A DNA stretch of 64,000 bases from Mesocentrotus franciscanus. Taxonomy: Eukaryota; Echinodermata; Echinoidea; Camarodonta; Strongylocentrotidae. This document shows positions 1 to 64,000 of the stretch, one piece after another. Each line of letters starts with the position of its first letter. The first letter of the stretch is position 1. The position numbers and the translations under genes are program-made. The DNA lies in contig CP137683.1 in the NCBI GenBank assembly GCA_037976565.1, positions 797,600-861,599 on the forward strand, in the 5' to 3' direction. The notes under the pieces are model-generated. The model was not told the DNA's origin and did no database searches. It saw only the letters and a list, made by a program, of their open reading frames with translations.

Positions 1-414
1 ATAGTGAGTAACACGTGAGCGTGGGATAATGAGATTAAGAGGGTGTTTGAAACCAAAGCGTAAACTCGTTCTAGCGTTACTTGAAAACTAAAGGAACAGG
101 TGGATATCGACGGGTTGTGAAAGACAAGGATTTAAGACTAAGTATAATAACAAAACTCCTGAAGAAAACCTGAAAAACGATCACCTTAGCATTTAAAAGT
201 ACTCTGAGATTGTGATTTACTAAAATGAAAGCACAATTTTGCCAAAACATATTAGGTAGATGCAAATACAGACTTTCCTATGAGAAGCAGGCTTACTTTA
301 TCACATGTTTCCATTATTTTAATATCAGCGATCTGTAAATCTTCCCAAGAATCAAAGATTATATTCAGCACTGAATTGGTAATTCCTTGGAAAGGATTTG
401 CTCTCTAACAAATT

Positions 415-1352
415 TCGGGGTTGTGTTATACATAATAACATAGGTTTACACAAACGGATTGTCTTATCTAATGTGGCCTACGCAGTCCAATGCTTCTTTC
501 ACACATTGAGTTGAAAAAGATGGGGATGATCACAACTTCTCCGCTTGTTCCATACCTTCAGTAGATAAGCAATTTTATTTAACCGATGAGGGCGCTGTTG
601 ATTTTCTCCATTTGACGACATTGAAAGATTGATAGTATAGTGATATAGACTGCCATAGAGTGTAGAGGGAGTTGCAATGTGTGGCATACGCTGCAGTCCA
701 ATGCCTCTTTCACACCTTTAATTGATAAAGATGGGGGGTGCTTACAACTTCTCCACTTGTTCCATATCTTCAGTAGACAAGCAATTTTATTTAACCGACA
801 ATAAACAAAACCCAGTAGGCCTGATACCTGACGTCACAGTCATAGGTAAGTTCTTCCCTAGTTCCACATCTTTAGTTGACAAATAACATCATTTTTAGAC
901 GATGGTGGCGCTCTATCCTTTCCAAATTTGACGCCATTGACTGAAAATTTTACAAAATTACGAATCTTGAGGGAAGGAGAAGGTTGAGGATAAGATTGAA
1001 TAAGGGGGGACAAAGGGCTGGAAGGGAAGGGGGGTTAGAACTATTTCAGAGAAATAAACAATATGTTTGCCAGTTTTATAAAGTTTCCAAATTTTGGGGT
1101 TGTGTTCTACATTCTTACATATGTTTACACAAACAGATTGTCTTATATCATATGGCCTACGCAGTCCAATGCTTCTTTCACACATTGAGTTGATAAAGAT
1201 GGGGATGATCACAACTTCTCCACTCGTTCAGTAGACAAGCAATTGTATGTAACCGATGAGGGCGCTGTTGATTTTCTTCATTTGACGACATTGAAAGATT
1301 GATAGTATAGTGATATAGACTGCCATAAAGTGTAGGGTGAGAAAGAGTGGAG

Positions 1353-1394
<42 letters not shown>

Positions 1395-1690
1395 TGACGT
1401 CACAGTCTCGGGTAACTTCTCCGCTAGTTCCACATCTTTAGTTGACAAATAACATCATTTTTAGACGATGATGGCGTTCTATCCTTTCTCAATATCATGC
1501 CATTGACTGAACATTTTACAACATTAAGAATTTTGAGGGGAAGAGAAGGTTGAGGATGAGATTGAATAAGAGGGACAAAGGGATGGGGGGGGGGGTAGAA
1601 CTTTTTCAGAGATAGAAACATTATGTTTGCCAGTTTCACATCTTCCTTAGATAAAGACATTTTGTATAATGTTATTATTCTTTCTAATGT
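415..1690. repeat. Diverged local tandem repeat, units of roughly 250-300 bp
   Basis: Blocks recur in the order A (415-690), partial A' (676-815), B (827-1075), A (1093-1340), B (1393-1640). The two A blocks share CCTACGCAGTCCAATGC and GACGACATTGAAAGATTG; the two B blocks share CCTGACGTCACAGTC and TTGACAAATAACATC. The A offset is about 679 bp and the B offset 566 bp, so indels have accumulated. A and B resemble each other weakly (AACTTCTCC, then a fragment like TTAACCGATGAGGGCGC), which suggests one ancestral unit. A (GA)n run lies between the last A and B. Open frames here on both strands have no recognisable product. Confidence 0.75.
1357..1391. repeat. (GA)n microsatellite
   Basis: Uninterrupted GA dinucleotides inside the local tandem repeat, between its last A and B blocks. 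Confidence 0.95.
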
Positions 1691-1699
1691 CACAAACTA

Positions 1700-3712
1700 A
1701 GTGCAATACTTAGGATTCTCTCTCTCTCATTAAGACACTAATATATACACCTTACGACTCACCCATCCACTCCCACCCTCATACACACGCACACAAGCAC
1801 TTCCTGTTTTTATCTTCGTTACTCTCTGTTCTCTTTCTATCAGTTTGCCTTATTATACGCCTTTCAAGAGACTCTGCGTCTCTTCCTTCTATTTATCGCC
1901 ACTCTACCTTGGGCTATTCCCATTCTGTCTATGTTTTCTTTCTCTCTCTATCTCTTTATTACCCCTCTCTTTCTCATTCTCCTTTTCTCGTAATCTTCCA
2001 CTTTCCCTAGCCTTCTTTCATTACCCTTGGCTCGTATTAGAAAGGGTATGATGACCATAAGCCATTGCAGTACGCCTATATGAAGACTATTTCGATATTT
2101 GTTTCTTGCTAATGGTTATACACGTATAATTGGTTTGCCGTCAGCACTTTAGAAGAAAGCAATATATAACTAGTTCATCATAAGTTCAGTTTTGTGTCTA
2201 TAGCATTCGATGACCGTAAATGAAAACAAATATGATCGAAACGAAACTAAATGAAGCCGTAACACTTTCCATCAGTATTGCGCGCTTTAGCCACAAGATG
2301 GCAGCAGTCATTTAGTTGTCTTTTGCTACAGGCCTATTATTGTTTTAACTACGACTGAAGTTTAAAAGAAGAAAAAAACAATAAGATAAAGTTTTGAAGT
2401 ATTCCTTCTGCTTATAAATATATACATTTTAGGGTCAGAACAAGAAACGCCAGGCCAACTCCAAACAAACTCCAAATCTACAGCTGAAAAAGACAAATTA
2501 TCGAAGCTGTATCATTAATGATATTCTTAGATCTAAATGTTATGAAATCGTTCTCTAGTGGATAATAACGTGTTTATATTTTCTTACGATTATGACACAT
2601 TAATTCAAATTGCCCATTATGTAAAGCATCATAAATGATTCTATATATATTACCATCGAAGGCGCCAGTAACAGAATATCATATAGAGAAGATCGTAAAT
2701 GACTTCATTTAACATTCACGTGGTTCATTTCGTTGTAATGATGGTCCTACATCTGGCATTGACATCAGGAGAGGCATAAAGCGTTGGTCCAGGCACTGAG
2801 AAAGAGGGGAGGGCTGCTAGGTCAATGAAATGCCTTATTAAATAGTTATCATGTTGCCTTCCAACTCTCTATTAGCATTCTTTCCTGTTCTCTCTTTATC
2901 TCCATATCTCGTACTCTTTCCCTCCCTTTCCTTCCCTTACCCCTCTCTCTCTCTCTCTCTTTAATATTCACCTCTCCCACTATCTTTCTCTGTTTCTCTA
3001 TCCTTTTCTCTCTATATCCTTACCCTCCATCTCTCTGTCTGTCTGTCTCTCTCTCTCTCTATGTATCTTACTCTCTCATTTCCTCTCTATAAAACCTCCC
3101 TCTCTATATATACATCTCCCTATGCTTTATGTCCCCTTTCCCTTCCTTTATCTCTTTTGCACCTTTCGTGGAAGGGGTGTGCCCTGTCCCCCATTTACGC
3201 CACTGAACGGCTGAATATCAGAATCTTTTCAATCGTCATCTGTCTTGGAAGACTAAGGAATGATTTATTATCCAGACTACGTTTGCTGCGTGTTATTAGC
3301 ACATAATGAAAGGGCAGTCAGCACAATTACAACATGCTAATCATATCTGCACGCAAAATGTCTCACATATAAATTTTTCCGACGAAGATTTAGCTGTTTT
3401 TAATACACTTAACAATGTTTGAAATAATTGTCTACTATACTGAGATGTATTGAGTTTTGTGAAATTTTCATCTTAAACAATGACAGCAGGCGTAGACTTG
3501 CTTATACTTACCGACAGGAAACATATAAATTAGGTCGATGACTGACTCGAATTAGCAGATGATAATACGGAATTTAATATCAGACGCCGTTTGCAACTTC
3601 GCTCATATGATTTGAAAGAAGAGATTATTCTTTGAAACTTATAATGTTCTATTTGAAGTATATTCATACACTCCCGCACAAGTCCTACTAGGAGGAAGGG
3701 AGGGAGGGAGGG

Positions 3713-3772
<60 letters not shown>

Positions 3773-6760
3773 GAGAGAGGAGAGAGAGAGAAGGTCTTAG
3801 AGAGACGGAAATATATATTTACTAAACACTGAAAGTCTCAACCTCGTCCCCTGGTGATATTCCAATATCAATTTCCATTTAACCCCGTAGCGCTAGTAAT
3901 TAGGCAAATGCGTCTCCAAAATATTCCTCTCATGCTCTTTCTCTTTCTCTACCCTCCTTTCTTTTACTCCAGCCGCTCAACCTTTATTTCAAAGATATTT
4001 GTGAGTTCACGATATCCAAAAAGCGGAAGGAAGCTCTCTTTTCTATTTTGAGCGCATTGTAATATTTCGTTTTGACTAGAGGCATAATATCTATACCAAC
4101 ACATCTGTAAAAATCATACACGTATCTCAAATTCATATTAAATGTATCCCCTTCCTCGCGGGCAATATATTAGTCGAAATTCGACATCCTTTTGATCGAT
4201 CGCTTTGCTCGATCGATAAGTTTAAAGTGTGTGTTTTAATACAAGAAAAACTCATATTTTCAATTCAATATAATAATATGTTGAGAAATATGAAACTCTT
4301 TTTTTGTTTAAGTATTCAGTTTTATTCTGAAAAAAAGCGATGCTTGTTCTAGTTTTTGAAATGAAAATAACTGTGTAGTGCGGTAAATTGTTATTATTAT
4401 GTAATTGTGATATATTTTAGTCCTATACATTGTGAAATTATGAACAATAAATCAAGTTGTATTTATGTTCGTTCATCAAATCATAAAAGAGCTTTGTTAT
4501 AATAATGTTTCAGTTTGTATAAACTAGGACTATGGAAAATGCTTCGCTTCTTTGTTATGTACAAAAAGGAATTGGAGTTTTGAGAAATAAATTCAATGAA
4601 TAATAAAAAAAAAAACAGTTAAAGAGAAGGTTGAGTTCTGGGAAGAGGTGACAAATAATTTGTGAGCGTTATCATTGTTATTATGCAAGTGTTGAAGAAC
4701 ATCAGACAAAACATGTTCCCTGAAATGCATGGCTCTTCAAATGCCTTCATATTCTAAATATGGCATGTAACAGCATAAAAATTGGGACTGATTTTTATGC
4801 CACATGTTCGTGAAGTCCCATATACATCTTTTTGTGTACAGTGCTTGTAACTTTACCAAGACTGGGCCGAATTTCTAAACATTTTGATGATTCCAGAACC
4901 TTGCAGTACACACCAATACTTATATGCTACATGATCAACTTTTTCTGATCGATTCTTTCACAATGTAATCGCATGACCAGAACTCAACTTTATCTTTAAG
5001 GGCGAGTTATACAATCGGAAAATCAAGTTTGGCGTTGTATGGGAAATAGCAAGGCGTCTGAACTCTCAATTCGTTTTCATTTCATTCACCTTGTATGAGT
5101 GTTTGTTTAATCATCACAATTCCAGACAGCAAGGTGTTTACATTACATTTTTGTCGGTATCATTTACACGACGGTACCCTAATAGAAGTGTGATTATTAT
5201 TTTATTATTTTTTGATATGAGTACGTCTACACGTTTAAACGTTTTTTAGTTAAAACAAAATATATAATTTTTCATCTCCTCTTTATCTGTTTATGAGTCA
5301 ATAATATATTTCTCTCTGTTTACTAATATGAAAAGGAGTATAATCTTAAGAGAGTGAGGGAGCTTTAAAATGAAAAAAACCTACATTTTTTTCACAAAAA
5401 ATTAGGGAATAGGGAAAGAAACTCTAAACGTGGCCAGTGAACTCAATATATTATTCATAAAATAGACTTAAAACGTTTGGTTGCTTTTTCAAACGCCCTC
5501 CTCCTTTTTGTGTTTTTTAAATATTTTCTCTGTAAATCCCTCTCCCTCCCCCCTCTCTTTCCCTCCCCTCTCTCTCTCTCTCTCTCTCTTATCTTGTTAT
5601 TTCTCTATCTATCACTCATTGACACTACTTTTCTCTGTCTCCCTTTCTTTCCACCCCTCTCCTTCTTTGTCTCGGTCTCTCCCTCTCTTTAATTATTATA
5701 GTTTCATCAATTTCTAAAAAAATCTTTCCATTCTATTCCAAATTTTCCTTCTCCATTCTCTTTTTATATTTCTATCTATCTCTAATTCTATACTTTATAT
5801 ATTTTGTTTAGACAGAAATATTGGTATTATTTACAGACATAACGTAAGCAAATTCAAGCCTTTAATTCAAGTTTTTGCTGAAAAAGACAAAGAATATCAT
5901 CACATCTAAATACAGCATACTATGAAATTCCGAGTAATGCAAATATCTTAAAGGTTCATTCATTATCTTATTAAGTAGAAAGGCTGCTGAACTCACATAA
6001 ATTTTACCTTAAAATTGCTTTAAAAAAGAAGAGACAATATATTCTTTTAAAAACATGAAAAAGATATTGTTATGTTTTCTTAGTGAATTCCTAACACGCA
6101 TCATGCTTAAAAAACTAATATATTTAGAGTAACCAAGTGATTCAATTTGATTTCGAATTTCACCCACGTTTGTGTTTCATTTGATTGAGAGATTCAATGA
6201 ACGGCTATAACGTTCAACTAAGTCGTTTATGGTACCCTAGACAGTGGGTGGCGCAGAGTTGGTGTTTACATTGGTGGGGAACACAGGATGGGGGAGGGGG
6301 AGGGGTCTTATGTGTGCGTGAAATGCGAGAAAACCAATTAGTCGGGCGAGAGCAGGGGATTAGAGGGGTTGGAGGGTTCATACTAGCTCCTTTTTTGCAT
6401 TACCCCCTTACCTCTTTCGAATGAAGGCAGGGTGTCCCCCGTTATCCTTGTTTCCACGCGATTCATCCTTGGTATTCTAATCTTCTAAACGTTGTAACAA
6501 TAATTTTCTAACGGTCGGTCCTATCTCTAGAACCTATAATTAAAGGCTTAACATTTGTATTTAATTCAATTACACGTGCCATTTTTTTAAACAATGTATC
6601 TGGACACATCTCTCTGCGACATTAATATAATCATAGACAAAATGGTAGACCTTGGGCATGTATGGGTACATGTTAGGTCACTCACACAAGTCTTATCAAA
6701 ATCATCTATTCATCAGCTACGAACGAGATAGATAAATAGTATTCAAGACATAACAATTCT
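1700..6760. other. Non-coding AT-rich stretch with simple repeats
   Basis: No gene recognised. Pyrimidine-rich low-complexity runs lie at about 1716-2010, 2880-3160 and 5537-5690. A small hairpin ATCGATCG...CGATCGAT sits at about 4194-4219. An A-rich run after AATAAATTC at about 4585-4616 could be a degenerate retroposed tail, but I cannot name its source. Short frames here are Leu/Ser/Phe-rich products of CT tracts. Confidence 0.6.
3691..3812. repeat. Polypurine GGA/GA tract
   Basis: GGGA repeats lead into a long uninterrupted (GA)n run, then GGAA/GAGA variants. A purine-only strand of this length could form triplex DNA, but it is otherwise an ordinary microsatellite. Confidence 0.9.
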
Positions 6761-7236
6761 GGGGAGTGTTTCACAAAGACTAAGATCGACTTAAGTTGGA
6801 CTTGAACTATGGCAGGCCGTTCATGCCACTGGTTGCTCTCACCAATCCTGGCATTGGTCTCTCAAGGGACGTACAAATCATGGTCACAAATCTACAGAAT
6901 TTATATTTGTTGATAGTTCATTGTTAAAGGAAATAATATTATCTAAATATCATAATTTTTAAGGTTCTCTTCATAATGTCACATCTGGTTCAAGATTTGT
7001 TAAGGGCATAAATCGCATACCGTAGTATATTAAAGTCCAAGTCATAAATATAACTTAAGTTTACAATGTAAGTAACTTTTTTTTTCTTCAACAATGAACT
7101 ATCACAAAATGTAAATTCTGTAGATTTGTGACGTCCCTTGAGAGACCAATGGTGAGAGCAACCAGAGGCATAAATGGCCTGCCATAGTTCAAGTCCAACT
7201 TAAGTCGATCTTAGTCTTTGTTAAACCCCCCCCCCT
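6761..7236. mobile_element. MITE-like element with long terminal inverted repeats (GTGTTTCACAAAG family)
   Basis: The left arm (about 6761-6926) and right arm (about 7089-7236) are inverted copies. The left reads GTGTTTCACAAAGACTAAG and onward; the right ends with CTTAGTCTTTGTTAAACCCC. The arms share the complements of ACTTAAGTTGGACTTGAACT, ATGGCAGGCC, TGGTCTCTCAAGGGACGT and TAGTTCATTGTT. The loop of about 160 bp is AT-rich and non-coding, and there is no transposase, so the element would be non-autonomous. A C-run at the right tip mirrors the G-run at the left tip. No clear target-site duplication was seen. A related solo arm lies at 57605-57680. Confidence 0.8.
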
Positions 7237-7689
7237 TGTGAGCAAGGGAAAATGCACAGCAAACTATTGCATGCACAGTAAGCCAAACTAACATAGTTAT
7301 AACAAACTGAAGACAATCATATCATTTACCTTACGAGCTGTTAGAAGAACCACCCGTTTAATTATAAGTTTCTTGATTAAAGGTCCCAACCAAACATGAT
7401 TTAGTTTGTACTTATCTTAAATTGGTACTTTCATCGTATATGCTCTAGGTATGATACCGTGTTTAACATCAACAAGTGATCAATGTTCATTGAAAAGTAA
7501 TCTTTCCTTATTATCTTCATTAACATTATTTAAAAAAAGACATATTGGAAGATGTTGCCTACTAGCGGGATAACATTTCAAGGTCCAATTATAATCTAAT
7601 ACTTTGGTCCTAATTACCCGAGGGAAGCCTGATCATTATTAAAACTACCCTACTCTTCTTTCTGCCCCTGCCATTTATCACCCCATTAT

Positions 7690-7850
7690 TGCCAGGTACC
7701 CATTTACCACACCTAGGTCTAGAGGGACAAATATGGGAAAAACACCTTATCCAAGACTGTAAGCACCAAACCGGGACCTCTCATATTACAGGGAAAAACC
7801 TTCACCAATACGTCAACGGTTCTCCCATAACGCCAAGAAAAAGTGCGTCA
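7690..7850 (-). mobile_element. Degenerate tRNA-derived SINE fragment
   Basis: Read on the minus strand, this has GAGGTCCCGGTTTGG (a decayed B-box region), then CTTGGATAAGGTGTTTTTCC, then ACCTAGGTGTGGTAAATGGG and GTACCTGGCAAT. The same order of blocks (B box, CTTNGGNAAGGCATTTA-like, CAGGTGTTAAATGGG-like, CACCCGGTA-like) occurs in the copy at 28485-28653. The A box is not convincing. A 75-residue open frame on the opposite strand is an antisense shadow. Confidence 0.6.
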
Positions 7851-8386
7851 AATTGCAAAATGTACGTGACTCAAATAGCAATGCCTGTGCTTGAACAAGA
7901 GTCAGAAGTTGGATAACGAATTATGGATTTTGTATACGTATATTTATACATACTTCATTTTCAAGGCCGAGGGCAGCACATCATGTTACGGTGTGAAACA
8001 TATTTAATCCACACAGGGGATGATATTCCACACGAAGTCCCTGGAGGCGTTTCATAAAAAGCGATGATTTGCAAGCTGATATTTGTATTATACTTATATC
8101 TACAGGATAAGAACCAATATTTCCGTCTGGAAATTGATTTGTAGCGCTTCGTAGTAGTAAATGACCTTGATATTAGAGTTTCATAACGTTCTTTGATATT
8201 TTGCTCATCGTTTTTTTTCTTCCTTACCATATGTGAGGTTCTTTATTTACAATCAATAATTTTGTTGGTGTACAATGATTAATTCTTCCATGAGAAGAAT
8301 TTCATGAACTATAATGCAGGGTTATTGTTTCGTGGAGCAGCTGCCAGTTGTCCCTCTCCGCAGTTATGATATAAATACATGCTTCT

Positions 8387-8489
8387 TCAATTCAATTCAA
8401 TTTTATTTCGCCATATAAAAATCAAAATATACAAAGTAACGATAAATTTTAACTATGTGTATAGAGGTTCTGAACGACGACCTCCTTGA

Positions 8490-8490
<1 letters not shown>
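8387..8490 (-). mobile_element. LINE 3' end with (TTGAA)n tail, fragment
   Basis: On the minus strand the segment ends in AAATAAAATTGAATTGAATT, the same pentamer tail as the CR1-like LINE ending at 39378. Only the last 100 bp or so remain and nothing coding is left. Confidence 0.5.

Positions 8491-8535
<45 letters not shown>
8491..8535. repeat. (GA)n microsatellite
   Basis: GA dinucleotides with one GAAA interruption. Confidence 0.95.
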
Positions 8536-8883
8536 TGCCACAGCACAGTGGCGTATCCAGCAATAAATGAAAACGGAGTATGCCCCCATCCCGTCCATGT
8601 TTGATAGCCATGGTAATAAACTAAATGTAGGTTTTACGACACATGGTCAGGTGAGAATTACCATGATTGCTGGGCGGTCGGTTTCTCACACAAAACGAAT
8701 TCCTAAGTTCAACCCTTGACGCCGCTGTGCTAGCCTAAACCCTAAACTTTACCTTTAACAATTACAAAAATAATACAAACAGAATCCAATCCACAACTGC
8801 CGTACCCAGAGTATATTTTATGGCTTGACGTATTGACGTATTCATACGTCAATTCTATAAACCGAAACCAAGAAAACACTATG

Positions 8884-9110
8884 GCCCGAATTCACAAAGG
8901 AGGGTCAAATTTAACCCATGGTTTAAACCCTCATTTACATAACACATGGCTTTAAAATTAGCGCAAAATAAGCGCAAGACAGTCAGAGGTCCAATATTAG
9001 ACGCGCGCAAGGCAAGGTACGCATATTTTGCGCTAATTTCTAAACCATGGGTTTTGTAAATGAGGGTTTAAACCATGGGTTAAGTTAAACCTCCTTTGTG
9101 AATTTTGGCC
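8884..9110. mobile_element. MITE-like palindrome, GGCCCGAATTCAC family, copy 1
   Basis: The ends are inverted: GGCCCGAATTCACAAAGGAG on the left and CTCCTTTGTGAATTTTGGCC on the right. Internal arms pair as AACCCATGGTTTAAACCCTC with GAGGGTTTAAACCATGGGTT, and TAGCGCAAAATA with TATTTTGCGCTA. The total is 227 bp with no coding capacity. The same ends occur at 18093-18320. Confidence 0.85.
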
Positions 9111-9164
9111 TTTGTATTTGAATTAGAAGTTTCATGGGGGAATGGATGTTAAATAATCTCTTTT

Positions 9165-9495
9165 TCTTTCTGTCCCTTGATTGCACAAAAATGTAAGTGT
9201 GAAAGAAAAGAAAAAGGTACATGTGTTACAGAACAAAATAGTAGACAACAAAATAACACAAAACAACACAGAGAAAAGAGGGGAAACAGAGAGGAAGAGA
9301 AATTAAGAAACAAAGATGTTGGTGTAAACAGACAAGCAGACAGAGACAGAGATGGAAACAGATGGAAATATAGATGAGAAGGTAAAGAGATAAACAGAAA
9401 ATGAGGGGAGGGAGAAAGAGCTGTGGGGAGAGAAAAGAAATAGAGATAAACTGAGAGAGAAAAAGAGACGGGAAGAGAGAGAGAGAGAGAGGGAT
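9165..9495. repeat. Degenerate polypurine tract
   Basis: A run of more than 300 bp dominated by A and G, ending in (GA)n. The 130-, 97- and 78-residue frames on the minus strand consist of Leu/Ser/Phe codons from the complementary CT strand, so I do not call them genes. Confidence 0.85.
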
Positions 9496-10429
9496 GAGGA
9501 GAGGGTAGCCCAATTCCATCTGTTGTAAATAACTGACACAACTTTTAATTAGAAAATGTATTACACTGATGGCTATAATTTGACCCAGTGAACGGGATGT
9601 CCATTCTTATATCAATAAAAGTATCTGATTGAAAAAAACAACTCTTGGATGATTTGATATCGTGGAAAACTGTATACTTTCATGTGAAATTGTTTGATTA
9701 ATCATTTACTCTGACTTTTTGCTGTCGTAAATATTCTCTTTAAAAAGAAAGAAAATGAAAGAGAGCAAGAAAACCCGAGAAAATAAGTAATATTGACCTT
9801 TACATTTCCCCGATTAGATAAAAGATAATGACGATGTCAGTGGTTATGAAATATGGAGATGGATTCCATTTGCAATTGAAATTCACATTTATCTCTTTTG
9901 AAAACTAAGATAGAAAAATGGAGAAACGTTGATGCAGATGCGTTCAGAAATTGCAACGATCATTCGTATTACAGTGAGAGTGTTTTCCATGAAATCATAA
10001 TTGCTTTTTCGATTTTCTATATTACAGGAATTTATTCAATACAAAACCCTTTTATCTAAAGTTCACTTCTTTGGACAACATAGGACATGATAGAAAATGC
10101 AAGGGAATTGTGCTCTTGTCTTAGAAACGTCAGATGAGACTGTGCAGTAAAACTAAAAGTAAAAAGAATATAAGGTGTGATATTCATCTCTATTGATCAT
10201 ACTCATTCACATGTATATCCTATTAGCATTGTATCATGAGTATCAATATATATTTTATTTTATACTCACTCCAAGATCCTAATCAAATGATTGGTCATGC
10301 GCGGTCACGTGTGATTTACTGAGCCGGCCTATCCCTTATGGAACAATCACAGTGTTACCACATAGTGAACCACACTGTGAACCACATAGTCAAACCCAGT
10401 GTGGTACCACAGCGTGCTACCACATGTGG

Positions 10430-10735
10430 GCCACATGTGATTTTGGGACATGTGGTAACGCTGTGGTGTACTATGTGGTGCGTACCCCATAGTACACCAC
10501 AGCGTTACCACATGTCCCAAAATCACATGTGGCCCACACTGTGGTATCAACCACATAGTATACCACATTGTTACCACATAGTACACCACAGCGTTACCAC
10601 ATGTCCCAAAATCACATGTGGCCCACACTGTGGTATCAACCACATAGTATACCACAGCGTTACCACATAGTACACCACAGCGTTACCACACGTCCCAAAA
10701 TCACATGTGGCCCACATGTGTTGGCACGCATAACT
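10430..10735. repeat. 89-bp direct repeats plus an inverted copy
   Basis: TCCCAAAATCACATGTGG recurs at 10515, 10604 and 10693 (the last preceded by CACG instead of CATG), a spacing of exactly 89 bp. An inverted copy, CCACATGTGATTTTGGGACA, lies at about 10431, so 10430-10540 forms a palindrome. Within the unit, CCACA starts at 10551, 10563, 10574, 10586 and 10597: spacings of 12, 11, 12 and 11 bp. Frames of 110 residues (plus) and 102 residues (minus) follow from the repeat and look nothing like a known protein. Confidence 0.85.
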
Positions 10736-11270
10736 AACACATAATTACCACATAGTCCACCACACTGTGGCAAATACTACATAGTCTGGTAAACTGTGGC
10801 ATCCACCACATTGTCTGGTAAACTGTGGCATCCACCACATAGTCTATGACACCCTCCAGATGATGAAATGAATTAGTAATTTACGCTTTAAGTAGCATTT
10901 GTACTAATTAATTTTGCCAATTGCAACAATTAACAAAGCATCACTGGTTCATCTGCAATTTCCAATGTAAAAGCATTGGGAATAGGTAGGATTTTTTTTC
11001 ACTGTATCATACAACTTTCCATATACTTGTATTTTATTGAATATATTTTAGTTCATAGTTAATATTTCCCTAATTCATGTTTAATTAAATGTAATTTATA
11101 CAAAGTAGTAAAATGTCCTAATAACTGGCAATTATATTTTGTAGTACTTTTGAAATGAATTGCATATAACTAAATAATCAGTAATTTCCAAATATGCTTT
11201 AAATTCAGATAAATTGTATAAAAACATAGATCTGCACGCACCCCATATTCATTATGCAAATGAACTGGTG

Positions 11271-11425
11271 TCAACTGGTTCGACTGGAAATATGCCCACG
11301 GACCAGTTTTCAACTGGTGCAACTGGAAATATGCCTACAGACCAGTTTAATATCAACTGGTGTAACTGGAGATATGCCAACAGTCAGGTATCGACTGGTT
11401 CAACAGGATATAAGCCCACAGATGT
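11271..11425. repeat. About 40-bp tandem repeat, four copies
   Basis: TCAACTGGT-type starts occur at 11271, 11310, 11353 and 11391, giving periods of 39, 43 and 38 bp. Each copy continues with an ACTGGAAATATGCC-like block. It is translatable as an STGNMPTDQF-like peptide, but the variable period breaks the frame, so I treat it as non-coding. Confidence 0.8.
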
Positions 11426-11429
11426 GGAT

Positions 11430-12570
11430 ATTATTTTGTGGTAAACCACATGATCTCAAAATCTCACACTGACAATATACTGTGAACACAGAGTTTACAC
11501 ATAGTTCAGTACATACCACAGTGTGGTATATATGTGTCACTCTGTGTTAAATATGTACGACTCTGTGGTAAACCACATGATCTGAACCCCACACTGTAGC
11601 AATACTGTGACCACAAAGTTAACCCATAGTTCAATACATATACCACTGTGGTAAATATGTGTCACTCTGTGTTAAATATGACCGAACCCAACACTGTGAC
11701 AATACTGTGAGCACAGAGTTTGCACATAGTTAAATACCTACCACACTGTGGTAAATATGTATAACTCTGTGTTAAATATGTACCACTATGTGGTAAACCA
11801 TATGTTTTGAACCCCATACTGTGAAAATACTGTGATCACAGAGTTTACACATAGTTCAGTACATACCACACTGTGGTAAATATGTGTCACTCTGTGTAAA
11901 ATATGTAATACGACTATGTGGTAAACCACATGATTTGAACCACACACTGTGACTATACTGTGAACACAGAGTTTACACATAGTGTAGTACACACCACACT
12001 GTGGTAAATATGTGTCACTTTGTGTTAAATATGTACGACTATGTGGTAAACCACATGATTTGAACCCTCACATTGTGACTATACTGTGAACACAGAGTTT
12101 ACACATAGTGCAGTACATACCACATTGTTGTAGATATGTGTCACTCTGTGTTAAATATGTACGACTATGTGGTAAACCACATGATTTGAACCCCACACTG
12201 TGACAATACTGGGAACACAGAGTTTACACATAGTTCAGTACATACCACAGTGTGGTATACATGTGTCACTCTGTGTTAAATATGTACGACTATGTGGTAA
12301 ACCACATGATTTGAACCCCACACTGTGACAATACTGGGAACACAGAGTTTACACATAGTTCAGTACATACCACAGTGTGGTATACATGTGTCACTCTGTG
12401 TTAAATATGTACGACTATGTGGTAAACCACATGATCTGAATCCCACACTGTGGCAATACTGTGACCACAGAGTTAACACATAGTTCAATACATATACCAC
12501 TGTGGTAAATATGTGGTACTCTGCGTCAAGTATGTCAGTTTATGTGGATATTATGTGGTAAACCACATGG
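11430..12570. repeat. About 125-bp tandem array, nine to ten units
   Basis: The landmark AACCACATGAT (or a variant) occurs at 11443, 11571, 11796, 11923, 12049, 12175, 12300, 12425 and 12561. Periods are 125-128 bp for most steps, 225 bp where one unit has lost its landmark and about 30 bp, and 136 bp at the end. Each unit contains short dyads such as TGTGGTAAACCACA, ACCACACTGTGGT and AACACAGAGTT. The 12175, 12300 and 12425 units are nearly identical, which suggests recent local amplification. Confidence 0.9.
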
Positions 12571-12926
12571 TCTGAAACTCCACACTGTGATAACAATGTG
12601 AACACATAATGTCCACACAGTTTACACATAGTTGAATATGTGAACATAGTGTGGCAACACTGTGATTGTTCCATAAGGGATTGCACGCTTTTTCAGTGCG
12701 CAGTAGTGCGCGTAGAGGTTAGAGCGCTTAATACTGCGTGTGCATGGGCCTATTCTTGCGCAGCATTATGCGTAAATGGGTATAGAGGTAAGTGCGCTTT
12801 ATGTGTGCGCACTAAAATTAAGCCTTATTAAACTTGAGATTTATTTGTCAGCCTAGCCGTACTGTCACGAAACAATCTTGAATGAATTCTTTTTACATCA
12901 AATAAAAAAGATATATGAGTTTCGTT

Positions 12927-13103
12927 GTATAAAACAAATGATGCATGTTTTCATTCGTTTATTATACGATCTATCCGCCCTCGTTGATGCTGTGTGTATC
13001 TATCGCACTCAGCCTAACGGCTTTGTGCAATAGATGCACACAGCCTCAACTCGAGTGCGGATAGATCGTATAATGAACTCATGCGCATGCATTATTTGTA
13101 TAC
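12927..13103. mobile_element. Palindromic hairpin element, GTATACAAATAATGCATG family, copy 1
   Basis: The ends are GTATAAAACAAATGATGCAT on the left and ATGCATTATTTGTATAC on the right, complementary apart from a 3-bp indel. The arms continue with ATACGATCTATCCGC paired to GCGGATAGATCGTAT, then CTGTGTGTATCTAT paired to ATAGATGCACACAG. A short loop lies near 13015. The length is 177 bp with no coding capacity. The copy at 22147-22324 has matching ends and length but a different stem. Confidence 0.8.
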
Positions 13104-13728
13104 CATCGAAAAGTTGTGCTGTAGTCTCAAGAGCCGTGCTTCCAGCTCCTCCTCATGTTTTCATCCTTCTCATACAGTTTGATGTCTTGGTGAGTGTTCT
13201 GGCTAAGTTGTTGGGTTCGATGTGGGGTATGGCGATCAGAACCGTAGTCTACCCATACCCTATCTAGCATCATGGTGTACTGTCTTTAAACCGGGACTGC
13301 ACTACATATAGCTACTTGCGCCCTCTATATAGCAAACAATGCCTATAAAGCGGTTACCGTTGGTCCCCAATGGTCCCCTTTTTCTTATGTTAATTGAGAG
13401 CTGATTTGATGAGATAACCATCTATCAGTGACCAGGCAGGGAGGTCTAATCCCTCCTGGTCAAACTAATGCAGATAGGCTTTAATAATATAATTCCAAAT
13501 GCTGATACACGTATAGTGGAGGGTCCGGGGTTGAAGTTAGGAAGTTGGTAGCAATTGACCACAAAGCAAATGTACTTCAAGAAATCGCACAACCGCTTGA
13601 CTGCATATACATGTAGCTCAATATCACAAAAAGAAAAGAAAACAAAGGACTCGAAAGGAAACAGCAGGAAAAAAAACATAACCATGATAACATGAACAAT
13701 TTCTCTGATCTGCCTTGACCGACCGATA
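13104..13728. other. No gene recognised
   Basis: Ordinary AT-rich sequence. A 122-residue minus-strand frame (13446-13814) runs into the A/T-rich LINE tail and is rich in Phe, Lys and Ile. I see no domain, so I do not call it. Confidence 0.5.
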
Positions 13729-13977
13729 TTTTCCTTTTTTTTTCTTTTTTTTCCATCATTTATTAATTGAATAATTAATACTGACATAATTATATTGATT
13801 ACAAAGAAGAACACATGAATTATGTTTATATCACAAAAATAATTATACTTTTTTTTACATAGTTAACATTTTTTTCCAGAGCTGATATTTTTCAACATTT
13901 GCCCTCCATAATATTTCCTTTACATAAATGTCGAATATGTTTGTAAAATTAAATTTTCTTTTTTGTGTATATAAAAC

Positions 13978-14346
13978 CTAAGAAGCTAAATTAAATAATA
14001 GGTTTTTAAAAACTACATATTTTGAATTTATATAATCACATTGCTTGCCTACAATTATATCACTGTAATCAATTTTTTCATTATCAAACAATACTTCTGT
14101 TTTTCTGAGAAAAATTAAGACCTTGTTCCAAAATATTTTTGAGTAAACACAATCATAAAATAAATGATAATAATTTTCTGTGCATTTGCACTTCAAACAA
14201 TAATCATGATCAGATTTTTTGAAACGATATAGATATTCTTCACATGCTAGTAACTTATAGAGTAGTTTGAAATTAAACTGTTTTAATCGTATTTCTTTGA
14301 CGTATGTCAAATTAATTTTCAAATATTTGCAAAAAAATATTCCCAA
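13978..14346 (-). pseudogene. LINE ORF2 C-terminal zinc-finger-like domain, fragment
   Basis: This 122-residue frame carries CLKCKCTENYYHLFYDC near its middle, a CX2C...H...C pattern. It is followed by SKIFWNKV, the usual form of the zinc-binding domain at the end of L1/Tx1-type ORF2 proteins. It is thought to bind RNA or DNA during target-primed reverse transcription. It lies downstream, in element orientation, of the reverse transcriptase and is separated from it by about 900 bp of decayed sequence. The initial Met is only the first Met of an open stretch, not a real start. Confidence 0.75.
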
Positions 14347-15405
14347 TAAATTTGAACATTTGGATTTATAAAAGTTCTATCAACTAATACCTTATATATA
14401 TAACTTGTGACATCTTTATTTTTGTAACTGATATATTGTGACATACTTTTGGTGTCAATTCAAAATAATGAAGACGTGTATTTTCATATGAACAAAAACC
14501 AGTTCACATTTTAATTTTCTTTTCCAGTCACGAGGTATACAACTCCAAAGCAATTTAACCTCACATAAATAATTGTTTTTAATACAAAGTAATTCTTTTG
14601 CCCGATTTATATCCACAACCCCTCTGGCGCCTATGATGTCCCCAATAAATAATATTCCAGATTTTAGCCAATGTTTCCACCATAAACATAATTTTTTGTC
14701 TTTTATATAATTATGTGTTTCCCCATAACAGCTACATTATAATATTAGTGATCTCATTACATGATTTATTTACACATGGACATTTTTTCCAAGCCGAAAT
14801 ACATTGTTGATAAAATAAAGGTATATCTTTTAGAACTTTTAAATCTTCGTGTTTTAAGAAACTCATCTTGAGCACTAAAAAGTTGGGGCCAAGATAGTTC
14901 AAATAAAAATATGGGAGAATCTTCCATCTAAAATTATGATCTTTATTTCCATTATCTTAAAAAGCCAGTTTACTTTTAAAGCAAAACTTTGCAAAACAAA
15001 ATCTGGCACATTCAAAGCTCCTTTATCAGTTGACTCGATTATAGTTTTCTCTTTACTCTATCTAAACCATCCCATACAAAATTGTAAATGAGTTTTTCAA
15101 TTTGTTTATTTATCAAATCGATATTTGGAAAAACTGACATAATATAAGTAATATTTGACAATACAAGTGATTTCAATACAGTTATTTTACCAAAGCATGT
15201 CAACTTTCCCACTGTTTAATTTGGTTTTCAATTTGTTCTACCTTTTCCTTCCATGTTTTTTCATAAGCTTGTTTCATGTTCTTACTAAAATAAACCCCGA
15301 GTGTTTTTATAAACTGATTAGACCATGTGATTTCTTGATATTGTTCTACATTAAATTCACCAAAATGAAAACCTTTTGATTTTGATACATTTTAAGTAGG
15401 TCCTG
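14347..15405 (-). pseudogene. LINE ORF2 linker after reverse transcriptase, heavily decayed
   Basis: No long frame survives, but conceptual reading of the minus strand near 15220-15380 gives KSKGFHFGEFNVEQYQ, then IKTLGVYFSKNMKQ and WKEKVEQIENQIKQW. That order (a W...IKTLGVYF stretch, then a W-rich helix) matches the region just after the RT active site in L1/Tx1 ORF2, where a LG(I/V)YF motif is typical. The rest, towards 14350, is AT-rich with many stops. I infer it is the same ORF2. Confidence 0.6.
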
Positions 15406-15699
15406 CTACACAACCAAATTTTTTATTTTACGCATGGCATTTTTCAAAGAAATTTCGTTCGCAACGAAAATTGTTGCGTCATCTGCTAACAAGCTAATTT
15501 TCACTTGAGTACCAGGCATATCTCCTGATCCCGGTAATTGAACACCTTGAATAGCTTGATCTGATCTAATATCAATTGCTAATATTTCAATGACAACTAG
15601 GAACAATAGAGCGGACACTGGGCAACCTTGCCGAAGACCTCTTTGCAGAGACAAAAAATAATGATCGCCAATTATTATTAACACTACAACTTTGAACAT
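15406..15699 (-). pseudogene. LINE reverse transcriptase, C-terminal half with active-site motif
   Basis: This 97-residue frame contains GLRQGCPVSALLF (RT motif 4) and ISLLADDATIFVA (motif 5). LADD stands where the catalytic YXDD/FADD box sits, and both aspartates are present. It continues the 15704-16909 frame after a frameshift near 15702: the upstream frame ends YIKTL and this one resumes KQMFKVV. RT copies the element RNA into DNA at the nicked target. The fragment alone would not be functional. Confidence 0.85.
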
Positions 15700-15703
15700 T
15701 TGT

Positions 15704-16909
15704 TTAAAGAGTTTTTATATATCCAATAAATATACTACCAAAATTAAATTTTTCTAAACTTTTATAAAGAAAACCCCAACTTATTTGATCGAAAGCCTTT
15801 TCTAGATCAAAAAAGATAACAACTCCGGATTTCTCTTTTTCTTCAAAATAACATACTACATCATCGATCAAACGAATATTGTTCCCAATAAAACGTCCTT
15901 TAAGATATGCATTTTGATCAGAATCAATACAAACATTTAACACTTTTTTCAACCTTCCTGCTAAAGCAGATGCTAATATTTTATAATCAGTATTTAGGAG
16001 ACTTATCGGCCTCCAATTTGAAATATTTTCTTTGTCGCCTTTCTTATGCAGAAGGGTTATGACAGCTCTAGTTTGTGAAATGGGTAAATTTCCTACTAAC
16101 AATGATTTTTTGAATAACTTTAACATAATATATTTCAACTTATTCCAAAAGAATTGGTAAAACTCAAAAGTCAAACCATCTGAACCTGGACTTTTTCCTT
16201 TTTTAGTCCCATTTAGGGCGTCATTACATTCTGTAAGTGTTATTTCTGAATCACAGTATCTCTTTTGCTTTTCACTTAATACATTATCAACCTTTGTGTT
16301 CTTAAGATAATCATTTACTTCATTCTCTTTTCCTCTAGCCGAATACAAACGATAAAAATATTCAACTTCAGCTACAATTATATCTTTCATATTTCTGTAT
16401 ATTATTCCATTAACATTTACTTTAAACATATTCTTTAACTTAAAGTTTCTTTTTTCTAAACCTAAAAAGTATTTAGTATTTCGCTCACCATCTTTATACC
16501 ACTTGATTTTGGACCGTATTTGTGCACCATGTATTTCGTATTCATAAAATTCTGACAATTGCCTTCTAACATGAGACAATTCGTTATCTTGAATTTCATT
16601 TAATATACCAAGACTTGATAAACGATTTAATCTATCTTGTAAGAAAAACTGTAAGCCTTTTCTTACCCTTGCCTTATTAATACAATAGTTAATTGACATG
16701 TGTCTTATTTTCTGTTTGAAAGTGTCCCACAAAACCGATATATTCTCTTTTTTTAATTGTAATTTTTCTTCTAAGACATTAATAAGAGAAATGACATTCT
16801 TCTGATAAACATCATCTTGCAAAAGTGAGTTATTCAGTTTCCAAATTCCTTTGCCTTTTTTTGCGGCCTTAAATTCGAATTTTAAATACACCGCATTATG
16901 GTCTGACAT
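15704..16909 (-). pseudogene. LINE ORF2: end of endonuclease, linker and N-terminal reverse transcriptase
   Basis: This 401-residue frame is the longest credible coding remnant in the window. It opens with MSDHNAVYLKF, whose SDH is the conserved last motif of the apurinic-type endonuclease. It then has a long Lys-rich linker with KDGERNTKYFLGLEKR, typical of L1/Tx1 ORF2. RT motifs follow: SPGSDGLTFEFYQFFW (about residue 240), AVITLLHKKGD, NWRPISLLNTDYKI, and FFDLEKAFDQISW (about residue 370), where the first catalytic Asp is present. A frameshift at about 15702 separates it from the GCPVS/LADD half. Another near 16915 separates it from the rest of the endonuclease. The Met start is a consequence of that frameshift. 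Confidence 0.9.
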
Positions 16910-17606
16910 AAAGCGACCCCAAAACTACTATATCTTTAGCAAAATCATTCAACCGTTCGGATAACAGGACGAAATCAATTCGAGACTGTACAAAGCATGG
17001 ATAAGATTGTTCCTGTGTAAATTCCCTTGCTTCAGGGTTTCTAACTCTTCATATATCAATTAAGTTTTTTAAAGAGATTTGGTTACGCAAATAAAAACCA
17101 TCATTACCATCTTTGGTTATTCCTCCATTTTTGTCCTTTTTACAATTCAGGACCGTGTTAAAATTACCGGCTAAAACAATTCCTCCTGGAAGTACATGTT
17201 CATGAAATAATTGAAAACATTCTTGGAAAAAAGCCTTTCTGTTGCTTAATACATTTGGTGCATATAAATTAATAAACCAGATAGTTTCACCTGCAAAAGA
17301 TACTTTTATTCCAATCAACCTGCCATTCTAAAAAGCAATTTTATCCTGAACAACGATAGCCTTGTTGCGGAGTAAAATTCTTGTTCCGCAGCTTTGCGAA
17401 GTGCCCACTGAATGAAAGGCACGACCTGACCAATCATATTTATCATGTTTCTTTATAATGTCATCTGTGAAATGGGTCTCCTGAAGAAATATGATATGCG
17501 CATCGATATCCTGTGCCCATCTATATATTTTCAATCGTTTTTTTTTTCTGTTTCTCAGTCCTTGACAGTTTAGCGAGAGTATGCTAAGATACATCGAGCT
17601 CATCAA
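16910..17606 (-). pseudogene. LINE ORF2 apurinic-type endonuclease domain, broken
   Basis: This would nick the chromosomal target to prime reverse transcription. Three pieces lie in one frame. 17328-17606 has ILSLNCQGLRN and IIFLQETHF, with the catalytic N and E. 17049-17318 has INLYAPN and VLAGNFNTVL. The stretch from 17048 to about 16915, without a start, has RVRNPEAREFT and SRIDFVLLSERL. TAG at 17328-17330 and TGA at 17049-17051 interrupt the frame; the TGA stands where family members usually have Trp (D-W-R). GNFN replaces the usual GDFN, with the Asp codon changed to AAT at 17163-17165. The domain is therefore doubly inactivated. ATG at 17604-17606 is the probable original ORF2 start. 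Confidence 0.88.
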
Positions 17607-17660
17607 GAGTGTTGAGACATTACTAATATCCTATTCTTGATCTTCTTTGTTTTTTTTTCT

Positions 17661-17992
17661 CTATGCTGTGTTTATATACGGCTCTTCCGTATTTTCACTT
17701 TCTTCTTGATATTTTACATTTACAACTGCACGTCTCTCCTTTACAACCGTTATACCTCCTGCTAGTTTACAAGCACATTATCATCGTCTCTATATAGTAC
17801 TGTACCATTACGCATCAAAGTGACATTTATGCTATCATCAAATATCTGGCTGTAGGTTATTACTGACATTCATTGAATCACATCCTGTAAATCAACGACA
17901 TACTTCCCTTGTCTTTATATTTTCGAGTCTTGAAGCAGGGCGGTATTAAACTTGAAGGATGAAGAGACATCTTCCTCGATTACAATTATCCC
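17661..17992 (-). pseudogene. LINE ORF1 C-terminal remnant
   Basis: No intact frame exists, but one minus-strand frame can be followed with internal stops: EEDVSSSFKFNTALLQDSKI, stop, KYVVDLQDVIQ, stop, MSVITYSQIFDDSINVTLMR and NGTVLYRDDDNVL. A one-base shift then leads to KLAGGITVVKERRAVVNVKY, ending EEPYINTA and a TAG at 17661-17663. This ends about 55 bp before the ORF2 ATG, exactly where the nucleic-acid-binding ORF1 of a two-ORF LINE should end. I see no zinc knuckle in what remains. Assignment as ORF1 is inferred from position and the readable frame. Confidence 0.6.
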
Positions 17993-18092
17993 GCCGAGTG
18001 GACATTATTGCCGCGCTCTCTATTTCATCAAAGGAATAGGGATATTGTTGGGGTTGCAATTTTGTTTGAGGTTAGTCATTTAGAGGTAGGCA

Positions 18093-18320
18093 TAGGCCCG
18101 AATTCACGAAAGAGGTTCAAATTTAACCCGCTGTTTAAACCACAACTCCGAGCAGGCTAGAAATATGACGTCATATGACGCGTTAAACCGTGGGTAAAAT
18201 CTAAACCTCCTATGTGAATTGCAAAATGATAACCCATGTTCTAAGCTCGCCGGTATGACGTCATATGACGCGTTAAACCATGGGTTAAAATTTAAATCTC
18301 CTTTGTGAATTCGGGCCTAT
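18093..18320. mobile_element. MITE-like palindrome, GGCCCGAATTCAC family, copy 2
   Basis: The ends are a perfect 16-bp inverted pair, ATAGGCCCGAATTCAC and GTGAATTCGGGCCTAT. Inside, an imperfect direct repeat of about 55 bp beginning TATGACGTCATATGACGCG occurs at 18164 and 18253. The arms share AAATTTAACCCG-like and CATGGGTTAAAATTT blocks with copy 1 at 8884-9110, but the centres differ. It sits about 70 bp beyond the end of the LINE remnant. The length is 228 bp with no coding capacity. Confidence 0.85.
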
Positions 18321-20118
18321 AGCGTTTGGACCAGGTTTAAAGTAGGCATGGAGGTAAGAGTTCGGTTGGTGTAGAAAACTAACAACAATACTGATTTGTT
18401 GTCGAAGCACATGCTAATGATTTGGTTTTGGGTTACGTTCTTAGTTAGGCTATGTTTAAGTTTAGGGTTAGGAATAGTATTGAGCTCAGGCTATATGAAT
18501 TCAGTTAGTGTTGGAATTGGCCATGGAGTAGAATTATTGTCACCTGAATAATTTTATAAAATCATCTTTATAAATGTAGAAATATATCCTTTGTGGAACT
18601 TCACTCTAATTGTGTACCAAAAGCAGTATATCAATGTAGTTTATTAAAAATTAAACCAGTCTCAGTACTGTTATACTTACAACGGAGATCGTGGAAGACT
18701 AAAGAGAGGCATATTATAGAGTGACTGCTGATATTTGCTCGACATAATAGTCTGAGCTATGATTTGCCTCCACTGTATTTTTAAATGTAGATGAATGACC
18801 AGCATTCACCCATTATTTGTATGATATCACAATCTTATAAGGCATGGAAGGTCACTCCAACATTTAAACAAGATGGCATCCTTCATCTATCCAACGGTTT
18901 CACAATTATGTGCGTAATACTTTTCGCGCGCTTCACAGACCATGTACTACCTAATCGTCTGATAAAGACCTCCTCACGTACGTCCTTCATTGCAATGATC
19001 AAATCACCTGCAACTATGAAAACGAGGCTTCTTATTATTTATCCTTGAACACGATGCTATCACTTTTTATTTACCGTATAAACGGGTCATAGAAAAGTTA
19101 GAAATATTACGTAAACGGGGCTAATTTTTCGGGGATCTTCACGCATAAAGAAATTTTCGTGGATTTTTGAAAAAAGGCTTTGTTTCTTGAAAGAGGAAGA
19201 AATTTAAAAAAAAAATCATAAACACCTCAATGCATTATATCTAAATCTACGTTATATGTTACTTATTCTTTAAATGTTTACTCTGTAAACCAGATAGGCC
19301 TATACATGTATGTAATAACAAACCTTGAACCTGTTTTTCCGCAAAGAAGGGTCATATTTTGTGGAAAATGTTCTTGAAAGTATGTAAAATAGAGGGGCAT
19401 TTTCGACGTCGCTATTGGTCGTGTGTTTTTACGTCTATGAATGTAAATTTGCACTATCGGGTCCTTGGAAGAAAAAAAAAGTATTTTTTCTTCATATTAA
19501 TTGACAGTCCAGGCCATGAAGCGGTGTGAGGAGATGAAGAGAATGACTGATGACGTACGAAAGTATAACCGAATGTACTCGACATTTATATTCTTTCTTC
19601 TCACTCGATGTTACTTGCATCCGGGTGTGGTGGTACTAGGGATGGGGGGTGGGGGACCTGCCTCAAATTAAATGCCAAATTCAAAATGTTAAAGATATAG
19701 GAAAATGAAAAGTAGCGACAGAGACAAAGAGCTAACCAATAGCTCTACATTGATATAATTGGACACATGGTCGGAAACTTCCGGTCCAAAAGCTAAACTT
19801 TTTCTAGGTTCAGGTAAGATACAAGATCCTGGCTACCATTATCTTCTTCCACAGTGGACAGGAGTGGGCATTAAAATATATATATCTTTTACCTTTGCAA
19901 AAAAATCCCAGCTCAAACCCCCTAGGGTTAAATATTTTTTGTTACCTTATCAGCCATATATTTACAATAAGGTTTGTCTTGGTAAGTTAAACCAGTTGTT
20001 TCAAGCCCAAAGCTAGATATAAAAAACTGAACAGACTTTATCATTATTTCCTTATCGTTAGGAAGCAATTCTTTATAATGTCAAAGACGTGAAGCTTGGC
20101 AAAAACATTGTTTATGGT
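18321..20118. other. No gene recognised
   Basis: Ordinary sequence. 19070-19200 has the look of a decayed repeat (TTTTCGTGGATTTTTGAAAA), but I cannot tie it to another copy in the window. The open frames at 18791-19048 and 19759-20016 show no domain and no convincing splice context. Confidence 0.4.
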
Positions 20119-20167
20119 CAGAAGGGCGTTAACTATGTGTTAAATTGTATGAGTTAACGCCCTTCTG
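20119..20167. repeat. Perfect 16-bp inverted repeat with short loop
   Basis: CAGAAGGGCGTTAACT (20119-20134) and AGTTAACGCCCTTCTG (20152-20167) are exact complements around a 17-base AT-rich loop. No gene lies alongside, and no poly-T follows on either strand. Confidence 0.85.
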
Positions 20168-20699
20168 GCTCCAAGCAAACGTAATGCCGATCGTGTCCCA
20201 GTTATGGGGTTTAATCATGTCTAATGGTCTTATAACGACGGCATTTACGAAAATTACCATCATTTATCCGGGTCTTATCAAAGATATTTCTCATGAAGAA
20301 ATAATTAACCCGGGCTTCTATCATCGTGCAAGCACAGGTGTATCCATTATTCACTTTGTAATTAAAGGACAGAGAAGCCAAAGGGGTTCGAGGACAAAGA
20401 CCTGCCATGTCGTCAGGAAAAATAGAAATTGCATCATGCCTTGTGGATTCCAGGAGAAAAGGGCATTCTAGGGCGACCTGAAGAGAGATCAAAAGATTTT
20501 CCGCCTTTCTACTCGCATGATGGAGCCACACGTTCAGACCTACCATCCCTGGAGCAAAGAAACCAAGTCAGGGGTGGTAGAAATGAAAAGTCAATCTCCA
20601 TGGTCTGACTGGAAATTTCTCTCGAGACGGGAGGGTTTAAATCTCATGAATGTGTATTAACACACATCCTACGAATCTACCCTCACTAAGATGTAGAAC

Positions 20700-20925
20700 A
20701 AGGAAACTATAAAGGGGAGAGAGAAATAGATGGAGCGAGATATAGATGGAGCGAGTTAGAGAAAGAGAAAGAGAGAAAGAGAGAGGAAGAGAGAGAGAGA
20801 GAGAGAAAGAGAGGGAGAGAGAGAGAAGGAAGAGAGGGAGAGAGAGAGTGAGAGAGAGGGGTGAGGAAACAGACAGTAAGGTGTGTGTGTGCGTATGTGT
20901 ATGTGTGTGTCTTTGAGAGAGAGAG
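20700..20925. repeat. Polypurine GA tract followed by (GT)n
   Basis: GAGA/GAAA runs with irregular GGA interruptions, then a GTGTGTGTGCG stretch at about 20880-20910. The 108-residue minus frame over it is His-Thr repeats and Leu/Ser runs from this low-complexity DNA. Confidence 0.9.
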
Positions 20926-20958
20926 ACATAGGTTTTAATGAGACGGCAGCGAATAAAA

Positions 20959-21140
20959 ATCAAATCAAATCAAATTATTTAAATAAAATCCACATTATTG
21001 GATTACAATCAAATTAAGTACAAACACTGACAAAGAAGAAAGAAAACTGATAAAACTTAGCATTCCAATTGGCCAAGCATCTACTGATCTACGAAACCAA
21101 AAAGAATACTGCAACAGTTAACTAATTTTATGAAAAGATG
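20959..21140 (-). mobile_element. LINE or SINE 3' end with (ATTTG)n tail, fragment
   Basis: The plus strand begins CAAATCAAATCAAATT. Read on the minus strand this is a TTTGATTTGATTTG tail preceded by AT-rich sequence. Pentamer tails like this terminate several LINE families, and similar remnants occur at 28176 and 8387. No coding sequence remains and the inner boundary is uncertain. Confidence 0.4.
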
Positions 21141-21206
21141 ATGCGAAAGAGGAATCAAGACAACGAGCATAGATATAATGAAAGAGAGATTCAGACAGAG
21201 ACAGGA

Positions 21207-21231
21207 TGAGAGAGAGAGAGAGAGAGAGAGA
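21207..21231. repeat. (GA)n microsatellite
   Basis: Short uninterrupted GA run. Confidence 0.9.
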
Positions 21232-22146
21232 TACTGGTATTAACGATTCGAATATGGCCATGGAACATTCTTCAGTACGGCTTAGAGAAAATAGCAACTA
21301 TCATGAGGGGATGATTATATCCCTATAATACTAACATTAATCATGCATGACGGGATATCAAATTAATCCTATTGATTGGGAGAATTATGAACATCGTGAT
21401 GAAGTTAATGGATATGACGTTAATTGCTCCCATATTGGCGCCAAATCTTAATTATCTCTGAATATAGCATAGCTATTTTGAGAGAAACTAAGAGAAAATT
21501 ATACACCATGTCATTGATTAGATCACTAATCAGTATGGAAAGAAGATCAAGTGACGGATTATCGAATACAAGTTTTTTTTTAATTATTATTATTATTTTG
21601 TTTTCTTCATTAAATCATTCGTAAATGGATAATCATCCATGATTCAATTTACATTTTTTTTTGTAATTGCCTAGACAAGGGCTTCAATGGTTAATGACTT
21701 AATCTTTACTGTTCAAAATGGCGACCATTCTCTGGTTATAAAGGATGTTTATGTTTATAGTGTGGTGAATATTTCAATTCTATGTGCTGGCCTACTTCAA
21801 CAAGCCAGGTTGAAGAAGATGCTCATGTTTAACATTTTTCGTTAATTAATTAGAAACATTTCCATTGACACCGTGATTATTTCTTTTCTCAATTAAATAC
21901 ATTATTTTCCCCACTTTAATGCTCAACATCCGTCGTTTTTTCTTCTCTCCCGTTATGTTTGAAATAAACATTTCACATGTATTATTATATATGATAAAAT
22001 GGGTTCAAGAATGTCGCCAATGAGTCGAAATACGTTGAAATGGATCACGTATGCGTGCATTATTTTTTACCGTAATGCAAGGGGAGTGCATTTTGGAGAT
22101 AACAACCGTCAATTCTTCGACTTTAATTTCATATTGTAGACCAATC

Positions 22147-22324
22147 TTATAAAACAAATAATACATGTTTTTAGCTCGTGCATTAGTGATTTGCAGTGCA
22201 CTTGGTTAAGTCACAATGAGACGAACAATGAACTCGACAAGTCTCGTTCATTATCCTACTGTGACTTAACCTGCGGGCAGTTCATATTCACTAATGCACT
22301 CGCAAATATGTATTATTTGTATAA
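22147..22324. mobile_element. Palindromic hairpin element, GTATACAAATAATGCATG family, copy 2
   Basis: The ends are TTATAAAACAAATAATACAT and ATGTATTATTTGTATAA. The arms then pair as GTGCATTAGTGA with TCACTAATGCAC, GGTTAAGTCACA with TGTGACTTAACC, and GAGACGAACAATGA with TCTCGTTCATT. The length is 178 bp, against 177 bp for copy 1 at 12927-13103. Only about 25 bp at each cap is shared; the stems are different sequences. Confidence 0.8.
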
Positions 22325-25300
22325 CATAATTATTTACTCCTTATTCCTTACGGCCTAAAATCAGAAAGCAAAATCACTAATGCTTGTTATGTTATATCGT
22401 ACGTACTTGAATATCAGTCTTATGACTAACCATTATGAGACCCCACTATCATGATATGAGTTTCAAAGTTTAATAAAGTTCTTTCTGAATGGGGTGAGCA
22501 GCTGTTTCATAATAGAATATTACGGATGGATCTTCGTCTTTTATAATCTGCAGTAAGTAACACATATGTTTGTTGATTATAGTAACATGAGCCAGCATAT
22601 TCCTATCTATGCTTTTAGAAAGCATAGCATATACCTGAGGCACAAATCATACACAGCAGTAAGGTAGCTCTCGAAAACACGGTGTTCTTCTCAAGATATT
22701 ATTTATTTCACCTCAAATGGGTCAGCGGTTGGCTTCGTAAGGCAAGAAAATCTCCTCCGAAAGTGACACCCAATCCTAAACCTTTGCTTTCATCATGCGT
22801 GTTCGACTATTATAAGAATCCAGAACGGTAAACATGGAGGTGGAACCAGGATTGTCTAAGAAGGGGTGGAGGTGGTGGGCGATGGTTGAACATTTCCCGA
22901 AATTAATGTTTCCCATGAACATTATGTGAGGGGGGGGGGGTGATAAATATATAATTCCCCTATAGTTAAGAATCAAGAATATATCAATTTTAGCCATTTA
23001 TATTGGGGGAGGGGGCTGCAGTATCAGTTGGGGGTCACCTAGGCGCCCTCTGGATCAGTCTAGTATGTAACCTATATCCAACCTAATATTCTGGAATAAC
23101 TCATCACCACCTCTCTTCGTTCGAGGTATTCGGGAATCATCTTTCGCTGCGACTAGCGGCGGGGGTAATCAAAGATGAAAATCATCTGATGAATTCCACA
23201 GAAAGGAACAGCGAATTTAGGCATTTAGGAACGGGAGTGGACGGAGATGATGGTGGACAAAGCCGAGATAATTCTCCCGACGTAATCAAATCAGATATTA
23301 CAGTTTAGCTGATGATTTTATTAAGATGACCGCCTGACCAGAGCGTAGCGTGGACATGTTCAAATATTAAGCAATGGTAAACTTGATTTATGTTCATTTT
23401 TCATTAAAGCACTGCCATGTCTAGGTCTGAATGTTATAATTATTATATCGGACTTGGCCGCGTTTACAAATGTATAACAAACTTCTATAGACATATGACA
23501 AAACAGATATTCTATGGTTTCGTAGTGATCAATTACTCGTAATTATTTTGATAACACTGGACTGCAGTAGTAAATCTTATGTTGTGCCTACTTTATGTTT
23601 CTGTACTGATATTAGAGAACATATTGGAAGATGTAGAGGAAAACATTCATTGAGACAAAAGATAAAATTCTATCTATTTTGCAATTCTCTTTTTTTCTCC
23701 ATTTGTGAGAAAAGGAACGCATTAAGAACATGAACCTAGTTTACCCACTCCGATAATTTCTAGACTGTTTTGTAGGTTTATATTTCCATCATATCTCAGA
23801 TATCCCTAAATATTTTGGAGAGAAAGTATGTCATGTTCGGAAAAAATATCAAATAATGCCTCAAATAAGTTGAAGTAGCCCTTTTAAGCTTACACATGTA
23901 TACGAACGTGTCCTGGTTCTCAAGGTTCTCAAGGTTCATTTGAAGATACTATTGTCCCTTTTGCAGCCAACATCAAATTCTGTAGAACATTGTAGGAATT
24001 ATGAATATGTCATGTATGTCCTATCTGTGAAATTTAGACATCAGCAGTGTCTTAGTATTCAAATTATGCAAGGAAACCCATTTACTTTCTAGACTTCACT
24101 GTCAGATACTATTGAGTGACTGAATGACCTTTTTTTTCTTTGGTAATAACATACACAAAATGAGCTGTAAAGATACATGAGCATTTGTCTACATCAATAA
24201 CCTACTTCTTGTAATGGCCAAAATTAAACTGATTGAATTTTTGTGCAGCACAAAACGTACGACCATTCGGTACAAGGGTCTGAAAATCAGACTATTTACT
24301 AAAGTGATTGCAATACTAAAGTCGATTTGACAACTAATGGTCGTTATTCCCACAAAAATATATTTTCAAGCCCTTTCTTGTTTTGAAGGAAGTTCTAAAT
24401 TAGTATTTTCATTCAAATGCCATTGGAATTCAACCTTTACATTTTTTTGGTCTGCAAATGTCTGTTAAACAATATTCGCGATAACGAAACTACTCAAGTA
24501 AATATAGCGAGGAAAGAACATTATTATCCGAGTATTATAATATGCCTCAGGAAATTATGCAATATAATTTCATTTTGAATTAAAAAAAAATCATATCTAG
24601 GAAGTGATAATACTTTTATGCTCAAGATAGTGGTAGTCTTACACAAGGAGATAGTTGAAAATACAGTTTCAATTTTCATGATTACATAATGGAACATGTC
24701 GTGTAGTGAATGGGAGAGGAAGAATATGAAAAGAAGGAATACAAAAATAATAATACACATATTAATTAAAAGGTAAAACAAACGAAATATCATGATAGTG
24801 ATGATAAAATAGATGACGATTCAAGATTAAACATAGGGTAGCATGACGTAGGTTTTTACCATGTAAAGGAAAACAACAATGACAAGTACCAAATATAAGT
24901 TAAATGAAGGATAAACGATGCTGACTAACAAGGAGGAGGAAAGTGTTGCTTATATGAACAGAAGTCCTTGGAGTACTCACGCCATTTTATTTCTCCCTAA
25001 CCAAGTGATGTATTGCTTATCCAATTGCTCTTTACCGCGCTGACATCACTAGGATAGAAAACTTGTCCGTTATTTTCAGTGGGTGAATCTAAAAGGGGCG
25101 GGGACTGGGGAGGATAATTTCCTGCTACATCGATGGACCACTTATAAATTCATTCGATAATCATGGTGGAAAATAAGTGAAAAATTGATGAAATAAACTA
25201 CTTGACAATAAATCTTGCAGTCAATATCAAAACTTAACATATATACACAAACTTACGCACACACAAGCACTCGCATAAATACACACACATACATCTCCCG

Positions 25301-27660
25301 CACCCCACACCTAAACATAAAATCTCTCTTCACAGTAATATCACACATTCAATGCCCACTCACATAATATTCATGATATTGAAAAGTAGACACTGTTTTG
25401 TTAGCCAAGTTTTGTAGGCCTATCACAATAATCAACATTTCACTTTATTCGATATCTTACTTTCTTTGAAAGGAAAATACAGTCATCTAGGAATTGGCTC
25501 GTCATTTAACATTTTTGCTTTTCACAAAGTTGAATTAAAATCAAGTGAACACTTACGAATTGATTTTCGGGGCTCACCAATTCGACAGTTATTTAGGAGA
25601 ATTTGTCTGTCTTTATGCCACTTCTAGGTGCTATTTAGTGGAGTAGTTCAAGTTTCCCAAAATGGCACTGATTTATGGATTTGTGATAAATCATTATCGG
25701 TTTACAATCTGATTCCATATTCGTATCAAGGTATTTGATATATGCATGTACGATCTTAATGGGATGACAATAAAAATATCTAATGGCCTGATTGTAACCA
25801 GCATTATTGTACTTAAAATGAACATTTACGTATATTATGACGCAGTAAACGACCTGAAAAAATGGGAAAAGGTAATGATACGAAGAAGATTATCTCTATT
25901 TTATAAGACTAGCAAAAATGTAAAGCGTACCACCGTAACCTCGTCTATTCCTATTTATTTATTTCTGGAGGCGGCTTACCTCTGCATGTGTGACCGGGGC
26001 TTTGAAATAATGTCGGCGTTTATAACAAACATAGCCTGATTAGAAATTGACATTAAACCGGATCACCGAATTGGTTTTTTATTGATTTCTTATTGGGGCC
26101 GTTCCTTTCAGTAGAGTTCTGAAAGAACTACTAAATAAAATGAAATTTGTCGAAATAGGCGTAACAGCGGGGAGTTGTCACTACGCGCTGAATTAACCTA
26201 CTTTGTATTGGGATGCCCGGCATAGGAAATATCTGACGTGGGTTCAAAAGCGCCAATGTACATGATACAGTGCTTCCTGCAGCCGATCTAGCTTTATATC
26301 AAGGCCTGATTTGTGCCTGCTGCGGACCTTTATTTCGAGTTCAGATTAGTTTCTGGTTCATTTGGAACAGGTCCAAAATGTAGGCCATTCAATGTGACCT
26401 TATACTAGGTCTATGCCATCGTATTGCTAATAATGAGTGCATGAATGCCTATGCTTACTTCTATAGGTTGTGATTTGTACTTGAACGTTAAACATGTCAG
26501 GCACTTTACATTGACCATTGCATATTATAGTATCGCAAACTCGCAAATCACCATATGGATACAGAAAACCAAGAAAAAAAAACAATAAGAAGGTTAGAAT
26601 AAAGTAAAAGCAATTAGGCCTACACAAGAGTGTTGCAACTCAATTCATTTTTTTAAATCTAAGATCAGCTATTTCGCTAGTGATTCTGTGCCTCTTTTCA
26701 GAGAGAGAAAGAGAGAGAAAGAGAGTGAAAGATGTTAAAATGAAAGTTAAAAAAGAATTGATCATAGCATAAGCGATGGATGTAGTCGGCATAATAAAAA
26801 GATGAGTTTGTCACCATTGAAAATAAGGTCTTCCCACTGTGCATGCTTGTTTGGTTTGCTCTCAGGCTCAATCTTAGACTGAAGCCGATGGCTAAAGATC
26901 GGTCAAGGGTGAACAACCCCGGCAGAATCATGCCCGAGATTTATGTTCATAAGCAAACGTGATATTTATCATTACCATTGCTTTACGTAAGAGGCCTTGT
27001 CAGGGCACGTAGAACTTAACAATTTATATCGAAGAAGGTCCCATGAAAAACTACGACAACTAAACTGTTTTTTTTCTTCATATTCTGTTTATAACACGAG
27101 GTGCATCCGGCCCTTTTAAATGATACGTATATTTGTCCTTACGGGCCAGCTGCTCATAACCTAGCTCTATTTCTCCATTTTCGTTGTCCTTAGTCGGAAT
27201 ATCTGTCATGTATTATGTAGGACCTTCGATTGCTATCCTTGTGAGTAGTGCCGGAGGTCTTAATTTTCTTTTCATATCAATCATTGAAAAAAGAGTGGTA
27301 TTGAAAGTTGCATTGGATAAGGCTAATGAGAAAGATGCTCTTCTACTTATGCATCACGTCTTTCCTTTTTTCACTTTTTGTTGACATTTTGATATAAAAA
27401 ACAATATACAGAAGACATTGAATGTATGTAGATATTAACAAAAAAACATATCTGGAGAACCACAATCGCAACTATTTTCGACAAATCAACTCAAGCCAAT
27501 TCCGATGACCCTATTGCATTCCGTATAAATCATGTGCGGATTATGTAAATACATAATTGTCATCTTCGCACATTTCAATAGGTGACGCACAAGGCTAGTA
27601 GAATTAAGTGCAGTTGGTTTTTCTAAATAAGTGCCTATCGTATTTTTAACATTTCTTATA
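22325..27660. other. No gene recognised
   Basis: AT-rich single-copy-looking DNA. A G-run lies at about 22930-22942 and TAGGCCTA words recur. Frames of 60-97 residues on both strands show no domain, signal or repeat I recognise. Confidence 0.4.
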
Positions 27661-27664
27661 TATC

Positions 27665-27880
27665 TTCATCATCATCATCATCTTTATCGTTGTCGTCGTC
27701 GTCGTCATCATCATCATCATCATCACAAGCATTATATAATCAACACCATTATCACCGTCATCATCATTGCAATCACCATCATGATCACCACCACCACCAC
27801 CGCCATCGTCATCACCACCACCACAACCACCATCACCACCATCATAATTATCATCACCATCATCGTGATCACAATTTTGT
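27665..27880. repeat. CAT/CAC/GTC trinucleotide microsatellite
   Basis: About 210 bp of CAT and CAC triplets with GTC and ATT interruptions. It yields poly-His/Ser/Thr frames on plus and poly-Asp/Gly/Met frames on minus, all artefacts of the repeat. Confidence 0.95.
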
Positions 27881-28175
27881 GTGAACAATTTTAATTTGTA
27901 GAAGGTGATTACTACCCTCGATTTGCATTTGGGTCATCTGAAATGGCGCTAATGTGCTATTCGAGCGTTAATGCTCACTCTAGCCCGAATTACATTACCA
28001 TTTTAACATGTTTAAGTAGAAAGTTCAGGATTCTCAATATTCCATTATCATGAATCCCTAGACAGACATTACAGGATCTTTTAATTAAATCCCTTCCCGA
28101 TAGACAGTGAAAACGGGTGATGGTGGAGGTGGGGGTGGGGTGGGGTGGAGGGAGGGAAGATGCGTCGTTGTACAG

Positions 28176-28480
28176 ATTTGTTTTGATTTGATTTGATTTA
28201 TTTACCAACAGCAATACAGTAATACATTTCATACAATGTGTTTATATATCCAAGAAGAGAAACTATTGGTTGGTAAAAGGGGCCAGATAATAGCACATGT
28301 GTTAGTCGAGCCTAACCCCTTAAACAGCTAAACAAAGTATTTTGGTACAAATCAGTTTAGAAAATGTAACAAAACATAAATAATGAATTTACTATTACAT
28401 TCGATACTTTCAAAAATAAGAATACTTAACAATGTCCTACAATATACAAACTGATAATGTAAAATATAATTTGTGTATAT
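28176..28480 (-). mobile_element. LINE 3' end with TTTGATTTG-type sequence, fragment
   Basis: TTTTGATTTGATTTGATTTA is followed by TTTACCAACAGCAATACAGT and AT-rich sequence. A pentamer run leading into TTTATT, with a CAATACA block behind it, has the form of an inverted LINE 3' end. There are no coding remnants. It abuts the SINE that starts near 28485. Confidence 0.4.
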
Positions 28481-28484
28481 ATGC

Positions 28485-28653
28485 AGATTATGTATAGTGG
28501 ATAGGTCAACGGACTGTGGGTCACGAGGTTCCGGGTTCGAGTCCCGCTGTCTCACTAATAGTAATGTCCTTCGCAATACATTAATCTACATTTACTACTT
28601 TTGACTCAGGTGTTAAATGGGCACCCGGTAATATATATATATATATATATATG
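28485..28653 (+). mobile_element. tRNA-derived SINE
   Basis: An internal RNA polymerase III promoter is visible: an A-box-like TATAGTGGATAGGTCAACGG (28493-28512) and an excellent B box GGTTCGAGTCC (28534-28544). The tRNA-like head ends in CCCGCTGTCTCACTAATAG. The body follows with CCTTCGCAATACATTAATC and CTCAGGTGTTAAATGGGCAC, then CCGGTA and an (AT)n tail. The head does not fold as a clean tRNA, so this is a SINE and not a tRNA gene. Related but more decayed bodies lie at 7690, 34681 and 39440. A 74-residue minus frame across it is antisense. Confidence 0.8.
28630..28653. repeat. (AT)n tail of SINE
   Basis: Uninterrupted TA dinucleotides directly after the SINE body. Confidence 0.9.
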
Positions 28654-29508
28654 TTCATAGCTGGAGATTAAATCACATTGACAGCGTACCAAACCTTTAC
28701 ACTAAGAAATAGGCGGATCCAGATTGTCCTCGTAAAGGGTTGGGGGGGGGGTGCAATTCCCCAAAAATCAAGAAAAACAAAATGGAGCAAAACATAATTT
28801 TTGCATAACAAAACAAGACAAAACCAAATGACGGAGCATAAACGGAGGGGTCCGTTCCGCTGGGACCCCTTGATCGGACCCCGTTGTATAATCGGAAGTG
28901 TCTCTGTGACCTGCTGCGTCTGGAATGGTGACATCGTCCAAGTTAAGTGTCGCCTGAGGAGTTGACAATTACTTAGGCATTACTATCATATTCCTCGACT
29001 TTGTCACGTGAATTCTTAGACTAGCTTCAGACAAATATTATTTATATTTAGAATTATCTAGATATATATTGCATAGATCAATACAATTAATAACAAAAAA
29101 GACAAAATCCCGTACGCAATTATCTTTATTTTGTTATAATTTACTTATATTGTACCCCGTGCCATACGACGGCTTTTCAACATACTAGACAAAAGAATTA
29201 AATGAAAAAGTAACGTGTTCTTAAAATAAAATGTGAAGATATTGAAGCTCATTCCTAGCCACATTGCATGGTGGACAAGATCTTCATCGTATTATCAATT
29301 CAGTTCTTTGTTGAATCAAGGAGTTATTAAGTTAGAGTTTCAGCGTAATAAATACTAGGTAGGAAGATATGTTCCACTTTTCACTGTCATTTGCTCTTGG
29401 ATTCATCATTGACGCTTCAGGTATACTTATTTCCCCCAAATCATGCTCCACATCTGTGCCCCTAGGCAAACTCGCATCATGAAACATTTTTGTGAATCCT
29501 CCCCACCC

Positions 29509-29539
<31 letters not shown>

Positions 29540-31248
29540 TATCTTTCTCTTGATGCCAGTTAGTGTTTCAAGCATGTTCAACGAAGGAAATTACTTCAAA
29601 AGAATATACCGTCAGCATTTCCTTCTGATATTTGGTGTACATTCTTTAATGTAAACTTGTAAATCTAACTTTTGCCTGTAACCTGTTATGAAAAAAATAG
29701 GTAGGTCCATACGTATATAGTAGGTCCATGGTTTAATACATTTCGGGCAGCAGAATACCATATGCCCTCGGGGAGGTCACGTGTCTATAATCATGCTACT
29801 TTATTACCCACATCGATGTTTCTAATTTCTTGGTTGTTTAGAGCGCATGCATTTTTTTGGCGGGGGAGGGGGAGGGGAGATGGTCTTTATTCCTGATATT
29901 CATCATCTTGTTTGTAAAGTACAGTGAATGTTTCCTTCTAGAAGAGTGCACAGTGTGCAGTTATTCAATGCATGCACAATGAGTTAAAAAAGGGAAATGT
30001 TTACTTCATGAAAATGCGTATCATGGAATTCAGATATATATTGTTTTCTTACTGCATCACACGATGTACCGTATATGATTACATCGTCGATTAAACATTT
30101 TGTAGAATCATTTCCATTTCAGACCTATGTTTATTTATAGAAATTAACATCGTATTATAGACGCTTCAGATGCTCAAGGAATACACAACAGCATGTATAT
30201 GTATTTGTATTAAATTTATGAGAAAACTTAATTAACATGGTACATGAATATTTTGTTCTACAATACATAGGCTTGATAATTGATTGAATTGCATTGATTT
30301 TTTTTTCTTCTGAAACATGCAAATCAAATTACATTTCAGCAATCCAACTTTAACAAAATATAACAAATTTTTGTAACGTGTATACAATATAATAATAATA
30401 AATGATGACATTAAAACAAATGTAACTGATAACACAATACCAAGAATTATTCATTAAAAAATAATAACAAGAAATAATAATAAATACAAATTATTAATTG
30501 ATACAAGTATATTAACATTCCTTTAAAAGATAGGCCTACATGGAAACAATCTATAATTGTACAAGCATGTATCTACATGTAAACATTACTTCAAATAAGA
30601 TTAAATGTTTAGAAAATGACAAACGGTAATGCATATAAAATATTTTGGGTCGATAATTTACCGGCTTGTGTGTTGTATTAATAATGGCAAATGATATATG
30701 AGGAAATCTGATAGAAATAACTTTAACGGAAATTACAATATGGTCAGAAACTGGTCATAAGGTTGGTAATGAAAATTAAAACCTTGTAACAAAGTATTGA
30801 CTTAAAAGGGACAAATTGGCATTTCTTTGCACGATGATAAAGTATGAGGCAAGATGCACATCTGCTGTAAACGGAGTATTGGGTATACTGTCTCATATGT
30901 TTAACAAGGGAAAATATTACACTAATATGACAATGATGCCACTTTTAACTAATGATTTTATGTTTGAAAATGCATATGTTCTGCCCCATAAATGCACAAT
31001 TACCTTATACATTACAATATTCCTAATCCTGAAAATATGTCACCTGAAGCCCAACTGCAAACGTCACCCTAACCCCGTCTTTGAAAAATAAGCCCAAAAT
31101 AAGCCCTTTACGAACCTACCGAAAATTTTGGAAATTTTAATTTCTTCTTATTATGTAATTACGTAATATTATTGCAATAGACGGCGGATCAGGGAGGGGG
31201 GAAGAAGGACTGGTCCCTCTCACTCCTTTACATAATAATAAATTTCAA
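28654..31248. other. No gene recognised
   Basis: AT-rich DNA. GGCGGATCCAG near 28712 and a G-run at 28741-28751 resemble transposon-tip sequence common in marine invertebrates, but no partner end was found. A short (CT)n run lies at about 29509-29545. Confidence 0.4.
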
Positions 31249-31768
31249 TAACAATTTACATCGAAAATAATATCGCTAGTGATATTCGTTTGTCTCGCAA
31301 TGTGGTCAATAAGGGATCTAAAGATATGCTTCGTCAGGTGATAAATACGCAAGCGTGTTTTATACAGGACCGGCGGTCAATTAATTCGATCAATAATTGG
31401 AACAATAACGCACAAGGCCTATTGGCCGACGCACACGATGCTCGACCAATCAGCAGGCCGCTGGTTCGGCCGCTGGTTCGGCTGATGCACAAGGCCTATT
31501 GGCCGACGCACACGGTGCTCGACCAATAGGCCTTGTGCGTTATTGTTCCAATTATTGATCGAATTAATTGACCGCCGGTCCTCCCGTACAGTATAAAACA
31601 CGCTTGCTTACATTAGTTTTTATCACCTGACGAAGTGTTGCAGCGGCGCACGAAACGTGGTGATCTTTTAGATCCCTTATTGACCACATTGCGAGACAAA
31701 CGAATATCACTAGCGATATTATTTTCGATACTACATCCGCAATGAGTAATATATTTAACAATTTACAT
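31249..31768. mobile_element. Long foldback element with flanking 13-bp direct repeat
   Basis: The left arm from 31262 reads CGAAAATAATATCGCTAGTG, ATATTCGTTTGTCTCGCAAT and GTGGTCAATAAGGGATCTAA. The right arm ends with the exact complement at about 31670-31729. Inner arm blocks also pair, for example GACCGGCGGTCAATTAATTC with its complement near 31563-31583. The centre holds a direct repeat GGCCTATTGGCCGACGCACA at about 31417 and 31494. TAACAATTTACAT occurs at 31249-31261 and at 31756-31768, outside the arms, with about 26 bp between the right arm and the right copy. The right arm has an extra block of about 30 bp with a hammerhead-like motif that the left arm lacks. No protein is encoded. Confidence 0.8.
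31622..31664 (+). ncRNA. Hammerhead-ribozyme-like motif, probably degenerate
   Basis: Stem I ATCAC (31622-31626) pairs with GTGAT (31660-31664). CTGACGA (31627-31633) fits the CUGANGA core. A short stem II (GTGT with GCAC, after an extra A) closes near GAAA (31652-31655). Stem III would be only the self-complementary ACGT. The nucleotide at the cleavage position is G, where hammerheads need A, C or U, so activity as drawn is doubtful. Penelope-like retroelements are known to carry hammerheads with minimal stem III; relation to them is an inference. Confidence 0.4.
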
Positions 31769-34680
31769 TATTATAATCATAATGATAATAATAGTAGTAA
31801 TAATAACAATAATTATAACAATAATGTTTTGCACCCATGGTAGCCACATCAGTATTAATACTGTTTTCCTTGAGGACCCTGTAATCATATTATTGCCCAG
31901 GCTTTAGTCGAGCTTAAATATACACATACAAATAAGTTGTGTTCTAATTATGCTCCCCCCCTTTTTTTGCAATATAAGCCCTAAAAATGCACCGGAGAAT
32001 GTAATAAGCCTTTTCTTCTTTTTGTCTGTCAGAGATTTTTCGGAAAAGTGACCTAAAGCCCTTTTCATAAGCTCCTGGATCCATCCCTGTTTAATTATTC
32101 TTGAAATGTCTTGAATGGCGGATCAAAATCCATAAAATGTCGAAATGAGGCTGGGCGGTCATCGCGATGTCTTTTCGTGTCGAGGTGCATCGTAATATCG
32201 ATTGATCCCCAGAGGTGTTCATTCGCACTCTGGGTTTACCCATAGTGCAATTGGTTATTCGCGTCATAAATCAATGTTTGCACGATGGATTAAACGATGC
32301 ATCAGGAACCATGGGCAATGCTCACGGTCATTTATTTTTGATCGTGAATCGTTAACTGAACAGGACAATGAACTAGCAGAATATGGAAAACAGAAGGAGA
32401 GGAAGTAAAATAAAAAGAAGAAAAAGGATGAGTTATGGCTCTTTATGTTTTATTATTTCCTTTGGTAATGATGAAATAACAGGTACCTTTTTGAATGTTT
32501 GAACACTATAACAAAGGCATGAATAGTGGGTACCGTAGATGCCATGCATCAAATTTAGCCTTCAGATTTAATATTCCTTACACTAGAAAAAAAATGATAA
32601 TGGTGATTATCTTTGCATTCAAAGCAAGCGAATCTCAACCTACCTTCAAGTATTTATAGCGAAATTATCGCGAAACCGGTGATCCTTTAATCTAGGAAGC
32701 GGGCTCCCTATTACCCCTTTCCGATCAGTTTCTCTTTCCCACTTGCACTCTCCATATCTCCACCACTTCCCCCCTCCCCTCATCATTATTTAGCTCATAC
32801 AAAGTCTATGGTAGTTACTTTTGCTCCCCCTGTTTCAGAATCCTGGTTCTTGCAAATGTTTACAATGTTTTCGATTTTAAGACGATTTTCTCTCAATAAT
32901 CATACAGATTACAATTATCTGCACCTGTATGCTGTAAACGCCTTAGGGGGAAATGCATTTAAGATCCAATTGCGCCTCAAAGGATGAGCATCGGGGCTGG
33001 TTTCCGTTTATTCGGTAAGACTCAGCAGGTGCTATTTTAACTACATGATTTAGTACATCGGTAAACAGGAAGATAACTACGGGGTCAGAGAAAGCAGTTT
33101 TAGCTCCATCGAGAAAGGGAAAAGGACATAGAGACTGTAGTAGAAAAGGGAGTGGGAGAGAGAAAGAGAGAGAGAGAGAGACTGATAATTATGGAGATCG
33201 AGGTAGATTACTGAGAGAGAAATAAATAGAGAGGGGGGTATAAAGAGAAATATTGAGACTGATAGAGAGAGAGAGAGAGAGGGAGGGAGGGAGAGAGAGA
33301 GAGAGAGAGACACGGTGGCAAAACCGGGGGTCGAGAGGGTCAAACTTTTTGATAAATAAAAAACAGTGTCCCTCCTGCATCACGAAGGTGTCGCTCTTAA
33401 GTAAACAAAGTCCCCTCCTGCGATTAAATGCTAGCCCCTGAGCCCAAAATCACTTTTTTTCATCATCTGATGTGCCATGAGTAAATACCAATCATTGGGA
33501 TAGCAGATGCCTTGTTTACGAAAAACCCCTTTCAAGTGAACAAATTTCCTTTTCACGATAAGACGAAGGTGTTAATCATTAGGTAAAAGTGTCCTTCATA
33601 TATCAGAGGTATTCTAAGTGTTTAAGGGCAGATGACTTTACTTAAGACCATGATGGAAATGCCCTTTAGATTTGTGCCCTTCCTGTGAAAGAATTAATGT
33701 CCCTCCAATGGATAAAAAACTCCTTCTCTATACGCTGTGCCCTTATGTTTTAATACATACCTTTCATATTACTATAGTTATTACAAAGAAACAGATAACT
33801 GCTTTGTGACATCAAGGCGGTGTTCTACCAGTTGTAGTAATATGGCTTTTCTCGACAATGTTGCCTTTTCTCTGAAAATATTGCTTTTTAGTTATAGCGC
33901 TATCTAAATTATGTTGACAATGAGTGTGGGTCATAGGTATTAGGCGAATTCGCTGATGCGGAACATGTCTCTTTAACACGGGACTTCATTCATTTGTCCT
34001 CCAAAAACGTCTTTCTCCCTGACTGATTGCTCATTCTGGAAGGTTAACGGCAAAGTTTAATATTCGCTGGAACTGGCAAGCTGACTTCAAACTAAAAATC
34101 AAATGCTTGATCCATGACCATTGCACCCTTTCGGTGCACCCTTTTTATCATGATGATAAAAGCAACAGGATTCAATTATTCACGTGTTAAATGAGCAGCT
34201 AAATTGGTAATGTCTAGCCGACGAACTTTTCTCGAGTAAAACACCCTCCAAACGACCATGGAAGTAAGGACCTCAGACGATTCTTTCTTGATAGCGTTGG
34301 TATTACTCCCATTAACAGGCTCATATTGATTATTGTATTATTATACGTTCGGGTGCAAAAAATGTTACGTTATGAGCTTCTGATCTGGTGGAATACCCAG
34401 GCGGTGTGTTATTGCAATTAGCAGATAAGAGTCTGTCGAGCCTATTCTAGAAAAGGGTAATGCCATATGGGAGCAGTGTGATATAATGGTGGAGGCCCGT
34501 ACCTCTAATAGACTGTAAGCACAGACTCTAATTTAACACTTTACCACAATTCCTAGTGCCCGCTTAAGCAGAGGCTAGCTCTGTCAGTCTTTGGCTGTAT
34601 AAGGAGCAGCTAAAGTACAGAGTCTATACAGAATGCCGTCAGCATAGTCTCAGAGTGCAGACAACAACAACTTACAGAGG
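31769..34680. other. No gene recognised; simple repeats
   Basis: AT-rich, with TAATAA-type repeats just after the foldback. The polypurine tract at 33140-33312 is listed separately. Frames of 60-88 residues follow from it or lack any domain. Confidence 0.4.
33140..33312. repeat. Polypurine GA/GGGA tract
   Basis: GA runs at 33166-33180 and 33263-33310 with a GGAGGGAGGGA block between. The Leu/Ser-rich minus-strand frames covering it are artefacts. Confidence 0.9.
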
Positions 34681-34845
34681 TTTGTGACTGCTAACTACTT
34701 TCCATGCGAGAGGTGGCGGGTTCAATCCTGGCCTGATGCCTACATCCTTAGACAAGCCGTTTCGCCCACATGTTCCACTCTCAACCCAGATGTTTCTGGC
34801 AATGATGGGGTAATAATAATAACATGGCCATCAGGTTTTTATACA
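34681..34845 (+). mobile_element. Decayed tRNA-derived SINE
   Basis: The B-box-like GGCGGGTTCAATCCTGG (about 34717-34733) is followed by CATCCTTAGACAAGCCGTTT, CCACTCTCAACCCAGATGTT and TCTGGCAATGATGGGG, then an AATAATAATAA run. This is the same block order as the SINE at 28485. The A box is weak. A 77-residue frame across it is a shadow. Confidence 0.6.
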
Positions 34846-35656
34846 GATGTGGCTTCTCTGAGTTGTCTTATAATTATTGTTATGTCCTTGAGTTGCATTG
34901 GGAGTTTCAGTTGTTGACGTTGACACGAACGTGATTATTTAACACTAAAAATCTTTTTTTTTTCGTATACAAAATGAATTAATTTATAATTCTGCATTTT
35001 CCTTTAAAGTCAAATACTGTATCATAAGTTCTAATACCGATTTCTTTTGTAAATACTGAATATGTTTGTGTAGGTTTTGCTGGAATATGTACGAAGTAAA
35101 AGATTGAAATGCAATGCTGAATAAATGGATTCAATTTTATTCCTCTACAATGCCAACCTAGCTTTGTGACCTGTAAATAGACCTGTATATATACTTGCGA
35201 TGGAGTACATTATACATTCGTGATTTGACACACACGCAATCCCGTCATGCCTCAGGACAATGATGATCGATTGAACCGTTCAACTCTAGCCGCCGTTTGT
35301 AAGACAGTGACTCTGTCTCCATGTCACATTTATATTATTCTTGGCTGACAAAAGTTAACACACTCTACATCCATTCTTTGTCAAGAAACGGGGCAAGATC
35401 TAGGTTAGGAGTATTGTATTACATAATACAATACCTTTTATTGACTATTGTGGTTCATAACCCAATCAAGCTGTCTTTACGACTTATTTAGACAATTCTA
35501 TCATATTGTTTCTATTATGTAAGGGCTTGTATGGGGGTCGTATGTGAAGGGATGTTGTATTAGGGATCCCGATTCATAAGACTTTGTATTAACAAAAAAG
35601 ATGTTACTTGGAATTGCTGCATTTCAATGATTGTAAAGATTTGCGGGGTTTCTTAC

Positions 35657-35712
35657 TTGAAATAATAATAATAGTAATAATAACAATAATACTACTACTA
35701 ATAATAATGATA
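35657..35712. repeat. AAT/ACT trinucleotide microsatellite
   Basis: AATAATAAT and ACTACTACT triplets with interruptions. Confidence 0.85.
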
Positions 35713-35888
35713 AGCGCACATATCCATCTCTAGAGAAAATCGTGGCGCCTACAATACTACTCCAATTCAAAAGCTCCAAAGCGAAAAACAATATTAATAT
35801 ATGAAGTCAATGAACTAAAATTTGAACTCTAAAACGGGAAACTCAATTGTAACCAGTAAGCATTTGGTGGGTCTTAAGTATGGCGCTA

Positions 35889-36902
35889 TGCCCGAGTCAC
35901 ATCTTTGCGTATTTGGCTTGCGTATTGCTGCGTATTGCCCGAACGCAGACATAGGCAGTCATACCCAATAAAGCGCAATGAAACATGCTCACTACGTACT
36001 CAATACGCAGACTAGCGCATAGGTCTGCGTTGGTCGCTCGCTAGTTTAAAAATTTTCTAAGCTACCGCAAGCAAACGCAAGGTCAAATCGCCCGCGAGCG
36101 ACAGCAAGTGGCTTAGCGCAGGTATACGCAAGCATACGCACCTCTTTTTTGGGAGTGCGTGTCATTGCCTATTACTGCGTTTCCTGTACGATTTACCTCG
36201 CGTTAGCTCGTTGTCGTTAGCATGATTGCGCGTATTGCGCTGTGGCTCGCACACCGCTCGCAGCAGCAAGAACCGTTGCGATTGTCACTCGCTACGCTGC
36301 GAATCTAGCTCGTACGCCGTTCGCTTTAGCTCGCAGTCGCTGGTTGCCGCTCGCTTTACCTCGCTATCACTGCGATTAGTTGCCTAGTACCGACCACCGT
36401 CGCTGCGCTGATTTTATTTTCTGTAGATGTAGACTCGTCAGAAGCTATAAGATGCTTATGCCCAGTCCCGCAAAATGACTAGTATTTTTACACCGCCGCA
36501 GCCCGAGTGAGCTGGTACGCTGTAGAGCGAGCTGGCACGCAGCAGTACGAACGGCAGACGAGCTAACGCGAGCGAACACGCAGTGAGACGCAACGAGACC
36601 AACTGGTGCGAGCGGCTATCGAGCAGCAAACGAGCAAAGAACGAGCTAAATACGCAACGTAACGAGCAAACTACGTATTGAATCGTACTGCTATGAGCAA
36701 CAGCGAGCTATAGCGTGGTCATAGGCAACCATAGGCAACCGTAGGCAGTCTTTGTACAAGCGGCATACGAGCTACCTACGAGATAGATACGCAATAGTGC
36801 GACTGCTACCTTCAAATTTGCCGCGTATTGCTTTGCTGCGTATTGATAAACCCCGCAAAGCGCAGCAATACGCAGCAACATACGCAAAGGTGTGACCTAG
36901 GC
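35889..36902. mobile_element. 1-kb inverted-repeat element built of GCGTA/CGAGC words
   Basis: The left tip GCCCGAGTCACATCTTTGCG and the right tip CGCAAAGGTGTGACCTAGGC are complementary at about 19 of 23 positions when extended to GCGTAT/ATACGC. The interior is GC-richer than its surroundings. It is made of variants of TGCGTATTGC, GCTCGC, TACGCA, CGAGCTA and ATAGGCA. GCTCG forms dominate the left half and CGAGC forms the right half, so the whole is a long, imperfect inverted repeat. A short unrelated AT-rich centre (about 36410-36490) is the loop. No open frame of note crosses it. No target duplication is certain. Confidence 0.75.
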
Positions 36903-38026
36903 ATTATAAGGTTTAAGGGTATTGTCTGATTGAAGAGAAATAAGTAACTAATTCCACAGAGAAGGAGTTGCTGATGCAAATGATCTGTTCGTGCAGTTTA
37001 TTTTAGTCCGGATTTTCTTAAGCCTAATATTGAACGTAAAGTGTGAGGACTTATGGAATGGAGTGTTACAAGGGATGAAACATACACTGGAACCAGGTTA
37101 TTTAGTGCTCGATAGGTTAAGGGCAAACTTTGTAGATTATACGCTGCTGAACAGATAGCCAGTAAAGAGATTGCAGGATGGAAGTGATATGAGATGATCT
37201 TCATGAGTTTGGCACAAAACGATTAGCAGCATTTTCAAAAACTTGTTGCCATTGGTTACTTTGGCTGATGGGTAATGTAAAGAGTAACGAATTGTAATTA
37301 CCAAAGTGACATGTAACAAAAGCATATACTAACTGTTGGGTATTTTAAGGGACCAGGCGAAACAGAGACCAGGACAAATGATTTAGTCTGAAGCTTAACT
37401 TAGAAGCCATGATCCTCAAGAGAATCATTATCATTTCAGTACTTAAATAGTTCCTTAGTATTATTCTGACAAATGTACATTATTGCTTGGAGCGGAGGAA
37501 ACATTTTACCTGCTAAATTTGAAGCTCATTTTCATTTCTTTTTAACATAACCCATGTTATCATTATACTTCACCCGATTGCTTGCCGCTGGCTTGATATG
37601 TATTTCAACTTAATGGAGACACCACATATTTTCTATACATATCATAACACGATTTAATACGGAGACATCTGCATCAAGCTAGCTATCTAGGATTTCCGGG
37701 AGTTTCCCCCCATGATTTTAATTCATTACAAAGCTACAATCTCAAACAAAAATCAATTAGTAATACTAACATGTTGAATGTTTTCTGACTCTGAGATGCG
37801 ACGGAAAATGATTTCAACACAGGCTTAAGATATAACTAAGGTTGTACTAACGGTGAAAACTAATGTTGTATACCCGTTGTATATGAGGCGTCAGTTTATT
37901 GACGTAGGCCTGCGTCAGTGATTGGTTTGATCTTATAAACGGGCCACATGAGACGGACATGGTATAAAGAGTCAATGTACTATATAAAGAGTCCAAATAT
38001 GGCTTTGAATTACTGGCATACTGGCG
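36903..38026. other. No gene recognised
   Basis: AT-rich DNA with short frames only. A hairpin-like GTCAGTTTATTGACG / CTGCGTCAGTG patch sits near 37890-37920, but no defined element was found. Confidence 0.4.
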
Positions 38027-38029
38027 TAC

Positions 38030-38460
38030 TTTTTGCTGATGACACAAAATGATCTTTTTCTCACAAAGACTCTCATAGATTAGTTGAAATAATTAATATT
38101 GAAATGTGTAATATTTTATTGTGGATTATAGCTAACAAATTATCATTGAATCTCCAGAAAACGAAGTATATGTTGTTTAGTAAATCTATAAATTCATTGC
38201 CAGCTAACATAGTTTTGGATAATACCCCATTGGAGTGCGTTTTATTTAATACATTTTTAGGTGTAATGGTTGACAAAAAGCTTTCATGGAAAAATCACAT
38301 CGACAATATTTGTAAAATTATTTCCCGAAATATCTGTATTATTTATAAATTAAAGACATGTCTCCCTCTTAATTCATTAATTATGCTTTATACTTCTTTG
38401 ATACTCCCATACTTAAATTATGGTCTCTTAGTTTGGGGTAACTCACATCAAACGTCATAG
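38030..38460 (+). pseudogene. LINE reverse transcriptase fragment (FADD box to thumb)
   Basis: GTACTTTTTGCTGATGACAC (38030-38049) encodes VLFADDT, the RT catalytic box with both Asp present. It is followed at once by a stop, and a frameshift leads into the 38104-38460 frame. That frame has the post-catalytic order expected: an ANKLSLNLQKTKYMLFS block, FLGVMVDKKLSWKNHI, and SLILPYLNYGLLVWGNS. These match the FLG and YGLxVWG motifs of CR1/Jockey-type RTs. It stops at 38458-38460 after NSHQTS. The first Met is not a true start. Confidence 0.85.
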
Positions 38461-38860
38461 ACAAAGCGTTTTTATTACAACAGAAGATTATTCGTATAAT
38501 TTGTAATTCCCCCTTTCGCTCCCATACAGACTCTTTATTTTTGGAAATGAGATATTAAAGGTAAAAGAGTTATATTTTTTCCAACTAGGTCAATTTATGT
38601 TTAATTATAAAAATAATTTGTTGCCATCTGTTTTTCATGAAGTGTTTTTTAAAAATAGTTCAATCCATAATTACCCAACAAGACATTCGGATGATTTTCA
38701 TTTACCTCTCCTGCGGACCCTCTTAGCTCAAAAAACCTTTATATATGAAGGTCCAAAGTTTTGGAATTCTTTAAGTAATGAAATAAAAAATGCTCCATCG
38801 ATTAATACTTTTAAGAAAAAATTAAAATTGTTTTTATTACAATCATATCAACCTCATTGA
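38461..38860 (+). pseudogene. LINE ORF2 C-terminal domain
   Basis: After a frameshifted stretch (38461-38596), the frame at 38597-38860 gives HNYPTRHSDDFHLPLLRTLL and IYEGPKFWNSLSNEIKNAPS, then INTFKKKLKLFLLQ before the stop. YNTR-like, GPKxWNSL and FKKKLK are the hallmark of the C-terminal tail of CR1-group LINE proteins. It is 87 residues long. It belongs to the same protein as the RT piece upstream and is not a separate gene. Confidence 0.85.
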
Positions 38861-39439
38861 ATGTATATGTTGTTGTTGTTTTTTTTCTTCTTTTCTTTGA
38901 ATACAAGATCATTCTCTACTCGCTGACTCAAAATGTAATTTGATATATTATATTGTGCCTTCTCAAGCTTATCTCCTTTCTAACACGCATCTCTCTTTCC
39001 TCATTTTCTTCTCGACCCCACATGCACCTCATCATTTTATATTATTTTCTGTACCCCCGATCTCTCTCCTTGGGGGCATTATGTACTCTTTGTATTGTAA
39101 CCGTATCTTCCCATGTTTGCCATGTAAAGTACTGTCTTGCCCCGTTCTCGTCTCTGTTGGCATCCCTCCATTTTTCTCTATTTAGTAGTTCCTTTTGTAG
39201 TTAAGAACTTGTTAATTTAATTAATCATTATTCATTAAGGGTGTTCACACTTGTAAAAGCATTGCTTTTTAGTGGACCCCTCTGTTTCCAATATGTATTT
39301 TTAAATTGTTGTAAATGTTTAAAATTGATTTTGTAATTGTTTTGTTGGAAACATAAATAAATTGAATTGAATTGAATAATTCCCTTGACAGGTATAATTA
39401 GCGTAAGTATAATAGAAAAGACGCCTTGGATTCAGTGGC

Positions 39440-39640
39440 CATTACGGTATACATGAAAATGGGTTTGTTGGTTTATTTTACCTGACAAATAAGAAAGCGT
39501 GAGCATCTCTGAGGGAAGTGTATTTGAGAGTAAATGCCTTACCAAAGGGCACCAGGTTATCGACTGGGTTTTGAAGCCGAACCTCCTAGTTTATTACGAG
39601 ACCATTGCTCTACCACTGAGTTATCATGATGGCGGTATTC
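39440..39640 (-). mobile_element. tRNA-derived SINE, minus strand
   Basis: On the minus strand: an A box TAACTCAGTGGTAGAGCA (within 39602-39623 of the plus strand), a degenerate B box GGTTCGGCTTCAAAACCC (39566-39583), then CCTTTGGTAAGGCATTTACT and AAATACACTTCCCTCAGAG. It starts about 70 bp past the end of the CR1-like LINE at 39378, whose machinery type could mobilise such elements. The A box is the best of the SINE copies here. I saw no intact tRNA fold. Confidence 0.65.
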
Positions 39641-42600
39641 ATGTTCATGATGTTTAACCCACAATGACCTCCGTCGCTGCCTTTCTCGTCTCATTTCCGA
39701 ACAATATCTCATCGCTTCCAAACCTGCACAAACTAATTTAATTGGACTAGCTGACACGTGTTCAAGAAATTCGTTTGATGGAGTACAGGCTCAATTTACA
39801 AAATGCACAGAACCACTTGACTGAGGGGAAGAAGCCATGAATGAAAGATATGCATTGGTGTGATGAACTGGGTTGGTTGGTTGGTTTATTGTTTGGTTTG
39901 TTGGCGCTATCCATCGATTTCCATGATTTCGATGGGTTTACCACATGGGTTTTATATAGATGCTGAATTTTTATTCGGAACTAAAAAAAAAAGGATATTT
40001 CCCGACGGATTACTGAATTGATGATAGATTTATTGATTAATTGATGCCTGGATTGTCGAAATCATTTCCAATGTCTGCTTTTGGTCCGTTTTGAAAATTT
40101 GAAAACAAAGTTCCAATTCAAATTCAGGAAGAACGAGAGATGTGGTGATTGGTAGATAATAGGTAATCAGAAAGAGACAGAGAGAGAGAGAGAGAAGGAC
40201 AAAATAATAGAATAGACATGATAGATTAGTGAGGTACATTAACATAGAAAGTATAAAGACAAAGACATGTTTGCATTAAACGAAAAAGAAGTATATTTAT
40301 ATAATTATGGGAAGTTGACAAGGGGCATTAGGCATGAAGAAGAAAAGGTGGCCAAAATTATGCTACAAAATTAGACTAGAATTAATAAGATGAAAATATA
40401 TATAGATGTATGTGTGTGCGTATCCGTGTATCACTGATTCAATTTGCAAAGTAATGCCACTCGTCACCCATTTGTTTAATTTGTGTCACCATAACGGAAT
40501 CTTATACATCTCGAATGCAGACTGTTAGTAACCTATATTTACCACCTCACTGCCAAGTGGTTTTTTATATATGTCACGGTCTCTTTGCATGCTGGATACA
40601 AGCAGGTTACTGTAATTGAGTCGTACATGTGGTACTTCAGTGAAAGCACCGTTATTCAAATGTCTGTGATAGATACCCAATGGTCATGACGGAGTAATGC
40701 GAGAGAAATAGATTCTATTTGGAGGCACAAACGGGCTATTATCTGTTATCCGCCTCTACTGCTGACTGAAAACTGAACACACACTAAAGGCTTATTACCG
40801 CTCACAGGAGAGCTCTTATTGTCTTCGCTCTTGAATGAATTTATTTTCTTCTTATAATAATCAGGTGATTTCCTTTAATTCCTGATACGATTGCTTTTCA
40901 TACTAGAAATCTATAGTCATATTATGTCATAGTAAGATATCAGGAGGAGGCTCTTTCCTTCAACGCGGTCAGCACTTTCCGATTCGCTTTAAACATGTTT
41001 CACGAAGACAGTACTACTGAAATTACACTAAGGTTATAGTTTCATATTCGAAATCATAAGCGCCTTATTAAGATTAATTCAGAATAAATATGAGTACACT
41101 TTACTAATAACATTGAAAAAAAAACGACAGGGGCCGTTTTTTTGAAAGGTAAAGAATTGTAGACAAAGTTCATGTAGGAAACTTCAAGAAATGAAGATAA
41201 GTGAACATTTTGTATCGACAAGTTTTAAAAATAAAATTTATTTTACTTGTTTATTTTTTGTTTCCGTCATACAAAAAAGAATATACATGCACAATCAAAA
41301 GTTAATTAAGCAATAGTTAAACAAAACTAAAAAATTTAATTTAATATAATTTTTGTTTTTGTTTTTGTTTGCATGTGTTTAAAACTAAAGAAATTATAAT
41401 GAATTAAATGGCTGTACTTGCATAGTGCAGCTAGTCTCTCATGAGGCCCAAGAGAGCAAAAAGAAAAAGAAGAAGAAGAAGAAGATCGATTATTTGTTCT
41501 TAAGGTATGTAGTCAAATTAATGGAAAATTCAACAATTAGTCATTTAAAGAGCTTAGATTGGAATTAAGTACTTAAGGTTTTAGCGTGTTTAGAATCAGA
41601 CAATGTTAGGGAACAAGGAGTCCAAAAATGAGAGGAAAATTTAACAGAATTGATGCGCATGATCCAAATTTGGCGTATGCAGCGATCGCGTGCCTTTCTA
41701 AAAATAAACAATCACGATACTTTCTTTGATTTATTCGGCCTCAGTTCTGCGATGTCATTTGAAGAAGAACATACCATAATTTTCAGAAAGTTAATTTTGG
41801 GAATAAACAATCAGGGCTTTCATTACATCATGAATTGCAGGCATTCTGATTTATAAGGTTTCACACGCAGCAGGGCAACATAACATTGCTTATTGGAATC
41901 GTGTAAAAGATATCTTTCTCAACATAATATAATCCAAATTGAAGCTTATTATTTCTGCACGTAATGTGATAGCTTCGATAAGGAAATGTAAGATTATGAA
42001 ATCAAAGCTTTTTTTCCCTGCTAAAAATTCGCATCGTGAAGCACATCAGATGTTCTCATTGTTAGGGGATCGAGAGCGATAAGGGCTGATGGAAGGCGGT
42101 TGCTGAAATGTGATAGAGGTCTCTCCACCGTCGAAATGGACCCTTTGGGAAGGCGTATCTGTTAGGAAATATGAAAAGAATGAGATTGAGGATGAACATG
42201 ATATTGGCTAGCATGGATTAGCAATGTTTGGTTTTTTGAAGTGATAGCACTCCTTAAAGCACTAAGCTTTTAAGATCTGTGTTTTTATTGTGTGCCTAGA
42301 GCATCGATGTAAAAACATCTTCGCATCGCAGACATGTGTGGAAGCGACGTGCAAGACAGCGAGTATACATCCTCCTATGAATTCCGCGTAAAAGTAAATG
42401 ATCCATCAGCTGGAACTGTTGATCATAAACCCTATTTAAAAGGAGCGCAGTCACGGCGCCTCTTTCTAAAGACGTCAGTGACAGTATTAGCAACCTCTGG
42501 CATCTTATGCTTTCACCTTAATATTTTTTGGGTCCACAAGAATTCGTACCGAGTGGTACGACCCCTTTTGTAATACGAGGGCATGGAGGTGTATTCTTTA

Positions 42601-43115
42601 TATGATAACGATACACATGAAATCAAATTGTTTGTATGGAATGGCAATGAAATACAATAGAGAATTAAAACCTGAAAATTCAGCAAGAAATTGGGGAATC
42701 TAGACGCCATGTTACAAATATCAAAGGATCTCTTGTATAAACATAATTTATGTAAAATTAAAAGGTGATTTAAAAAACACACAAATCAAACCTATATCCG
42801 TCAGTGCCTAATCGTTGCAACACTGATATACCAATACATGATAAAGGGCTTTTTCCTCTGAATATAAATTCATTTTTAGGATAAAAATATATGACATGAT
42901 GAATGACACCGTTAAAACAGAGGAAAAAGTCATTACTAACTGGACCTCTCAATGTGGGAGCTCTCACAACATGTATAAGGTAAATACCTAACCTTAGATG
43001 TGATCTTCGTGGCAATGATTATTTGTAAAGACAAAGCTTCAAAACAACCAAGCCTCGAAATAGACGAATCTTGTAATGATAAAATATACTTAAAATTCGG
43101 AAAGCGAACCTTTCT
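39641..43115. other. No gene recognised
   Basis: AT-rich DNA. GGTTGGTTGGTTTATTG at about 39871-39890 may be another inverted LINE tail. Short (GA)n at about 40176-40194 and (AAG)n at about 41461-41484. The overlapping frames at 42296-42573 on both strands show no domain. Confidence 0.4.
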
Positions 43116-43244
43116 GGGCCCCGTTTCATAAAGAGTTGCGATCGATCAAAAATCAATCACAAGTCCTCCAATCAGTCACAGTTTCGATTGGTATCGATCG
43201 CAAATAAGTTGCGATTAATATTAACTTTTTATAAGACGGGGCCC
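43116..43244. mobile_element. MITE-like palindrome, GGGCCCCGTTTCATAAAG family
   Basis: The ends are GGGCCCCGTTTCATAAAGAG and TTTATAAGACGGGGCCC. Inner arms pair as GTTGCGATCGAT with ATCGATCGCAA, with TTGCGATTAATATTAAC as an extra right-arm block. The length is 129 bp with no coding capacity. Confidence 0.75.
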
Positions 43245-46200
43245 TGATCACCAATCTTTCAAATAAAAAATAAACAACAAACATGAGGAACATGCTAACC
43301 GCGGGAATCCTCCTCCCCCGTCCAAATAAAAGGAAATGATAATAAGGATTCTTTGAACACTGGAGCTTATTAAGAATAATGAACATTCGGAATCTTGTGC
43401 CTTCGTAAACAGAACCTTTGGAAAGAAAACCTTGGGTAAAAAGAACTTGCAGTGGAAATGGCACGGACCCGCGTTGAAACGTATCCTGTCAGTTAGCGAT
43501 CGGCTCTAGCGGATGAATTTGAGTAGATTGATCGCAGCCATCCAGATAAATAATACTGCCCCTGTTGTGACAGTCCTTAAATAAACACGAACATACAAGT
43601 ACACAAATGTAGAGATTAAACCAGAGTGTCTATACAAAATGTGATTTATAATATCACAGTTTTAGATCGAAGTACATTAGGGAACTCAAAACTTCGGATC
43701 TAACATCATAAATTCTGTGTATTGAAAGATCCTTTACTATTACATGAGTGTTTATCACTATACTTGTTTCAGTCACTGAGCTTTTTGATTTATAGTCTTT
43801 AATTCCTTCTCTCATCGATTTACTATAATGGCAATGTACTCTATTTTGATTGATATTTAAGAAAACCTTATATTTCAAGTGAATGAGAAACATTCCCCAA
43901 CAGTCCGAAAGAGCTCTTGATATAAAAAATAAAATCATAATTACCCTTTTCTCATTTAAACGTACTGTAGAGATCAAAACGAGTTAAGCTAGAATTTCAT
44001 CTTTTTCAATTAAAATTTTCGCATGGCGTTAAATAACATTTATTTGTATCATATTTGATTTAAAAAAAAATAGCAGTAGGTTTAAGCTTGGACCATCCTT
44101 AAGACTGGGAAGGTAAGTTGTCATTCAATCCCATGGACTCTACCAAGCCAAATAATGTCTTTAAACAATGCATTTCCGTTTTGTAAGACCAGTTGGGCAA
44201 AGATGGGTGATAAAGTGAATCTAGGATCGCTATGTGTTTTATTGATGACGAATTATTTGATTAGTAACTTTCGATCATGAAAAGTTGAAAGTAGATTATC
44301 TTGTGGTAAATACATTTGATATATTCTACTTTCCCTGCAGGTAGCAGAAGACCAGCGGCGAGCGAAACATTTTAGCTTTATAAGAATGAGGAGCATTCTC
44401 GCAAGTATCTCGTCTCCAGGCAATTCAACTAGTCGCGGCGTACAGATTCCCATTCACGTATACGAACTGATCTAGTGTGATTTAGCGACCTCTCTCAATA
44501 GCCGTACATACACACCATACTCACGCACACACCTCTCACGCACACATCCTAACGCACACTCCTTCGATCTGTCTGGTAGAGAGACGTGCCGTTGACTCTT
44601 TATGAGGCTGCTTACAATCACCAAGGGAGGTGGTCCAGGCATGTATCGTAACAAATCTTCACTGTGTTCAAAGTTCTTGCCGTGAATGGATGCTATTTAT
44701 TAAAGTGACTCAACTTATTTCATTATTTTGCCGTCGCGAGTACGTCTTGAATACTGTTGGAGTTCTTTTGGAGTCTAACTTTTGGTGCTTCGCGACTTTC
44801 GGGCCAAGGTAAGCAAATATACCTGTCAAGGGATTTTTTTTACTAGTTTAACTCACATCATATTGACCAAAAGCAATAAGTTAGAAAATCATTTTATGTT
44901 TTCCTCTTAAATCTTAAAGAGGGTGTTGGATAATTACACGAATCTTATTGTATATCGTTTAGCTTTGTTTGTGGTCCCCCTTGTTTATTAGTTATGTTAA
45001 GACCTTAATTTACCTTTTCCGCTTTATAACAGACTGCTTTTATTTACACGCAACTTTCAAAAGCGTTAAGATAACCTACAACAAAATGAAAACAAAAAAA
45101 TATTATATAACTATGTTGAAATGGCTCCCAAAGTTTATTTTACATGACGATGGAATATAATTTGTTTTGTGATTATTTTAGAAATTAAACAAATTCTCTT
45201 CAGTGATATATGTGAAGTAACATCTGTTTCAAAGTCCTCGTCTGTTTTAAATCAACAATCCCACAGGGGCCTCATAAATTATCCGATGCAAAGGTCGACA
45301 TCGTCATAAAATATTTTGATTTCCCTAAATTGATTGCATAGCTATCAATTGAACAGTATAAGTCAAATTAGCATGTATGATTTCATGTACATTATGGACT
45401 TGAATTAGAGTTTTAATTCCCCTCCAGGATAAGTTAAGTTGACATTCTTACGTCTTCTAGGAAAGAGTATAGTTATGTTCGATGTCACATACTTTCCATA
45501 TATCGTGCATAAATGGTCATTTCTATTTCCTCTTGTGCTCATTTTATGTTAATTCTACATGCCGTGACGGTGTATACTTATTCATGAAGTTTTCACGTGT
45601 TCATAATCCCAGTATACTAGCTAATAGAGTTGCTTAAAAATATCATTAAAATATGTATCAAGATTCTTTTTCCGCTAATATACTATTGCCTGAAGGGAAC
45701 TAACCAATTCAACTTCATTAAATATAGAGGAAGATCTTTTTTGGGTATTAACGATCATCGCCGTCATTGGAGTTTTGATGCAATAGACTAATTAAAATTA
45801 GTCGTACAATTTATCATGCTCTACATAAATAAATTGCACGTTATCTATTTAGTGACTGCCTAAAATCAACATTCTAAACTCTCATTGTAAAAAATTCAAT
45901 ATCAACACCCTGTTAACATGAACACAATTTTTAATTTCATATTTCATATTTAATGAATAACATTAAGGCTTTTTCAGTTTAGTAGCGTAGGTGTGGGGAT
46001 TCCCGCGGACGGGGACACCGGCCTTTTGGTAGATGACATGTCAATCTGTTGATTAGGGTGGAACAAAGAGTGAAACGTATTGGAAGGATCACCTCGATCA
46101 CCTCTGACTTTCATTTCTGTCCTTTTCCATGTTCCGCCACTCAATTAGGAGGGCAGTGCCCCCTACCCCAGTATCATAGCCATAGGGCGTTTTAAGTCTT

Positions 46201-47035
46201 TGTGTACCCGGAAGCGCTCATCTCCAAAATGAATACCTATTTCCTTGTTTTCTTTCACCATGTTCGCGATACGAGCTGGAATAATGCACAATATTCCGCG
46301 AACAAATAATTAAAGCAACCATAAATGGTATACATTTTGATTCCATTATGCAAATACATTGTACGAGAATTCGCCTGAGAATAATTATTGTAACTTCCTG
46401 TTAATTTAAAATTATTCATTTTTAAAATGTAAGTACAGTGAATTTCTTGATACATGATAAGAAGTTCCAAGCATCTTATCAATCTTGTTTAAAACTAAAC
46501 TTCGGTTCAGCTCAGAGGTTCTGATAATCCATTAAATAACCTAATTATTCACTTCAACCGAAACTACATTAAAGCAGTTCATAGAATCTTATATCTACAT
46601 CCAACATGTTAAAAAAAAACTGATCCATTTAGAATTCTATAAGTAACATCGATCTGAGAATAGAAGCTATTTTGATTATTACTCTCGTGAACATGTTGCA
46701 TGCATCACCACAATGGCGGGTATGCGCCGCTCCGCTACGACATATTTCAACTTATCAAAGCAAAGTGCTCAGGCGTCAATACTAAAAGGAAAATCTTGAT
46801 TTACCTTGCATAAATCAACAAGAGCTTTCTTATTCTGCCAAACAAAATGGCAAATATCTAGAAAAGACGGCTATCACCATTACTCCTACCATTAGAGGTA
46901 TGTACAATCGGGGGGTTGCTGCAATACTTTCGTAAGTAGAGGTGCTGGGGTATCTTGATCATGTTTTACTAGCAAACTATATAATGTTGCAGAAATTTTC
47001 AGCGATGCGAAGATGCATGTGACGGAGGTTTGCAT
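43245..47035. other. No gene recognised
   Basis: AT-rich DNA with short frames only. I see no defined repeat, RNA gene or regulatory site. Confidence 0.35.
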
Positions 47036-47049
47036 CTGCGTCGTCTCCT

Positions 47050-47050
<1 letters not shown>

Positions 47051-47097
<47 letters not shown>

Positions 47098-47232
47098 ATC
47101 TCTCCCCCTCTCTTTCTCGTGCTCTATCTATTTCTCTCTCTCTCTCTCTCACCCTCCCCTCCCTCTCTCATCGCTTCTTTCTCCCCCTCTCTCCCTCTCG
47201 CGCTTCTCTCTCTCTCTCTCTGTCTCTCCCTC
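47051..47232. repeat. (TC)n pyrimidine tract
   Basis: An uninterrupted TC run at 47051-47094, then interrupted CT/CCCT runs. The 79-residue Leu/Ser frame across it is an artefact. Confidence 0.95.
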
Positions 47233-49190
47233 TTTTGATGTTCCTACCACAATATTTGACAGACATTAGCATAATTTTACGTAGGCCCCCATTTTTAGCA
47301 AATACACGAAAAACATATATCAAAAAAAGAAAAAAAATATACTTTTCATTTTACTCCTTCCATGGTTTGCGAATGTTTACTACTATCTTCTAGAAGGAGA
47401 AAGCAACGCTACAGTTACTTCATACGAGTAAAATCCTAAAGCTTTATATTTCCAGAGAGAGATACGACTAATTATCCTCATAAAACCAAGTACTAATAAA
47501 TGCTTCTTCATATTCATTTGTTGCGATGGTAACGAAATGAAATACCCATTAGTGATGTGCTCCTGACTTCTTTCTATATTTTCAATCCTTTGTGATGGTG
47601 GAATTGAGGAGGGCTTTTGTTATTTGGTTAATCGTAATACGTACAATTATGAAACGAAAGCAAAGAAAGAAAGAAAGAAAATGAACAGGAGCATCATCCA
47701 AGCTGTTTATTTTGTGTAATTTCCTGTTATCGATGTATTTTCATTTTATCCTATAGAGAAAGGTAAATATTGCTTGTTTCATTAAACCTAATAAAGGTGG
47801 GCTGAGCTGATATCATCTTGCAAATGTATGTTCGGTTCAATTTTACCAATTACCTTACCATTTTGTCAGACTTATTTGTCAATACTAATTTCCATAGTAT
47901 TATATGAATGAATGAATTCAGGTTACACTACCTTAATTGACAACAGTCAATATAGCAAACGCAGATCCCCATTTGTGAATGAGTACTTATGGTAATTGAA
48001 CATCGCAGTCATGGCCATCGTGTGCCACATTGCCTATCACGCAATTTTTTCCTTGAGATAAATTGTCCTGAGGATGTTGCATGCTAGCATGAATGACGTA
48101 GAGCTGAATTGAGATGATGAGTTATATCCTTGTTCCAAAGAGCCCTCGAGGTGGAAGATTGAAACTCTCAAGTCTTTTTAGGAAGAACTTAGTCTTGTTT
48201 CATTAATTCTTGGTCATAAACATCTACCCTCTCATCACCTTTACCTTCATAGAGCATTGGGGGACATTGATCATTAATCATCAACTACTCTCTAATCATC
48301 TCCCGTGGACATACAACGAGTGGCGTCGGGAAACCCCCGATTCCTTCCTATTCTCACGAAACATCTCCTGTACGGAAGTCGTATTTTTAAGTAATTGAAA
48401 GGATTCCTCAAGCACTCATCTTTGAAACGCATGTATTTTAAGTAACACGGTCATATATGTCAAAAGAACACAGTGAATCTTGTAAACAACCCTTTCAAAA
48501 TATAAATCAATGGAAAGGCATTTATATCCTCCTGTCTCTTCCAGATTCATCCCCTTTAGATGTTCTTATCCTCTTTTACACGTTTCTCCACTTCTATCCT
48601 TGTTTTATGGCTCCGTGTTCTATTCCGATATTGATTTATAAATTCCCGCAAGGAACATGTTGATCGATCAACTTTCAAAGCACTATCTATTTAATAGTAC
48701 TCTCTATTAAGCTTGAATTGAATTAACACTAATATGTCCATGGCATGTATTGATGTTGATTTTAAGTAGAGGCAGGTTTTGATAGACAAGTGGAAATCAC
48801 TTCCTAGATAAAATTTGAAGTAATATCCTTTCATAAACGTATATTATTAGCAATTAAAATATCATTGTGTATAATAGACCTACTTTCAGTTTTCACGCGG
48901 AAAAGAAACGAATAATTCATCAATGTTTAGAGGATTCGTAAAACTAGCTGAAATAACACTATTATTCTTTAAATAAAAATAAAAACATACAAAAGAATGC
49001 CTTGAAGTATTAGATCTCTACCGTCAGCCTACGAGATCGATAATGTCCGCCTCGCGAGCCTACTGACAACTCTTTTGACTTCTTGATGATTCAATAGAAC
49101 GACAGCCTGCGAATTTTTAAAAATCTTTACTTTTAAAAATGTATTTCTGTTTGTGGTCCGTCGTTGCATTTTTTTGCTTTTATATATTTC
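47233..49190. other. No gene recognised
   Basis: AT-rich DNA with a short (AAAG)n run at about 47659-47683. No gene or defined repeat seen. Confidence 0.35.
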
Positions 49191-49204
49191 GTTAGTATTT
49201 ATTT

Positions 49205-49700
49205 GTTCCTGTCGGTCGCGTTGCCTGCCGGTCTCGTTGCCTGTCGGTCTCGTTGCCTTTCGGTCTCGTTGCCTGTCGGTCGCGTTGCCTGTCGGTCTCG
49301 TTGCCTGCCGGTCTCGTTGCCTGTCGGTCTCGTTTCATGTCGGTCTCGTTGCCTGTCGGTCTCGTTGCCTGCCGGTCTCGTCGCCTGTCGGTCTCGTTGC
49401 CTGTCGGTCGCGTTGCCTGTCGGTCGCGTTGCCTGCCGGTCTCGTTGCCTGTCGGTCTCGTTGCATGTCGGTCTCGTTGCATGTCGGTCTCGTTGCCTGT
49501 CGGTCTCGTTGCCTGCCGGTCTCGTCGCCTGTCGGTCTCGTCGCCTGTCGGTCTCGTTGCCTGTCGGTCTCGTTGCCTGCCGGTGTCGTTGCCTACCGGT
49601 CTCGTTGCCGGTCGGTCTCGTTGCCTGTCGGTCTCGTTGCCTGCCGGTCTCGTTGCCAGTCGGTCTCGTTGCCTGTCGGTCTCGTTGCCTGTCGGTCTCG
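49205..49700. repeat. 16-bp minisatellite, about 31 copies
   Basis: The unit is GTTGCCTGTCGGTCTC with variants (CTGCCGG, GGTCGC, GTCGCC, GCATG). The period is 16 bp throughout. The plus strand of the unit has no A and the minus strand has no T, so no stop codon can arise in any of six frames. That accounts for the overlapping frames of 183, 228 and 159 residues on plus and 96 and 82 residues on minus, all with 16-residue period. I treat none as a gene. Confidence 0.95.
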
Positions 49701-49849
49701 ATGATCTTTTCGTACTTTTGGTCTCGTGTTAGGTTGGTCTACTGCGATGTCTCCGTCAGGTATTTGACTTTTTGCTGGGATACAGTTCACACCATCTTGG
49801 CTGCATTGAATATTATGTCGCCTGGCTTGTACATGTTGCACAGTTTATA

Positions 49850-50192
49850 GCGAGGTTTTTAGATCTTCCGGACTCCGACCGAGGCGGGCGAAGAAGGCAC
49901 AATCCACCTCAGTGAGCAAAAAAAAAGAAGAAATTTGGCACACGAATTTTTTTTTTCCGTCTGTGAAGGGTAATTTTTTTCCACCAACACCCCTGGGCGC
50001 CAGGGTAGTGAGCACAAATTTTTTTGGGCACCCGAAAAAAATTCCCTACGGAAGGGTTAATTCTTTTCCACCGCCACCCCTGGGCGCCAGGAGGGGCTAA
50101 CTTCTTTTTTACAAAAAGGGTGTTTTTACCTGTTTTTTCCTAGGGAGGGCCCGGGCCCCCCGGGCCCCTCCCCCCCTCGATCCGCCACTGGG
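49850..50192. repeat. GC-rich repeat with duplicated CACCCCTGGGCGCCAGG block
   Basis: TTTTTCCACC followed by ACCCCTGGGCGCCAGG occurs at about 49976-50003 and 50065-50092, spaced about 89 bp. Each is near a TTCCCTACGGAAGGGT- or GTCTGTGAAGGGT-like block. The region ends in GGGCCCGGGCCCCCCGGGCC and TCGATCCGCCACTG, a tip often seen on marine-invertebrate transposons. No matching left tip was found, so the element class is unresolved. Confidence 0.5.
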
Positions 50193-51984
50193 TGTTGGAA
50201 CCGTCCCGATATTTATGTGTTTTCTGTTACCACAAATAATTAGAATTCAATTGTTTAAGTGTATGTGGGCTATGCATGATCTCCTATTGTGCCTGGAGGA
50301 CATCTATACTTCGCAGGCTATCGTATCGATTAGGTTATCTTCATTTCGGAGAACCAGACTTCTCTAGACTTTGGGATGGGAAGCATCTTGTCGATGTGGC
50401 ACCGATGTGGCACCATTACCCCTAAGCTATTTTCGTAAGTTATGCAAATTGGGGCTAAATTTAGGAACCTGACTTATTTAGCAATGGCAACTTGAGACAG
50501 GATTGTGTAATGGTTTCAGATTCATGAAACAGACACCTGTTTTCGGAATTTAATAAAAGGTCATGCTATAACAGGACTTCTATCGCACAAAGAATACGAT
50601 TGACCCATTGAGGGGATCAATTACTGACTCGTTCAATATCGGTGACGCTCATATATAATGACACAGAAGTGAGACACACGAGTGTATACAGAATAATGAG
50701 CTTTTTGCTTGGATATCATAAATCATGGCAAACTCTTGAATGTATCGACAGAGACATCAGAAAGAAAAAAAAGCGTGCTATTAGAACCTCGTCCACTTTT
50801 CCTCCATTATACAATAGTCATGCAGTTACCATTTATACAAAGAAGACCACGGACTTCTTTGAATAAAATGCCAAATGACTTTCATTGTCAAATATTACGT
50901 GCTCTTTGGAGAAAATCTTTGCTCTGACATGGCCTTTCTAATGTTCCTCTATGAAAATTAATTATTACTGTTAAAATATAGCTCTGCCTTTCTTTCAAAT
51001 TCATTTTTTTAAATAAAGCAGCAAACTATTTGCAATAATGAGGAATGACGAATTCTACATTACTCTATCTTGACTTACCATTTAATTGAAGCTGTATTAA
51101 AAAAGAAATCAATCACTGTACTTATTGCTTGATATTTCAATCATTTGATAATTTATCAGTAAAGAACGTAGCCAAAAGTTTCATAAAGATTTAATGACAA
51201 GAATAATTATATTGTAATTATTTTTTATATCAAGATGGATTTTTGGGGTCACTTTATGATTTGCATTCGCATTTTGATATTCTGTTCTCATTCCTTTGTA
51301 ATGCTTTTAGGTTATTGAGATTTATCTCTTGGCTCCTTTCCATGTTAGTTCAACCAGTTACAGCATAATAAATAAATAAACTGATATATTAAATGAGTAA
51401 ACTTCCTCTTGTGTGATATTCTCTATTGGTTTGCTATTCGTTTATGGGAATATACACAGTGTGTATAACAGACACCACCCCTCCCCCCCCAAAAAAAATA
51501 AAATAAATAAAGGGAGTGTGATGGGGAAAAAGTATTCCTATGGATTATGTGGATAGACCCCTTTAGGGTGAGGGATAAGTAATGAAACGATATATGAAAG
51601 TGATCTTTACCAACTTGGGTTCAGAATACAGATGTGATTTAAACATGATGAGAAGAGTAATACAAACGAGATAGACACGTGACCTTTGAATGAGGATTTG
51701 AAAATTGACAAGAGCTCTAAAAAGAGGAAGGGAAATGACAACTACGATCTGCGAGAACATCAACAGATTAACAAAATGTCTGATTTCGTCTCAAAAGTAA
51801 GACATCTAAGAATATCTCTCTTTTGCAATTGTGTGATCATATAATGGCATTTGCATGTTGTGTTTTGTGCAACTGCCGGCATCTTTCTGCCTCTGTTTTC
51901 ATTCGAAAGGAATGCTTCCAATCTGATTTGCTGCAGAACTTTATGTTTAGCTTTTCATTATTATTTTCTGTGTCTGTTATATTT

Positions 51985-52120
51985 ATTATTTTATTAGTTT
52001 TATTTGTTATTATTATTATTAGTATCATTATTATTATAATTAATAATTATAATTATAATTAATATTATAATGATCCTTGTTGTTATTATAATGATTACTG
52101 ATATTATTATTGTTATTATG

Positions 52121-52154
<34 letters not shown>

Positions 52155-52170
52155 TTATAACTCTGATTAT
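51985..52170. repeat. (ATT)n microsatellite with interruptions
   Basis: ATT/TTA triplets with GAT and ATAATT interruptions. Ile-rich frames on the minus strand are artefacts. Confidence 0.9.
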
Positions 52171-52945
52171 GGTTATGAGTATTATTATTCTTATTAGTGG
52201 TAGCAGTATAGCAACAGTAGTAATCATAGCGTGATGTTTAAAAGCTAAATGTCTTCATCCAAAGGTATCGACATAGTCAGATCAAACAAAGCGCTCATTC
52301 AATGAAGTTGTGTCATTGAAATTATATTTTCCTAAAAGATCCATCACTTTTGCTTCTCAATGGAATCTCGTGCTATTTCTTATAACTATTGACGGTAGTG
52401 TGAAGATTCCGTGTCTTTTTACATTTCACTCAAAGTTGAATTTGCTCTCCATATTATTATCATTTCACTTTTCTTCTGAAAAATAAGCATTTCTATACTG
52501 ACTAAATAAAAATAACACAGAAATTCGGTGCAAACACAGCAGCGAAACGGATTCAAAGGAATATAAAAGAATCAGAGAGCGAGCGAGAGAAAAAAAATAT
52601 GACAAGCGAGGTCATACTGGTTAAAGCAAAGCGCGATGCAGTAGGTTTAAATGGCGCATACAAGTGGTGCCGATAAATGTATGAAAGAAATCAATTCCAT
52701 TTAGAAGGCTCTAAAGAAATTGTAATCCTAAAGGGAAGCAATATTATTTGTCGAAATACCTTTTTATATCTTAAATGGAAATGAATATGGTTGAAAGATA
52801 TTTGCTTGAACTTGTGTTTTATTTGGGTTTTTCTGATAAATTAAGACTTTTCCATTCCTTCCGACCCCATTTCTTTGGATTTTAGGAACAGTATTGACTA
52901 ACAAACATTGTTTTTAATAACGGGTTTCCTTTCCCTCATCTTCCA

Positions 52946-52949
<4 letters not shown>

Positions 52950-52981
<32 letters not shown>

Positions 52982-53215
52982 CCATACGCGCGCGCACTAA
53001 CACATGCATATACACACTTATGTTTTTTGCCCCCCTCTCCTCTCTCTCTCTCGCACGCGCGTGCGCGCTCTCTCTCTCTCAGATTGCTAACTTAACCCCA
53101 CATAATTACGTTTTTGGTTGTCTATGTGTGTGTGTGCGTGTGTGTTGTGTGTGTGTGTGGGTGTGCGCGCGCGCGCGTGTGTGTATGTGTCTCTCTCTCT
53201 CTCTCACTCTCCCAT
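52950..53215. repeat. Mixed (TC)n, (CA)n, (CG)n, (TG)n array
   Basis: In order: a TC run, CACACACA, CGCGCGC, a TC run, CGCACGCGCGTGCGCGC, a TC run, spacer, then TGTGTGTG, GTGCGCGCGCGCGCGTGT and a final TC run. The alternating purine-pyrimidine CG/TG blocks are of the type that can adopt Z-DNA. The 109-residue Cys/Val-rich frame is an artefact. Confidence 0.9.
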
Positions 53216-54839
53216 CCTCTCTATCTATCTTACCCTTTCCCTCTCTAATATTAGACAGGGGTGTATCAAATAATCAAACACAAACCCTGTTGTTTAGACT
53301 CCTCTTTAACAATGCGCAAATGGACAGAAAACCCAAGTTATTGTCATAAGCTTGATTTCTTATGAAAAATGATTCATTAGTGCAACTCCAAAAAACAAAA
53401 ATAAAAATAACGTAACTATAATTATGTGCTTAATAATCATGTCATGAAATTGTGAATATTTTGGTACGTTCTCTAAAAGCATGGGCAAAAAACAATCCTT
53501 GAACTTTGTACCTTGTCCAGTGGACTATAAAGAGACATAAAATGACACTGATATATACGGTTATGATGACTAAATAAAAATATGCCCTCTGCACATATGA
53601 TTTTGGAGATCAACATTCTTTTTTTTTTTGGGGGTATATGTTTATCAACTGACTTAAGGAAGCGAATTATGTCACGCATTTGATCAAATTGGCTTTGTCT
53701 CCTTCATGGATTAACAACAAAAAAAGAGAACTTAGGTAAATTGTGAGAGAATACTTAAATGCATCGTGTCTTCCTGCGGGCCCTGCAGCAATTTCCAGGT
53801 GCCCATCGAGATATCGATTAAAAACTTTTCAAGTTGCAAGAAATCATAATGTATACTATTACTATTAGAAAGATTACAAATATTGCAGCATTTTCACTAT
53901 AGAATAAAATGGGTTTATATTTAGATCACTTTGGTTGGAATTAGTTAGAGAATCACTTTAATGTTAGTGCTTATCAAAACATTCAAGGTAATGCCAAGTG
54001 TTTGGGCATCTTGATGTTATTCTAGAGGATGGGCCTTAGGCTTGCCACAAACAAGACGTTTCTAAGGTGATAGCATTTCTTTTCTTTTTATTCCTTTTAG
54101 TTGGTAATAGCATAATCTATATGGATTTCATTTGAAGGACAATGTTACGTGATTGAAAAAAAACTTTCGTGTCACTGTTTTGTGATTCATCAGTGTACTA
54201 GTATGACTAGCTTATTATTCTCTATCACCCAATCTCCTCCACCTTTCACCAGACCACCCCTCCCTATCCCCCATTTTCTTTTACTCTCTCTTTCCTTCTC
54301 AATCATCTATTCAGTGCCTTAGTGTTTAAGTTTTTCACATTCTTCTTTTTGTCATTCCGTCCGTCTAGTAATCCTCATTTGTTCTTTTTTCTCTAAATCT
54401 GAACATCTTTTGTTTTATGCTTTTTTTGCATCCATAAGACTACGTTTTGATTAACTAAAGTGACATTGATCAGTCTTGCGCTCCCTGCTGTTCTCCAGTT
54501 GATTTGTTCCTAAGAAGGCCTTTGTAATGTTGTATTATATTTTGGAAATAAATAAAATGGATTTAGCATCTTTCTGGATGCAACCAAAATAATTGTTAAT
54601 GGTCTGATTCTTTGGCTTTCCAATACCACTTTATTTTTAGATGGTTTGTGCAAGTAGTTGGAAGAAATCCGTATTTTCAATTGGCCTCCGGAACACAGAG
54701 GTATATCCTCCAAGTCCAGAGAGGATTCTATCTCATGTTGATCAGTTCTTGGATACACCAATCAGAGAAAGGCCCGTCTTCTATGTCTGGCTATCTGACT
54801 CTCCCTATCCCACTCCATCTTCTACTTCTTTTCCCTCTC

Positions 54840-54849
54840 TCATTCCCCC

Positions 54850-54887
<38 letters not shown>

Positions 54888-54890
54888 CAC
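54840..54890. repeat. (TC)n microsatellite
   Basis: Mostly uninterrupted TC run at 54857-54885 within a CT-rich tract. Confidence 0.9.
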
Positions 54891-55046
54891 TCAATATCGT
54901 CCTCCTCTCTCGCTCTTTGAACAATTATTTGTGTACATGATTCATTTCATAAATAAATAGCTTAATGTAAATAATCATACATTATGATTTCGTTATATTC
55001 AAATCATCAACCTCGAGAAGCTAGAGATTTGTTCCGCTTCATTTAA

Positions 55047-55400
55047 GGGTGTATCTCACTGAGCGGCGAATGCTTATGAACGTTGCGAATTTGAATTCGC
55101 CAACTTTTCTGACGAAAAATGGCGAATTTTAGCGATGTTTAGCGACAATTAGCAACATTTGAGCGAATGTTTGCGAAAGTGTTTGCGAAAGGCAGTTGGC
55201 GACTATTAGCGACTGTAAGCAAATGTCAGCGACAGTTTTTGCGAAGATTAGCAACTATTTGCCAATCATTTGCCACTATTTGTGAAAGTTTGGGACCTTT
55301 TGCTAACTCCTGGTACCCAATGGGTCGATTTAATATAGGAACCAACCGTACGTGGTCGCTAGCATTGGCGAATCAAAAAGAACTTCAGCGACACCATCTT
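55047..55400. mobile_element. Partial element built of AGCGA/GCGAA words
   Basis: It starts GGGTGTATCTCACTGAGCGG. The following 350 bp contain at least 14 GCGA occurrences in variants such as TAGCGACAATTAGC, TTTGCGAAAG, TTGGCGACTA and TAGCGACTG. No complementary right tip was found before the LINE that begins near 55400, so only one side of a palindromic element may remain. A 98-residue frame (55167-55463) crosses it, but its composition follows the repeated words. Confidence 0.55.
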
Positions 55401-55410
55401 ACAACCGTCA

Positions 55411-56271
55411 AGGTATATAGAAAATTATCTAACAGCACGTACCTTTCAAGTACGATTTGGTAATACAGAATCTAGAAATTATAAATGACATAACGGGTTA
55501 CCACAAGGGAGTGTTTTAAGTCCTCTTTTATATAACACAATAATGAGTGATATACCGACAGACCCAGAGGTAAGAATATCTATGTATACAGATGACTGCG
55601 CAATATGGATATCAGGCAGGAACATTGTACAGATTACTGAACAAATACAGAAATATTTGAATCTTTTAATCTGTTGGTTTGAAGAGTGGGGGTTTCGACT
55701 CTTAGCTGACAAAACAGTGCCCGTATTTTTTACGAAGAGCTGGAATGTTTTACCGCCTGAAATAGAATTGAATGGAAATGTGGTAATGTACGAAAAATCT
55801 CACCGCTTTTTAGGAGTTATATTTGATAAAAGGTTAATCTACCAACCACATATCGAACATGTAATCATGAGAAGTAAAAGAAAATTAAATATCTTAAGAT
55901 GTCTAACTGGAACAAATTGGGGAAGCTCCTCGAAATCACTTATGATGGTGTATAGAACACTTATAAGATCTCTTTTTGATTACGGATGTGAGGCGTATGA
56001 CAGTGTAGCTGTTACCACAAAAAAAGCCATTGACTCCGTTCAATACCAAGCATTAAAAATATGCGCTGGTGGGCTGCCTTTAACCTCTTTAGAATCGCTA
56101 CAGGTGGAAATGGGGGAAATGCCTTTGGATATAAGAAGACAAATGCTTTCAAGTAAATATCGACAAAACATCGAAAGATGGACGAATCATCCGCTGTTGA
56201 AAAACATTGAACCATGTTGGCAATTTGAATACCTTAAGGGAATAAAACGTAAACAAACCTTTTGGATATAG
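55411..56271 (+). pseudogene. LINE reverse transcriptase, C-terminal half
   Basis: One frame runs from YIENYLTARTFQVRFGN through a TGA at 55486-55488 into NGLPQGSVLSPLLYNTIMSD and ISMYTDDCAIWISG. YTDD stands for the catalytic YXDD box and both Asp are present. The ATG at 55543 lies inside the RT and is not a true start. Then come ICWFEEWGFRLLADKT, HRFLGVIFDKRL (the FLG motif), and LIRSLFDYGCEAYDS. ALKICAGGLPLTSLESLQVE is the post-RT block seen in I/R1-type proteins. A TAG at 56269-56271 interrupts the linker. Apart from one TGA and one TAG, this segment is well preserved for a dead element. Confidence 0.88.
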
Positions 56272-56289
56272 AACACAAAGCAAGCTGGG

Positions 56290-56985
56290 AAAACGTATAG
56301 AATCGATAGGCCCCTCCCCATTTCCACCATGGTTATTCTACCCTCTGGTAGTTTCAACGGAATTAAGTACTCGAATAAAGAAAACAGATCATCCTACACA
56401 GCAAAAACAAAGCAGTCTGGAAATCATACATACAAAATGGGTGACTCAATTACATATATACACGGATGGATCAAAAGTACCTGAAAGAGGGACTTCTGCA
56501 GCTTCCTTTTACGTTCCTTACTATTCTATACATCAGAGCAAAAGGTTGGCAAATTTTACCTCTTCGTACAGGGCTGAATTGGCTGCCATCATTCTTGGTC
56601 TCAGATGGGTAGAGGAAATAGATATCTATGTAGGGGTTGTTATTTTCAGTGATTCACTGCTCTTATTGCATTACAACAACAGAAGGACGAGGCATTTATT
56701 CTGTAAATTCTCACCATTACTACCCACTTAAAGAATAAAGGAGTTGATATATATGTAGAGTGGATACCTGTTGTGGAATCAAAGGAAACGAGATGGCGGA
56801 TTTCCACGCAAAGGCCGCATTAGTTAAGAAATAGAAGTCAATAATAATCTAACTCTGTCTGAGATGAAAAGCTTGATTATTATAAGTTCCAAACTCCTTT
56901 GGCAGGAGAGGTGGAATAAAACAAACTCCTATTTGAAAACATTTCAAAAAGATGTTAATAAACAATATATATATGTTTAAAAATG
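56290..56985 (+). pseudogene. LINE RNase H domain and C-terminal tail, frameshifted
   Basis: RNase H removes the element RNA from the RNA-cDNA hybrid. The frame can be read from GKRIESIGPSPFPPWLFYPL, upstream of the GTG at 56441, into QLHIYTDGSKV (first catalytic Asp), SSYRAELAAIILGL (catalytic Glu) and VVIFSDSLLLL (second Asp). Frameshifts after about 56700 split the last motif. EWIP (about 56756-56770) is followed in another frame by CGIKGNEMADFHAKAA, the usual H/CGxxGNExAD block. A tail with SKLLWQERWNKTNSYLKTF ends at about 56979. All catalytic acids up to the last motif are present. Confidence 0.82.
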
Positions 56986-57604
56986 TTAAATCTGAGATGC
57001 ACGGCCCTACGTGTTATCAGTGTCTGTGATATGGTGTAATATTGAAGCCCTAAAAAAAATCGCGCTTCAAAATGATCAAGAAGTGCTAAATCCAGGGTTT
57101 GGTTTCAGAATCTGAGACAAAGTTACCGGATCCCTTTAAGATCGGTTGAATATTTGACTACATTTGTCTATTAATCCATCAGATTAAATAAAGGATGATT
57201 CCGTCATTTCTTTCCTACTAACCATTATAACTGTCTGAGTCCGAGAAGGCGACGCCATGAAGCATCCAGAACAATTGTTGCTTCTTCAATCAGAATTTCT
57301 ACACCAAACAAAACACGAGGCCTCAAGCCCTGATATTAAATCACTTCTTTTTGAAAATTATTCACGAAATTGAAACGATACGGGACCTCATATTGTAACA
57401 TGGAGACTCTGAATCAGGTTATAATAACATTCATATTACTAAATGCAGAAGCTCAACAATGCTTTCGGATGTGGTGTCACTGAAATTCAATCTTTGGCAT
57501 GTTTGGAAAGCCAGACATTTCTACCAAATGATAAAGAAACCCCGATGTCATCTTTGCAGGATATTATGCCACGTTAGAGTAGAATTCACGACGTCAACAT
57601 CTGC

Positions 57605-57680
57605 AGGGGGTGTTTCACAAAGATCCTAAGTTGAACTTATCTCTAAGTTCGACTAAACAATTTGGAAAGCCGTTAGCATC
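57605..57680 (+). mobile_element. Solo arm of the GTGTTTCACAAAG MITE family
   Basis: GGGGGTGTTTCACAAAGATC, CTAAGTTGAACTTATC and AAGCCGTT match the left arm at 6761 with small differences. No inverted partner lies within the next kilobase. It is probably a truncated or rearranged copy. Confidence 0.5.
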
Positions 57681-57889
57681 TATGAAAATATTTTGTAAAA
57701 GTTATTTTAAAAGGCATAAAATGGTGATTCAAATCATTCATATTTTCTATTATCAAGGAGATTTCATGTTCTTGATGTGGAATTTATAAAAAGTCTTTTA
57801 TTTCTGAGGAGAGGGTTCTCTGACTATTTTAGAATCACAGTAACCAGATAACAAAATCTAACGAACCATGCACACTAGCCTCTTTATTG

Positions 57890-58135
57890 CGAACAACTTT
57901 GCTCTTTTTGTTTAGGGTCTGCACACTTTCACATTGTTTGTTATATTCCTCGTCGTATCTATACACTTCCCTCGAAACACTTAGCTTTATTATCGTTCTT
58001 ATTGACCTATATTATACTTCTTTTAAATTATCTACCTGCATGTGTTGTTTTGTTACTCTCCAGTTTGTATAAATCTGAGCTGTTTTTATGCAAATATAGA
58101 AGAAATAAACTTTAAATTTCAAACTTCAAACTAAA
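57890..58135 (+). mobile_element. Possible LINE 3' UTR remnant
   Basis: CT-rich, stop-rich sequence ends in GAAATAAACTTTAAATTTCA and AACTTCAAAC, a short AT-rich repeat terminus of the type that ends LINEs without a poly(A) tail. It is not obviously the 3' end of the I-like LINE, which stops coding 900 bp upstream. Support is weak. Confidence 0.3.
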
Positions 58136-58821
58136 TACACGCACGTGTGCATTGGAGTTATGTATTGAAACTATCGTCTGACCGGATTTTCAAAACTTAA
58201 CTGTTTCAAGGGTGATTTAATCTTTGTAACATTAAATGTTGTTTGCGTTTTTACTATAGAATTGGAAATCAACATTAAAGTTCTTTGCATAGAAAAATTT
58301 GTTTCTACCAGTAATTCATTTTACAACATTGATATACATGAAATGCAGTCACTCTGAAGCATTTTTTCCTCCTTCAAAACCACGCTGACATTCAAGAAGA
58401 CATGATATCGCCAAAGGATAATGCCCTCACGTGGAATTTCAGAAGGTGTAGGGGGAGTTACAGGACGAAGCAGGAGTGAGCCTAACGACCTGACGGGTAC
58501 ATATACATATAAAAGATTCACTAAAGATTCACTTACTTTATAAAAGATCTCTCCTCTATGCCAACGGGGGCAATTACTCTCTTGGGATTCCAGCTGAACG
58601 TTTGCAGAACAATATCACATCCTGCTGGCTGAAAGTAGCTCTGTTGAAGAGCGAGGTGATGGGGCTTTACAACTCGAGTGGATACATAGACATGGATGAG
58701 AGACAAGGGGAGGGAGACAAAATAAAATGAGGAGTTGGAACTGAATAGCAGGAAGTACGGGAGTGTTATGTGCGAGATGGGCAAGTAAAAAGAAATGTAT
58801 TCCGTGGTTAGAGGATTGAGG

Positions 58822-58947
58822 GTGGGAAGAGAAGAAAAGAAAGAAAGGGAGAGACAGAGAGACAGAGAGACAAAGCGGGATATAGAGAGATAGAGAGAGA
58901 GAGAGAGTATGTGTATGTGTGTGTGAAAGAGAGAGAAAGAAATAGAA

Positions 58948-58982
<35 letters not shown>

Positions 58983-59040
58983 AAATTGAAAAAAAAAGAA
59001 AATGGACATAGTGAAAAATAGAGAGGTAATGATAGATAGA
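58822..59040. repeat. GA-rich simple repeat with (GT)n patch
   Basis: GACAGAGAGACAGAGAGACA, then GA runs, a GTATGTGTATGTGTGTGTG patch near 58907-58925, and GA/GAAA runs leading into the minisatellite. It has no regular 17-bp period and is distinct from what follows. Confidence 0.85.
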
Positions 59041-62000
59041 AAAGAGAAGAGAGAGATGAAGAGAAGAGAGAGAGAGAGATGAAGAGAAGAGAGAGAGATG
59101 AAGAGAAGAGAGAGAGATGAAGAGAAGAGAGAGGTGAAGAGAAGAGAGAGATGAAGAGAAGGGAGAGAGAGAGATGAAGAGAAAAGAGATAGAGATGAAG
59201 AGAAGAGAGAGAGATGAAGAGAAGAGAGAGATGAAGAGAAGAGAGAGAGATGAAGAGAAGAGAGAGATGAAGAGAAGAGAGAGATGAAGAGAAGAGAGAG
59301 AGATGAAGAGAGAGAGAGATGAAGAGAAGAGAGAGAGATGAAGAGAAGAGAGATAGGTGAAGAGAAGAGATAGATGAAGAGAAGAGAGAGAGAGAAGAGA
59401 AGAGAGAGAGATGAAGAGAAGAGAGAGAGATGAAGAGAAGAGAGAGATGAAGAGAAGAGAGATAGATGAAGAGAAGAGAGATAGATGAGAGAGAGAGAGA
59501 GAGAGATGAAGAGAAGAGAGATAGGTGAAGAGAAGAGATAGATGAAGAGAAGAGAGAGAGAGATGAAGAGAAGAGAGAGATGAAGAGAACAGAGAGAGAG
59601 ATGAAGAGAAGAGAGAGATGAAGAGAAGAGAGATAGGTGAAGAGAAGAGAGATAGATGAAGAGAAGAGAGAGATGAAGAGAAGAGAGATAGGTGAAGAGA
59701 GAGAGAAAGATGAAGAGAAGAGAGAGATGAAGAGAAGAGAGATAGGTGAAGAGAAGAGAGATAGGTGAAGAGAAGAGAGATAGGTGAAGAGAAGAGAGAT
59801 AGATGAAGAGAAGAGAGAGAGAGAGATGAAGAGAAAAGAGATAGAGATGAAGAGAAGAGAGAGAGATGAAGAGAAGAGAGAGATGAAGAGAAGAGAGAGA
59901 TGAAGAGAAGAGAGAGGTGAAGAGAAGAGAGATAGATGAAGAGAAGAGAGAGATGAAGAGAAGAGAGAGATGAAGAGAAGAGAGATAGGTGAAGAGAAGA
60001 GAGAGAGAGATGAAGAGAAGAGAGAGATGAAGAGAAGAGAGATAGGTGAAGAGAAGAGAGATAGATGAAGAGAAGAGAGAGATGAAGAGAAGAGAGAGAT
60101 GAAGAGAAGAGAGAGATGAAGAGAAGAGAGAGATGAAGAGAAGAGAGATAGGTGAAGAGAAGAGAGATAGATGAAGAGAAGAGAGAGATGAAGAGAAGAG
60201 AGAGAGAGAGATGAAGAGAAAAGAGATAGAGATGAAGAGAAGAGAGAGAGATGAAGAGAAGAGAGAGATGAAGAGAGAGAGAGATGAAGAGAAGAGAGAG
60301 ATGAAGAGAAGAGAGATAGGTGAAGAGAAAAGATAGATGAAGAGAAGAGAGAGAGAGAGATGAAGAGAAGAGAGAGATGAAAAGAAGAGAGAGAGATGAA
60401 GAGAAGAGAGAGATGAAGAGAAGAGAGATAGGTGAAGAGAAGAGAGATAGATGAAGAGAAGAGAGAGAGAGAGAGATGAAGAGAAAAGAGATAGAGATGA
60501 AGAGAAGAGAGAGAGATGAAGAGAAGAGAGAGATGAAGAGAAGAGAGATAGATGAAGGGAAGAGAGAGATGAAGAGAAGAGAGAGATAGGTGAAGAGAAG
60601 AGAGATAGATGAAGAGAAGAGAGAGAGAGATGAAGAGAAAAGAGATAGAGATGAAGAGAAGAGAGAGAGATGAAGAGAAGGGAGAGATGAAGAGAAGAGA
60701 GAGATGAAGAGAAAAGAGAGAGATGAAGAGAAGAGAGATAGATGAAGAGAAGAGAGAGAGAGAGAGATGAAGAGAAGAGAGATAGGTGAAGAGAAGAGAG
60801 ATAGATGAAGAGAAGAGAAAGAGAGAGAGATGACGAGAAATGAGATAGAGATGAAGAGAAGAGAGAGAGATGAAGAGAAGAGAGAGATGAAGAGAAGAGA
60901 GAGAGATGAAGAGAAGAGAGAGATGAAGAGAAAAGAGAGAGATGAAGAGAAGAGAGATAGATGAAGAGAAGAGAGAGATGAAGAGAAGAGAGAGATGAAG
61001 AGAAGAGAGAGATGAAGAGAAGAGAGATAGGTGAAGAGAAGAGAGATAGATAAAGAGAAGAGAGAGATGAAGAGAAGAGAGATAGATGAAGAGAAGAGAG
61101 AGAGATGAAGAGAAGAGAGATAGGTGAAGAGAAGAGAGATAGATGAAGAGAAGAGAGATAGATGAAGAGAAGAGAGAGATGAAGAGAAGAGAGATAGATG
61201 AAGAGAAGAGAGAGATGAAGAGAAGAGAGATAGATGAAGAGAAGAGAGAGATGAAGAGAAGAGAGAGAGATGAAGAGAAGAGAGATAGATGAAGAGAAGA
61301 GAGATAGATGAAGAGAAGAGAAAGAGAGAGAGATGAAGAGAAATGAGATAGAGATGAAGAGAAGAGAGAGAGATGAAGAGAAGAGAGAGATGAAGAGAAG
61401 AGAGATAGGTGAAGAGAAGAGAGATAGATGAAGAGAAGAGAGAGATGAAGAGAAGAGAGAGATGAAGAGAAGAGAGATAGGTGAAGAGAAGAGAGAAAGA
61501 TGAAGAGAAGAGAGAGATGAAGAGAAGAGAGATAGGTGAAGAGAAGAGAGAGATGAAGAGAAGAGAGACAGATGAAGAGAAGAGAGATAGATGAAGAGAA
61601 GAGAGATAGATGAAGAGAAGAGAGAGATGAAGAGAAGAGAGATAGGTGAAGAGAAGAGAGAGAGAGATGAAGAGAAAAGAGATAGAGATGAAGAGAAGAG
61701 AGAGAGATGAAGAGAAGAGAGAGATGAAGAGAAGAGAGATAGGTGAAGAGAAGAGAGATAGATGAAGAGAAGAGAGAGATGAAGAGAAGAGAGATAGTGA
61801 AGAGAAAGAGAGAGATGAAGAGAAGAGAGAGAGAGATGAAGAGAAGAGAGATAGGTGAAGAGAAGAGAGACAGATGAAGAGAAGAGAGATAGATGAAGAG
61901 AAGAGAGATAGATGAAGAGAAGAGAGAGATGAAGAGAAGAGAGATAGGTGAAGAGAAGAGAGAGAGATGAAGAGAAAAGAGATAGAGATGAAGAGAAGAG

Positions 62001-62320
62001 AGAGAGATGAAGAGAAGAGAGAGATGAAGAGAAGAGAGATAGGTGAAGAGAAGAGAGATAGATGAAGAGAAGAGAGAGATGAAGAGAAGAGAGATAGGTG
62101 AAGAGAAGAGAGAGAGATGAAGAGAAGAGAGAGAGAGATGAAGAGAAGAGAGATAGGTGAAGAGAAGAGAGATAGATGAAGGGAAGAGAGAGATGAAGAG
62201 AAGAGAGATAGATGAAGAGAAGAGAGATAGATGAAGAGAAGAGAGAGAGAGAGATGAAGAGAAGAGAGATAGAGATGAAGAGAAGAGAGAGAGATGAAGA
62301 GAAGAGAGAGACAGAAAGAA
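59041..62320. repeat. 3.3-kb polypurine minisatellite with higher-order structure
   Basis: The basic unit is GATGAAGAGAAGAGAGA (17 bp) with 19- to 23-bp variants containing ATAG, ATAGG or extra GA. T is the only pyrimidine of note, appearing at GATG/GATAG once or twice per unit. Blocks of units are themselves repeated: 61681-61795 equals 61981-62095, a period of 300 bp. The 1172-residue frame on the minus strand is SSLHLSLFSS-type sequence from this array, opened because TAG, TAA and TGA cannot readily occur on that strand. I do not call it a gene. Confidence 0.95.
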
Positions 62321-62329
62321 AGACAATGG

Positions 62330-64000
62330 GAGATGGAGACCAGTGACAGTATTAAGAGAAAGGGAAGAGCGATTTAGGATTTAACTGATACATTTTGATT
62401 TGATGTTAAAATGTTGGAATATCATGCGGCGCCACATAACTTTACGTCCACGAAAGCTTCATGCCTGTTCTTAAGAATATTAAAAAAAATGCTGATGAAT
62501 AAGATAAGATGCGGGAAAAGTAATTTATTCTGACTTTGAAGACAAATACACAAACCTCTATCAACACGCAGGGGGGGGGGGGCAGCTTGCCCACTTAGGC
62601 AAATGTAAGTCCGAAAACATCTTTTCGACCAGAAAACAGCAACCTTATCTTAATCATTGATTGGTATGTTATCGACACTGCAGGATTTACGAGCAACGTA
62701 TAGTCAAAAGAGTGTTCGCTTCTCTCATATTAAATGGAAGCGCTTTCTCCACACAAAAAATAGGCAGAAGTCATGAAATACTATGCTTTTTCATTTTCTT
62801 TTAGACATGTTGTTTGTTTTCACTTCAATTTTACAACTGTATTATAAATGTATACTTTTCAATCACTTTGTGACTCTCTTACGTATATATATATCTATAT
62901 ATTATCCATATATATTACATTTTAATTTAATACCAGATAAGTGTTAAATACCCCTTGTTTTAAAATTGTCGAGGAGGGCCGCTGCAGCCCGATAGCTCCT
63001 CGCCTCGTACGCATTGAGATCCTTATCTGACCATTCTACTAAATGAATTCTTGTTGGTTTGGTTTATTGCAAAAACACATCAAACAAGCAGCTCGCAGGC
63101 TGAAAATGTTCAATTTACAAACAAATTTAAAACATAGAGAGATATAAACATATACAAAACTAAAATACATATTGTAGGTCAACTTTTGCAGAAATTATTA
63201 AGCATTGGTAAGATAATTCTGAATTAATTGATGGGCATTTTTCGAGTCTCGTATCTCAACGTGATTTTATACAAGTTTATTTACATATCTATTTGATATT
63301 TGATAGGTAAAATATGAAATATCTCCGTTAACACATTAAGAAGATGATATTTTTACTGAATACTCAAAATATGTTTTAAGGCAGTTTAAAATTTCTTACC
63401 GATAGGACTCTTTAATTTGTATTCAAACAAAGTTTATTAGAAAGGCCAACCTTTAGTCATTAATGTAGTAACCGTACTGCTGTCAGTTCCATGGGACCAG
63501 GCCTTTGTCATTTTTTCTTTGTTATGCTAAGATTAGAGAGCACAGGCATATAATTCCTAGCAGGTATAATGTGTTTAATGAATTATTCATGAAGCACTGT
63601 AGGGTACAAACAAATTTGTTTTTTGACTGAGAGTGTAGTGAGTAGGTATTGAAGTGGGTACGAATCTTTGTGAGGGTGTCGGGGTTGTTTGACAAGACGA
63701 ACATTCAAGGCAACATGAAATGTGATGAATATGAGAGCTAGCCTAGGTTTGGGCTGGAGATGGGAAATGAGGGAAATTATTGGAAAGAATAAATAAATGT
63801 AGAGAGATGGATAGGAAAAATATAGAGTGAACAAAGAAAGGAAAGATTGTGGAGAGAGATGAAATGAGGAAGAGAGAGAAGAGAACGTAGAGGAGGGAAT
63901 TCAAGATGGAATAGAAAGTGTAAGAACGAATTAAAAAAGAAAGGAAATACAAATGCAGTTCTTGCAGAGAAATATTCCACCCTTCCCCCTTGGCAAAAAT
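62330..64000. other. No gene recognised
   Basis: AT-rich DNA. There is a G-run at 62572-62582 and a TATATA patch at about 62886-62925. A sequence from 63053 (TTGGTTTGGTTTATTGCAAA) to about 63185 could be an inverted LINE 3' end. 63720-63950 is purine-rich, and its Phe/Leu/Ser frames on the minus strand follow from that. Confidence 0.4.

Follow-up and report, generated by a model that had tools for sequence, protein, structure and literature searches.

An element with inverted tips and two word-filled arms

The DNA analyzed here (the window) is a 64,000-nucleotide stretch of a sea urchin genome, C18:797600-861599, and the genome searched comprises 773 Mb in 21 contigs. Positions 10333-12679 of the window hold a non-autonomous cut-and-paste DNA transposon that is 2347 bp long and bounded by 30-bp inverted tips (CCCTTATGGAACAATC...). 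The element has no recognizable gene of its own, and an Rfam search of the window returned no match. The features of the element, together with one related site elsewhere in the window, are as follows.

10331..10332, no strand: left copy of the target-site duplication (AT), based on the flanks of other copies and the empty sites of three other copies
10333..10362, + strand: left terminal inverted repeat, CCCTTATGGAACAATCACAGTGTTACCACA; the tip recurs genome-wide
10363..10852, + strand: left arm, CCACA/TGTGG word array with sub-repeats of 12/23 bp, 89 bp (2.7 copies), and 29 bp (2.8 copies); holds a large palindrome
10425..10538, no strand: 114-bp palindrome in the left arm, with 55-bp arms that are 98% complementary and a 4-nt spacer
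10853..11261, + strand: word-free AT-rich core, ~85% identical to the core of a CCAGTT sister family
11262..11422, + strand: ~3.8 copies of a 39-bp CAACTGG-based unit, common to the sister family, where the array is expanded
11423..12649, + strand: right arm, nine units of 100-128 bp (mostly 125 bp) that form a CCACA/TGTGG array
12650..12679, - strand: right terminal inverted repeat, ending in ...CCATAAGGG; the tip recurs genome-wide
12680..12681, no strand: right copy of the target-site duplication (AT), based on the flanking dinucleotides of other copies
24209..24210, no strand: paralogous empty target site (AA as read on the - strand) of another copy, L062

An earlier note on this DNA described the ends as 32-bp inverted repeats. 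The pair is real (32 nt with the flanking AT included, 97% complementary), but the outer AT is the target duplication and was mistaken for part of the repeat because AT is its own reverse complement. In other copies, the bases outside CCCTTATGG are AA, TA, CA, CT, GC, GG, and others, and they are the same on both sides. Since the flanking dinucleotides vary in this manner among copies, the borders of the element must be placed at 10333 and 12679, which leaves tips of 30 bp.

Dispersed copies, target duplications, and empty sites

The same note regarded the element as a defined unit rather than open-ended satellite DNA, offered a non-autonomous transposon as one reading, and proposed checks based on the tips, target duplications, empty sites, and arrays lacking tips. 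The results of these checks uphold the defined unit and the transposon part of that reading. A search with a 23-base tip, allowing up to two mismatches, gave 69 matches in the genome and none with a reversed-pattern control, and shorter patterns gave 92 matches versus 11 in the control (18 bases) and 96 versus 37 (exact 12 bases). The tips recur genome-wide as inward-facing pairs at dispersed sites, and a hand count from array and tip matches puts the number of element loci at ~41. We took 40 of these loci with their flanks, all but the copy on C21. Both ends are readable in 35 of the 40, with up to five mismatches in a 22-base tip; the other five (L050, L053, L068, L075, and L076) have a single readable end and do not enter the duplication count. 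A gene adjacent to L053 encodes a protein that is matched best in Strongylocentrotus purpuratus (80% identity across the full query) and next in Lytechinus (55-58%), in keeping with a sea urchin host. Among the matches listed for array queries, no array was found without any tip, either with the left arm (40 of 40 candidates scored) or with the right arm (38 of 38), where the match counts of both queries are lower bounds.

An identical dinucleotide borders both ends in 29 of the 35 two-ended copies. Eleven kinds of duplication are represented, namely AT and TT (6 each), AA (5), TA and CA (3 each), and CT, GC, AG, GG, CG, and TC (once each), and at 20 of the 29 sites the duplicated pair consists of A/T only. 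The six copies without matching flanks (L045, L046, L051, L057, L058, and L065) each have a damaged or altered tip. Furthermore, paralogous empty sites were found for three copies, and two of these sites lie within the window. The empty site of L078 lies uninterrupted in a repeat that L066 contains. L062 has its empty site in the flank of L064 and at window positions 24209-24210, and the empty site of L064 is at about position 24042 of the window. When the flanks are joined with a single 2-bp target, they are continuous with the empty site for L078 and L062; those of L064 are continuous too, but with junction mismatches (TC for TT). Empty sites that carry the 2-bp target only once thus show insertion with a 2-bp duplication.

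The 29 sites, read in both orientations as 58 half-sites, share a preference at some distance from the target. Position -5 is a purine in 49 of the 58 (p = 9e-8) and position -6 is a pyrimidine in 45 (p = 3e-5); the lowest p-value among the remaining 26 positions tested was 0.025. With a pyrimidine-purine step so placed on either side, the target may be one that bends easily.

Across 33 copies, the median pairwise identity is 95.6% and the maximum 99.96%, and three copies on three different contigs (L044, L072, and L074) are at least 99.9% identical. The spread of the family was probably recent, because its copies are nearly identical.

Layout, spacing, and conservation of the words

CCACA (50 occurrences) and TGTGG (35) contribute 85 words to the element, as compared with 17.7 +/- 3.7 expected and a maximum of 33 in 500 dinucleotide shuffles of its sequence. 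This excess agrees with the description in the earlier note of an interior made "almost entirely" of this word, but the description is too broad: the words fill both arms, and the middle 570 bp (10853-11422) holds one. There are none in 10860-11262, and the single word lies in 11262-11420, the 39-bp CAACTGG array. The core lacks CCACA/TGTGG in all 34 core-bearing copies. In 32 of these 34, including the window copy, the left arm has a density of 62-81 words per kb, and the two exceptions are a 65-bp remnant (L077, 46 words per kb) and an arm interrupted by an insertion of ~0.9 kb (L066, 23 words per kb). The parts to the right of the core carry 28-35 words per kb in 34 of 34 copies, and this segment varies in length from 689 to 2030 bp.

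The two arms differ in their tandem units (89 and 29 bp on the left, ~125 bp on the right), and the word is common to both. ACCACA is the commonest 6-mer in each arm, with 26 occurrences in 490 bp and 36 in 1227 bp. Words also reach into the inner tips, and roughly three quarters of the element consists of the arrays. Neither AACTGG nor CCAGTT occurs in the arms of this CCACA family (0 in 34 of 34 copies).

Words in part of the left arm had been described as lying 12, 11, 12, and 11 bp apart, close to one helical turn and hence on one face of the DNA. This spacing is correct for the CACA words, which start at 10552, 10564, 10575, 10587, and 10598, but the phasing does not hold. The left arm has no helical phase (best period 12.65 bp), and a spacing of 11.5 bp drifts off a 10.5-bp helix. 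Phase is present only in the right arm, among its TGTG words, with R of 0.94-0.99 near 10.4-10.6 bp in eight of nine units and 0.76 in the ninth, and in four of the nine it was unmatched by any of 1000 random placements; these units are copies of one another and do not amount to nine independent tests. CACA words in the same nine units show no consistent phase. A 21-bp sub-repeat could be the cause of the right-arm phase. Given this sub-repeat and the relatedness of the units, the phase is therefore not independent evidence of function.

Sequence conservation was compared in 33 aligned copies. In the left arm, the pairwise difference is 0.0325 within words versus 0.0506 outside them, and in the right arm the values are 0.0343 and 0.0533. 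Arm words are thus ~36% less variable between copies than the remaining arm sequence, a difference that might be inflated by alignment, since repeat units placed out of register would match at the words all the same. Shifted masks gave values as low in 4.6% (left) and 2.5% (right) of shifts. Elsewhere the pairwise difference is 0.0553 in the core, 0.0408 in the CAACTGG array, and 0.0376 in the tips, which are no better conserved than the words. These comparisons lend moderate support to a putative constraint on the words.

A sister family with a different word

The region 10853-11422 has counterparts with 84-85% identity at no fewer than seven other loci among the 40 of 135 candidates scored. 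One such element (C13:22070825-22072374) starts with CCCAGAAGGAAAAACCAGTT, has the complement of this sequence at its other end, and lies between two CC dinucleotides; another (C2:43726663-43728431) has one change per tip and is flanked by AC on both sides. The 2-bp duplication is therefore present in both sister copies read. In four arm segments from these two copies, CCAGTT/AACTGG occurs 56-71 times per kb and CCACA zero or one time per segment. Sister tips gave 87 matches with up to two mismatches and four in a reversed control, and a hand count found 16 inward-facing pairs spanning 856-4657 bp, the longest of which (4.66 kb) is on C15. A tip variant (L085) still carries CCAGTT, at 47 words per kb. 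When the start of the core was used as a query, 66 matches were found (none in the control), and within 2.5 kb of these starts there is a CCCTTATGG tip in 33 cases, a CCCAGAAGG tip in 24, and neither in nine.

Two families thus share a core, a kind of duplication, and CCC...GGG ends whose inner tip contains the word, but each uses a word of its own. The core of the CCACA family was probably derived from a CCAGTT-type element, because about four CAACTGG units lie beside the core and AACTGG/CCAGTT is found nowhere else in the arms.

Another core is associated with the same arms. L067 is 3438 bp long, is flanked by CA on both sides, and has CCACA arms and tips around a different core of ~2 kb, and L068 is a relative (91-93%) of the same alternative-core type, again with CCACA arms and tips. 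The pairing of arms with cores is therefore not fixed. None of six open reading frames in the alternative core of L067 had a Pfam match above the cut-off (best E 0.013). We also observed that 17 bp of this core match the end of the CAACTGG array (E 0.004).

Transposase search and superfamily placement

No further inward-facing pair within 20 kb that might mark an autonomous partner was seen by eye among the 96 exact matches to CCCTTATGGAAC. The tnp2-type transposase domain (PF02992) has four matches in the genome, none of them inside a tip pair, and a distant transposase could escape such a search. The PIF/Harbinger-type domain (PF13359) has at least 152 matches, and none of those listed is inside a tip pair (150 of 716 candidates scored). 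Two of the sister tip pairs are long, namely the 4.66-kb pair at C15:31138409-31143065 and a 3.5-kb pair at C20:15937990-15941495.

The paired inverted tips, the fixed 2-bp duplication, and the clean empty sites are those of a terminal inverted repeat (TIR) transposon. A 2-bp duplication and subterminal arrays in which a short motif runs in either direction are also characteristics of the CMC/EnSpm (CACTA) group, but we do not accept membership because the tips are CCC...GGG in both families and not CAC...GTG (CA..TG). ISL2EU was rejected since AT accounts for only six of 29 duplications and the tips are CCC rather than GG, and Tc1/mariner since TA accounts for only three of 29. Likewise, piggyBac duplicates TTAA, and the duplication here is 2 bp long and involves many dinucleotides rather than being 4 bp. 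Satellite DNA was set aside because the array matches listed are all in tip-bearing loci, with duplications and empty sites. The combination of tips and duplication therefore fits none of the superfamilies compared. A tentative proposal, which we consider possible though on balance doubtful, is that both families represent an animal superfamily not yet described, characterized by CCC...GGG tips, a 2-bp duplication of any dinucleotide, and a symmetrical preference for a pyrimidine-purine step 5-6 bp from the target. One body with a fixed core would then swap its recognition vocabulary, with arms and inner tips going from CCAGTT to CCACA as the binding protein changes.

Possible roles of the arrays

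We favor, with a probability of roughly 0.7, the explanation that the element is a non-autonomous transposon whose arrays would be bound by a transposase or an accessory protein, with sites particular to each family; the short repeated word is probably a protein landing site. A transposase encoded elsewhere would cut at the CCC...GGG tips and create the 2-bp duplication. In each arm, the CCACA/TGTGG words would offer many sites for loading a trans-acting protein, which may be either this transposase or an accessory protein that binds DNA. Once loaded, this protein might bring the ends together or activate the element. Tandem duplication within the arms would multiply the sites, and the word would be exchangeable between families, tracking the specificity of its protein. 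A sister family with the same core and end type and with another word in its arms and inner tips is as expected if the word follows protein specificity. No binding protein or transposase for the element was found, and none of the PF02992 and PF13359 matches listed lies inside a tip pair. The left-arm words are off helical phase and arrays can grow by slippage without any function, and both points speak against binding sites.

The confidence that we assign to these explanations is not divided among mutually exclusive options. The same transposon could carry arrays that are by-products of slippage and unequal exchange near its ends, with words that have no binding role. Arms built of nested tandem units (29, 39, 89, and 125 bp) and a 689-2030-bp range to the right of the core, which fits gain and loss of units, agree with this account, as does the observation that repeats generally look better conserved in alignment (CAACTGG array, 0.0408). 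However, by-products would not readily explain why one word in both orientations fills arms of different units (89 versus 125 bp), why the core is word-free in 34 of 34 copies, why words vary less than neighboring sequence, or why the sister family repeats the design with another word, and we consider this account improbable, albeit the strongest competitor. Somewhat less probable still, and compatible with the binding-site explanation, is that the element amplified the words as binding sites of host transcription factors so as to be active in the germ line or early embryo. ACCACA/TGTGGT presumably resembles the RUNX core site (TGTGGT), and CAACTG, which is present in the sister arrays, resembles what we take to be a Myb site; ACCACA is, as noted, the commonest 6-mer of both arms. 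Short motifs easily resemble the site of some factor, however, other recurrent words (CACATAGT and ACTGTG) are unlike RUNX, and the presence of words in the inner tips too is better suited to a transposition protein.

The earlier note had also considered a hairpin-forming array homogenized by gene conversion. The 114-bp palindrome of the window copy is in keeping with this view, and left-arm palindromes with arms of at least 50 bp (53-78 bp) occur in 18 of 35 copies as judged by a heuristic with a spacer of up to 12. The remaining 17 copies have no 50-bp arms, and several of these (L041, L042, L047, L049, L055, L059, and L070) have perfect duplications and therefore moved, which makes a hairpin array very unlikely. 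Ordinary open-ended satellite DNA would account for the tandem arrays inside the element, but it is refuted by the empty sites, and the tips, the 2-bp duplications, and the lack of tip-less arrays among the matches listed also oppose it to the point that we give it almost no credence.

Comparison with known systems

We conclude that this is a real transposon family of recognizable design, with a two-word pair on one core, and we infer protein binding, a partner element, and the direction of the word change. Since near-identical copies point to recent spread, it may still be possible to find the trans-acting protein and to test what the number of sites contributes. The earlier note was aware of no family described with such a design. 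We likewise found no description of this family in the titles and abstract openings of open-licence literature, but the design itself has close precedents in plants, where CACTA subterminal repeats and VANC-target arrays are already known.

Among animal DNA transposons, ISL2EU (PHIS) shares a 2-bp duplication, but there the duplicated pair is the AT of A|AT|T and the tips are usually GG (PMC4482050), as opposed to 11 dinucleotides and CCC tips here. The 5'-CC..GG-3' ends of piggyBac are similar to those of our element, whereas its duplication is 4 bp (PMC10045372) rather than 2 bp. The Hermes (hAT) transposase binds one transposon end via multiple BED domains (PMC10368747), and this likeness in end binding is accompanied by a difference in duplication, which is 5-8 bp for hAT (PMC4482050) and 2 bp here.

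VANDALs are plant Mutator-like elements whose arrays are targets of a sequence-specific anti-silencing protein, and we know of no VANC-like protein in animals. In Arabidopsis, VANC proteins bind dense 9-bp motifs in the non-coding tandem repeats of VANDALs (PMC5735166; PMC10398659). The motif is not the same from family to family, and it evolves as repeats are gained and lost (PMC5735166). The arrays described here are similar in that a dense, short, family-specific motif lies in non-coding tandem repeats whose units are gained and lost. They differ from VANC21 motifs, which are arrayed in one orientation (PMC5735166), by having words in both orientations.

The CACTA/EnSpm (CMC) elements provide the other close precedent, in which the tips are inverted and the arms hold arrays of a short motif present as both direct and inverted copies. 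Their subterminal 10-20-bp motifs are arrayed in both orientations and recognized by TNPA-type proteins, and the motif differs between related soybean CACTA families (PMC2613891, PMC8978399). CMC duplications are 2-4 bp (PMC4482050), 2-bp duplications can occur in CMC elements, but with CAC tips (PMC6004678), and ends in the wider CMC group are mostly CA..TG (PMC12730594). The elements described here differ in having CCC...GGG tips, arrays that occupy about three quarters of the element, and no transposase found linked to them. If the words are binding sites, then the two families would constitute a natural experiment in which dozens of recognition sites were rewritten while the core was kept, and they would parallel the turnover of VANC targets and CACTA subterminal motifs, but in an animal.

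Insertion sites and individual copies of the element

Across the 29 insertion sites of two-ended copies with a perfect duplication, a pyrimidine-purine step is favored at positions -6/-5, symmetrically on either side of the duplicated pair. Separately, an interspersed repeat within the window (23940-24460) serves as the target for two other copies of the element (loci L062 and L064).

Two copies on contig C3, L045 and L046, are located approximately 38 kb apart. Because their flanks are 98-99% identical in inverted orientation, we infer that this pair reflects a local inverted duplication rather than two insertions. The left arm of another copy (L066) is interrupted at 1305-2217 by an insertion of approximately 0.9 kb, which is a repeat that also occurs in the DNA flanking L077 and L078. 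In L067, a copy with a different core, 17 bp at element position 2825 match the end of the CAACTGG array exactly (E 0.004), at a location that differs from the expected one.

Other repeats and reading frames in the window

Additional features of the window are as follows.

12952-12983 and 13052-13083: inverted repeat a short way to the right of the element, 32-nt arms, 88% complementary, 68 nt apart
15704-16909, minus strand: ORF of 401 aa whose C-terminal part matches the reverse transcriptase domain RVT_1 (Pfam scan, E 7.6e-18)
49208-49700: tandem array, 30.8 copies of the 16-bp unit CCTGTCGGTCTCGTTG
58827-62323: GA-rich tandem array, 3.5 kb, 19/36-bp units

ORFs overlap in three frames of the 16-bp array, and the GA-rich array gives a mechanical ORF of 1172 aa. 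Pfam scans of two ORFs from the former and of the 1172-aa ORF returned no match.

Related loci elsewhere in the assembly

Nine matches to the start of the core have neither known tip, from the element or its sister CCAGTT family, within 2.5 kb. These loci could be truncated copies or members of families that use other words.

Core-start matches more than 2.5 kb from either known tip
C1:59515445
C2:38187858
C2:39349605
C2:39445091
C3:9846017
C11:11308311
C11:31441245
C14:24621620
C20:13703391

Among inward-facing tip pairs of the CCAGTT family recovered by the tip search, the longest are C15:31138409-31143065 and C20:15937990-15941495, and both are candidates for a putative autonomous element.
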